Positions 1 through 64,000 of a stretch of DNA of 64,000 nucleotides are shown here, one piece after another. The stretch spans positions 360,001 to 424,000 of the forward strand of contig JAQGDQ010000182.1 in the NCBI GenBank assembly GCA_030141605.1, read 5' to 3'. A program made the translations under genes and the position numbers. Every line of letters begins with the position of its first letter. Positions within the stretch are counted from its first letter, which is position 1. This DNA is from Tubiluchus corallicola. Its lineage: Eukaryota; Priapulida; Priapulimorpha; Priapulimorphida; Tubiluchidae. Below the pieces are notes generated by a model. It made no database searches. It had not been told where the DNA came from and saw only the letters and a program-made list of their open reading frames with translations.

Positions 1-3000
1 GCCTATCTAATCAGATAGAGTGGGCACCAAGGAAACAGCAATAAAAAATTACACCAGAGCTTCAAATCTCTGGCCTAATCATAATTATACTCATCAAATT
101 TGCTGGCTGTGTGAGATGGGCAGAATTTCAACATTAAATATTGAAGGCATGTTGGATTCTGTATTAATTCAGTGATACTTTGATGCTACAAATTGCTCTG
201 TACATATAACTTATGGTTTTTGTACCAATATAGCAAAAGATAATGTTATGTCCTGTAATTGGAATGTGGAAGAAAAGTGACAAACGATTGTTCACTAAAA
301 TATACATTATATATGCCAGCACTTTTAATATTACTGCAATTTGTTTGTAAATGTCTTCAGTATAATATAATTGATGATATGACTAAAACTTGTAGATAGT
401 AAACTGTAATAATTCACAATTTTTTTAAGCTTGAGGCTGTTAGAACTCTCTCTATTAGTACTATCTAAAGAACTACAAGTACTTTTTCAATTATTGCTGT
501 CTAAGCAAATGTCATTGCCTAGCTTTGATAGTGTTGTATGATATATTTGAGCTGGCAAGCTGGTTGATTGATCCTGTTATGTTTTAAAGATGCTTCAAAT
601 ATAACGTCTGCAAAAATGAAGAGCTTTCCATATAAACTTACCAATGTGAAAAAAATGTTACCATTCAGTTCATTAATTTAATCCAAAAATATGTACTGTA
701 TTAAAAACAGCTTACTACAAATGTATATCTTAAAATTTAGTATGTATCGTTTGGTTTAAATAGCTTCAAAGACCTGCTTACCCATCTTTTGCTCCTCACT
801 TTACAAAAACAAGAATACAAGGTTAAATTTTAACTTACTTTAATCCATATTATTACCTCAAACATATCAACATCATACAGCATTAATTATTACAAAAACT
901 TACAAGTTATAATATCCTGCCCGAGTGCCATCTTAACAATATTACTTCATTAACATAGGTCGCTTTAGTAAACGTTTATTTTTCTCATAACGATTCCGCA
1001 ACAAGCTGCAATGCTAAACAAAAATGAGCGACAGAGAAACAAAAGTGCGACCAAACTCAACTCATTCACACAACAAGAACAATGACAGCCAGTGCACTCT
1101 ATTACAAACAATGGCAAATTAGCAAATCACCTATTTACAATAATTATTAGCTAAAAAATTCTAAGGGTACTGCTGCTGCCACCTAGCAGAGACAGGAGGA
1201 ACAATAGTCTTTGAATGCATAAAGGCAACATATTATGACAATCTGACGACTGAAACATTATCAAACAAAACAGAATTTTCATTTTTTTCCATTAACAATG
1301 ACATATGGATGAGTAATAGTAGTACTGCCTACTGTAGATATGTTACTGCAATTAAATGCGCTAAACATAAATAAAAATAATTGCAAGTCAACTATTTTAT
1401 GTGAACAAAATAAACTGTAAACCATGGTGAACTTTGTTGCATGTCACATTTCTAACCTTTTTACACAAATAACATTGTAGTTCACCTAATTCGATAATTC
1501 GAGCATGAGATTTAAAAACACTACGTAAAAATTAACGTTGCACACTTGCAAGACAAATTGTGTATATTATACGTATAAACTGCTGAATCTTTTAAAAACG
1601 AGTGTCTTTGACAAGATATAAAAATTTAATGGAGAGAGAAATGTTAGTCTAATTTATATGACTTTGCAAGCAATTATGAGGACTTTAAACAACTCTGTTA
1701 TGTTCCAAATTTCTCACAACTTCATATACAAGGAATTGTTTTACGCAGAAAATGAAAAAGTACTCAAGGTCTCAGAATCTGTCAAACCATGTACCTTTTG
1801 AAAGAGAAAGGAAAATGTTGAAATGTCTAAATATGGACAGAACTTAAAGCAAATTTGAACTTGGATAGATCGCTTACAACAGTTTTTCAGGTAACATTTC
1901 TATGCTTTTCTGCATGAAAACAATTTTTGCTTAATATAGTCAACATGTCAAAATGTTCCCTTGTCTTTCTGGATGACACATTTTCCTTATTTAAAACGTG
2001 AACCTAAATTCAAAATCTTAACTAAGAAAGTCCACTTTTTTTGATAAAATTTCACATTTAACCTTCAAGAACCTTGACAAGTTTTGTCTTAAAATTAACT
2101 GAATTTAATGTCAATATGTGCTTAACTTGTCTGAAAAACAATACAATCTTAAAGCATGTGGCAAATATATTTAATACGTGGGCTCTCTTTTGGTTTTTGC
2201 ACAGTGCTTCAAAGCTCAAATTATCTCGCTAACATGAACATAACAGTACACGTGCAGAAGAATAATCAGGAGGCACAACACAAATTTCCAGATTTGAATA
2301 TGACAATCACAAAATTAGATCTCACAACAGATTCACGTTAGGTACTTAGCAGTAAGCAGAGACTGACCTCGGCAACTGTTTCAGTAATTCACAGACCACA
2401 GTACCAAAAGACTGATCCATACAGAGAACAGTTGCGACCATTTTTATTCCTTCTAAGGTTGTACTGAGTGCAAAGAAAATGATTACTAGTAAAGACAATG
2501 AACAGAATAAAACCAATCAATATAATGACTGCAAGTTTAATTTTTCTCTTGTAGTATTACTAGTTTGAAAACAAAAACTCTTGATCAGCCTAATGAATGT
2601 AAACAATGGTACTCAGTGCACCTTGTCGAGTTAAGAAATTAAAAAAAAGATAAAAAACAACAAATTCCAGAAAACATGGAGAGCAAGGCCAGTGCTTTTC
2701 GTAGTCTTAACACAAATGTCCTGGTCCTAGTAAACAAGCACAAGTATAATTGACACTTTTTGTAATGAAAATGCAAGAATCCTGGTTCTAGTGACTGTGA
2801 ACAACTGTAGCCAATGTGCTATAATGCATCTATCTTTTCTTTGTGGTACTCAGCATAAGAATTAGTGACTGCTATGAGAAGTAACTATCCCAGTAAAATA
2901 CAAAAACATTTTTCCCACAAGTCTCTGCTACATAAATGCAACCATCCCTAAATATTTATACTAATAAATGATAACCCAGTAATTCATCGAACAAGCTAGC

Positions 3001-3809
3001 AGCAAGAAGTCTGTACCGTCATATTTCCATATTAGTACATGTACCCAATTTATAACTGCTACCTGCAGCAGCGTTACCAGTTGTCTATGATAATGCAATG
3101 ATACACAGGTGATCTAAACAAAGACCTGAAAATATAAAAACAATGAAAGTAACTCACAATGAAGCACGTATGAAAAGTGTGGTTTATTAGTTCATATGCG
3201 ACAAAATACCATCATTATAGCGAACCTGCTAGGGGCCCAGAAAAAAGTATGCAATAACCAAGGTACTCTATAGGCAAATGCAGCTATTAATATGTATATG
3301 ATTACTAGATGGACAAGCATGTATTAATATTAAGTGTATAGATAATATACAATGTACGAGGTAAAGTACTTTTAGAAGATGCTACCAAGTATAAACAACT
3401 TTGTAGCATATTCAAATTCAATGAAAGATATTTTACGTGATCTTAATAAACTAAAAATTAATGAATGTTTCATATTGAATTGTATGTACACATTCAGTTG
3501 CAAATTTATGTGATATGTTCAGTAATCGATGAGATTTAAAAAGTTGTTCATTCTTTTTTCCTAAATCACCTTGCTCAAAGACGACACAAAATCAGAAAAG
3601 CCAACATTAAAAGTGGAAAAATAGTCTAAATGGTAGTGTAAAGAATCATTTTGCTGTTGCATCTTGCCCGCAGTTTGTGAACACGTAGGTTACCAAGACT
3701 TTTAGAGTCTAATGTATAAATGTTTAGAAGCAAATATGCAAAATGCTCAGTTAAGGTATGATTGTACATACCATGTTAACGAATCACGAGGTGCAGAACA
3801 AGAAAAAGA
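1..3809. other. 3' flank of WAC, no gene recognised
   Basis: AT-rich sequence with many stops in all frames. I found no homologous coding exon, RNA gene or clear transposon. Part of it should be WAC 3' UTR, probably down to about 3160. A short open frame on the minus strand at 2341-2463 was considered and rejected. Confidence 0.5.
3183..3188 (-). terminator. candidate poly(A) signal of WAC
   Basis: TTTATT on the plus strand reads AATAAA on the WAC strand, about 620 nt beyond the stop codon. It is the first canonical hexamer I saw downstream of the last coding exon. Transcript data are absent, so the true 3' end is inferred. Confidence 0.3.
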
Positions 3810-6800
3810 CTACGACGACATAAAAGAATTCTGGTTTCGTGATTCCTCACTATCACTGATCTGTTGCCTCAGGAATAAAATTCTAAGAAACAAATACAGA
3901 AACGTGATTAGCGAACAGGCTAGTAAAAACAACTGGAACGATTAATAAAAATTCCACAACAAATAAACTGAAAAAAGGTACAAAGTTTCAATATGCCACT
4001 GAATATGTCAGGGTCAGTTGAAATAAAAAGAGAAAAGAAGAAAATATCAATAATGCTAATATGATTTTAACTTTTAGGTCAATCAACTGTTTCCTTGCAT
4101 CTTTCTATGAAAAAATTTAATTTAGATTTTATGCATTATTATTTTAGTTGAATGATGATGCATACATGTTGATACCAAATGTTTCAGAAGCTCATGGAAG
4201 AAAGATGTCATCGGTGGTGCTATCTCATCTCATTTTTACCAAGTTCTCATTAAAATATTCATCTACAAACACTACAAAAATACAGAAACAATCATGAAAG
4301 CATGGACTACAAATGAAAAAAGATAATGCCTATGTGGAACTTCCTACAGAATCCACACTAAACAATCAGAAACACTGTCCTACCTTTGCTCTTGAAGAGT
4401 AGACTGTATTTCTTGTACACGTACAAGTGACCTGGCAGACTTCAACTCTGCTGACACTTGTGTACATTGTAGACTACCTACTCTGTGGGCCTCCTCCTGG
4501 AGCTTGTTTGCCTGCATTTAATTATCACATTTTAAATTTTAGAAAACCTAAAAAAGAACTTATTTTCTACCAGAAGTAAGAGAAATGTCACTTAATTTAG
4601 CATCACTTTTATCTATAAAATAGACACATTTGTAAAAAAATAAATGTTTAGAACATTAAGTTTCAGTAGCTATGAAGCTAACATAATGTTATCTAATCCC
4701 AGAGTTCCTGCTATGCGGAATGTTGCTGATGCTACAGTGATGTTATTTATCTCAGAATTTTTTAGACACAGGTTATTTTTTATTTGTTTATCAAGTTTAC
4801 ATAAAATCAGGGACATGCAGTCTTGGTAAAATTACATCACATTGTAAGAATTGAAATTACCTGTCTTTCTGCACTATCGGCTTGCCAAGCTGTCACATGT
4901 GCCATTAATTCAGGATTTACATAGTTTGCTAGCGAAGGAGAGAGGTTTGCTACTGGTGGTCTAACTGCAGCAGATAGTGATGTTGATGGTATATTACTAG
5001 GCAATGCCGTTGGTCCTGCGCCGGGAGATGGAGTGTTTCTTCTGTAACAACGTATTGTCATTTATTTGTATTTTTGGAATAGCTGAAATCTCTGCGAGAT
5101 AGTACATGTAACTATGAGACATTTCTGGAAACTGATTATCCTCATTTTAAAACCTGTTAGGCAGCTAGGCTGCAATAATTGCACAAAAAGTACTACATAT
5201 TCCAAGAAAGGCACAAAATCCTCTTTTAGATAATTTGCAATTAGCGAAAATGGTAAAAAGAAGAATCAAAAGACACATAAGAGACATTGCTTACAAAATA
5301 AAAATTCGGAGAAATGACACCACAAGGTCAGTAAAAGTTTAAAATCAATTGTGAAAATAAATCTTTTACTATAATTTAGATAAAAAGTTCCTCAATACTA
5401 TTTATGGTTCAAATTGAAACAGGCATTTGTGAACGTTTGTAACCTTCTGTTTGAATTTTAGGCATTACTAATTTACTAGAATTTAGAGTAATACGCTCGC
5501 TTACATTAAGTTGGAAGCAAGTTACAGGAAGCTACAGATTACGGAAGCAAGTTTCTATGCTACTGGATGTTAGAAGCAGAATTACAAGTAAAATTGTATA
5601 TTACAGCTACAGTTTTCTAGAGTAATCAAGTTAAGCTTATGTAAAGCATAATCACAAGAAATAAAATCTTTGCCAAAAATTTTTCAACAAATTCTCTTTT
5701 ACACAAAGACTTTATTACTAGAATATATCATACAACAAGAAGATTGAAGAACAAAGTCTGCCGAGAAGGTGAAAACAGTGATTCACCAAAGTTATCTACA
5801 TATATAGCATGAATTTAAAAATACAACCTTTGGTACTTCTGAAGCCTAAACCACATTATTAGAGAGCTAGGTTAAAATGTTAGATTCTTAAAAACTGTAC
5901 CGGGTAAAAACAAGTGAATGAATGACCCTAACTAATCGAATCTGTTTTACGAATCATGCACAACTCACCCACAGCTATCGCTGTCTTCTGTTGGGCTTTG
6001 GTACACGTGATCAAGATCCCTGGGTTCAGAAGCAAGCGGCGTGGTCGCCTGTGGGGGCAGATGGGAAACATTTGCCACGGGAGTTGTTGTTATCGACTGA
6101 GAACGCGATGGATACTGGCCACACATAGCCGGTTCCGCAGATTTCTTCGGTGTCTGTGGAGAAGCATCTTTTGCTTGGTTCTGCCCACCTAAATAAAAAT
6201 TAACACTGGTGAGCACAATCTCTAACCAAAAAAGCACATTTAATTTTTCTCTATATCTGACATTTTTATTCACTAATACATACAGACGAGTCACAGTAAC
6301 TAGCTGTATTAATAAATGCAACTAATGTACATGATTAACGTACATCCAAAACATGATTTATTTAATATCACATAAATTTCATAGCCCCTTTCTAACATAA
6401 AATGTCTGATTATTACAGTTTTATTTTCTGTAAACAGTGCTACGGTTTTACTTATATAAATAATTTGAAAATCCTGAAGATTCTGAAAATTCTATACAAA
6501 TATTAAAATGTAAACAATTTTCTGAATCTATATTTCTTTGTCATACTTTTGCCTTTTTGCACTCGCATTTTTTACTTTATAGTCTGTACTTGAAGGCAAT
6601 GACAAAGAATACCTAAATATTTAAAACTAATGTCGTGCAAAAGCGCTATTGTCCATCTTAAAAACATGGATTTAATAAAAAGTTGAGCTTCTAAATTTTT
6701 TAGTGTACTCTCAAGAGTAAAATCAATTACTCATTCTGCTTTCCAATATTCAGCGTCACATACAGAGTGAGAATCATTTATCAGCATAGTCATATACACA

Positions 6801-9800
6801 GAGAGAAGTGTTCATCAGCATAGTCATATACAGAGTGAGAAATGTTCATCAGCAAAAAACACGGCACCATTACCTAACAAATGTAGACATGCGCTTGTAC
6901 AAATGATTTTCGAAAGCCCAGCACAGAAAATTATACTGCCTAAGTTATGCTGCATATCAATGCCTAAAATTTTGTACTTAAGTAAGGCTATTTTACAAAG
7001 CAAAACGGTAATCGCATCAAAGTAATATTTTGTTACATTGCTCATAAGATGGTACACCTATTTTACGAAAAACTGTAACAAAAATCACAAACCTGTTTTC
7101 TGTGATAAAATCAAAGCTTGCTGTAAAGTTTGGAGCGCTGAAATAGAATGACGCAATACATAAAGCAGAGGTAGATCAATAAAAATAAAACCTTTCAACA
7201 AAAAGTAATTCATGTTACGTATATTTTAACTCAGTTTAGCAGTATGGATGAAAACAGTTTTTCTGACAAATATGTATCTATCCCTTAACATGGCCTGGCA
7301 ATGTTTAACTTCCAGCTTACATGTGATCACTTAGCTAATCTCATCACCCCATGGTGAAGACTATCCACCTCAAATTTACAAATTGCTGCTACCTACTATT
7401 AATACCAAATGAATTCACTTACATATAAAATATGCAAATTTAGTATGACAATATAGGCTGTCCACACAGTCCTTCAAAAGAATGACCACTGTCTACACGA
7501 TCAGTTTTCACTCTCAGTTAGTTTGCCTATAACTATTTATTGAAGTATTTTATTGAACTGAATTATTAAAAATTTAGACGAGAAGATCCAGGATGTGTAA
7601 TGGCGTTATAAATCCAATTTCATGTGAAATCTACACAAACTGTACATAGGTAACTTATTACACTTAAATAGTATGCTATAATGCAAGTATTAGTCCTACA
7701 TACGGGTACCGTTATACTTTATAATGTTATACAAGAAAAATTCAATTTTGGGGGTATGGTGGGAACCATAGGTTAACGAGGGAGCGCTAAAAATACTCTT
7801 GCCTAGGGCGTCAAACTAAATAAAGCCTGCCCTGCCTGCACAAAAAGGAGCTTTCTTGGCAGTGGATAAAGCATGTGCTTTAGCAAAGGGACAGCGAAAT
7901 CATAGAAAAAATAAGTTATGGGATAAAAAATTGTGGCAACAAAGAAACAAAAATGGAAGCTATTACCAAACAGTACAAGAATTAAGAACAGAAGCATTAT
8001 AATGTATAATGCAATAATTTTTGATAAGCACCAGAAGAAATGTCCTGTAGGCACTCTATCTCCCTGTACATGTCTGTATACTCTATTACGAGTTCCCTTC
8101 TCCACTCTATGCATTCCATCTTCAATTATTTACATAATCGCACACCTCAGCTTTTTCACTCAGGGACACCTGTACACTTAATTTATAAAACAATAGATGC
8201 TTTTCGTTGTTTTGCAAGCGGTTTTTCGGGAATTCCGTGCGTTTTGGCTACCTTGGTGCCTCCTGCAAGCGGGCTGTTCTAGCTGGGTCACCAGTGCACA
8301 TTTTTATTGGCTGTTCATTTGGAGAACGATGGCCGATACTGGCAAAATTCAAGACCAGGTTGATATCACCAAACTTAAATGGCATTCAAATTTCACTGCA
8401 ATTCTTGGTGTCCACGTGATCCTTCATCGATATTATACGATAAACTCAAGAATGACAGTGTATTGAATGACCGTGTGTATGGCCTATTAATGTGTATAAT
8501 ATTGTTATATTGTTGAGTGCTAGGTCTCGACTTGCAGTATGGTAAACAATATGTAAAAACATTAAGTGTTACTTGAACTTCACATGTGTTACACAAGCAG
8601 CAACAAATTTTAATGCAATTTATTTCCAGACATCTGTTGTTTAAAGCAAGTGAAGTCCTTACCTTCTTGTGCTGTTATCTCTGGTTTACCCACACTTTTA
8701 GCAAGTTGAGAAATCAGGTGAGCGGTAATGTTTGACGTGGGTTGGCCTGAGGGAGAGGGTGTCCTACTACCACTAGGCGTACTGCCAGGAGAAATGTCCA
8801 TACAATCTGCAGAACACGCAGAAAAACTTGCATTATTAACATAAGCATTCAATTTGTAAAACCTCAATCCTGTTTTACCTAACTTGCATGGATTATAAAA
8901 TGCCTAAATTAAATGCAACTAAATTAAAGAAAATATATTTCAGTTTTAATGGGATTTGAATACTGAATAGTAGGACAATCAGCTTAGTGATTTGCCAATG
9001 ACTAAAGGCAACTGCCTAGAACAATTTGCCACTGACCACCTGTCCATTTATTGACCAGGGTCGACACTGCTTAATTTCCATTGCCAAACTGACTACTCAA
9101 CTATTCCCTCAGATACTGGACTGGATGCTAATAAACAAAGTCAACTGTCTTTTTACCTCCCCGATCTGATGGTCACTGAAAATCAAGGATGCATACTTTG
9201 TTTTGCATCCCGAAATTTCTCACTAAGTACCTGAGTCATGGCCACACCAGAAACGGACTGTAAAATTTCTTGGACAGATTCAAGACTTTAAGCTGAGTGA
9301 AAAAAAGTTAAGCCAGAGGTGAATGTATTGGTATTTGAGATGACCCATTTATAGAAGCATAAAAAATTCAGCATACCATGATGTTTATTATGATGTGCAG
9401 CACGAAGCAGCTCCTTTTGTTTTGGATCCGGAAGCTCTAATGGTACATTACTAGATGTAGCTGAACTGAAAGTATAAAACCGCTTTAGTACCACCAATTA
9501 CAAACAGTCCGTAAATGAAATTCACCATTACACTGGCAAAAATAATAACAAAGCAACTTTCCATGCTGCTGCTGTTTTATTTCCAAGAAGTACTGGAAAT
9601 CGTGAGCTTATAGTAAAAACAGAATTAAATGTTTTTATCTCCACAAACTTCATCTTCTGGTTACTACCTGTCTGCATATGTGGAGAAAAGCTATGCACAT
9701 GTAAAACATCACATGCCCAAAGTCAAAAGCAACAAATGGAATGGAAGTTACTTCTTCAGTAACTATTTGAGTTGGCAGTAATATAACAAATTTGTTGTCA

Positions 9801-12800
9801 GATTCAACTCAGCAGTAATATAGTGGACCCTTCTGTCCAACTCAAATCGCCAGTAACGTTGTTTATTCTCTGTTCTGTCTTGTAAAGCCTCTGTGCAATT
9901 TGACTCGGCAACGGTTTAATGAATCTTCTGCTGGTTTTGGCCTGGTGTGGTACTGTTCTGCTATTGGGTATATCAGAGTTTCGCTGCATTATAAAAACAT
10001 CTGCATGACAAGAAAATGACTGAACATGCTTATGTGATGTGGTTTCATGATCTGATGCTAATTCGATCAATTGTATCCTCTCTACTTACTGGACATATTC
10101 ACAATCACAATGGTTGACAGATAAATGCACTTCCTTATAACTGTCTGCCAATTCTCTTTGAAGGCCTCTGTTTTTACAACACCATGGCATTTGAAGTCAT
10201 CTTTTAAAAGTTTTGATACTTAAAACGTGCATGTATTCTATATGAGAGATTAAAAGCTGTCTATTGCTTCAGCCAATACATTAATTGGTATAACTATGAC
10301 AAAAGAAGACACGGTTTTAGAATCTATTACAATATAAGACGCATGTAATTCATTAAAAGTTGCCTCTTGTGAATAGACATGATATTAATTCACTCAGACT
10401 GGATTTCAGTGAATTTAATGTCTTGTGGGAAATTTCAAATTTGCTGACACACAGTAGGAAGCAAATCATAACACTACAGGTGAGAACTTAATGCAGTATT
10501 GTGCTTTAGAGATCCTCTATGGTCTAAACCTATCTTTAACTTAAGTTCTATGTCAATGTCAATTTCCCTGTGCCATGCGAACCAAAAACAAGAACAGTGT
10601 CACACCAACAACATTATTAGCAAGATGATCTCGAAGATTCTCTAAATGTTCTTTGACCTATTCAACTTTGATAAAGACGAATTTTTTAAGAGTTGTGTAT
10701 GTATATTATATTTCATACATAAAAAGCAAATGCCAGTTTAAAAAAGCATTAGCTTGTTCATCACGTGGCAAAATGTTTTGTATTGGCTAATATGCAAACT
10801 CACCCAAATGGATTCTTTCCAGTAGTGACCCATAAGTCGATCCACTCTCCCGGTTTCTCCCACTGTGAAACTTCTGTTTTACTGTTATAATAATACTTCT
10901 TGCCTGATGAGCTTATCTGTTGTGACCAATCGCCGAATGTCTACAGCAAAACAAGACAATATTTAATACAATTTACAAATGCAGAAAATTAATTAATTAA
11001 CAGTATGGCTTCATTTTTATAGAAATAAGGTAAACTTAATCAAAACGGACAGCATCTGTTATGTAAATGTTGCAGTTGAGTGCTGGTTTTCGGCCACACG
11101 GTTTTTCGATACACAAGCAAAATATCACACCTCAAAAATTGTAAACAATGCCATTATGGGGAATGTCATTGCAATATCAAACTGGATCAGATCCAAAATT
11201 AGGTTGGAAAAATTCATGTAGTACAACTCATTATATGTACAACCCAGACACAGGTCACTCATTAATCACATTAACTACTTGGCGTTTATTTATTATTAAA
11301 AGTGATTAACATAATTTACCAATAACATTATGTATTTACATCGGTATAATTTACTAATTAATGTTTGTTTTACTATCAAAACACATCATATTAGGAGCTG
11401 ATGATCACTTGTAAAAGCAAGTTGCAGCTAAATTAGAAATCACATTCACCTCAAGTTTATTTTTATCATGGTTACTGCTATTGTGTCTTACAGGTCCATG
11501 GTGCATAGCGCTACCATCAGGCTTATTTCCCAGTTTCTTTTCAGTTTCTGCAAAGCAAGACAAACACAACCATATATGTTATACTCTAATCTTGCCTTAA
11601 TATTTCTAGTTAGTGTTTACATGGGTGGTAAAAATCAGACTCGGTACCCTTTTCCTCATACTGTCGGGTACCCGGGTAATCAATTGTCAAGATTCAGTAG
11701 CAGAAATTTAAATCATTGGCAGAAGTTTACTCTCAAATAAAAAAATTGGTGCATTTCAGCAAACTGCACTGTTCTTTAATAATAAGCATTGAGCTATTAC
11801 ACGCTAAGGGCCTGAATACATGAGCTACGAGTCTCAAAAGTTAGTGTTTTTGTCACGCGCAGCATTTGCTGAGTGTATGCCCTTATCTGCCATAAAGTTT
11901 TGTTTAGATAGTTAGCCTATGCACTTGCTTTTTATAGGCCACCTCTATGGAAAAAGTCGTTTGATCTGCCCTGCACAAATGATTTTTAAAATGATTGCTG
12001 CTGACTTGCTAATGTTGCCAAAGCAGCAGTTAATACTCTCATAATATAGGCACCTAATGTAGGAGTGCACAGTATGAGGTGGCATTCAAATTTTAAATTC
12101 TTAAACGATGGATTTCTTACTAATAATAATGTCTGCATTTTCACTGTTGGAACTAGGTAGAATTATCAGGCTCGAGAAATTACTCGGGTATCTAATGGAA
12201 ACACTGTTCCTTTTAACAGCGATAAATAAAGCACAAGCTTTCAATCACCTATTGTGAATGTAGTAAACTGTATTCTACAAAATTCTGCTCTATTCTATTC
12301 TGCTTTGGTTATATATTATCTTGCTCTGCACATCAAAACTATTCTTACCTACAATGCCAACAAGACTAAAAAATACAGCCAATTAAACGATATAGTAATG
12401 AGTTTGACTGTACTTAAAAGTAAAGTAAAAGTAAAGGAGAAGTCTCAAATTAAAGGAAAATGTCATTACATTAATGATTAATAAAAAAATGCAAAATAAA
12501 CAATTTTTTGTTAAAACTTAATAAAAACACTCTGACTATGAATACTTTTTTAACTTACAAAAATGCCTTGTATTTTTATTTTATAAAATGCTTGCTTCAG
12601 ATTAAGAAAGGTCTTTTCAAAGTGTTTCTGCATTCAAAATGTTTAAATCATTTAATCAGCTGTCACTTTATCAAGAAACAGTGCTGAACATTACAAAAAA
12701 GTTATAAAACAATCTTAAATGATTGTTATAGATGGCAATGATGTAATTATACAGAAAATAACGTAGTACAATGGTAGACTATGATTATAGCTATATTTTT

Positions 12801-14445
12801 ATTACCTTTGTAGATATCCAGCAAAAGTTGGCTTATTCTTAATTTAATTTATACAAACAATATGATTAAGCATGCTAATATTATTACATTATTACCTTTC
12901 ATTTTATCTCTTTCACGTTCTTTTTCTCGTTGCCGCTGAACATAAGATGGCTTGTGGTGCAATGCATGTGGGCTTCTTGAATCATCTTTGCTAAGAGGAC
13001 TCTCTCCATGTCCACTTTGTGTTCCATTGTTAGTAGGACTAGAACACTTCCTCAGACTCTGAAAATAAAAATTATAAAGAGATGTATAAAATGTTCATCG
13101 GTCTTTCGGACTTGAATCCTGTAATGCTCTTTGATTGCCGTCCTTCAGTAGCAAGAGGGCACAAGTAGAAAATATATAAAAGACAGTTCAGGCCGGATGT
13201 ATAAAGTTTACTTTCTCAAATGCAGAGGTAAACCTATGGAACTCACTGCCAGAAGATGTTATCAGTAGCCTTACAGTTGGGGCTTTCAAAACACGCTTGG
13301 ACAAATTTGCACGTGCTAGAAATCTCTTATACTAGTGCCCAAGCTGGCGCTCAAGGAGGTAGAATGCCACAGGTGGCACTCACCATCTGGTAGAGGAGAA
13401 TCAAAAAGTTGGTGGTAAATGGAAACGTTCACTATCAAGTGAGGTAAACCAGACTTCCGAATTTAAAAGGCCTGTAATTGTTTAGTTGTATAGTCATTTA
13501 TTTCACCCCATCACATCAAATTCACAAGTAATATACACAATATAAAATGTAAAATACAAAATAAATGTGATTCAAGGAAGTCACAGGCTGAAGCTTGTAA
13601 GCCCACCATGCTAACATTGTGACATTTACTGTGTATAATGTGTACTAACTGCAGTATAGTAAACAGGTATAGGTTACCATACGTCCAGGTTTCCCCGGAC
13701 ACGTCCTCTTTTTGGGTCTCTGTCTGGGCATCCGGGCAGGTTTTCAAAAAATCGGCAGTCCGGGTTTTGCCTCAATCCGTAAGTATGTACGGACGTTGCC
13801 AACTGCAGAGGCGTACGACAGTACGAGACAAAGAAAACGACTTAAAATGACGTCAGCTTCAGCTTGACGTTATTGGCTCATAAGGGATGGGTGAAGTACT
13901 TCAGCTTCTGAACGATGAATGCTTTTCAGAACTTCTTGTCATCGCAGAATCACATTGTTTTAATACTGGTCATTTTTGCCTACTTACAAGTGTGCGAAAA
14001 AGTGTCCTCTTTTTCAACTCAGACAATATGGTAACCCTATGTATAGCGTTGTATTTATTGTCAGGACAACGTGTTCATTTGCAGCCTAAGTACACAATTA
14101 GAAACAAAAAATGAGATTTATGGAAAACACAGCTCCAACTACCTTGATCTGACGGGATTCTGAAACATCATGGTACCTGAAAAAGGGAAGAATTATTACT
14201 ATTCACACCTCAATGAAAACAACATTTATACACAAACAGTTCCCGGAGAGTAGAAAAACAGTTAAAGAACGTTTAATTCGGCAACCTTGTGAGAAAACAT
14301 GGTGTTACAAAATAACGTCTAATTTACGTTTTAGCCCCTTTGCCAAACTATGAATATATTAGGATTTATGGTTTTAAAATGAAAAACAAAAAAGGATATA
14401 TTACCCATCTGAGAGTCTTGGATGGTTTGTTCTATGCATTACCAT
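3810..14445 (-). CDS. WAC: WAC, WW domain-containing adaptor with coiled coil (complete, 12 coding exons)
   Basis: Exons in transcript order (minus strand): 14405-14445, 14143-14176, 12896-13058, 11450-11547, 10804-10940, 9377-9465, 8663-8806, 7093-7137, 5969-6188, 4861-5041, 4384-4511, 3810-3882. All junctions are GT-AG and the phases join to a 450-aa protein (the human protein is about 650). It starts [14 protein letters not shown], like vertebrate WAC. A WW domain lies at about residues 115-145 (W117, the YYYN core, W139, P142). A Ser/Pro/Gln-rich middle follows, then the C-terminal helix at about 385-450, including [16 protein letters not shown] and the tail ILFLRQQI...NQNSFMSS, nearly identical to the family. 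Known role of the family: nuclear adaptor recruiting RNF20/RNF40 to RNA polymerase II for H2B ubiquitination, also linked to autophagy and mTORC1. The tiny last exon was found by phase plus family match. Human WAC is longer, so alternative exons may be missing here. Confidence 0.95.
6762..6854. repeat. short imperfect tandem duplication in a WAC intron
   Basis: A unit of about 40-45 bp containing TCAGCATAGTCATATACA is present twice, with a third partial copy (TTCATCAGC). It lies in the intron between WAC exons 8 and 9, is non-coding, and has no visible effect on splice sites. Confidence 0.7.
11611..12206. mobile_element. non-autonomous hAT-like DNA transposon, copy 1
   Basis: About 600 bp in the WAC intron between exons 3 and 4. 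It begins TAGTGTTTACATGGG and ends with the inverted partner GGAAACACTG. Subterminal stretches carry CGGGTACCCGGGTA-like motifs. A second copy with the same order of internal blocks is at 48450-49089. No transposase frame remains. The flanking 8-mers (TTTCTAGT and TTCCTTTT) match only partly, so the target-site duplication is degraded. The hAT label rests on TIR style and approximate 8-bp flanks. Confidence 0.6.
13204..13335 (+). mobile_element. 3' tail of a CR1/L2-like LINE ORF2 (remnant)
   Basis: One short open frame encodes a peptide with the hallmarks of the extreme C-terminus of non-LTR retrotransposon ORF2: [13 protein letters not shown], then FKTRLDKF, then a stop at 13333-13335. Upstream sequence is degraded. 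It lies antisense inside the WAC intron between exons 2 and 3. Too short to assign a clade firmly. Confidence 0.7.
13670..14039. mobile_element. 370-bp non-autonomous DNA transposon (hAT-like MITE)
   Basis: Terminal inverted repeats TAGGTTACCATACGTC (left) and the complement of TAGGGTTACCATATTGTC (right), each followed inward by GTCCTCTTTTT. It lies just downstream of WAC exon 2. No transposase. I could not see a clean 8-bp target-site duplication, so the superfamily is an inference from the TIR style. Confidence 0.6.
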
Positions 14446-17400
14446 TAATGCAAGTGATTGTGGGCGTCATATAAATAAAAAAATATGAACAAACGAAGGA
14501 AATTCTAAATTTTTCCTTGCAGGAATTTTAATTTACTGTTCTTTTGACGCCATGACACATACGGGCTTTTGAACACATCGAAAGTAGTTTGATTCCCAAA
14601 TATGCACTGACGCACCGAATTATCGACCACAACTAGTTCTTCTTGCTATCGCAAAATTAGTTTACTGGTAATCGGTGTCTGGTGCACTATAATTATGTGG
14701 CTTTACATTTAAAAGAAAAATCTTGCGGACCAGGCAGTTTCGGATCTTGCCTATAAAAGCTCATTCAAGTTTTATTAATGTGCAAATCAAAAGCATACAT
14801 AAGTAATAGTGGGTCGGCTTTAGAGGTGAGGCAAAGTATGGGCGGCTGGGGGCAATCGCCTGGGTGGGCTCAAAATTCTTATAGGATTCAGTGGCCGTTT
14901 ATTAATAATTACTAATCCGTCATTAATAAAACAATTAACAAAAGTTTTTCAACTTTTATTGTTATGCAAAAATTACTTATAACAGATTTCCCTGCAAATT
15001 TGTAAACAAGGTTGGGAGGAGGCAGAAAAACTGTATATTGAAATAGATTCCTAAACAGGGGGAAGTGATTAAAACTGCAATATAGCCATTTTCTCCTCCG
15101 TTCTTTTTTGCATGAGAATTGACCAAACACTGTGCATAAAAAAATATATACGTAAAGCACTTTGTGGGCATCTCCGAGAGAAAGTCTCATAAATATAGCT
15201 CTTTGAAAAAAGAAATACTTGACTATAAAGACAGGAAATTAATTTTTATATTATCTCCACCAAGACAAACAACTACGAGTTAGTTCTGTGTTTCATTTTG
15301 ACAAATTATCACTTGTAACACTTCTAAAAGTACTATAGACTTTGATTATGCAAGCATATAGTTTTATAAACTGACTTCGTATGTAAATACATATAATTAT
15401 TTGCCAGTCTGTTATACCATCACCAAATTGTTAAAGAAATATAGACAAATACTTATATATTTTTGTATGTTTGCTTGTTTATCTTTGTTTTATGTCTTTA
15501 TTAATATAATCAAGCGAACATATTTCGGATTTTTCGACCTTGGCAGAGGATGGAGAAGTAACAGAGGGATAATAATAATGTTAATAATTAATGTTATGCA
15601 ATGATAAAGCATCTGCTATATGTCTGATTTGCCTGTAGATTATAATTTGCATACACGTTTTTGTAAAAATATATGTCTGCCCACCAATGACCAACAAATT
15701 TAAATTAAGAAAAATAGTACAATACGCATTATGCTGCATCACTTGCCCTGACAGCGAATGGATTTAGGCAACGAATAGATAGGTGGTCGAGTTCGATCTT
15801 ACCACTCGAGATTGCAAATCTACTCAGCAGTACTTTGATGTAATAAATTGTTCTGTATCACTGTAATGTCGTGGATGTAAGTATACCGCTACTTTGTCAG
15901 GCAATGTTTAGAAAAGCAGTTGTTTATACTTGATTTAATTTTTCTACTTCACTGAGAGAAAGCGACGTTGCAAGTTATAGATTCAGTAAGGACAGACAAA
16001 GTGTCCTTCTTCAATCTTCTCTCAATTTTTTGTAGACATCAAACAGTGAAAGTTCTTAGAGTTCTAAAGGTAGATTTGGTGCATGGATGTTGAACATTTT
16101 TTGAGGCTATGCAAGGTATTTTTGGTTTGGCAACTAGCTCTTACAAGATTTTTATTGATTCTCCTACGGCATTTCACTTGGTACGTGATCTGAGGAAATT
16201 TTAACCATTTTAATTTTGAATGAGCAGAGTGACAGCTTGAATTTCTATCTGAAAGATTTTCGCAATTGCTTGGAAAAGCTTTGGCTTAGATAGTTATTAT
16301 AAATGGCTCTTGCATATGGGCACCTTGCATTATTAAAATTAAAACCATTTACCGCATATTCAAACTAAATTCAACAGTGTGCCTAGCAAAGAGGCCAATA
16401 TTAGATTATGCAGATATCTTTTGAATGTCAATAACAAATCGAGCAAATAAACGACATTGGCAGAATGGGCCGTTTCGCGTATTAAAATAATTAAGGATAC
16501 AATCCGCTATTGGATACATGTTATTAGGCAACCTTATGATAGCTATGTATGCCAAGTGTATATTATTGAAAACCGAATCTTAGTTGAGAACTATTTCTGT
16601 TAGACTATTTTTGTTAAGTATACATCATGTGTATATGGCAGTGAACACATTTGGAATAACCACAGTTCGTTTTCACTAAAGCGACTACTTAGTAAATTAG
16701 AAGTAAATGTAGACTGATTGTACCCTATTTTGGAAAGAAGAAATCCATAATGATAACAAATCTGATGGACAAAACAAGCTGCAAACGTATGAACCTTCAA
16801 AAAACAATACCAACTAGAAACCTATTTACTTTCTAATTAGTCCAAACAAAATTTACAAAACTGAGATTTCATACATTGTGTATTGAAAGAGGGAGATGTG
16901 TTAAACCTAGAAAAATCCTGCCCGAAAATCGTACAAAATTATCGTTTAAGAAATGTAGTTGAAGGGGAATTACACTTTGTTATAAAATGCCCATAATTAC
17001 AATGATCTTAGAGGAAAATTGCATAATCTCATCAATGTAATTATACCAGAATTATTCCTTATGAGCGATGCTGATAATTTTTAATTCTTGATAGGAATAA
17101 TGATTTAGAGGTAATTAAGGCATTCATTGACTATGTTGAAAAAGTACATGATGAACAAAATAGTAGGTAATGAACATATCATTGAAAATGGAGCCTGCTG
17201 AATGACAATTTGTTTTAAGTACTAATTATTAAACTTTTCATTTAGATAACTAAAATAACTAACAGGAAGATTATTATAATATTTGTTTTATCAGTAATTG
17301 TTTTGTTTGTCTGTAGTGTCACTGTATTTCAAAATTGAAATTGTAAGTTGTCAGTTGTCCGGTGCACATCATTTGTCTCGTGCTCCGGTTGCTAATTATA

Positions 17401-17514
17401 CCAGTTAGTGTTGAATAGGGTGTGAATAGGCCGTGAGGCCAAGGCTGTACAAATTTACTTATAGTTAAAAGATACTACGTCGAACAAGGTATATGTGTTA
17501 AAACACATACATGA
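14446..17514. other. WAC 5' flank and intergenic sequence
   Basis: Should contain the WAC 5' UTR and promoter just right of 14445, possibly shared with nothing on the other side. I see no convincing exon, RNA gene or repeat with clear ends. Open frames here are short and of random composition. Confidence 0.4.
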
Positions 17515-17611
17515 ATGGCAAGGAAAAGTGCAAAAAATCCATTAAATAAAAGTCAGCTATTTCTTGCAACATGTGAAAGGTGCTTCAAAAACATAGGCAA
17601 ACGACAAATAT

Positions 17612-18137
17612 GGAAAATGAAGGACATGAGGCGGCAGAAATTGTGTTTCCTGACTTCGCACTTGTTGGTGATCCAGATGGTGAACGATATAAACAAATGC
17701 TAATTACCTTGCAAATGTAAAAGCCAAAAATGACGAAAAAGAGAGTATAAAGCCAATTCAATGCTTGGAATCAAAACTAGCTGCCAGCTACAAAAAGCAG
17801 TCAACTCTCATCGAAAAGGTTCATAAATTATCAGCAAAACTCTTGGAACTACAAAAAAGAAAGCAAAATGTAAGCAACCATGCAAGTGATAGTTCCTCCA
17901 AACTTTCCAGTCACACAGATGAAGCAAGTCTAACTTTGCTTGGGAATGGAGACACCTCCTCGTCGAAACACCTTCCATCGCAAGACAATACCTTTCAGGA
18001 AAAGGAAGCTTGCAATGCCACAATAACTGTGAATCAAAGAAGCAAAAACCATAAAACCATACATGCAACCACTCAAGTGCTAGTCCTGAGACTGTATGTA
18101 TGTATGTCTTGCTTTTTCTTGTATGTATTTTTGACAC
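17612..18137 (+). pseudogene. frameshifted coding-like fragment, unknown coiled-coil protein
   Basis: An open frame starts at the ATG near 17612 (MENEGHEAAEIVFPDF...GDPDGERYKQ). Around 17698 the coding sense switches frame and continues as ANYLANVKAKNDEKES, then a heptad-like stretch (LIEKVHKLSAKLLELQKRK) and a Ser/Thr-rich tail, to about 18120. The two halves read as one plausible soluble coiled-coil protein of about 160 residues broken by one indel. No donor or acceptor at the break explains it as an intron. I do not recognise the family. It could be a processed pseudogene, the first exon of a gene with a sequencing error, or chance, though composition argues against chance. Confidence 0.4.
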
Positions 18138-20708
18138 AATACGAAATATGAAATGAGCAGTATTTTAATTTTGATTTCATTTTCACTGACACACTGCTAG
18201 TGCTAGACCCTAAAAATCAACGTAGCGCAAGCACAGATTTGGATGAAGTACGTTATTTGCGCTGAAAATCATTATGTTGTTGATGAGTGATCGTTAATCG
18301 GTGGGCACGTTGTTGCAATGGCTACTTTTCGTATGTTTTTCTGTATTTCGCGTGTTTTCATCCGATTGGCTTGAAGGCTGAAGCTATAAAGTCTTAAATT
18401 TACTGTAAGTTTTTTCAAACTACGCTTAAAAGTACATTGTAAAAAATAGTAACACGTATATGACCGCTTTAAGTTCGACCGTGTCATTGTATTTACGACG
18501 TTCGTTGGGGTTGAATTGTAAATTGTAGTTTACTATTATATTTATAGTATTAATGTATTATTTCAGTAGTAAATGATATTGCTGAAATAGTCTTCACGTG
18601 TGCTGATTTGATATACCACGAATATTTTCATGTTGGTGCAGTTTGAGATGGAAGAATCTCGGTGATAACGCCCTTAACATCTTGTTTAATGTCAAGTCGG
18701 TATTAATATTACGTACTAACTCACTGAAATGTTTTAGTAGACCAGTTACTAACTGCTTACTATCTAATAATAAGTATATAACAATTTTAATTTCTGAAAT
18801 TATTGTTAAAGCTCATAGTCTTTATGCATTTATATTATATATATATATTATATATTTATTTATTTAACATTTTGAGAGGGGCATTTGTGTATTTTTATAG
18901 TAAAACATTTTTACAATTATTCCATTTATCCCATTCACTTTCTTGCTGAGTAACTAGGGATGGGACGAAGCTTTGTCATGCTAAAACTCACGATCCAGAT
19001 TGATGCAGATCTGATCCGATTGCGTTCAGGTTTGGTAAAAATGTGACAAAACTCAAAATTCTTTTTGATTTGGATTTTTTGTCTGTGTAGCAAATCTGTC
19101 GTTTGCTCTCATGTAAAATTATATACTCTTTTGATTATAAACCCTATATGCCTTCACCGTGTCACGATTTCCCATCAAAATTATGCACAATGCCTGACTG
19201 ATGCTGTTTCAATGGTGACATAATTCCAGAGTAGTCCTGAAGAAATTTCCCCAAATTGCCGTGTACCTCTTTGACCTGGTAGAAGCATTTGTAAGGGAGA
19301 CCCACATCACACTGTAGTGCAGTTTCTCCTCTTTCCAAAGAGCTATAAGTTTCCTTCCAAGAAACCGCCAAGCACCACTTTTTCTAGATGCTGTTCCAGC
19401 AAGAGGAAAAAATAGCCATTTTTGAAGATTTTTCACCCTCTCTTCTTAGAGCAACATACTGCTGCAATTTGTAAAAATCTTAGTTTCTGAGGTGGGACAA
19501 TTTTTCGCTCACGGCAGGTATTCAAAATGAAAGCACCCAAGCATATAAACTCATTGCAACTTTAAAGTGACTTTACTAATTACTTATCACACCTTTATTA
19601 CTAAATCCTTCCAAAAATTTTCGCAAACATTGAAATAGGCCCGACTTCACAGAAAGCTTGACCTATTCTTTAAGCTGTTTTACTGAGTTTATTAGACCAA
19701 CATCCTGTGTTTAACAAAGACTATTAATGGCCATGTCAGTTAATGCTGTAATGATCCTGAAATAAAAAATCTACTTTGGCACTATAATTATGAGATTTAG
19801 TTTCAGTCAAGTATTGAAAATTAAGTGAATTAGAGATTCACATCTGGTTCAGTTTCGTGAACGAAAAAAAAACACATAGCTGGTATAATTACACAAACTT
19901 CAAATATTTTTACACCAGACATTATATTGATTCACAATTTCTTATTAACAAGAAATTAACACTAAATTAACAAGAAAAACATGGGTACGTATATTGTAGA
20001 AATGAAGACCTTGACATTGAACGACTTCAATGGCATCCAGACGCATCACCCAAGTGGTAAAATTTTACGAAGCTAGTTTAAGCTGCCAGCCTACCATGCA
20101 GAAACAGTTTTGTTGAAAAGTTGTCTGTTTGTTTTGCCAGGCTTAGTTGTATTGCTTAGTGGTGGCGGCATTCGTTGGACAAAAATGACAAATTACAAAA
20201 AAAAAATTTTTACGGGTCGTGACTGAATATATTTAAACAAACCGAATTTTGTAAAATTTCGGCCAAATTTCAGAGAAAAATCACTGAAACAAAACTTAAC
20301 CGATTTTTGTTATACCAACGAAGCGAACAGAAAATTCCTTTCGGTTCGATAACCAAAATCCGGCTGTTTCCCGACTTTCGGTACATGTCTACTACATTTC
20401 ACATTGGGTGAAATGTTACGAAATACTTATTTAATCTCTTTCATTAGTCATACATTGGCTGTGCATTCATTGCATTAAGCACAGAAGTTTAGCTTCAGAA
20501 TTCTGATACTAAATAACATAATGTGTAACCCTGCAAACTTAGATTTTAATTACATGTCGCTGGTAAGAACGACGAAGGCTATAGTCACGACTATTTGACT
20601 GGGGTTTTATTTTATTGTGTTATTTACAGGAAAAATAGAGTTCATGCCTAATAGCAGATTTTGGGATAATTTGGTTGGCTGTCTTATCTGCTAATACACA
20701 TAACAGCA
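18138..20708. other. intergenic, repeat-like debris upstream of ERp44
   Basis: AT-rich and without a recognisable exon. An (AT)n patch is near 18835-18865. At about 19831-20391 there is a possible old DNA transposon: left TAGAGATTCACATC, right complement of TAGACATGTACCG, with interior CGGTTTCG/CCGAAATTT-like motifs typical of hAT subterminal regions. I found no matching target-site duplication, so that call is weak. The ERp44 promoter should lie near 20600-20700. Confidence 0.35.
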
Positions 20709-23700
20709 ATGTTGCCAACATTGAAATTTATAAATCCCCGTGAGCTATTTGTCTTTGTCTGCATTCTACTGGTAAGTACTTAAAGGCTCGCTAGGTGACA
20801 TTAGATCTTTGCTAGTTAGATAAATCTGTAATTTGAAGTTTAAATGCTTCTAAAACATTATATATAAACTTCATTTATTTTAAGTGGATGCAGTGGATTG
20901 AATACACACACCATACCATACACAGACCATGGATCTGTGTATTGTATTAAGACTTATAAAGTGGATTAAAACATTAAATTGCGATAACTACATTAAAAAA
21001 CTTATTATGATGATTATGGTAAATTTATGCACTCTTTGTTTTGTTGATTTTTTATGTTTCACTTTGCAGTTGAATATTTTACATCATCCTGTAAACAGTT
21101 CTACAGTGCAGCTAACACGGGCTAATTTTGACCATGTGATAAGTAAGTAACTACAAAGCAAAGTGGAATTAACAATTGTGGTTTACAATACTCAGACCAT
21201 GCTTTTATGTATTTCATAGCCTGACTGAATGTAATCGGTATAACTTATTGTGAAGCTGAGAGTAGGAATAACTTAGCTGATTATTCTGTATTTATGATTT
21301 GGATTCAGTTAAGCTAAGCTTTTTCAGGTAAAGACTAGTGGTTAAAAGTAATAGATTTTAAAAACCATTTGTAACAACGATTTGTTTCTGCAGTCACATT
21401 TACATGAAGAAAGCTGCGTACTTGTTTTAAATGTTAGAATATTATAAATTTAAATAACTCTGTTCAAATAAATGTATTGAAAAAACATGAAAAGCATGCT
21501 AAATCTTTATTTTTTTTAATTAGCTGTGTCATTTATTTCAATGTACCAAGGCTGGCTTCCTTCATTCTATTTTTATTGTTTCTGTCATATAATATTTGTC
21601 ATAATGACATATTTTAACTGTCACTCGAAGACAATTTGCTAAAAAGCTTATTGGTATATTCAGTACATCTGAGTCTTCTATGTACATAAACTACTTTTCA
21701 TCATCATTAATATAATCGTCTTCCGAGCAATACTAATTGAGCTAGTCCTCATACATACAAGGAATTTATTTTCTATTTTATGTATTGTAGAAAATGGGAA
21801 TAAAGGCGAAATAGGGTCCGCTTTTGCAGTATATCCAATGGCTACAGATAAAATGACAATTTTTTATTCATACATATGTTAAAACTATTTAAAAGTAAAG
21901 AATCTCCAGGCGCAAGCACAGTTATGATGATCTTATACATAAAATGGCACTATAAATTAGTATATAAAAGCAATAGGCTAACATGGTTATAGTTCATCAA
22001 AAAGGTCATATTTATTTAACTAAATATAAATTAAGTACACTGTATAAAACATTATAAACGGTAATAGGGTATGGAGAGAACCATTTTTTCTAACTGATAA
22101 TCTCATTGCATGTTTTGACTTTAAATAAAGTTAAAATAAAGCAATAAATTGAAATTAGCTAATTTCTTGCTAGAAATTGACATAGACTAGTAGCACTAAG
22201 AACTTGATAATTTAGATTAAGCATTCGAAATGTTTATGACTGAGTTGGCAATTGAGAATTTTGAAACATTTTATCTTGAAAGCAGTTTGAAGTTGTGATC
22301 TCACAATTGGTTGGTTGAAACATAATGAAAAAGTCTTCAAAATTTAGGTAATCAGGCAACTATGAAATCTTATCATTCATTAATGAACTCAAACACAAAA
22401 AACAGCTAACTTCTTAAGCACAAACAAATCATGTTCTGCTTAATACCATTAAGTTTGATCGAAATATTAAATGAAATATTAAAAACATTGAATTCGTAAT
22501 CTTATAGTTCTCGTTGCCTTTTTTCAGAAAATACAGAGATAGTATTTGTCAACTTTTATGCTGACTGGTGTCGTTTTAGTCAAATACTAAATCCACTTTT
22601 CGAAGAAGCGGCAAAGAAGCTGCTGAGTGAAGAACAGGTAATTGGTTCATTGGGTAATTAGCAAGGACAATTATGTAAATGATCGAACTCATCCCAGTTA
22701 TTTGAGAGCATAGAAGTGGATACATCTAATGGCTACAACTGTTTTGCCCCATAGCAATAATTAGTTTCACATTTCCACCAAGTAACCAAGGTTCTTGTAA
22801 ACAAAATTGCAGTAATTCGTCAGATGGATTACAGATGTTTGACAGACTGTTTAGTTGATTTTTTTCTATTTTTAATATTGATTTCATTGTGTTTTTTATT
22901 ACGATTACAGGATGCACACCATAGAGCCATTTTTGGGCGAGTAAACTGTGATGAACAAAGTAAGAATACACTAGTTTAAGTGCACTAGTTTAGTTTGACA
23001 GATACATTTTGAGAGGATCCTGTAATTTATTAATTTTGTAAATTAGCTAATTATTTTTTTAATTCGCTGCACTGACAGGTTTGTTTGAATACAAATTTGC
23101 ATTTACAAATATAAAATTACATTTACAGTTAAAAAGGCATGAACTGCAAACATGATCCTAAAGCATTCATACTGGCTGCAGCTTCTTTCTTACTAATCAA
23201 GTTTGCCAAATAATCATATAAGCGCATGTGCTGATCACTTTAATATTTGTAAACTATAGTGGATTTAAACTATGCTTAAGATTTGAAAAGAGCCAGCCAG
23301 AGACTATTTGTTTCAACAAATTATCTAACATAGCCAATTTTTTGATTATAAGTGCTTCAAGATGTTTGATTAAAACTACTATGCTAAAATTATTATGCAT
23401 TAGAGGTTATACATTTAGTAAGTGTCTTCTAGTTGACTTTATCAGTTCTATGCTGCTGCTTTTATAAGTGTTGAAAGTCATTGGAACTATTTCAACACAA
23501 ACATGTAACTTGTTTGTCAATTGTAACTTTTACATTTCTGTTTTTAGCTGATGTCTGCACACAAAATCACATATCAAAATATCCAACGTTAAAACTGTAC
23601 AGAATGGGCACGATGGCAAAGCGGGAATATCGAGGTCAAAGGTCAATCGATGCACTGGCAGATCACATAAAGAAACAGTTAGAAGATCCAATTAAGGAGT

Positions 23701-26700
23701 TTGGAGATATGAAAGAGTTGGATAGCCTCGATGTAAGTAACATTTTTGTAGATTCGTTGATAGCTTAAGTAAAGTAAACGTTATTAAGTCAGTAAGTTTA
23801 TGCAGACACATAGTATTCAGGCAGGAAATATTACTGCTACTTCATTTGATTAAGGATTAAAAATTCGCTTATTGTAGCCATGCATATTATTAAACGACGT
23901 TTAAATTACACTTTAAATTATCTTGATATCAAAATCTTAAGGTTTCCTTTTTCGTGTTTTCATTGCAAGGCTTATACATGCACTCAGCATACTTTTAGTG
24001 TCTTGCCAAGATTTAATGGTAACCCTATTCAGTCATAGCTATAATAAATCGCCCGAATTTGAATATTTACCTTTTCAAATTTTTGTAATAAATTACCAAG
24101 AGTGTACTGCCGATTATGGGGATAAGTTTCATTTGACAGATAATTACTTGTTTGTTATAAGTGAATTTGGAGATTAAAGGTAGAGGGTAGAAGAGGTCAG
24201 CATCATATTAAAATTAAAATGGCTAATAGAACCAAACTTAGTAGTTAGTGCAATTTACTAGGAAAACTTCTGTTTAACTTGCATGCACATGAAAACTGAA
24301 ACATCATGCACTATGCACAATGCTATTATCTTTAAACTCAGTAATACTGTTCATCTTGAGGTTCTGTGTACCCAGTATGGAGATGAAAATCCTAAAATCG
24401 AGGTTCATTTTAACACATATGTTGACAAATTGGGATTCTATTGTATCTGTTACTCGAATATTTTGACACTTGCATTTTCTAAAATTACTGCAAATTAATG
24501 AGTGCTAATTTATAATTTAACTGATTTATCTATAGGAATTGCATACTTTCTTTTTCAGGAAAATAAAAGAACTATAGTTGGGTATTTTAAGGAGAAGTCT
24601 TCTCCGACATACAACACGTTTAGACGTGTTGCAACTGTGCTTCGCGACGATTGTGATTTCTTTGCTGGGTTTGGGTAAATAAGCATTATCCATTTTGTAA
24701 CAGATATTTATCATTCATTAGCATAAATATAAGAGATAGTTTAATTGATTTCTGATACTACTGAGCCACTTTTGTGTAGCACCTTTGTACTGGATTCTTT
24801 TGTTGCACCAGCTGCATCACATTATAGATCAAGTTGGACATCTTGCTGAAATTTTGCTTTAGTTCAATAAAAATGTTGAGCGTATTTAGCATTAGTGTAA
24901 CTTCAACATATACAAGGTGTTCCACTCGGAAGGAAAAAGCTCTATGCACAGTAGTGAATACAGATCATTGTACTTTTTGCAAATAATTCTTTGAATTATG
25001 TGTAGGGATGTAACTTGTAAGTGAACTTCTTATTTATATTTTTTCTTGTTAGATCAAATAGAGTACCCATGTATTGATATCACTGTGAAAATGCACTAAT
25101 TTGACAAACGTGGCCTGATATCTTTTTACAGTGAAACATTTTTAAGTAAGAAATGAGTTGTGCTGCTTGAACGACAGTCGCACATTATTCCGGGTACATC
25201 CAAATCACTATTATTTTCTTTAAATGGAACACTGAACTAGCAATAGCATACAGTGGAAGCAGCTTGTGCATTTTATTATAAAACTTGCACCTTGAAATGC
25301 ATTGCCGTATTTAAAATCAGATTCTGTTTTTAGGGAAGTAACTAAAGCTGAGAGAGTGGGTAGCGATAATATTGTGTACCGACCACCAAGAGTAAGTAAC
25401 ACATGAAAAGTGATATTACTCTTTCATTGTTTGAACCAAATAAAATGAAAAGTGTGAGATGAGCAATCTTGTGGTTTATTACTATGTTGTTTGTTAAAAG
25501 ATTCATTGTGGAATATTATAGCAGAACCTTAAATAAGTGCAGTCAACAGACAGCAGAAGTTTCGATCTTTGAATATTCTTTCACAAGAAATGGTTTGATG
25601 GGACAAATTCGGTGAATGGCTTGCAAAAGACAGAGAAAAATCAGCACTTGGTTTTTGTAAACAAACATTTCAAACCCGGAATCCATTCAATATATAAGCA
25701 ATTTGTTGATATGTTTTTTCTGGTAAAATGTAGTTTACTAGTAAAGTACATGTATCTCAAAACTTTTGAATTTCTGTTCTTTCAAACTTCTTAGAAGTCC
25801 TCAAGGAAAACGTAATATCTATCTTATTTCATGTTTAAATTTTATAATAATAACACAGTGCTGTTTACTTGTATTTAAAATAGAGGAAAAAACAAAATTA
25901 TAAGTAGCATACATTATTGATGATAGCTGTTTAATTTTGATGCAGTTTACAGTATAACTTGAATTTTGCTTGCTTAACTTGTTTTGCAACCAATTAGCGA
26001 ATGACCATTGTTTTGTTATATTTAGCTTGTTAGCTAATGGCATCTCTAGAATAGAGTAACACATGAGAAGTGATACTTTTTTTTCGTTGTTTGGACCAAG
26101 TAAAATGAAAAGTGTGAGATGTGTTATCTTGTGATTGCATTAATTACTTTGTTGCTTATTCGATGAAATTATTCGATGAGCTTTAAGTTGTGCTATTCAG
26201 TCTGCAGCATGCTAGTGCATACAGTCTGATAAGTAGACTTGCTTGCCTTCCTGTCTGAATTTGCAGCTTTTGATCACTGGTTTATTTTGATTTCTTATAG
26301 CATGGAAACGAAATGGTGTATGTTGGGCCACTGATAAACTTTGATAATTTAATAGCTTGGGCAACTGACAAGTGCAATCCACTTGTGAGAGAAATCACAT
26401 TTGAAAACGCTGAGGTGAGAAAAATTTCAGCTCCTAACAGCTTCTTGAAGAACATTTATGTCTTAAATTGTCATTGTGTTGTTCGAATAATGTCGGTGAC
26501 TGTTAATTCTTGTGACTTTTCTATGCTGCTTAAATTTGTTTACACTTGTAAAAAATTTTGTTGCACAGGAAATGACAGAGGAAGGATTACCGTTCATGAT
26601 CTTATTTCATGATCCTAATGATACAGCAATAGTAGAAGAATATAATAAGGTCGTATCAAGGGAATTGCTTCTTGATCGAAGTAAGTGGTCCTGTAATAAG

Positions 26701-29700
26701 TTTTTTCACAGTTCCAGTGATTAATGATGATCATAAAAAGGTCAAAGGTTAAGTGTACCAGACAGCGCATTTACACTTGACAGTGCTTTGCAGTCGTGCT
26801 ATTGTAATAGTAACATTTTTAACACCCAAGTAGAACCTTACCTAGTTCGTGCTACTAAATCACTCTACGCACAGACTAATGCCTAATTAAGTAAAGGCTA
26901 TGTTAAGCAACTGAAGTAACTGAACTGATGCAGCAAACGTGTTTGCTTTACCCACTTGTCACGTGATAGTTGTAGTTAACACGCTTTGCCGTGGTACACT
27001 TAACCTTTGAACTGCAATGACTGTGCGTGCACTCAACGAACTGTGAAAAGGCTGATTGTCTTAGATCTTAATCCATTAGGCTTAAGTCTCATAAGTTTGG
27101 TAGCATTGTGAATGTGTACAATTTTACCCAATCAGTGACAAATGACAAAAGTTTTATGTAAATTTGCTCCCATTCTGATGCTTCTATCATGTGTGATAAT
27201 AAACAGCTACAGATCTCTTTTGTGAATTTGTAACAGTACTCAAAGAATGCAAAGATTATGTAGCTATAACAAAGTTATATATCTTGAGTATTTTTTATTG
27301 AAGCTGAGTAACAGGGTCCATTCAAATATATTTGTTTTCACTATTTGTGTTTTTTATCAGCAAAGAAATGATCTCTTATTATAAACAATTGTGATTAATG
27401 AACACTTGTTTAGTTTACGGATAGGAATTTGTAAAATGAAGTAAGGACAAGTAAATAAACTTTGAGATTAGAAACAGTCACTAAAAGTAGCTGTTTAGAT
27501 GGAATTTTTTTGAATTAAATCTGACTGTACCTCCATCATTACATTAATTGCTTTCAAAGTCACTCATTAATTTAGTGCTTGCGGTTTGCAATTTATAATA
27601 AGCACTCCTAGAATTATTCATTTACAATGAAAGACGCAATGTCAGAAATTGCTGAAATGTGAATTGTTTGAGAAGTTTGCTTAACATAACAGTTTATTAA
27701 TTTGTTTAGTATTGCAAAACATTTTTGGATGAAGCTTCTTTGTAACTAGAAGTATGTACTTGACTAATAAACTAATTTATTTTCAGTTGGAAATTGATGT
27801 TTGAGGTAAATAGCATTTTCGTAGGTAAAAATAGTGAAACTATTTTCGGTATTATGTAATAGAATTTCTTGTGTTTAGATACCGTAAATTTTGTTACGGC
27901 AGACGGTAACAAGTTTTCACACCCACTTCACCATCTTGGTAAGACTTCAAAAGATCTACCATTGATAGCAATTGACAGTTTCCGACACATGTACCTCTTT
28001 CCTGACATCAAAGAACTCAGGTAAGGAAATGATCGAGTTTTTAGCCAGGTGTTAGGACAGAAATCATCAAAACTTGTATTTCCATTTTAACAGCAGGCGG
28101 CAATCTTGTTGTTTTCAAATATTTTTGAAGTAGTCAAGCTCAGTGGACTTCATGAAGTGTGGGTTTATGCATAACTGTTAACAAAAAACTCTGCATTTCT
28201 GAAAAAGTAGTTTTTGAAGCAATTTCTCACGATCATGTGGCAAGCACACTGTAACGTGGTAACAGAATGTGTTGCACATACCATGTATTGTTCTTGTGTG
28301 GCGTTGAAATTTGAAACATTCGAACATTAATGATTTGTGTGTTGCTTCTGCATATGATGAACAAAGAAATTTAAGTGCTAAAAGAATATAATATAGCTGG
28401 TTGTTAAAAAGCTGGAGCATGTTAACTCAGAGGATTTGATTATGTGCAATGTATCTTTGGCTGTCGTCATTTGTTTGCACTTTAGAAAATGTTACAGTAA
28501 CCCAATCCATTTTTGTAGGTGTACTGAGCACTTCGTTTAGCACTGTGTATACGATTTAACCTTTTGTTATAATACTGAACATTGTTTGTTAATGTGTGGC
28601 TTCTGTGTACATTTATATAGTATGTAACAAATAACAATTAAACTCCGGGGAAAAAACTTGGCAGATTAATGTTTTGTATTCATTTAGTATTCCAGGTCGA
28701 CTGAAGCAATTTGTAGCTGATTTACATTCAGGGAAATTACATCGCGAATTCCATCATGGGCCAGATCCGACTCAAGCGCCGCAAAGCAAGGTGATAAATA
28801 AGTTCCCAGTTTTTTACTGCATGCCTTATAAAATAAGTAATCATTTTGGAAAAGTTTTGTTTGATTTGTGCGTCTTAGGTTGCATGCTACGTTAAAAAAG
28901 GACATACTAAAATCACGTATCAGAAAAGAAGCACAGTCTGCGTATGAGAGTGCTGATCCTTGTGTGTTAGTTTTGCATTTTGTTGCACTTATGCGTGTGT
29001 CATAAAGAGAACATGCTACAGTCAAGTCCCAGTAAAGGTCCAAAATATTTTTTATATTAAGGGTGCTATTGTGCTATCCATTGCATACATTTTTGCTAAC
29101 TCATCATAAGTTATTTCTAATGCAAAATGAAATTAGTCAACGTCTGGAGGCTTTCAGAGTTTTCTCTTGATTAGTGAATATAACTTAAGCTTGTTTAATG
29201 TCTGTTTCCATAAGTACGAGCCACAAAATTATATCAGTATGTTGTCAGTTAGTTTAGAAGTAAGTCTTACAAGTAAGAGGGTTAGTGGTGCCAGCGAGTT
29301 TGTCAAGTGTCGCTTTCTACTGGTTTGGTATTACTTTGGATACCTGTAAACGAGGCCTAATTGTTTACAATAGGAAGACAAAGGCTTTTTGGAAATCAAG
29401 AGTGTCTGTGTTCGCATGGCTTTTAAGTCTATGCAGCTGACTCATTACCTCAACAATAGGCTTAGCTCTGATACTGCATGTACAACAGGCAACAGGTGAA
29501 GAGTGTCTAATTGGGACGGGCCACAGCAGAAGCAGAAATCATACTACAAGTGTTTCTTAATATTAAACTAATATTACCGGGGCTTTGGGAAAACGTCTGA
29601 CAAAACTGGGTTTTGTAATAATGAGTTCTGTAGTAAACGTATGTGGTTACATAGGTTCTGTTATAACCTCGGCAAGGAGATAATAAAAGCATCGTACTAC

Positions 29701-31018
29701 TGAGATTTTCGTTATAAGCCAAATTGTATTACCAAAATTTGATTGTACCTATTTGCAGACAAGCTTCATCTACTTGACATGCCTACAGTGTAGTTACAAA
29801 GTGTAGCCAAAGCTAGTCTTTAACGTGTGTGTGCTAAGAGTTCTTTACATCGGCATTGCTTGATAGTATTGCAACTATTGCCACTTGCAAGTTTCCTATT
29901 TTGGCCGATCTACTATTTCGGTTAATCCACTATTCGGGGCGCCTCTGCTCAACATACTTTTTTGAAATATACCAGAAAGTTTTTAACGTGATTTTTCAGT
30001 TGCGAATTTTTTGAATTTTTAAATTGTGAACTTAGAAATTGTCTAGTTTTCTTGTTTCATTGTTAACGCCATCCAACAGCTACATATTGCAATTTCGCTT
30101 TTTAGACCGTGTACCAGGCCATGAAAAAGGGGACAAGTGGTGATGTCAGTCCTATTTGAGTTTGTGCTATTATTTGAACTTCTAAATCTTAGCTCCTATT
30201 TAAATACATGTGTATGAAACATTATGATATACATTTTTGAGGTAAAATACTTGTTTTCGATTACAAGTAAAGAATGAATTATAGTCTAAAAATAGTCCCA
30301 TTTTCTTTTAAAAAATTGCTTTGGGTTAAAGAATCTTTATGGTAACTAGGATTAGATTTTTTTAGTGTGCATTTTACTGCATGTTTATGGGCAGCATGTA
30401 ATTTCAGGCGCAAACGCAAAAGTACACGGATCCCCCAGAATCGACATTTCGGAAGTTGCAGCCGTCCAGAACTCGCTATACGCTACTCCGAGATGAGTTG
30501 TGATGAAAAGTTTTGTGTAAATGAAAATAGGTGTGCATGTATTAATGGTTACTTTTCATGCATGGGTATTTGCTGTGCAAATTTAAAAAAGACGTTAGCT
30601 AGCTGGTAATTTACATCAATACATTTTTACAAGTGCCGTTTACTGCTTATCACTGACTTCTGTGGATATTATCAATACTCATATGCTAATATCGATTTCA
30701 TATCATCTGGCTTTCTTATGTAGTAAAAACCAGGTTTTAATTTTTGCGTAGGATGTAATGTAAATAATGTCCAGCTTCATATTTGTTTTCTAAATGGATC
30801 CAAATTGTCTAGCATCCTGTAATGATCTTGGGAACAAACCTCCCACTCACGTGTGCCTGCTAGATTAATTGTAGTGTATCTTGGAATAATTATGGATTTT
30901 TTTCTAGCTCAATCTTGCAGATGACCCACCTGATCATTTGACTAGTCCACCGGAGTCAACATTCAAAAAGTTGCAACCTTCCCGGACCCGTTACACAATA
31001 CTACATGATGAATTTTAG
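20709..31018 (+). CDS. ERP44: ERp44 (TXNDC4), ER/Golgi thioredoxin-family chaperone with two alternative last exons
   Basis: Constant exons: 20709-20771, 21070-21142, 22528-22637, 22911-22959, 23548-23732, 24559-24674, 25334-25391, 26301-26414, 26569-26680, 27879-28020, 28688-28790; then either 30408-30503 or 30908-31018. All junctions are GT-AG with matching phases. The product is 406 or 411 aa (human 406). An N-terminal hydrophobic signal (FVFVCILL) is followed by a thioredoxin-like a domain with the family's single-cysteine CRFS motif (C60-S63), RISKYPTL-like KYPTLKLY, b and b' domains, and the His-containing tail HREFHHGPDP. Known role: pH-dependent covalent capture of unassembled secretory clients and of Ero1 in the early secretory pathway, returned by KDEL receptors. 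Two cysteines present in the human b' domain are Gly and Leu here. Confidence 0.97.
25396..25505 (+). repeat. intronic direct repeat, copy 1
   Basis: Begins GTAACACATGAAAAGTGATA right after the donor of ERp44 exon 7 and includes AAAATGAAAAGTGTGAGATG. It matches 26056-26165 with scattered differences. Both copies are in the same ERp44 intron, about 660 bp apart. No open frame. Confidence 0.7.
26056..26165 (+). repeat. intronic direct repeat, copy 2
   Basis: Begins GTAACACATGAGAAGTGATA and shares AAAATGAAAAGTGTGAGATG with copy 1 at 25396. Divergence suggests an old local duplication. Confidence 0.7.
26742..27010. mobile_element. 269-bp MITE with perfect 19-bp TIRs
   Basis: Left end TCAAAGGTTAAGTGTACCA at 26742-26760 and its exact complement at 26992-27010. 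It lies in the ERp44 intron between exons 9 and 10. A TTAA sits inside each TIR, which recalls piggyBac targets but is internal to the repeat, so the superfamily is open. No coding capacity. Confidence 0.7.
30408..30503 (+). CDS. ERP44: ERp44 last exon, variant A (ends RDEL)
   Basis: The acceptor ATTTCAG ends at 30407. The exon is phase 0, fitting the exon ending at 28790, and encodes 31 residues starting AQTQKYTDPPESTF and ending TLLRDEL, then TGA at 30501-30503. RDEL is the retrieval signal used by vertebrate ERp44. No obvious AATAAA occurs before variant B, so a transcript ending here may share the downstream poly(A) site. The other open frame over this segment is out of frame with the gene. 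Confidence 0.88.
   Translation, partial: AQTQKYTDPPESTFRKLQPSRTRYTLLRDEL
30908..31018 (+). CDS. ERP44: ERp44 last exon, variant B (ends HDEF)
   Basis: The acceptor TTTTTTTCTAG ends at 30907. The exon is also phase 0 and encodes 36 residues starting LNLADDPPDHLTSPPESTF and ending TILHDEF, then TAG at 31016-31018. It aligns with variant A over the last 24 codons: 19 residues are identical and 14 of those 19 codons differ synonymously. The final Phe replaces the Leu of canonical KDEL-type signals, so retrieval efficiency is uncertain. Confidence 0.88.
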   Translation, partial: LNLADDPPDHLTSPPESTFKKLQPSRTRYTILHDEF

Positions 31019-31548
31019 CACTACAACCCTGTACAAATGTTGAATGTTACTCTTCAGCCTTCCATGTGAAAACTGCATTTTGTGATATTTTTCAACAGAC
31101 ATTTGTTAAAATTTTGTAACATTTTCTGGTTTTACATTGTTGCAACAAGTTGTTTTCAAAACAGTGAAAGGTATTTCTTTGCATATTCTTTTCGTCTCTT
31201 GATTTTTTAAATTATTGTTTTCATCATTATGCGCAAGGAAAAACCTCTTGCTGCAGCCTTATATTGTATGCGTGATTATAGTAAAATCTGACTTATGTCT
31301 TAGAACCCTAGATGGCTGTTAACTAGCTTTATGTGATTGCTGGATTATTGTTTACATACCCTTCATAATATGTAGTAGACACTTTTTTTATGACAATGGC
31401 AGGTTTTAGTTATTATCTTGTATATAAGAACCACATGGTATTTGATAGGTTTTTTTTGAAATCAAATTGACATTTTTAAGCTTGGTCCATTTGTAAGGGA
31501 AATGGTTAATTTATTTTGTTGTGTGCTGTTACATTTAGCACACGAATT

Positions 31549-31554
31549 AATAAA
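31549..31554 (+). terminator. poly(A) signal of ERp44
   Basis: AATAAA about 530 nt after the variant B stop codon, the first canonical hexamer on the plus strand that I saw after that exon. An AT-rich palindromic patch (TATTATAATATATATTATAA region, near 31595-31625) follows. Confidence 0.5.
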
Positions 31555-32029
31555 ATTAGCAGTAGGTCTACGTTGAAATTTCTGTTTTTATTTATATTAT
31601 AATATATATTATAATATATAATCGGAACGATATTATAATCGGAAAATCTTACATTTTGGTTATAATTTGGATGCCCAGCGTGAAAGTGGCCAATATTTGT
31701 TTTTACTATTTTATTTCGCTAATTAACAGCTGTGCGGCATTCAAGAGCATTGAACATTGTAACTGCAATATTAGTGGAGTGAGTTGAAAAGGTTTCTAGA
31801 GAATTCTTACATCGGCGTGACGAATCTCTTCACTGTGTGTCAATTTCTGTGAAATTTCTGATAGGGCTTAATCAAATTTCATTGATGTGTAAATTCTGAG
31901 ACTGGATGTTTGTGAACAATGGTGAGTATAGTGAATGAGTTGTGTATTTGTATTTTATCTTCTATCCTTCCTTGTGTTAGGAGTCATGTATTGTGCAAGT
32001 TAGTCACTGTTTAGCCCTGGCTTCGCAGA

Positions 32030-32890
32030 ATTTGTGACTTCCGCGACTATCTGAAAATTTCCATTTCCAATAGTCATGAAATATACTCCAAGTTTCCCAA
32101 ATAGTCGCAAAACATTTGCGGATATTTTCCATTGCCGCCAAAAGGTGCACAGAAATGTCGCAAATTATTCTCGATGTTCGTTAACAATTTTAAAATCTGC
32201 AAAAACTTGAACATTGAAGTTGGAAAAGCTGCGAGTTGGAGAACCTCAGTTGTCTCGCACTTGTCTCTGTGAAAATTCCTTGAAATGGTCATCAAATGAT
32301 TTGCACATGATATACTTTTGCGAGCGTCATGCAACATTTGCCATGTCATAAGTGTTGCAGAAGTAGCCAAACGTGAACAAACTTCTGTGGCACGAATTTC
32401 AGGAGATATTCTTGTGATTTTTGCTCAAGAACAAAGCTCTAAATTTGCAGGAATGTGGCGAAAATCGAGTAAAATTAGGTAAGATTTTACTTGAATTATT
32501 ATCGACAAAACAGTCACAGGAATTTCTTGGTGACTGTTGAACTTAGAAAATATTCGACAGTCACAAAAAAATCCCGCCCCTGTGAAACCCTTTAGGATTT
32601 TGCTTATATAAGAATGCAATATTCAGTTCTAAGAAAACATTAATTTATTAAGAAGAGGCAATGACTGTTATTATATTTCACAAACCAGCATAATTCTGGT
32701 TCGTGAAATATAATAACAGTCATTTCCTCTTCTTAATAAATTAATGTTTCGTGTAAAGTCCTATGTAATTTTACTCGAGTTTCATCACATTTCTGCAAAT
32801 TTAGAGCTTTTTTCTTGAACGAAAATCACAAGAATATCTCCCGAAATTCGTTGCAACAGAAGTTTGCTCACGTTTGACCACTTCTTTAAT
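32030..32890. repeat. large fold-back (palindromic) repeat
   Basis: Outer arms: 32352-32490 is the inverted partner of about 32758-32888 (shared blocks CAAACGTGA.CAAACTTCTG, GAGATATTCTTGTGATTTT, AAGCTCTAAATTTGCAG). Nested inside is a tighter hairpin at 32636-32748. The left part (32030-32350) and 32540-32600 share weaker inverted similarity around TTTGTGACT. It looks like a foldback-type element or two nested insertions. No transposase reading frame. Confidence 0.65.
32636..32748. repeat. 46-bp inverted repeat hairpin, 45/46 paired
   Basis: Arm 32636-32681 pairs with 32703-32748 with one mismatch. The 21-nt loop contains a further AACCAG/CTGGTT stem, so nearly the whole 113 nt can fold. It sits within the larger fold-back repeat. 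Confidence 0.9.
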
Positions 32891-33797
32891 TAGTTAAATT
32901 TGTTAAGCTGAAACTGATTAATGGTTATTGTTATCGAATGCTGTTGGAAGTATTGTATTATTTATTTTAAGCAGTGTTTTAGATACTAGATGTGTTTAAG
33001 TTGCTCATTAAGTTTTACAGCTGTTTATTTTAATTTAATGCTATGAATGACGTTTTCTTTAATTGGGGATGTTATAAAAATTAAAATAACTGAAACTGTA
33101 GTATTTTGTTCATAAGGCATCTCTTTTTCTTTATTATTTTGAAGTTGGTGTAAATTATATTGGGCAGATTTAATACTTTCTTTATTCTTGTAAACTTTTT
33201 GTTTGCTGGCCATAGATTTAATTGCTGTTTAGACACTCTTTGCTAAGAAATGAGTGCCTTTCATGTGAAATGGCTTCTAGTAAACTTGCATCTTTGATGT
33301 AGTGTACATTGATATTATTTCATCGAGTTGTAATTGATATGTCTGTATAAGGATCTGATCTTCATTCTTTGTTCTGTGGATATAACTGTATACAGAGTTA
33401 TTATTAACTCTTTGATGGGTACATTATTAATAACAATGTAGTAAAACCTGGATTATAAATTATTGCTTTAATTGTTTAGTTTCAGTTTTTAAATGTTGCA
33501 CAGCACACTATTTAATCAAATGCATTCACTTTATGTTTTGCTGCACTGATGTTCATTTATTATTGAGAAGTTATACACATATGTGCAAGTCACAGAACGC
33601 GCAGCACCGAAGACTATTTGTTTTATTTTCAACTTTTAAAATGGTAGGCAATGATAACTAAAGCTATTCACAGTGATTCTCATAAAAAGCAGCATTGTCA
33701 AGCATTACAAAGAAAAAGTGCTATACTGTTAACTAGGATCAAAATTAAGCTTACATCTATTACTGGTACTATTCAGAGTAAAATTATAAAATCCAAG

Positions 33798-33803
33798 TTT
33801 ATT
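33798..33803 (-). terminator. candidate poly(A) signal of SMCHD1
   Basis: TTTATT on the plus strand (AATAAA on the gene strand) about 280 nt past the SMCHD1 stop codon. Confidence 0.45.
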
Positions 33804-34084
33804 GTGAATAAAAGTGAATTTACACAAATTGTTATCAGCAATGACATATTTTAATTAAAAAAATGATATCAATGTGCAGACTACTCGAAATACATCACAC
33901 ACGGATAAAAAACTCAGTCTTTAGAATATTGATACAGTCATTTACTATATACATGTAACTTTTATAATATAAATTCTTTACAATTTCTTACAGTCTATGT
34001 ACAGTATGTAACTACCAATGTTCAACACTTGTGTTGTGATGGATGAAATCATTAGTAATGAGCAAGTAGACTTTAACAGCGCAG

Positions 34085-37000
34085 TTAGCGAGTTCTTCTA
34101 CGTTTGCTTGGACTATCATGGTAATCATATTCAGCAGATTTTGCCGATATGCGAACGCGGGAACTCGTACGTTGGGGCAACTGATCTCGATCTCCAGCTG
34201 GAGATGCAATGGGTCGCTTTCTTGAAGTGGACTTTACAGAGGTCATAACATCATTTTCTACGTGCACATGTGGACTTTGCATCCCCAGCTCTTTGTCTAT
34301 GTGCACACGTGGACTTTGCATCCCTAGCTCTTTGTCTAATTCTGCAAGACGCTGTTCTGCATCTCTGCATTCATTCATTTTATCTTTTATGCCACTTGTT
34401 TTTTCGCGATTAAAATGCTCATTCAGTTCTACCCTTGCTTGTTCGTGCTTTTCCATGGTAACTTTTAAACTTGTCAAAAGTTTTAGTTTTTTATCTAAGA
34501 TGTCAACCTCAGCTGATTGGGATGCACTGAATACAGAACCCTTCAAAGCTTCTAAAGACCAAGCTCTGTTGGTGTTTCCACCAAACTTTCCATTACTTCG
34601 TATTCGTTCTCCATCTCTGGTTAATAAAGTTGGACAGTATGTGTATTTGACAATTTCTGATCTGTATGCGGTGGCATCTTCTAGCGTATCTAGGATAATT
34701 GTGTCACCAAGTAACATCCCAAATACTGTTCTACATGCATTTTCATCTTCTGTGAATTTTAAAAGTTCTCTAGCATAAACAGGTGATCCCTTTGGCCTCC
34801 AACTGGGACGATATTTTACATGAGGCAGTTCTTTCTTCCAGTCTGGTAAAGTTTTCTTCCATATGAAATCCAGAGCAAGTAGCTGTTGCTTACCCCCCAT
34901 TTGTTTATGCAGTTCCATTGCTTTTCTTGTCGTCCTTGTTACGATACAGTCCATGTCACCAGACATATGCCAAGACAGAACTCTGGCAATTTCATCATTG
35001 GTTATCTCTGCCAAGTGTGCAATCCGACCTAACACTTCTTTGTCTCTGGGGGCAGCTGGCAAAGTACACCGTCGTCGTGGCTTTTTAGCAAGCATGGACT
35101 GCTCTTTTGTTTTTGCTTGAATGGTTTGTTCAGTTGCAGAAAGAGAGTTCATCTCAGTTGCGCGAATGCCTAAAGCTCTCAGTTCCGATTTTACCTGGTT
35201 TTCCATTGCATTGACTTCTCTTACAGCAACCAGTAACTCATTGCCAAGTTGTTTGGAAGTGCCAAAAAGCGATTTATAACTTTTAATAGCACTCACCAGA
35301 CGATCACGTTCTTTTGATATGAATGCTATCCTGGCTTGTTTCTTTGCATCATTGCAAAAAATGAATGAAATATCTAGAGGTGCAATTTCCTGAACATTAA
35401 TCTTTGATTCCGTAACAGTGCACCTCAATATATACTGTCCATCTTTGCCCGGCGAATTTTCAGCAACCATAATACCATTCAGTTTAGCAGTCCCATTGAT
35501 GAGAGGAATGCCTACATTTCCACTGACAAAAATATCGGGCAGTTCTGTGACATCATTATTGCTCAAAGTGTCTATCGAAATTTTTCCAGCTATATTTTCT
35601 CCTGCTTTATTGCCAAATTTATCCCGTAATTCTATGGATAGGTTATTGATCAAGGTCCTCGAAACGCTGTTCTTAGTATTTGATACGGATATTGTGCCAA
35701 CATAAGCAGCAGTCTCGAGTTTAACAGGTTTTGACGGTTTCACTGTCAAAACAATTTCTTTGGATTTTACAACAGCTGTATTAGTCGAATACTCAAAAAT
35801 AATCTTATAAGCACCAGACTTTTCTGGGGCTGTCCGTCCACTGAAACAAAAGTAGTCCTTTGTATCGTCTTTCTGTCTATCTGGAAATAAAATATGGTCT
35901 TTCGATTTGACAGGAGCATCAGTATTGATGAGCTTCATCTTCAGACATGCTGCTTTTGCATCTTTTATTGTACTGTTGTCTTCTGCTAACATGGAAACAA
36001 TAAAATCAGGCAGTATTTCGGCTGCTGTACATGTGCCTAACTTAGTATGCTTTACATCAAGTCGGACAGGTTTATTCAAATCTGGTTGAATAACTACCTT
36101 TAGTGTTGGTCCCAATATAGTCGTCCTATGATAAAATGCTTTTGGCACAATCTCATACATTCCAGTCTGTGCAGCGATTGTCATCTTACCAAAGTTGGCT
36201 TGTCCATTTTTGTTTGTTTTTACTATTTGTGGTGCTGGAGTTAATTTTAATCCATTATCTTTGGTAAGTTGGACCCTAACATCTGCCTCATTGGAAGGAT
36301 TTCCTTGCTCATCACACAGCTGTACCACCAAAGATTTCTGAGACAATGAATCACTGTGCACTACCAATGGTTCACCTTGCGGCCAGCCTAGCACAGATAA
36401 TGAAGCTGGTGGCCCAGCAACCACATTCAATCGTACATAGTCAGTAAGGTCTCTCCACATTATGCAAACTTCCTTTGGACCGAGTGTGACATCAGTAAAC
36501 CTCAATCCTGAAATGTTAAAACTCGAAGATTGACCAAGGGCTCTCACTGTTTCTTCCACAACCAACCCCTCTGCAACAATAGATAAATCTTTCAAAATAC
36601 CATGTGGCAACTTTTTGACTGGGTTGCCAAACTTGTCCATAATAGTCACTAAAATATCTGATGACATTTTGTTATCTAAGCTAACAGTATTATCACCACT
36701 ACACACACACTTCATGTTACATGGATGACCTGGAACGGGCTTAATGGTGAACGAAAATTCAATATCATGAATATTCTGAAGGGAAATGTTACAATATTTC
36801 GTATCCAAAACAGAGTTGGGGACTTTGATGTCAGGAAGCCTACACTGTAGCAATTCAGCAGTTGGTGCTTTGGGCACCCAGCTTAATTTGAATCGAGCAG
36901 CTAACTTGTTATCAATCGGCACTGTTTTTCCAGCTTCATTAGTCAAGACGAAACTAATGCCAGACAAAAATGTGCCAGCTTCGACGAAAATGTCTTTCCC

Positions 37001-40000
37001 ATTGACAAGTTCTATTGTTTTATCACCATCCATGTACGAAACATTAATTGACGTCACAGAGTTACTAGGTAGAACTTTTATAGTTTTTTCAACAGGCTGA
37101 ACATTTCTGCATCCAGGCAAGTCAATTCTAGCTTTAACCACTTCGCTGTCTTTAATTTTTTTTAGCAGCAGTGGTGAACCGGTTAGTTTTCCTCTGCCAG
37201 TCATTGAGCAGTCTAAGAAATATGTAGGCAATTCTGCATTGCCCAGAGCTCCACTAAATTGTGCAGCCACAGTAAGTTTTGGTTGGCACGTCAAATTTTT
37301 TGATTTGTCATAAACCTCAACATTCATGACAACAGGCAACCCATTTTCAATTTCCAAATCACCATCAGGAAAAACAATGAGAGATTCAGGTGGTCCAGGA
37401 GTCAACCGTATCTTAAGCGTTTGAGAATCTTCCTCTAAATCAGGCATTTTTACTACCAAGCTAAAATTTTTCCCGGTGCTTAAAGGAACACTTCCCAGAG
37501 CAATAACATCTTTTATGATTAAAGATTTACCTTTAACCAAAACACCACCATAACTCAAATTCAAGCCAGTTGCTTCCACAGTTGGCTTTATGTTCGGAGG
37601 TGGTTTTGTTGGATTTCCAAACAAATCTTGAAACTCAACAGGTATGCTAAATGGTAAGCCAATTCGAAAAGGTCCGTCTAAAAGCCCAACAACAAATCTG
37701 TTTGCTTCAGCTTCTGTCACACAAAACTTGTAAGTGAGAGAAGGAAGGTCTTTTCCAGCAAATGTCGTGCAATTGTTTTCATTTGCAACACTAATGACGA
37801 CCTGTAAAATTAGTGTGTGCATTCCTAATTGACGTATGTTTTCCATCTTACGGAACCAATAAGGCCATGCCTTACCATGTTGACTGACGTGCCATATTAT
37901 GAGTTCGTCGCCAGACGGAGAGTGCCAAATAATTTTCAATTCAACTAGCAACTTTCCCTTTGACTGGGCAGTAGAGCCAGGCAACTTGTTTATCACTTGG
38001 CCTTTTTTATTGGCTATTTCGACTCTCATGTCACCTATAGGCTGCCCGGCACAACGCTTTTCACCATCTGTTATGCTGTTCCCTTCTGGCCATGTTACAT
38101 TTATTTTATCTGGTAGTTTATGTTCTTCATCTTCAATACACTTTTTGATCACGCTTGAACTGGCAGTTCGATCAAGTTTAGAAAGAGGAAAGCATTTCAC
38201 TTCATCATAAATGCACCTTGGTTCCAGTTGTATTTCAAATTCACCTCCCGTTGCAAAGATCTCCCCATCGTACTCTCCAAACAAGAAGAATCGGTTAACT
38301 GTTCCATATACATGAGGTAGAGTTTTAAATGTTTTAATCAACTGTCCCTTCTCAAATCGTTTATAATCCCACTCTATTTTTGTGAATACCGTCCAAGGCG
38401 ACTGCTTGTTTTTTGGTTGTTCAGGCCTAGCCACTGTGCCTTTGTTACCGTAGAATTTCACCTGTTTGTCATGTTTTTCATGGCACTCTTTCAACCAATC
38501 AGTGAAAAGTTTTTCGATGTATCCCCGCCGTTCCTGTCCATCAATCACTCCAACAAAGCTAGTCTTTTTATCTCTCAACTGAAGTTCCAAATCTAAGAAA
38601 GTTAGTTTATTAGTAGACACCTGGAAATCACTGTTTGCCCACAGTACACCAGATATTCTCCTATAGCATTCCTCTGGAATAGCACCTGATTTCTTTGGAG
38701 GACAACACCAATCAAACTCCTGAATGGTAGTATAGGGAATTGCCCGCCCATTCCAAAAGCAGTCAAAAATGGGGCGTCTTCCTCTTGCCGTAAGCGAGGA
38801 GTAATCACAATCATATTCAAAGTCGTCACTCAAGTGTCCTTGGTCTGAACTATCGCTAGGATAAGTCTCACGATCATACAGAAAAGGATGGTACCTTAAC
38901 ATTCCTTCCACATGCCCAGTTCCCTCGATCTTAGCTCGAAATTCAAACTCACTGGCAGAAGTCCTTATAAACTGTGTCTGCATATCATTCTCTACGTCAC
39001 GAAGGTTCACAGTTTTTGTTTTGTCATTTTTTGTCTGCATTGTTATAATTATGTCGATAACATTGTTCTCTGATACAGTTTTTTTCAAAGGCTCTACATT
39101 TCCATGTGGACCATGCAGATAATAATGATAAATATTTGCCAACTGTGTACACCACTGGTTGAAGTCATACTTCAAGTAACGAACATGTTCTAATGGGATG
39201 TCAGTAATCACTACAGTGGTAAAATGGTCTTTACCAACTTCACATGCGATGACTTCTTTAATGCCCTCTGCCACATTTGATGATAAATGTGACATATCAG
39301 CTGGCTTGCGGTTTCTAATAAAACCCTCGTAAATGGCTTCCCTATTTTTATCCTTAGCCTCGAAATCTTCTTTGGACATGGTCAATTCGTGAACGTCTTT
39401 CGAGTTGGCAGGTTTGGAAATCATTCTCGTAGCCATGCCAATATAAAACACCGCTTGCTTGCCACCAACACCAAAATAAGAAATATCACTATTTAAAGAG
39501 CGAGGAATCCTTTCATCAACATTGCCATTTTTAATTGGCTGTTCCTTGTGACGGTTGAACTTTGATAACCTGTAGATTGCCCACTGGCTTAACTGTTTAG
39601 ATGTCATTCCCTTGCCATTATCAATCACACATATGGCATTGTTTTGCATCTGTCGGTCACTCCCAAAGAACAGCTTGACATCAATAGTTCTCGGACCTTG
39701 ATTCAGAGCTGTTGCAGATAAAGAGTTGTCTATCAGCTCAGCAATAGCAAACGGAAGAGGATTTTGCCCTGCAGAGGCATAGTATTCATACACACCACTC
39801 TTGACTAGAGTGTCATAATGTGGCAGGAATTCGACTCTTTCTTTAGCCTGTCCAGGTAAATCTTGATTGATGTCACTAAGAATGTACAGAGTAGTTCCAT
39901 CCTCAACAAGAGTCTGGTATTCCTTGTCTGAGTTAATCTGTTCTCGGCCTGCAAGCAAAACCAGAAAATATTCATTGTAGAGTAATAGTGCAACATGTGT

Positions 40001-43000
40001 ATCTGATGATGCAGTTCTGAATACACAGAAGATTACACTAATTAATTAATCACATTTATCGAGTGCAACCAGTTAAAGTAATATTAAGCGAAAGAATAGC
40101 ACACCACAATACTTGATGGAAAGTTTATCCAAGCCACATTTCAAATACTTCACTGCCAATTACTTTTATCAAAATGATAAACATTTTTTATTTGACTTCT
40201 GCATTAGGTTTCATCAGAATCTAAACCAGTGAATATACAGTCAAATCTACTTCATAAAGATAGATCTGTTTTTCAGTTAACATGCAATATCTAATAGATC
40301 CGAAGCCACAATGGGCTTTCTTGCATACGTAAAAATAGTTGCATAACCTATATTTTCTTTTGATACGTATTCAAAGTGATTTCCTTATTCCCCTGAGATT
40401 TGATTTGAACAGCAAAGATGATGTGAACATAGGGTTGGATCTGAATCTGAGGTTTGGCTGGGGATTAGTTCAGTCCAGTTAGAATAAGGTTTTAGTTCAC
40501 CAGTTATTAATTAGACCTACATGAATAATTACAACTAAATCTACGAAACACTCAATAGACAATTGCCAAAAATTATTGTCGAGCATAAAAAAACAAATGC
40601 CAAACATCAAACATATTTAGGAAACATTGTTAAATTTACATGTTATTGACATTTGCGACTTTCTACGATGCCCAAATGTTATTATTATCTATTATGCTAT
40701 TACTGGGCAGTTTTTTCTTTCTATAGCTCTCTTCTCCACCACCCCTCTCCGCAAAACAGTAATGCCTGTTAGACAACGTAACGTCTCCAAAAATGCTTGA
40801 GAATATATAGCACTAAGGAAGGGGTGGGAGCTGGCTGTCAGATTCTAATTGATTATTTATTTAATGTAAATTACCACAAGCAGCAATTTTTTTATGAACA
40901 ACAAAAGTAAAAAGTCAAATTATTTTATACAAATAATAACTAATAAGTTTACTACAATTGCAATTTTTCTTCAGATACTGTTTAGTTCCTGTTTAATTTA
41001 AATTGTAGTACTGATGGACTTTGGTATTGTTTCGGTTTGGTTTAGGAAAACTGAAAAGTTTGGATTGGGTTTGAGAATTTTTTTGGACTCTGCACAACCT
41101 TACATTGGCTATACATAAAAAGCTGCTTTTAAGCACCTGACTCTCTGGCACATCTATCCCAAATGTTTGTAAGTACAAGTACAAATGCTAGAAACATGTC
41201 AAACTTTTAAAGTATTAGTCTAAGTACATCTAATAACCACTAGCCAGCAGATTGCAGGGTTTTATCAACAAAAGTTATTGATACTACTGACAGTATCAAA
41301 GAAGCAACTCGGGAAGGGTAATAATAATAATTATAATAATAATACAGTAGTTGCCGCTTAATAGCTCCATCGCTTAATTGACTCAAAAAACGCCTGGAAC
41401 GGGCCGCTTCTATTCAAATATACATAAAAACTATCGGTAATTGACTCAATATTTTTCCTTCACGTATTTAAAATAAGACATTTGTATGTGCCCAAACTAT
41501 ATTATATATATAGAAACAATCATGTTAAGTATTGTTTTGTTTGGAAACATGCATGTTTATCATGTGCTGATACGCTAGCGTAGCAGTTTTGCTTTGAATC
41601 TGTTACCCGCTCGCCCGCTGCCATTAACCTCATTACCCAAAGAATTTCTGGAAGCTAAACATTTAATCACTTGCCTAGCAGTTTCCTTTTGATGCTCTAG
41701 TTGCAAATCACGTTTTCGGGATTAATGAGTTAATAGTAAAAGATGCAGGTACAGTACATATACTGGCTATGTCATGGAGCAATGTAAGTGAGCAGACAAT
41801 TCAGAACTGTTTTAGTCATGCCCAATTCAGACTTGTGTGATTTAGAAACGTACACTTTTAATTTATTGTTAATTCACTTACATAAATTAATATTTTAATA
41901 TATTTTTTTCCCAATTTTTAACTGCACAAAGGAACTAAGGCATTACTTCGTTTCTAAAATTGATTAAGAGCCTTTGCAGTGCAGCTGATGACTCATACTT
42001 CTATAGCAGTAATACTACACCCATCGGTTAATAGGGTCAAAACACATCGGTCCCAAAGTGAGTCTATTAAGCGGCGACTACTGTAATAATAATAAAAGTG
42101 TAAATTTAATACATAAAAAGCACACATCATAAAAGTATTTATAAAATTAATTACTACAGTCACTGTTAATGATATCTAATTATTTTACAAATTATGTTAG
42201 TGTCTGTCATATCTTTCCTTGAAAGCATTTGCACTGGGGGCCACACTATATACTCAAGTAAGCTATTCCATAGACAACCAGTTCTATTACTAAAAAAGAA
42301 CTTCCTTAGATTATGTGTCCTATTAGTTTCAAAAGTAAAACAGTGTCCAAGTAAGCCAGGGTAAGTTCTTAATTTGAACATTGTTTTATAATTGACATTA
42401 TTATAACCTTGAACAAACTTGAAGACCTCAATGAGATCGCCTCTTATTCTACGATCTTCTAATGATGTGAGTTTTAACTCATTCAGCCTCACATGATAAG
42501 GTAAGTCTTTTAACTCAGGAACTAGTTTTGTGGAACCTTTCTGACCCTTTTCTAATGTGTTTTTATCTTTCTGTAGATAGGGTGACCAGATTTGTATACA
42601 ATATTCCTAATGAGGTTTTACATAAGTCTTATATAACTTAATAGAGATTCATCAGTAATATAAAGTAAAAGTTCTTTTAATCATGCCTAAAATCCTGTTA
42701 GCTTTAGCTGCTTTACCGATATGCATAAAAAAACTTATTATCTGTAACAGTTAAACCAAGGTCTGTTTCATGAGTTACATTACTTATTTCATACCCATCC
42801 ATACAGTAATTACATTTGGGATTCTTTTTACCAACATGTAGAATTTTACATTTATCTCTTAAACTCGAGTAACCATTCTGTTGACCATTTTATGAGCTCT
42901 GTTAAATTATTACTAATTGTGATACCATCCAAGCATGACAATACTAGATGATAGACTTTTGTATCGTCCACAAAAATTTTGCTTTTGATTGACAGAGAAG

Positions 43001-43885
43001 CAGGCAAGTCATTAATAAAAAAAACTGGGCCAATCACAGAGCCTAGAGGCACGCCTTAAGATTATTAATAACTATGGGTCGTTTCTTGTCTCTCAAGAAA
43101 TATAAATCTTCAAGCCATCTTTCTAGGTTATCTCTAATTCTGTATTTATCAAGTTTATAGATAAGTCTACTATGGGGAACAGTATCGAAAGCCTTTTTGA
43201 AACTTAAATATATTACATCAAATGGCAGTCCATCATCATACATACTTGTCCAGTCATCAAATGTAGTCAACAGATTTGTTAGGCATGAGCGACCTTTCCT
43301 AAACCCATGCTGTTCATTACATGATATATCATTCTGTTCAAGGTATTGCTAATGAACAAAATTTTGTCTTATCAATTTCTCATGACTTTACACACTTCTG
43401 GGAAGCAGGCATAGCAGTTCTAGGAAAATGAGGCAGAGAGTATCAAGAGAAAGTACATGTAAGATTTGGGCATAAAAATGCTGAATCGCATTTCTTCCGA
43501 TCTGTCTGCAAATGTGTGGTACAAGCTGAAGTACATGTAATGATGTATTGCACTGTACCATACGTGCAGTTTAAACTTAGTTAATTTCCGTACTTCAGTT
43601 TAGTGTAAACTGAACAAATTAGGGTCGTTTGTTAGGAACGTGCACTGGGTTGTTTTTACCTGTTGTAGTAATAATAAAGTCATTGTTGTTCAGTTTGAAG
43701 GCTTTCTTGATTTCGTCACGAAACGATAAAAAATCGGTTATTCTCCCAAGAAAAATTCGTTTCTCCGGCTCCACACAACCAAGGCGCCTGTCATATACAA
43801 ATACAAATAATTCCTCTTCTTTCGCATCAGGCGAGGTTCGGAAACTCCTTCGTCTAGAAGACAAATGAGATTGTGGCGATGCCAT
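34085..43885 (-). CDS. SMCHD1: SMCHD1, GHKL ATPase and SMC-hinge chromatin protein (complete, two coding exons)
   Basis: Exon 1 is 43660-43885 (ATG at 43885) and exon 2 is 34085-39948, joined in phase 1 by a GT-AG intron. The product is 2029 aa (human 2005). Residues about 25-100 form the ubiquitin-like domain (FVYDRRLG, FIITTTG, LYIL). The GHKL ATPase follows with the N-box AELIDNSLSAT (E146 aligns with the catalytic Glu of the human protein), the Mg/ATP motif VIDNGKGM (about 184-190) and DISYFGVGGKQAVFYIG. A very long middle of Ig-like/transducer repeats leads to the C-terminal SMC hinge ([44 protein letters not shown]), a short coiled coil and a basic end (SKRRRTR). Known role: non-canonical SMC protein in X-inactivation and silencing of repeats in mammals. 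Human SMCHD1 has about 48 exons, so the 5.9-kb exon here is unusual. Confidence 0.97.
34260..34337 (-). repeat. 39-bp in-frame tandem duplication in SMCHD1
   Basis: Two 39-bp units (34260-34298 and 34299-34337) encode a repeated 13-residue block, DKELGMQSPxVHx, near the C-terminus. The copies differ at three positions and keep the frame. The block after the hinge is not part of a catalytic domain. Confidence 0.92.
41345..42083. mobile_element. non-autonomous pogo/Tigger-like element (739 bp)
   Basis: TIRs CAGTAGTTGCCGCTTAATAG (left) and the complement of CAGTAGTCGCCGCTTAATAG (right), 19 of 20 matching, flanked by TA on both sides. The TIR start and TA target fit the Tc1-mariner/pogo group. 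No transposase frame. It lies inside the only coding intron of SMCHD1. Confidence 0.85.
42166..43350 (-). mobile_element. degenerate CR1/L2-like LINE reverse transcriptase
   Basis: Reading from 43350 leftward: QHGFRKGRSC, then FDVIYLSFKKAFDTVPHSRL (RT blocks), a frameshift near 43050, then PLGSVIGPVFFINDLP and FVDDTK in place of the catalytic F/YADD. Further stops precede the C-terminal part RLNELKLTSLEDRRIRGDLI, which ends near 42166. It has the same orientation as SMCHD1 and lies in its intron. Several frameshifts and the altered catalytic box show it is dead. Confidence 0.88.
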
Positions 43886-44040
43886 AATCAAGATTTTCTA
43901 TCTTCAAACAAGCCGCACAACATGGCCGAGGGTGGTGCTTTGTTTTCGCGCATCGCCCAATAAGGACGATGAAGTGCATTTCCTGCGTGCCAAACGCTAA
44001 AGGATATCGTGCAAATCAATTATTAATATTCATGGGAGTG
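43886..44040 (-). promoter_or_regulatory. likely SMCHD1 promoter / 5' UTR region
   Basis: Directly upstream of the SMCHD1 start codon and clearly more GC-rich than its surroundings (GCGCATCGCCC). It contains CCCAATAAGG, which gives an ATTGG (inverted CCAAT) on the gene strand. Function is inferred from position and composition only. Confidence 0.35.
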
Positions 44041-45658
44041 TATGTGTAATTCTAAATTGTCTGTGGGATAAGAGAAATATGCCTACTGCATGATAAAAAG
44101 TAGTGTCATAGTGTGTTCGTATTACAAACTATACAAATACGAAAATTGAGAATGTAGTCGCTGCAAACTCTGTAACAAACTATAGATATATGGCTGAACT
44201 ACTAATACAAGGCTGTGCCACCTAGTAATTTTTAAAGTGATGACAGTTATGATCGGTCAACAAGCAGAGATACCTAACATAGGACCAAATGGATATGATA
44301 AATACTTGTAGTAACTACAACACTCATTTTATTGAGTATAATACAATGCTCTCATCATACGTCAGCATTACTCTCTACTAGATCCCGTAAAATGAAAAAT
44401 AATAACAGTGGTTATGCAACCCTGTTACAGGCCAAGAATAATAATTATAAATAATATTTTGTTTATTTTGATAAGTTATTGCGTGTGGTAAATTTGACTT
44501 CCTCAATGTGCACCAACAGAACTGCTTAGAATTTATTATCACAAATAAGTCATAATTATAACACATAACGCAACCAAAGCCAGAGTATATAGTAGACTTA
44601 TAGCAGACTATAAATATATTAATGTTGTAAAACGCTAATGGCTAAAACACTAGTCACATTGTTATAATTAAGCTGACATATGAATTTGAAAAGCAATAGT
44701 TTTGTCCTATATACTGCCATGTACATAAGACTATTATTATTATGATTCATCATTATGATATTATACTAATAATTTATAATTTTGAGGTGATGCGAAACTG
44801 CATTTATGTTATGTTATTTCAGTGTGAGATTAGTTATGTGTCTAATAAGTATAGGTATCACAGTATATAAGTATCAGTGGTATATTATGCACTATTAGTC
44901 GTACATTTATCATTACATATTGTTATAAACTGAACAATAAGAAGTGAATTTTTAATAATAACTAAATGTTAAATTCACCTTTGCTTTTTTATAACGTCTC
45001 AGTGCCTCCAAATGAAATTTTACAAAACCTTGGAACTAGAGTATAGTATTAAAGTGAAAGTAACACCAATGATAATTATTATTAAATACACAGATTGACA
45101 ATTTACCCATTGCATTTTATAGGAATGGATAAACTTGTATATTTTCTTTTTTGAAGTGACGATATTCCTACTAAGTTGATATACTGAATAATTTTTGCAC
45201 AAGGTTGTATACAGTTCTTAACCTAGGATAAAAATTTCTAAAAGACAAGGATCTAAGATATAATTAGGCTTAATGCTTATTTTTACATTTTAGATACCAG
45301 TAAAGATATAAATCACAACTTCACCAAACATCTGATACAGTCGAAAATACAGTCGATACTGGAGTAAAATTTATACAGTCGAAAATATTGCTTCTAGGTT
45401 ATTCAGAGACAAGACTGGAGCATGCTACTTTAAAAAATATCAATGATACCAATGTATTTAAAACTTAAACTTTTTGCGAAAACACGTCATATTTATATAA
45501 GTATGGTCTTGCTAGTCGAGTGTGGTTCATACAAATTTAGCTCAAAAGCGGTAAACCAGGTGACATATTGTTCACATGAAATGCTTGGTCAGTTTGCCAC
45601 TTTTTAGTTTTCACGTACATCACTGAAAAATACACTGTAACTGAATAAATGCAGATGA
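44041..45658. other. intergenic between SMCHD1 and SMNDC1
   Basis: AT-rich, no coding exon or repeat with clear ends recognised. It should hold the SMNDC1 3' UTR near its right end. Confidence 0.5.
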
Positions 45659-46393
45659 CTATTTCTTGTATTTTTCATGAATAGCAAATTTAGTCATTGG
45701 TCTACCAGACACACCACATGTCCCTATACCAACTCTTCCACCAGGATTTTCTGGAGTTGCAAAAATACTTTTCTTAACACGCCCCTTTTTTGTTTTCGCA
45801 AAAGCCTTGGCATTAAACTCTTGCCATCGTCCCTTCTCCTTCTCTCTTTCTTCCTCAATGGCTTTAAGTCTTTGAATTTTCTTCTGTGCTTTCTTGCGTT
45901 TATATTCGCGCTGTGCTGCAATCATTTCTTTCTTAGATGATGGTTTCTCAGCTTTGCTATTTGTCTGAGCAACATCGTGCATGACTGGCTTTAATAATGA
46001 CAGTTTGGTTACATCTGTATTACCATACTCACAAAATGTTACAGTACAATCACCGTCAGCAGTAATATCATCAATTTCAGCCATATAGTACTGACCGTCT
46101 TTAGAATATACAGCCATGCACATGTCCCCATGTTTCCAGTCATGTACAATAGTGTTTGGTGTATCAACTGATGTTGAATTAACTGATGTACTTGCTTCCA
46201 GAAATAATGAATCGTTAGAAGGCTCCTCTGCTTTTGTATTCACTAAGTCAGCTGTAAGATTTATTACTTCCTGAAGATCTTTTTTTAGTTTTAGCAGATC
46301 TTCATTCCCGGGATCGGACATCAAAGCAGCATCGACTTGCTGCAGTTGTAGCTTATAGTTTGTTAAATTTGTAAAAAGATCCTCGTCAGCCAT
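45659..46393 (-). CDS. SMNDC1: SMNDC1 (SPF30), Tudor-domain splicing factor, uninterrupted coding region
   Basis: A single 244-aa frame with ATG at 46393 and TAG at 45659-45661 (human 238 aa). The N-terminal helical part starts MADEDLFTNLTNYK. The Tudor domain is at about residues 85-135 (WKHGDMCMAVYSKDGQYY, FCEYGNTDV), with the aromatic residues expected for symmetric dimethylarginine binding. A Lys/Arg/Glu-rich helix follows, and the C-terminus has the conserved KKGRVKKSIFATPENPGGRVG. Known role: nuclear spliceosome factor needed for U4/U5/U6 tri-snRNP joining. The human coding region is split by introns; here it is not. A pyrimidine-poor TTTAG lies just upstream of the ATG, so a 5' UTR intron is possible. 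The full conserved length argues against a decaying pseudogene. Confidence 0.96.
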   Translation of the reverse strand: MADEDLFTNLTNYKLQLQQVDAALMSDPGNEDLLKLKKDLQEVINLTADLVNTKAEEPSNDSLFLEASTSVNSTSVDTPNTIVHDWKHGDMCMAVYSKDGQYYMAEIDDITADGDCTVTFCEYGNTDVTKLSLLKPVMHDVAQTNSKAEKPSSKKEMIAAQREYKRKKAQKKIQRLKAIEEEREKEKGRWQEFNAKAFAKTKKGRVKKSIFATPENPGGRVGIGTCGVSGRPMTKFAIHEKYKK

Positions 46394-47765
46394 AGTAAAT
46401 GCTAAACAAAAATGAAATGTATATCATCAATATAAGGTAGGTGAGGTGTGGCACATAGCTATACTTCACACACATCATAATTCTAATGTTAAATTTATTA
46501 TACTTGACACAACTAGTAATTTTAAAAGCATAAACTTGTTGTTTCACTAATCCTATAAGCATGCCAAATGAAGACCTGAAGCTTAGGGCTGCATGGTGAC
46601 AGCATTAAAATTTTAAGCTAATTTTTATTATCACCTCATAGGAATGCATTTGAACTGGTTTCTGGGCAAATTGTTTCCTTTCCGAGAATGAGCTACAGCA
46701 CAAGTTTGTGTAGGCATCAACTAAAAGCCAGCTTTTAAATAAGTACAGCAAGCCTTCGCTTATACGCATACCACATTTAGCAACATTTCATTTTAACTTC
46801 GATATTGCTCAATGCAATTTTTTACTTTAACAGAGACTTTATCTAATTTGAAATGTAAAACTAAAATATCTATGATTTTGGTGCTAAATATTAAAGACTG
46901 CATCTGTAGCAAACAAAATACGGTTATAATAACCGGAAAGCAAACTATACACCTGTAGAGCAATATTCTACCTATGATTTGTTGCTATTTCAACCAGTGT
47001 CTAGAAGAAATTGGCCTACCCGCTGGGGGTTAGTTCTCACTATGGTGGTGAATTGCCTTAAAGTTAACAAAACAGTTGAATAGCTTTGTTGCTGAGTAAG
47101 CACGAAAGAAAAACAGGTACGCATGGGCAACTAGAACGATAGGAAATTTCAAGGCAAGAAGAAGAAACTAATTAGTAAAAAAAGGCACATAAAACTCATT
47201 AACTTCAAGTTATATGAACTGAGCATTAAGGATTTTGCCCCTTGAATGTATGTGCATCCTAATGCTTCTAGATAATTTTCTGCAGAAGTCATGGTTTCAT
47301 TTAACGAGTCAAGTTTTGCAAAACAAGATATCAGCATTCTTGTACACATATGAACTATGTGATGCAAAAAAAATCTAAAAGGAAGACAGGGTGATTTTTC
47401 ATATATTGCTCCATTTTCAAGTCCCATAAATGGTATACATTTTAACGTAATTAATACTGCAAAAGCGTTTTCGATAATTAAATAATAGATTAAAAACTTA
47501 GTTAACGGCGGGCTAGCCCAACCATTGATGACATCACAAACTAACATAATTTTCAACAGCAAAAATATTTCCACGAGTGTGTTGCACACGTTTGCGAAAG
47601 CAAAAATTGAAGAACAGTGCTACTGTAAAATATTCAGTGTGTTCTATTGAAACTAGGCATGTTTTAAGATAAAAATTCAAATTTTACGCATGAGTTGTAG
47701 AACGTGTGTAGTTCGTCAGAAACTAACACATCTGAACTGAGAGGTACAGCACCTGTTTTTGTGTA
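46394..47765. other. 5' flank of SMNDC1, no gene recognised
   Basis: Contains the SMNDC1 promoter at its left end. An open frame of 146 codons on the minus strand (47149-47589) is rich in Phe, Leu and Ile and resembles nothing I know. I do not call it a gene. Confidence 0.4.
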
Positions 47766-47885
47766 ATGAGTTTCCGAAATGCAGGCGCTAGTGCCCGTCT
47801 AACTAGCGATGGTGAAATACATATAACAGCGAAGAACTACTGGGGCGAATGCGAAATTGAGTTTGTGGTAAATAATTTCTTCACG
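47766..47885 (+). CDS. possible orphan first exon (unidentified protein)
   Basis: The ATG at 47766 opens a frame of about 39 codons: MSFRNAGASARLTSDGEIHI, then TAKNYWGECEIEFVV. It ends with TTCTTCACGTAAGTC, which holds a strong GTAAGT donor near 47884. The peptide has mixed, protein-like composition, unlike the surrounding AT-rich noise. I do not recognise it and could not find the next exon before the neurabin-like gene, so the gene is unproven. Confidence 0.3.
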
Positions 47886-48449
47886 TAAGTCATTTTTGAA
47901 AAAATTGTATGTTCCCTTTTGATATTTTAAAGAGTAGATTGTTTTGCCGTACAGTTTAAGATTGGGTCCGGTTTTGCTTTAAACGCTAAATAAAAATCTG
48001 AAATGAAGCAACCGCGTTGGCATCGCTGCAAAGAAGGCAAGCAAAATTTTTATATTTTGATATATAAAAAGGCAACAACAGTGCTTCCTAAACAAGAGAA
48101 AAGTTAGCGTGCATCTCTCTAGTTCAATCAAAGATAAAAAACAGCAAAATCATCTGAGATCCTCACTTCCAGAGGCGATAAGATTGCAATAAAAAGATTA
48201 ATAAAAGAGCTCGTTTTCAATGACTACGAGAGAACATAGTTACTGATTGCAACATTCTAATAACTCAATGGCTATGTTACATCAATTAAACAAAAATTTT
48301 AGCACCGTAGTGCCCTATCTCTGGACATCGTGCTGTAGTACTTCCCTCGAGTGGTCATTGGTGGTTTGCAGCAATTTGTAAAAAACAAGGAACTTAAACT
48401 CTAAACTCGATACCGAACATTGTTTTTTTAAATCGTACTATTTTCAGAT

Positions 48450-49089
48450 TAGTTTTTACATGGGTAACAAAATTTAGACTCCAGGTACCCGGGTACCTGA
48501 CTGCTAGGATTCAGCTGCAGTGAAGAAATTATAATTATTTATATTAACAAATAAAAACAACTGCTGGTGCATTTCAATGTATGGCACTGTTAGGTTAATA
48601 GCATGCGTTAAGTTATTACACACAAAGAGCCTAAACACATGAGCTATGAGTTAAAGTTAGTGTTTTCCCACATAAGGAGTTTTTGCCTTTATCTGCCAGA
48701 TTTTTCAATAGCTTAGCCAATATTGCATGCTTTATCAATAAGTCAGCTAAGTCAGCTTAGGTACCGTGCTGAACACCAGTAACGCAGCATTTGTTTTGGT
48801 TTGTTTTTTGTAAGTCACCCCTACGGCAAAAGTGGTTTGATCTGCCATCTCCCAGCAGACTGTGTGTCTGGCAGGCTGCACATGGAGGAGTTAGTAGTCC
48901 GCTAGTGGATATCTACTGTAGTAGTGCACAGCAGAAGGTGGCATTTAAATTTTAAATTCTCTAACAATGAATATTGTATTAAAAGAAATGTTGCATTTTC
49001 ACTGTTGGAACCAGGTTAAAAATATTAGGCTCAGGTAATAAACAATGCGGGTAATTACACGGGTACCCGAATACCCGATGGACACATTA
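48450..49089. mobile_element. non-autonomous hAT-like DNA transposon, copy 2
   Basis: Same family as 11611-12206: left end TAGTTTTTACATGGGTAAC, right end GGACACATTA, interior blocks shared in order (GAGCTATGAGT..., CTTTATCTGCCA, GTGGTTTGATCTGCC, TTTTAAATTCT). Copy 2 has CGGGTACCCG motifs near both ends. Flanking TTTCAGAT and TTGCAGAA match at 6 of 8, consistent with an old 8-bp duplication. Confidence 0.62.
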
Positions 49090-49242
49090 TTGCAGAATAA
49101 AGAATACAGTGGTCATCATCACTGTTTTCACAGTTAATTCCTGAAAATTTTGCCATCAGATCATTTCACCTTAAATTTCAAGTACATTTCTACCACATCC
49201 TCACCATGTAAGTTTTCACTTATTCCATGCCAATCCCAAAAT

Positions 49243-49352
49243 AGAACAGTCTGTGCAAAAATTATTATGGAATGTTATTCATTAGACACGTTTACACAGT
49301 AGAACAGTTCTTGCAAAAATTATTGTGGAATGTTATTCAATGGAAACATTTA
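49243..49352. repeat. tandem duplication, about 55 bp unit
   Basis: Units at 49243-49294 and 49301-49352 share AGAACAGT, TGCAAAAATTATT and TGGAATGTTATTCA with a few substitutions. Non-coding. Confidence 0.8.
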
Positions 49353-49724
49353 GTTCATTAGACTATCTATCATAATGTTCAATTTAACATTTGTTGGCAC
49401 ACACACACCGTCAACGTGATGTCTACATACATCCCTAAATTGGAGTGTAAGAGCACTATGGCTCGAATTGTGCCATCGTTCCCCTCTGCCACATTGGTTA
49501 CATACTATTTGTGACATTGGTATGTACGGTTGATCTATCTCTGCCCAATCTGGGCTTCTGTGTAGGAGTCAGCTCTAACATTACCACCTCTAGCTGAGAA
49601 GTATGCTGCTGTAAAACTTTCTAGTATATTTTAGTTTATTTTACTAAGTTATTAGTAATATATTACAGTTACAGAGTTTCGTGTTAGTGACTTTGTAGAT
49701 TATCCTTCCAGATCTAGAATCCCA

Positions 49725-49866
49725 AATTACTAATTACAAATGTAATTATGTTCTATAAGAGACTTATACAACTCACTTAGTTATGACTAGCCTTGAATTA
49801 CTAATTAGAAATGTAATTAAGTTCTATAAAAGACTAATACGACTCACTTAGTTATGACTATCCTTG
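49725..49866. repeat. tandem duplication, 71 bp unit
   Basis: Units 49725-49795 and 49796-49866 share AATTACTAATTA, GTTCTATAA and CTCACTTAGTTATGACTA, ending CCTTG. Only scattered substitutions separate them. Non-coding. Confidence 0.85.
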
Positions 49867-50912
49867 AATATAATTAATAATCATGATCACGTGATGACCA
49901 TGGTGCGGAGATTACTGTCAAGATGCGTGCCATGGAATAATAATAATTAAGTGTACTGTAGAGATTAATATAATATTTAAAGCATATTCTTCTAGCAGAC
50001 AAACTTAATCTGTAATGCTAAACATTACAATAATTTAGAACAAAATAATAATAAAAACAGTATATTAAAATCAAAACTGAGAGTACAAGAACTTATCGTG
50101 CGTGGTTAAATCAACAAATTTGCCAAAAACGATTTTTCACAATAATAACAGAAATCCTAGCTTTAGCTCGATTTACAATTTAATCGTGTTTTCTTTACTG
50201 TTACGCACGACGCTAGCACCATTTAGATGGGTTTATGACTTCTATATGCTTTGAGGGCAACGTTAGAGTATAACTGATTTTATAAAAATCAAGTGCACAT
50301 AATTTATTGTGTTATAGAAAAGTATTTCAATAAGTTGTGGTTGAAGGATGCATTTACATATGGAGGAAGGCATATCAGCAGGAGAAGTACTTTGATATTA
50401 TTAAAAAAAACTATTGACTTTTGACGTAGGGTATCATAAAAGTTATAAAAACATCATCTGAACACCATCAGGAAAAACAGCGCAGATAGAAATAAATGAA
50501 ATAATCTGACAAGGAACAGCACTAAGACCATCATTATAATTTATTGTGCTGTTGTAAATCATGTAGATAATGGTGATAACACGGACTGTAAATGGACAGA
50601 AACATATATGTGAGTAAGTATGTTGAATTATGGGAATAGGACGAAAAACTATAATTAAACAGATGACACAAAACAGTGAAGAAACCAGAGAAACGAAAAG
50701 ATTAACATTTAATTGTACTGAAAACACATTTATAAAAGCAAGTGTGACGCGAAAGAAAAGAGTTTCAGTGTTAATTATTTAAGTGAGTCACTAAGAAATG
50801 GGGAGTTGCAGTGTCTATAAAAAAGTACCAATTGCTAGGGGACTGGATTAATTTAAAAAGTCAGCTATAAAAAAGTGTCGAGAAAATGAACCAGAAAAAA
50901 CAAAACTGATTA

Positions 50913-51283
50913 TAGTGATCCCTCACTTATCGCTGGCGTTCCGTTGCAGGCCCACCCGCGATAAGTGAATTTCTGCGAAGTAGGGACGCTATACTTATTT
51001 TAGTAGTTATACAATATTTTAAGTCCTTTTAAACCCTCCCCACACTTTTATACATAACCCTTTCCCATTCCCTTAATAACTTTTTCCATACTGTACATGT
51101 ACCTTTTAAAAAACTTTACTTAAATGTTCATAAAAATGTTTTATGTCAGGCAGATCATTCACATCACATCAAACCGGCGAAACAGCGAAAATACCGCTAT
51201 AAATATTTTACATTAATATTTTTGAAAACCCACGAAACAGTGAGTCCAAGATAAACGAACCGCGAAGTCGCAAGGGAACACTG
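50913..51283. mobile_element. non-autonomous pogo/Tigger-like element (371 bp)
   Basis: Left end TAGTGATCCCTCACTTATCG and right end complement of CAGTGTTCCCTTGCGACTTC, flanked by TA on both sides. Interior has CGCGATAAGTGAATTTC and CGCGAAGTCGC, as in Tigger-type elements. No transposase. Confidence 0.82.
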
Positions 51284-52019
51284 TATAATAATGGGAAGTG
51301 AGCTGAAAGTGGGAGACTGCTCAATAGGGGTTAAACTATTGTCATAAATTATTAACTTTTTTTATGTGGGCGCAGTGCTAAATGGCTCTAAAGAATAGTC
51401 AGATTTAACAACAGTGGAATGGAAGGAATCAGAAATAATTGGAAATATGTGTCTTAAAAGATTATTTAATCTCAAAAAATCAACACCAGACTGGGAATAT
51501 GTAAATGAATTAGGCATATGGGCACTAAAATGTAAAGTAAAATATAGGGGACTGATGTTAACAGAAATTTATTGATTAGTATATCAAAGGGTTTAGGATG
51601 AAAGGTGCAAGATATATGAGGTAATAATTCGTATGAATAGTAGTGACACAATGAAGTAGCAGAAGCTATAATAGCAATGTGTAACAGTGATGCTGACAAA
51701 GAAACGATGAAGACTACGAAAAATATCTCGTGGAGTAATATTGAACGTTTCCTAAATAATGAAGCATGCTCCAAGAAAGAGCAGAAAATGGTCTACAATG
51801 TACGAAGGTTTCGCTAGGAGAAATGTCCATTAGACGAAATGGGACGGGTGTATTTCGAAGTTCTCTTTCAGCTCCCCCATGCAGCATCCTACTTGGAGCA
51901 CATATTGTCTTTGCACTTGAGAAATTATGCTACTATTCTAAGCATTGTCTTTCAGCTTTCAGCTTTGTACATAATGTTTTGCATGGCTTTGCTATACTGA
52001 TGTGCTGTTGGTGTTGCAG

Positions 52020-52260
52020 GTGTTGTCATCATTGTCATCATCATCTTCATCATCATCGTCATCATAATTATGATAACATGTGGTGGTCTGGTGTGGTGTG
52101 TAAAGGGTGTGGTTAGTGTGCTGTGGATGGTGAGGTTTGGAGGGTGTGGCATGGTGTGGACGGTGTGAAGTAATGTGGGTGGTTAGGTGTAGTATGGTAT
52201 GAGTGGTGTAGTATGGGTGGTGCGATGTGGATGGTATGGTTCAATGGATGTGGTGCGATT
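52020..52260. repeat. low-complexity: (CAT)n then GTGGTGTG-rich tract
   Basis: An imperfect CAT/CATCAT microsatellite at about 52020-52070 is followed by some 180 bp of purine/GT-rich sequence built from GTGGTGTG- and GGTGTGG-like units. It creates a long but meaningless open frame (His-rich). Confidence 0.85.
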
Positions 52261-54254
52261 TGTAATAATTGGTTTATGTGCAATATGCTTTGCAGAGTTT
52301 ATGTCGTGTTGACAAAAGGTATAACAGTAGAACACATTAATGTAGAAGTTTCAACAGGAATATAGGTAAAAAGATGCCTGCATATAACGTTTTGTAATAG
52401 CCAACCAGTAGAACAGAATAATATAGCAAAACTAGAGCAAACCATTTAATATTATGCTGAGCCCACTTTAGAATAGGTAACAGATAGATAGAAGCCATGT
52501 CTACCACAGTAATAATGGTTTTTACAGGTTATTAATCTAATTGCAAATTGAATGTATGTTTTATGATTTTCAGTAATTCACAACTACAGTTTGGCCTGTA
52601 TTAATTTCATTGTCTTTCCATATGCTGTAACCAAGTTTGGTCCTTGATGAGTTTTACATATCTGTATGTTATAACTAACATGTCATTCTTCCTTTCATTT
52701 TTATCAGTAACAATGAGATTACATATACACATTACTACTATCACAAATTTTGCTAGCAGTAAATTGCTAAGTCCCTGACTGCCTGCTTAGTACTGGAAGG
52801 TATAATAGCAAAGCTCATGCATTAGTTAGTACTATGAGATGGCATGGCAATATTTTTATTATTTTATTGCCAAGAATAATACAAACAAGAACATCTATCA
52901 TTACTAAATTAAAAACAGTATTTAGCTTTCAGTTGTATATAGCTGAGGAGGGAGCAGTGGAGCATCACTCCAGTTGATAAAAAGTTTTCCATATCTAAAA
53001 AACACACATATGTATATTCACGCTATTTGATAGAATCCACTGACAAATTCTTACCAATACACCAATGCTGGAGTTATCCTGAAATGCAGCTAGAAAATGG
53101 AGGCTATGATTACCAAAAGAATATAATTCAACAATAGTCACACCAGAAACTTGTGATTTTTTGTGAGGCATCTGCGAAATGTGTTGGATGATCCTGAATT
53201 TGACCCTGATCTTTTTGAGTCACCCTGACATACTCCTCAAGCTTTTTATGTGACGTCACTGCTCCCAGTGCGTAGTTAGTCTGGTTCATCCAGTGTCTGT
53301 TACATGTCAGTACTCTCACGTTTTCAATAAATCTCTCTCCTTTAAAAACCTCCTACGTCTTTTGCTGTGCATATAAGAAAGATAACAGGTTTAGATCCCC
53401 AAGAGTGTCTAATACTTCAGTCGAATAAATTGTTCTGTACTGTTACTCGTGGTTTTTGTAATGCAAGAAGTAGGTTACAATATGTATGCAAAATGTGAAA
53501 CCCTTCCCTAAAACTCTTTTGGCAAATTGTTTTGCAAGACTTATTCTGAGCTGCTAGTACACGTTCTTCGTTTTGTAAGCGCGAGAATTCCCGTGAAGTG
53601 CATACATGCGACACTTTTGGCATACGAAGTAGATAAGCTAATTGCCCGTGGCAGATCGTTCACATGTCAATAACCTTATACTTGAGAAAACGTCAGCGAT
53701 CAGACCAACCATGTACGACGAGACGAAGCTGCATTGTGCAACATGAACTTCGGAATCGGACATAAAAATAGTAGGAAGTTCTGCGTTTTGTGAAATTTGT
53801 GTGTGTGTCACTTTCAGCATTTTTATGGTAAGCTAAACAATTTCTTTATCCGTCTGTTTGCGGTTTTGAAATACATTATCTACTTTTAAAAACTCATAGC
53901 AACGAATGAGGAATGTTACTTTTAAATGCCGTTCATTCATAACAAATGCGCAATGACTCACGTATGACTAATCAGAGCCTTTATTAAAGCCTAAAGGCTT
54001 TAGCCTAATCATTAATAACGATTTCATCCTACTGCAATAATTCATCATTGTGCAATGCTATAATGCTAATTTTCATTGTGTTACTAGAGAGACTAAAGGT
54101 AGCCAACTTCATAAGATAAGATCTATGTTTAAACTCGATGGCTAGGATGAACAGTACATTGCATTACATTACGACTGCTGCTAGGTAACAAAGTTCGTGC
54201 ACTGAGAACGCTCTTGTCATGCTTAAAATCTTTGCTATATGGCAGTACTGTATG

Positions 54255-54330
54255 CAATATGTATATATATATATATAATATATATATAATATATATATAT
54301 AATATAATATATATATATATATATATATAA
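54255..54330. repeat. (AT)n microsatellite
   Basis: About 75 bp of nearly pure TA dinucleotides, interrupted only by a few AAT steps, immediately left of a long perfect inverted repeat. Confidence 0.95.
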
Positions 54331-54380
54331 ACTGACTTCACATATACATATAGCATATGTATAATATATATATGTGAAGT

Positions 54381-54587
54381 ACCAACAACTTAGCAAAAGT
54401 ATATTATTGTCACCACATTTTGCAATGTACATTTCACCAACATATTTCCATATACGTTCACATAAACAATACAATTCTCAACAACAAAACTGACTTCACA
54501 TATACGTATAGCATATGTATAAATATGTTGGTGAAATGTACATTGCAAAATGTGGTGACAATAATATACTTTTGCTAAGTTGTTGGT
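54381..54587. repeat. perfect 67-bp inverted repeat with 73-bp loop
   Basis: Arm 54381-54447 is the exact complement of 54521-54587. The loop carries a second copy of a motif found left of the first arm (AAACTGACTTCACATATAC at 54329 and again at 54488). The structure could extrude a cruciform or represent a palindromic element. Confidence 0.95.
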
Positions 54588-55786
54588 AAACTGATGAGAT
54601 AACAGATTGGACTATAAGACTGTACTAGAATATTCCTGTATGCCTAAAACTAGAAAACTTATGATGTGTCCAAATGTGCATTGCTCTGCATTTGTACATT
54701 CTTGAGGGTATAGCACTGAAGCAATATCTAGCTTGTATAATATTTTTGTGCAGAAATGTGGGAATTTGAAATAGTTTCAGACATAAACAAAAGTAAATGT
54801 TTCAGATAAAAAAATTTCTCACTGCTTTAAGGAGGCTTATATGCATCACCCGTCAATCGAACACACTTAGCTCAAACTCTTTGCGACTCAAATGTTAGTT
54901 CGAGTAATCCAAAATGTAAGATGGTTTTTTAAATAAATAAAAAAATAAATAAAATAAAATATTTTGTAGCACGTCTGACATACACAAATTAACATGTATC
55001 AGCTGACAATGTAGTCAGATGTGATTGCATTCATAAAGCTGTTAAAAAATAATTCAAAATTGTTCAGTTACCAAAAAATTCAAATTGAAGGCAGTGATTA
55101 GGCAATGCTGTGCTAAAATTTTTCTTTTGTCTTTTTACTCATAATTTATTGTTACTGTAATTGTACTGAAACCAACAGTCTAAAACTCATTATTAAAAAT
55201 TAGTTTTCGCATGAAAATTTGTCAGCAAAATGTGTTTACTCTTTCTTTTATAAATAAAAACAAAAATTAATAAAGCCATAAAGCTAAATAGTGAGAAAAC
55301 AAATATAATTGTATCTATTGATAGGCTGCAAAGTCAGTGAGTTGGATGTGTTTTGATGCCCTTGTTCATGATTAACAATTATGCTAGCCACACAAGTTAG
55401 ACTTAAAAGAAACACTTGTTACATCTGAAATTACTTAAAAACAATGGCAAATAAAGTCTACAATTAGCCATTTTTGTTTGAGTAAAACAAATGTTCATTC
55501 AGTTTAGGCATGTAACATTTACGTGGGAATATATTGGGTGGAATGTGGGACTTTTCAATTCGATGTATGCATGCTTGAGAAAAGTATGCTCAACTGTATA
55601 TGTCATGCAGGATAATTTGCCATTTAATCTGTTTTTATTGTTTGCTACTTTATTAAGCTTTTTGATTTGTGTTGGTTTCTGTTTGTTTTGCAAAATATTT
55701 AGGGTGCTTCGGGTGCCAAGGTAGCATGTAAGAAATGGCATGACGTCTTCTTTACACTAGTATAAGGCATGATATGATTGGCTAAC

Positions 55787-58700
55787 ATGTCCGAAGTTGT
55801 CACAGCCAACCATAACCGCAGCTCTTGGCAGAATTCTCAGAAAGCCAAGCTTGGAAGATGTGGTACTGCTGATGCTAAGCCTTGCACTCAAAGTAATGAT
55901 AACAATGGTAGGTGTTATGTGCAATTTATAGAGAAAATATTGCAGAATGCAGTTTGTTTTTCAAAATACAATTTACATCATAGTTTATTTTATGCACTAC
56001 TACTTTAAACATTTGTTTTTCAGTTGCCTGCATCGTGACATTTCATGATTTGATATTGTACTGGTTCACTATTATTTCTATAATTGTAGAAAATTTTCTA
56101 AACATATAACAAAATAATTATTGCATAATACAATCTTTCTTAAAGTCAGACTAAGCCCTTACTATAATAAAAGCTTTTTAAACTTGAAATCCTGCTGATG
56201 TAGTCTTACAGTCTGATGTAGGGATGTTAAACAATACAAATTTGGTGCTGCGATAACAATATTATACCATGCTTTTTTCCAACAATACGATAATGATAAG
56301 CTATTGTCTAGACAATATAATACCATGTGATAAATTATTTCAAACGATAAAAATGATACTGTAGTTAGACAATTTATGCAATAACGGAAAAGTATCATTA
56401 ATAATTAAAATTATTAAGTGCTTTAGTGCATTCAGTGCTGTGTACTTGAATGCTAGTTATGAAACACAAGTTTGTTTGTTTGTAAATAAGTAAGCTGCGA
56501 CACATAAACATATTATTGCCATAAAAACATTTATCTATGTGAGCTGCATATGACCGGGAAAGTGACACTAAAATATGGTACAGTGTATTTAATATACTCG
56601 CATCATTATCAAAGTGTATAAATGGGTCACTATACTTTGCCAATATGTTTCAGACTGAAGATAACTGTTATTGCCAGGTGAAATGGTTCTGACAAGCTTA
56701 TAATTTTAAATAATTCTTTTTATCCACTTCTTTGCATAATTGCTGTAAATAAATAGAGAAGTGACACGATTTTATAAGCAGTGATACATGCCAAATTCGA
56801 CACGATAACAATGTTCCCAGAATATTATTCGATATGATAATGGTAAAAACAAATTTTGCATATCGATAATCATATTCGTTAACATCCCTTGTCTGATGCG
56901 TATACATCCTGTCACTAAGATAAATAGCTGGCCATAATGGTAGATGAAATGGTGCAAAAATAGTTGTGCTAGTGGTCACATATCCATTTACTGATCAGGC
57001 TCAATTATCCTTAATTAAAGTGACCGCATTGTGACTGCTCAGTAGTGTACTCGCTCGCTCCAAGGCAACTATTATGATGACATTTCTTGCAAATAACAAT
57101 TAGTTTGTTCTTTCCACTTGCTAACCCACATGTTGAGAGCCTCCATTGACTGTTGATGACTTTATGCCACAATATCATAAAATTTTAAGATTAAATCGAG
57201 TGTGTAGAGCCACATCGTGTTCTGCTGTCAATTTTTTAAATTATATGACTGTGTGCTCTATTTTACATGAAAATGTCAGGATGTTGGATGCAAAAAGCAA
57301 GAAATATATTTATCAGTGCTGCCTTATCAAAGAAACAGTTAGATATTTGCCACACTTTAAGTATGCTATTTTTATATCTCATTGCGTATATTAGCATATT
57401 GCAGTTACGTAGTTTTCAGAATATCACATAATGTCAGTGAGCTAAAAAAACATTAGTGGTTAAACTGTTTTGAAACACTGAGATTGGCAGCACATGTGAA
57501 ACAACAGGTGCTCATGTTTAAATGCTGAAATTCCATTTATTGATGGCTTCGCAGAGTAATCTGCAACACAGCATTAAAACATTTCATTTTTTTAAATTTT
57601 GACTCAAAGCTACATACTCGATGCCTAAGGTCATGTTGAAGCCTCATCTATGTAAGCTAAAGTTTCTATGGATAAAACAGAATTAGTAAAGACTATTTAG
57701 AGAGGCCCCCATTTTATGGGCACGTATGTTATCCTCTGTATACAAAACCAGTAACTAAGCTTTCAGCATCACTATTTACTATTTTCACTTACCCCATGCT
57801 GACACTCTATGCTTATGGTAGATCAAAATATTTAAAACTGAGTCTTACAGCTAATCTTTTCTTTTAACAACTATCATTTTATTATATGTGAAATAGGTTT
57901 AGTTTGCTGGTTAGATTTTTGCTCATTATTACTGAGCACAAGTTCTAACAGGCTAAAATTAGCATCATTGTTTTTGCAACCTTTATATAGTTTGTGAGGA
58001 TAAATATGACCTCATATCTGATTATCCTGAATAAGCAATCAAAAAAACCATTTGTACCATTGAATGTAGAATTATGTGGGCTACACATGTGCCTCCTTTT
58101 TTCTACACTTAATTGGCTGTGCTGTTAAGATTGTGACGCAAGCGATGATACACAGACTATGTTTGTGCCCCTCCTGCATCGAGGACTAAGCTCTGCTTAT
58201 AGGAATTAACATTTAAAGAGGATCTTGTGGTTGATCTTCTTTCTACACTATTTTATGCAGATTCACCTGATGACTGCAAAGCACTGGACAACGTTACCGG
58301 CACCCGAGTCAACAAAATACGTAGCATGTTCCAAAACATGACGCCAGCTCCGCCTGGTGGCGGTGAGATGCACGCGCCTGTTAGCAATCATCCGTATCAT
58401 CATCCTCATCATATGAATCATCACTCACGAGGTGACCACCTGTTTCATGCACCACCTGCTGAGGAGAAAAGAAACGGGGAAAATAACTGGGATAAGGAAA
58501 AGTATGTAATAAAGTATATTTGTATCTTTTGTTTTTTTAGCATGATGGTTTTTACTACAGGCATCAAATACTAATAATTTCAACATTATTGCCTCTGCTC
58601 TTACTGAATTTACTTAAAGAAAGACCAAGGCTGCTCTATACATTCTATACATTTATCACTATTACAATACTACCACCTTTCTGTTCCTTATGCCCTATTC

Positions 58701-61700
58701 AATACGGCCTATTATTATTGATATGTTCCAAACCAAACAGGTTTCTGCTTAATTATACATGACTAGCTCCTGTCTTTAAAAGCAGTGTTATTGAATGTCT
58801 AATGATGGTATAAACTCACAATTAATTAAATTCACCTTTTCAACTTTTTTGTATTTTCTTGGTATCAAAATTTAATTAATTGTGGGTTTGCACCATCGTT
58901 AATAGTAATGCTGATACTAAGATTATAATAATTAGACTTTGTCTTGTTTTTAAGCTTCTGGAACTAAATGTATTTTTGAATTTTGAAGCCATATTTGTGC
59001 AGGGTATAACCAGTTTTCCTGGGCAGGGTGACTTATTGTTGGTACCCTTCATAACAATTACAATAATACAGATGATCTCTTACACTGTCATCTTTTATTA
59101 TAACTAACTTATGTTTGCATAATGCTAATTTCTAAAAAAGTGGGTTTTAAATTCTTTTATTTGATTATTCTTTGAATTAAACGTGTTGTAATTCTAGAAC
59201 AACTACGCACAATCCCGATGTTAAATTGTTGGAATCTCTCAACCATGTCAGCCGCTTCAAGTCGACTAGGGCGATGTTCGAGAAGTTGGAGCAGCAGAGC
59301 CGGGCCAACACAAACTATCGCTCGAGTCCGCCAATCAAACGACATTTTGTAATTCCTAAGCCACAGAGATCACCGCGCTCTTCTCGTTCGTCATCGCCCA
59401 CCAGCGATCGTGATTTTGTGAGTCCAGAGCGCACGATACAGCGAGTTGATAATGATATTACAAATGGCAAACCAGAGCTGTTAAACTCAACTAAAAGCTC
59501 AGTCGACAATTCTTCCACAGATGCTGACATAAAAAGGTACATTTAATATCAGTATATAAGTTAAAGTGAGTTTTTTGTATGTCTCAGAAAAGTCCTTGCA
59601 GAATGGAGAACATAGCCAGCTAAGTTTGCTAAATAGGTAGCCTAGGAACCTCGACAATGGTTTTATCATATGATTACTAATAATTGCAAAATTGTTAATA
59701 GAATTTGATCAGTTTTGTAACACTCAGAAATGTTATGGTGCATAGTTATGAGTTGTGTATGCTTCTGTGTCAGCACTGTGGCAGGCAACTGTTTATCATG
59801 GCTGATGGTATGTTCCAAATTCCAAAAATAATATAATCTTTCGACATTGAATGAGTATATTGACATACATCATCTTCCTTTTTAGAAACAAGCTGAAGCC
59901 TAAAAACAACAAGCCTGTTGCAATACCAAAATCTCACAATGCTGTTAGTTCAAAGGTTGACGATAACAAGTCGAAGCCTGCCCTTAATCTGCCTTACAGT
60001 GAGGTGAAAGGCGGCAGAATTACTGGCCAAACGCCGAGAAATGCTACACCGTACAAACCTTTGAAGTCAAGGGGTATGTCTTAAAAACTATGTTTTACTG
60101 TTCAATAACATTATTACGATAAATAGTGTTTAGGTGACGTGACGCTCACAAATTCGGATTGAAAGGCGGCAGAATTACTGGCCAAACGCCGAGAAATGCT
60201 ACACCGTACAAACCTTTGAACTCAAGGGGTATGTCTTAAAAACTATGTTTTACTGTTCAATAACATTATTACGATAAATAGTGTTTAGGTGACGTGATTA
60301 GCTGAGTGGTCACAGTTTGTTGTGCTCGGTATCTGAGCTTAAGAACAGTAGGCTTGGTAAGTGAATGGAATAGGTGACCCACAGGAAATTGTTTCTGGAT
60401 GGTTTCATTTATTATCACGCTGGTAGCCAGTTAATTGTTTTGCTGCTCAAGGGAAGATTCGGGAAGATGCACCCAAACACACTTTATTGTTTCATCTTAG
60501 AGAGTCATCTTTGATAATAGTCAGCTTTCTTAAAATAAAAATGATAGCCAACACCCTCATGAACAAAGACCTAGCTTTTATTCAGACACAATGTCACACC
60601 TACAATCGACCTAAATAAAAGTACAGTGTGAAAAATAATCATACAAAAATTAACAATATGACAAACAATCAAACAAGACAAATACTAAATACTAAACGTT
60701 TGTGCAAACGTTTCTCTTATTACCACCCACAGGCATTGGTCAGAATGAATCTGTGGGAGTAACATGACTTTATTTTTTCTGTTATTTGGCTTTGTATCAC
60801 ACTATATGTAAGTTTACAAGCTTTTCCTTGAATGGCTACTATATAATCATTCAAGACCAAGAGTATCACCAAGTAACTTATCAACATTATTTATGAAAGT
60901 GCAGAAGTATTTTGTTTTTTTTTAGCTAAAACGAGTTGAAAACACCTTATGATCTGCGAGTGCCTATTAGCTTCAGTTCAGATGTTTATGATGTCCATTG
61001 AAAAAGTTTTATTAGTGTCAGACTCTTTTTAAATGAATTTTGTCACTGCCCAAGTGCAGCAGCCAATTATTGACTGCTTTATGATAATTACCATTTGATG
61101 CCTGTGGTAGGGCTGATAGAGGTGATTTTCAAGATGAAATTATGGGGTTCAATGAAAATTAGGGAAACTGAACAATAACAGGGAAAAACGGAAAATAATT
61201 ACAAGTGAAAGCATGTTAGCAATTTAATCAAATGGATGTATTTTTTAAATATCACTAATGTGATTATGAAATGTTTCAGCATTATAAATATTAATATCGG
61301 TCCATTTTTAATTGCAGATAATGGTTGGTGGCAGCGTGGGAGTAAGCTAGATGATACCAATATTAAACCATCATCGAGAAAAGTGTGTGCCGACGATGAT
61401 TTGAGTAAAGACATAGATAATGAAAAAGATGTCAAGAAGCGGCCGTCATCCATAGACATTAATAAAAAATTTACTGGGCCAACCAAACGAGCAGCCAAGC
61501 TAGATAGTGTAGACAGTAAACAAGAGGTATATAGCGAAATTTCTTGATTATTTGTAGTATAAACTACTAAAGAATTATGTTCTCCGAGATACCCTTTTGT
61601 ACAAAAGGCATTGCAGTATGTACTGTAAATTACGGGTCAGTTTTGGACATTCCAGTTCAATTGTACCTGTGAATTTGGGTTCAACTGCACAAATTCGGAT

Positions 61701-63489
61701 TGAAAACTAATATTTTTCGAATTTGGTTCGAACGTGAATTATGAATTCGAATAATTCAACGCCCCAATTGCTTCAATTTATTTGTTCTTAAAACGTTTGA
61801 AATATCATGCAGTCAGAATAATTTGGTTATGGTTTTCCCATATTATTATTTAACACGTTTTTACTTGTTTTAGCACATGCATAACAACAACTAATCTCAA
61901 ATATCACTTAAAAACAGTAAGTAAAAGTAGATTCGCTAGGCTGCTAAGTACGCAAAACTTTTTTTACTCTTTTCCTTAATTTTAGCTACACCAATCTATC
62001 ATTATAGTCTTAGTAGTGAATTAGTGCTATATGCACTGTCTTCGTTGGCTCAGAATTAATTTGAGGTTTTTTGTGCACATTATTATTTTTATTGCTGGTT
62101 CGAAACTAATTGTCTTTAGTATGCATTCGAAATTCAAATTTAAAAATTTGATATGATTCCAATTCAAAAGCCAAAAATTCGAATCGATTCAAATTCCATA
62201 TCAGGTAGTGTTTATTCACCCCGACTTAAAATTCTGTTGTAAAAAATGAATGTCTTTATATTAGTTTTCACCTCCTTTTGTAGTTTTTAAAGGATGTTAG
62301 CTTTAGTTGCATAAAGGACAAGTGAATCGCAGCAGTACAGCGGCATGTCGTATTACGGGCTTATGATCAAAATGAAGATGATGACCAAATGTTGACTGTG
62401 TTTATTAACAGTGTTTATATCTCCATTCAAGTACTTCTTTCTTATTGAATTTTTCTAGGATTTTTTTCAGGTAAAAAAATTGTGTTTAGTCTGTGAACTG
62501 AAAACTGACGTATTTTCCCTCAAATTATGCGTTTGCATGCTTGCTAAGCTTTACACTGATACTAATCTGACCTGGTCAGGCAAGTGACATAAAATAAGGG
62601 ATAGTATAAGAAAAGTGTGTTTATATAATCCACTGTTGATGTGATGCAAAAACTTTCAAAATTTATAATTATTTGAGAGGTAAAAGTAAAGTTTTTAGAT
62701 AACCCAGGAAACTAAAATAAGAAAAATGTTTTTGCTTGCCTATACCTCTAAGTCAGTGGCTCCCAAACTTTCTCGGACCGTTACCCAAATCGAGAAACCC
62801 GGTCGTGTCCATTACCCCCCACCTAGTACTACTTCTCCAACTCAAAAAGTAAACACACGTATATGCCACAAGCAAGCAAAATTATTTATGTTTGCTCGTA
62901 ACATAAATAAATTTCCAGGTGTTGTTGTTGTATTGTTGCCAACAATTACTGCCGGAGGCAGTCTCTTCAAGAAGAAAACTACGTAAAATGCATTCCGAGC
63001 GAAGTTTTAAAAATTTTCAGAGGGGTGCCCGTTACCCCCCCCCCCCAAAAAAACCATATTACCCCTAGGGGGTAATTTACCCCTACTTTGGGAACCACTG
63101 CTCTAAGTTTTTACATTCTAAGGCCCCAGTTCAATTGCTGTGTATGTTAAAGAATTGTCCAAAGACCACTCAATGTGAAATCTTTGGTGCATCTTTTAAT
63201 ACGTACATATCATGCTAAGCACTGTTTGTGGCTTTTACATCAGTTTCGCTGTCAAATTGAACAACTGTTTTTTCTAGAGCTAAACAGTGCAAAACGGAAT
63301 TCAAAATTTTTCCATTTCTATTGCCCCTTTGCAAAAATCGTAATGGACTATCTTTATTTGAATGTATATTATATTTTAGATTTCAGATGAGCAGCAAAAT
63401 AAATCTGATTCCAGTGCCAATGATGAAACTATGCTCAAATCTCGGACCCCAGCACAAACTACAAAGGAAAACACTACTTATTCTCCAAG
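55787..63489 (+). CDS. neurabin/spinophilin-like scaffold, N-terminal part (gene continues past window)
   Basis: Exons 55787-55907, 58261-58501, 59198-59536, 59886-60073, 61318-61526 and 63380-63489 join with GT-AG borders and matching phases (about 402 codons, open at the right). The ATG at 55787 follows an in-frame TGA. Exon 2 has VTGTRVNKIRSMFQNM, then a His/Pro-rich stretch (HPYHHPHHMNHH). Exon 3 has LNHVSRFKSTRAMFEKLEQQ, then Ser/Arg/Pro-rich low-complexity sequence. The order 'VN.IR..F..M' then 'VSRF...R.MFE' mirrors the F-actin-binding N-terminus of neurabin. The PP1-binding, PDZ, coiled-coil and SAM regions would lie to the right. Known role: targets protein phosphatase 1 to actin, junctions and synapses. 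The family call rests on short motifs; another actin scaffold is possible, but the exon structure is solid. Confidence 0.6.
56219..56890. mobile_element. non-autonomous hAT element (672 bp) with 8-bp TSD
   Basis: Starts TAGGGATGTTAA and ends TTAACATCCCTT, flanked by identical GTCTGATG at 56211-56218 and 56891-56898. Interior is rich in ATCGATAATATT-type palindromic pieces. It sits in the first intron of the neurabin-like gene. No transposase. Confidence 0.9.
58803..58898. repeat. 30-bp inverted repeat, small hairpin element
   Basis: Arm 58803-58832 (TGATGGTATAAACTCACAAT...) pairs with 58869-58898 at 26 of 30 positions. It lies in the intron between exons 2 and 3 of the neurabin-like gene. 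Possibly a tiny MITE. Confidence 0.75.
60005..60142 (+). repeat. partial-exon duplication, copy 1 (functional exon)
   Basis: 138 bp covering the last 69 bp of exon 4 of the neurabin-like gene, its donor GTATGT and 69 bp of the following intron. Matches 60160-60297 with a single difference. Confidence 0.97.
60160..60297 (+). repeat. partial-exon duplication, copy 2 (no acceptor)
   Basis: Identical to 60005-60142 except G to C at 60221. It keeps the coding segment and donor but has no 3' splice acceptor directly upstream. Read-through from copy 1 hits TAA six codons on, so this copy is unlikely to be a normal exon. A 17-bp spacer (60143-60159) separates the copies. Confidence 0.95.
61640..62220. 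repeat. degenerate AT-rich repeat with GAATTCGAA motifs
   Basis: Recurrent AATTCGGATTG, GAATTCGAAT, AATTCGAATCGATTC and ATTCGAAATTCAAATT in both orientations, as in subterminal parts of many hAT elements. Ends and target-site duplication are not clear. It lies in the neurabin-like intron after exon 5. Confidence 0.45.
62754..63100. mobile_element. non-autonomous hAT element (347 bp) with perfect 8-bp TSD
   Basis: Starts CAGTGGCTCCCAAACTTT and ends TTTGGGAACCACTG; flanked by CTCTAAGT at 62746-62753 and 63101-63108. It has a C-homopolymer/A run near 63040 and CCCCC/GGGGG pairs near both ends. A classic short hAT relic in the neurabin-like intron before exon 6. Confidence 0.93.
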
Positions 63490-64000
63490 GTTTGTGAAAC
63501 GATGTGTTCTGAAGTACCTTTGGCTAGTATCAGAGTTTTATGTTTGCTGTGTAATGTACCTAGAAATGTCCGTACTGAGTATGAGTTGGTGTTGCTCAGT
63601 TGAAATCATTTCATTAATGCTTTATCTTGCACCACACACGTAATTTGTATAGTATACTACCAAGTGTTATAACTTTTATCACGAAATACAGTTTTGTAGC
63701 CAGGTGCTGTTGTACTGCATTTATTATTACTATTACAAATTAATAGGAACTCCATTTTCATCATCTTTTCCATTTTACATCCACATTTTCCCACTTACAT
63801 GGGTTGAATGGGTTACAGCTCTTCACTACTCTGTTTTATCCTGAAACATTTCCTCATTAATTCCTGTTAACTTTATATTTTCCAGTACCCGGTGGTCTTC
63901 GTCTTGCTACCCCACGCATACATTGGAATCCAGATGGTGCACTTACCTCATGAACTGTTGTTTTGTATTTCAACGATATGCCATTGTTAATCAGCAGACT

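What the first reader, a model, noticed from the sequence alone, without database searches (positions are those of the whole stretch)
30408..31018. ERp44 has two alternative last exons encoding RDEL and HDEF ER-retrieval tails
Seen: after the constant exon ending at 28790 (phase 0) there are two exons, each with a good acceptor, each phase 0 and each encoding the ERp44 C-terminal tail with its own stop. Variant A ends RDEL; variant B ends HDEF. Over the 24 alignable codons 19 residues are identical, and 14 of these 19 codons differ only synonymously. So both copies appear to have been kept under protein-level selection for a long time; neither looks like a decaying duplicate. Established: KDEL receptors read the last four residues and favour Leu at the end, and in human ERp44 the C-tail also gates the client-binding site. 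Inference: alternative splicing may switch ERp44 between efficient retrieval (RDEL) and a weaker or different fate (HDEF), with a slightly different gating tail. I know of no described case in ERp44.
Basis: partly seen in the sequence, partly recalled or inferred. Interest (0 to 1): 0.85.

Follow-up and report, generated by a model that had tools for sequence, protein, structure and literature searches.

The report
ERp44 gene with two retrieval tails
One animal gene for the quality-control chaperone ERp44 carries two alternative endings, each with a different ER-return address (RDEL or HDEF), and the DNA shows that evolution has kept both, so splicing may set where this chaperone works in the secretory pathway.

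Summary
The window holds one complete ERp44 gene (11 constant exons, 20709-28790, +) followed by two homologous, in-phase last exons: A (30408-30503, RDEL, 406-aa protein) and B (30908-31018, HDEF, 411 aa). Over the last 24 codons 19 residues are identical; third positions are near random (7 of 24 identical) while first and second are kept (41 of 48; Fisher p = 3.4e-6); 0 of 100,000 random-substitution trials kept 19 residues. Both match the human tail independently, and their flanks are unalike: an old duplication with both copies under protein-level selection. No second ERp44 locus was found in the held assembly. The same genome has a KDEL receptor with a canonical pocket and a calumenin ending HDEF, so HDEF is native there. 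Published reporters show HDEF is a working but leakier signal than HDEL; whether it is weaker than RDEL is unsettled, because His at -4 raises affinity. Most likely: alternative last exons giving two ERp44 isoforms with the same client gate but different retrieval codes and linker lengths. No RNA or related genome was available, and exon A's acceptor scores poorly: regulated use, or caution.

The parts
20709..28790 (+). Constant part of the ERp44 gene: 11 exons (20709-20771, 21070-21142, 22528-22637, 22911-22959, 23548-23732, 24559-24674, 25334-25391, 26301-26414, 26569-26680, 27879-28020, 28688-28790), 375 codons, signal peptide region, CRFS active site, His cluster
   Evidence: Open frame across all junctions, all ten internal introns GT-AG; phmmer to human ERp44 2r2j E 7.3e-142; Pfam Thioredoxin and Thioredoxin_6
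28688..28790 (+). Last constant exon E11, ends in phase 0 with donor AAG|GTGATA; encodes LHREFHHGPDPT, which carries the residues aligned with human His328 and His332
   Evidence: alignment to 2r2j; donor 4.53 bits, weak for this gene
30408..30503 (+). Alternative last exon A: linker, gate segment, C-terminal RDEL, TGA stop
   Evidence: in-frame stop 9 bases upstream of the acceptor, so the frame cannot extend upstream; weak acceptor -3.31 bits
30908..31018 (+). Alternative last exon B: 5-residue longer linker, gate segment, C-terminal HDEF, TAG stop
   Evidence: acceptor 4.28 bits; a rival acceptor 13 bases downstream (exon start 30921) scores 7.07 but is out of frame
31549..31554 (+). Only canonical poly(A) signal AATAAA between 30401 and 31700; could serve both transcripts
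   Evidence: variant hexamers AATGAA 30520, AATACA 30618 and AGTAAA 30722 lie between A and B

Best explanation
The last coding exon of ERp44 was duplicated in tandem long ago, and both copies are kept as alternative last exons. Splicing E11 (28790) to 30408 makes the RDEL form; skipping A and splicing to 30908 makes the HDEF form. Both can end at the one AATAAA at 31549, so no separate poly(A) site is needed. Both proteins keep the same Trx-like body, His cluster and client-gating segment, but differ in linker length and in the four residues read by the KDEL receptor. The HDEF form would carry a calumenin-type, leakier retrieval tail and so cycle further along the Golgi or partly escape, while the RDEL form is the human-like form. 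Shown: the exon pair, the frames, selection on both copies, the native use of HDEF by calumenin in the same genome, and a canonical KDEL receptor. Inferred: use of both exons in mRNA, the direction of the retrieval difference, and tissue or state control.
For: Gene model and tails. Third positions 7 of 24 identical, first and second 41 of 48; 0 of 100,000 null trials reach 19 identities. Flanking introns and 3' sequence are not alike (28% and 28.5% ungapped identity over 200 bases; the one significant blastn match is the coding stretch). Copies evolve evenly against human: A = human, B differs at 1 site; B = human, A differs at 0; both share 4 differences from human, of 19. No other ERp44-like tail among the 27 matches in G000. 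HDEF-ending calumenin at G000:C841. KDEL receptor with R5, D9, H12, D50, E117, W120, Y158, R159, W166, R169 present, numbered by counting the exons found (roles). HDEF crystallised with the receptor and retained in cells less well than HDEL but better than HDEA (PMC7617889 passages). Tandem duplicated terminal exons chosen mutually exclusively are known in other genes (PMC9013439 passages).
Against: No transcript data. Exon A's acceptor is no better than 39.7% of AGs in the window, and at least nine other AGs in 28830-31100 score at or above B's (small scoring matrix from ten sites). The out-of-frame acceptor at 30921 scores above B's own. A donor at 30605 (7.0 bits) after A's stop could make A a spliced exon with its stop 102 bases before a junction, a possible decay target. 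Affinity data predict that HDEF is not weaker than RDEL at the receptor. No docking-type pairing of the introns stood out (2 inverted pairs).
Confidence: 0.58

Rival explanations
1. Both isoforms are made, but the retrieval codes are balanced: His at -4 gains affinity and Phe at -1 loses it, so HDEF is about as good as RDEL or even better at low abundance. What matters is the 5-residue longer, more acidic linker of B (gate opening, zinc response) or which cells make which form.
For: HDEL 0.24 uM, RDEL 2.71 uM; TAEHDEF against TAEHDEL 23 against 18 uM (PMC7617889, PMC8248988 passages). Linker from PDPT to PPES is 14 residues in A and in human, 19 in B.
Against: Reporters: HDEF retained less than HDEL and HDEL less than KDEL or RDEL. 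Linkers are disordered-looking and unalike between A, B and human, which does not suggest fine tuning.
Confidence: 0.3
2. Only one exon is used in bulk; the other is a rare or regulatory event (for example A as a weak or decay-prone exon).
For: A's acceptor is weak and a downstream donor at 30605 exists.
Against: Protein-level constraint on both copies with third positions near saturation, and an even rate against human, are not expected of an unused or non-coding-role exon.
Confidence: 0.1
3. Assembly chimera of two alleles or paralogues.
For: Draft assembly of 2344 contigs.
Against: Both exons lie 404 bases apart in one contig that matches itself once; no second ERp44 locus; third positions far too diverged for alleles.
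Confidence: 0.02

Closest known systems
Human ERp44 (ERP44, PDIA10)
   Same: Same three Trx-like regions, CRFS site, His cluster region, PPES gate start (Pro353 in human), 406 aa for form A, RDEL tail
   Different: Described with one tail, RDEL; here a second last exon gives HDEF. Human ends LLRDRDEL, here LLRDEL or ILHDEF
Calumenin (CREC family), tail HDEF
   Same: Same last four residues as form B; in this genome too
   Different: EF-hand protein, unrelated body; its HDEF comes from one exon, no second tail copy seen in the 3 kb fetched
Tandem duplicated terminal exons chosen mutually exclusively, such as Drosophila pip and PGRP-LC
   Same: Tandem homologous last exons, old and maintained (PMC9013439 passages)
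   Different: Those pairs are not described in the passages seen as switching an ER-retrieval signal; competing RNA structures reported for PGRP-LC were not seen here
Immunoglobulin mu, membrane or secreted ends
   Same: Last-exon choice sets fate in the secretory pathway (PMC3893805 passage)
   Different: There a membrane anchor is exchanged for a tailpiece; the ends are not two receptor-read retrieval codes

Membership tests
ERp44 | Whole-length similarity and CRFS active-site motif | tested here: met
   phmmer E 7.3e-142 to 2r2j over query 5-378; WCRFSQ aligned
ERp44 | Three Trx-like domains | tested here: met
   Thioredoxin 33-141 and Thioredoxin_6 170-352; Thioredoxin_6 taken as the b and b' regions from knowledge
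ERp44 | Zinc-binding His cluster (human 299, 328, 332) | tested here: met
   FRHMY and LHREFHH conserved in the alignment; role from PMC6363758 passages; numbering by my count
ERp44 | C-tail gate with Pro353 | tested here: met
   PPES present in A and B; role
ERp44 | C-terminal RDEL | tested here: met
   Met by form A; form B ends HDEF instead
KDEL-receptor ligands | A receptor with the canonical pocket in the same genome | tested here: met
KDEL-receptor ligands | Binding and retrieval of these two tails | not testable with these tools
   Only reporters with BiP context and TAE peptides in the papers seen
Alternative tandem duplicated last exons | Homologous, adjacent, same phase, each with stop | tested here: met
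Alternative tandem duplicated last exons | Both used, one per transcript | not testable with these tools
   No RNA data held
Alternative tandem duplicated last exons | Plausible splice acceptors on both | tested here: inconclusive
   B in range, A weak
Alternative tandem duplicated last exons | Both copies conserved in related species | not testable with these tools
   Scans of viral contigs and genome contigs gave no relative, as expected of collections without animal genomes

The most novel reading that the evidence does not exclude
A splicing-set retrieval dial: one gene makes a short-loop (RDEL) and a long-loop or partly exported (HDEF) form of the same thiol quality-control chaperone, so a cell can move the checkpoint for disulfide-linked cargo along the Golgi by last-exon choice, with the calumenin code borrowed as the leaky address.
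Probability: 0.35. Interest if true: 0.78.

Novelty: new variant of a known kind. Interest (0 to 1): 0.62.

Why it matters
ERp44 polices cargo between ER and Golgi, and its position depends on how well the KDEL receptor returns it. A natural pair of tails on one gene, kept by selection, would be an evolutionary experiment on what the four-letter code is for, and makes it testable whether retrieval strength is a regulated trait and not only a fixed property of each resident protein. It also shows HDEF, known from calumenin, on a second and unrelated protein family.

Tried and rejected
Assembly chimera or decaying copy: rejected on codon pattern, single locus and even rates. A third tail copy in the window: none found. 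Separate poly(A) site for A: no AATAAA or ATTAAA between A and B, only variant hexamers. Docking-selector RNA pairing: two inverted pairs, 13 and 15 nt, one arm of one inside B, not convincing. Upstream extension of either exon: blocked by in-frame stops. Related genomes: two scans, viral contigs and genome contigs, no confirmed relative. Paper searches for ERp44 splice variants or tail switching: read as listings (the listed rows only; one search was swamped by 23,356 papers and says nothing); no described case seen, in open-access papers only. Structure prediction was not run, because its rule allows only proteins that the DNA gives without joining and this one is spliced.

Full report
Observation. 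I rebuilt the gene from the + strand. Eleven constant exons (20709 to 28790) join into 375 open codons with GT-AG introns throughout and leave phase 0 at 28790. The protein matches human ERp44 at E 7.3e-142 and carries Thioredoxin and Thioredoxin_6 domains. Two exons follow: A, 30408-30503, ending RDEL (406 aa in all, as human ERp44), and B, 30908-31018, ending HDEF (411 aa).

Is it more than chance? In the last 24 codons 19 residues are identical but only 5 codons are. Identity by codon position is 20, 21 and 7 of 24, so third positions are close to random while the protein is held (Fisher p = 3.4e-6). Random placement of the 24 differences never gave more than 17 identical residues in 100,000 trials (mean 9.9). 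dN is about 0.14; dS is beyond estimation by Nei-Gojobori and about 7.5 by the likelihood method, which for 24 codons only means saturated (two other methods failed). The flanks are not alike. Each tail alone finds the human tail (E 5.8e-8 and 8.0e-8). Against human, over 19 sites, A and B share four differences, A alone agrees with human at one site, B alone at none: the split between A and B seems later than the split from vertebrates or has been kept in step, and neither copy runs faster. Three sequences give only a weak date.

One locus. A search of the window's assembly (343.5 Mb, 2344 contigs) with the ERp44 protein gave 27 matches, 11 on this gene, and the other 16 at 41% identity or less to other Trx-fold genes; none of these covers the tail. 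An allele or paralogue mix-up is therefore very unlikely.

Splicing. With a matrix from the ten other acceptors of the gene, B scores 4.28 bits (others 2.58 to 11.4) and A -3.31, a score that 39.7% of AGs in the window reach. The E11 donor is also on the weak side (4.53; the other ten 4.39 to 10.46). Weak sites are common at regulated exons (general knowledge) but they also mean that the splice sites alone would not have picked out A; its coding conservation does. An out-of-frame acceptor 13 bases into B (7.07) would give a short end without retrieval signal (MTHLII). The one AATAAA (31549) lies after B; only variant hexamers lie between A and B. The simplest layout is one poly(A) site and a choice of acceptor. 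A donor at 30605 could instead join A to B and put A's stop 102 bases before a junction; I cannot exclude that.

What the tails do. Published work, seen as passages: human ERp44's C-tail covers the client site and the RDEL; zinc at the His cluster moves Pro353 and releases both (PMC6363758). All these elements are in the shared body or in both last exons. The differences are the linker from PDPT to PPES (14 residues in A and human, 19 in B) and the last four residues. HDEF has been crystallised in the KDEL receptor; HDEF reporters are retained less well than HDEL and better than HDEA, and HDEF competes less with endogenous ERp44, BiP and PDI than HDEL does (PMC7617889). RDEL binds tenfold weaker than HDEL (2.71 against 0.24 uM) yet RDEL and KDEL reporters are retained better than HDEL (PMC8248988). 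So retention order by chaining the two papers is RDEL above HDEL above HDEF, while affinity would put HDEF near HDEL and above RDEL. The direction of the switch is thus likely but not settled. No passage seen compares HDEF with RDEL directly.

The same genome. A KDEL receptor gene on C663, the only one matched, has, by counting its exons, the residues named in those papers: R5, D9, H12, D50, E117, W120, Y158, R159, W166, R169. Calumenin on C841 ends LLRHDEF and a second CREC-type gene on C246 ends AIHEEL. HDEF is thus a tail this organism uses elsewhere, on a protein that in human cells is partly ER-held and partly secreted (PMC3325945 passages).

Known kinds. Alternative tandem last exons are a known kind (pip and PGRP-LC, PMC9013439 passages), tandem duplicated exons tend to be old and tissue-specific (PMC9741552 passages), and neither of these two papers names ERP44 in the main text. 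I found no description of two retrieval tails on ERp44 in the searches, which cover open-access papers and were read as listings. I therefore call it a new variant of a known kind: a known splicing layout applied to a KDEL-receptor code.

Limits. No RNA, no related animal genome, no species name, no binding test for these exact tails. The selection result is the solid part; the cell biology is inference.

Noticed in passing
window 34085-39958, - strand: SMCHD1-like gene (Pfam SMCHD1_S5 E 9e-67, HATPase_c_3, SMC_hinge) in one open frame of 1957 codons, without visible introns beside an intron-rich neighbour; contains a 39-base repeat at 34257-34338
   Followed up: partly
window 45659-46393, - strand: 244-codon frame with SMN_Tudor domain, probably SMNDC1/SPF30-like (name recalled; domain)
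   Followed up: partly
window 60005-60297: Tandem copy of a 155-base unit at 99% identity (1.9 copies), recent or an assembly effect; nearby frames look neurabin-like to me, but Pfam gave no match for the two frames tried, 58227-58571 and 59226-59543
   Followed up: partly
window about 32635-32746: Imperfect inverted repeat by eye, perhaps a small hairpin element; an ungapped check matched only 21 of 50 bases
   Followed up: partly
L010 (G000:C2059:27000-29300): PDI-like gene in one open frame of 493 codons, ending KTEL
   Followed up: no
window 30921: Out-of-frame acceptor inside exon B that scores above B's own; would give an ERp44 without retrieval tail
   Followed up: partly
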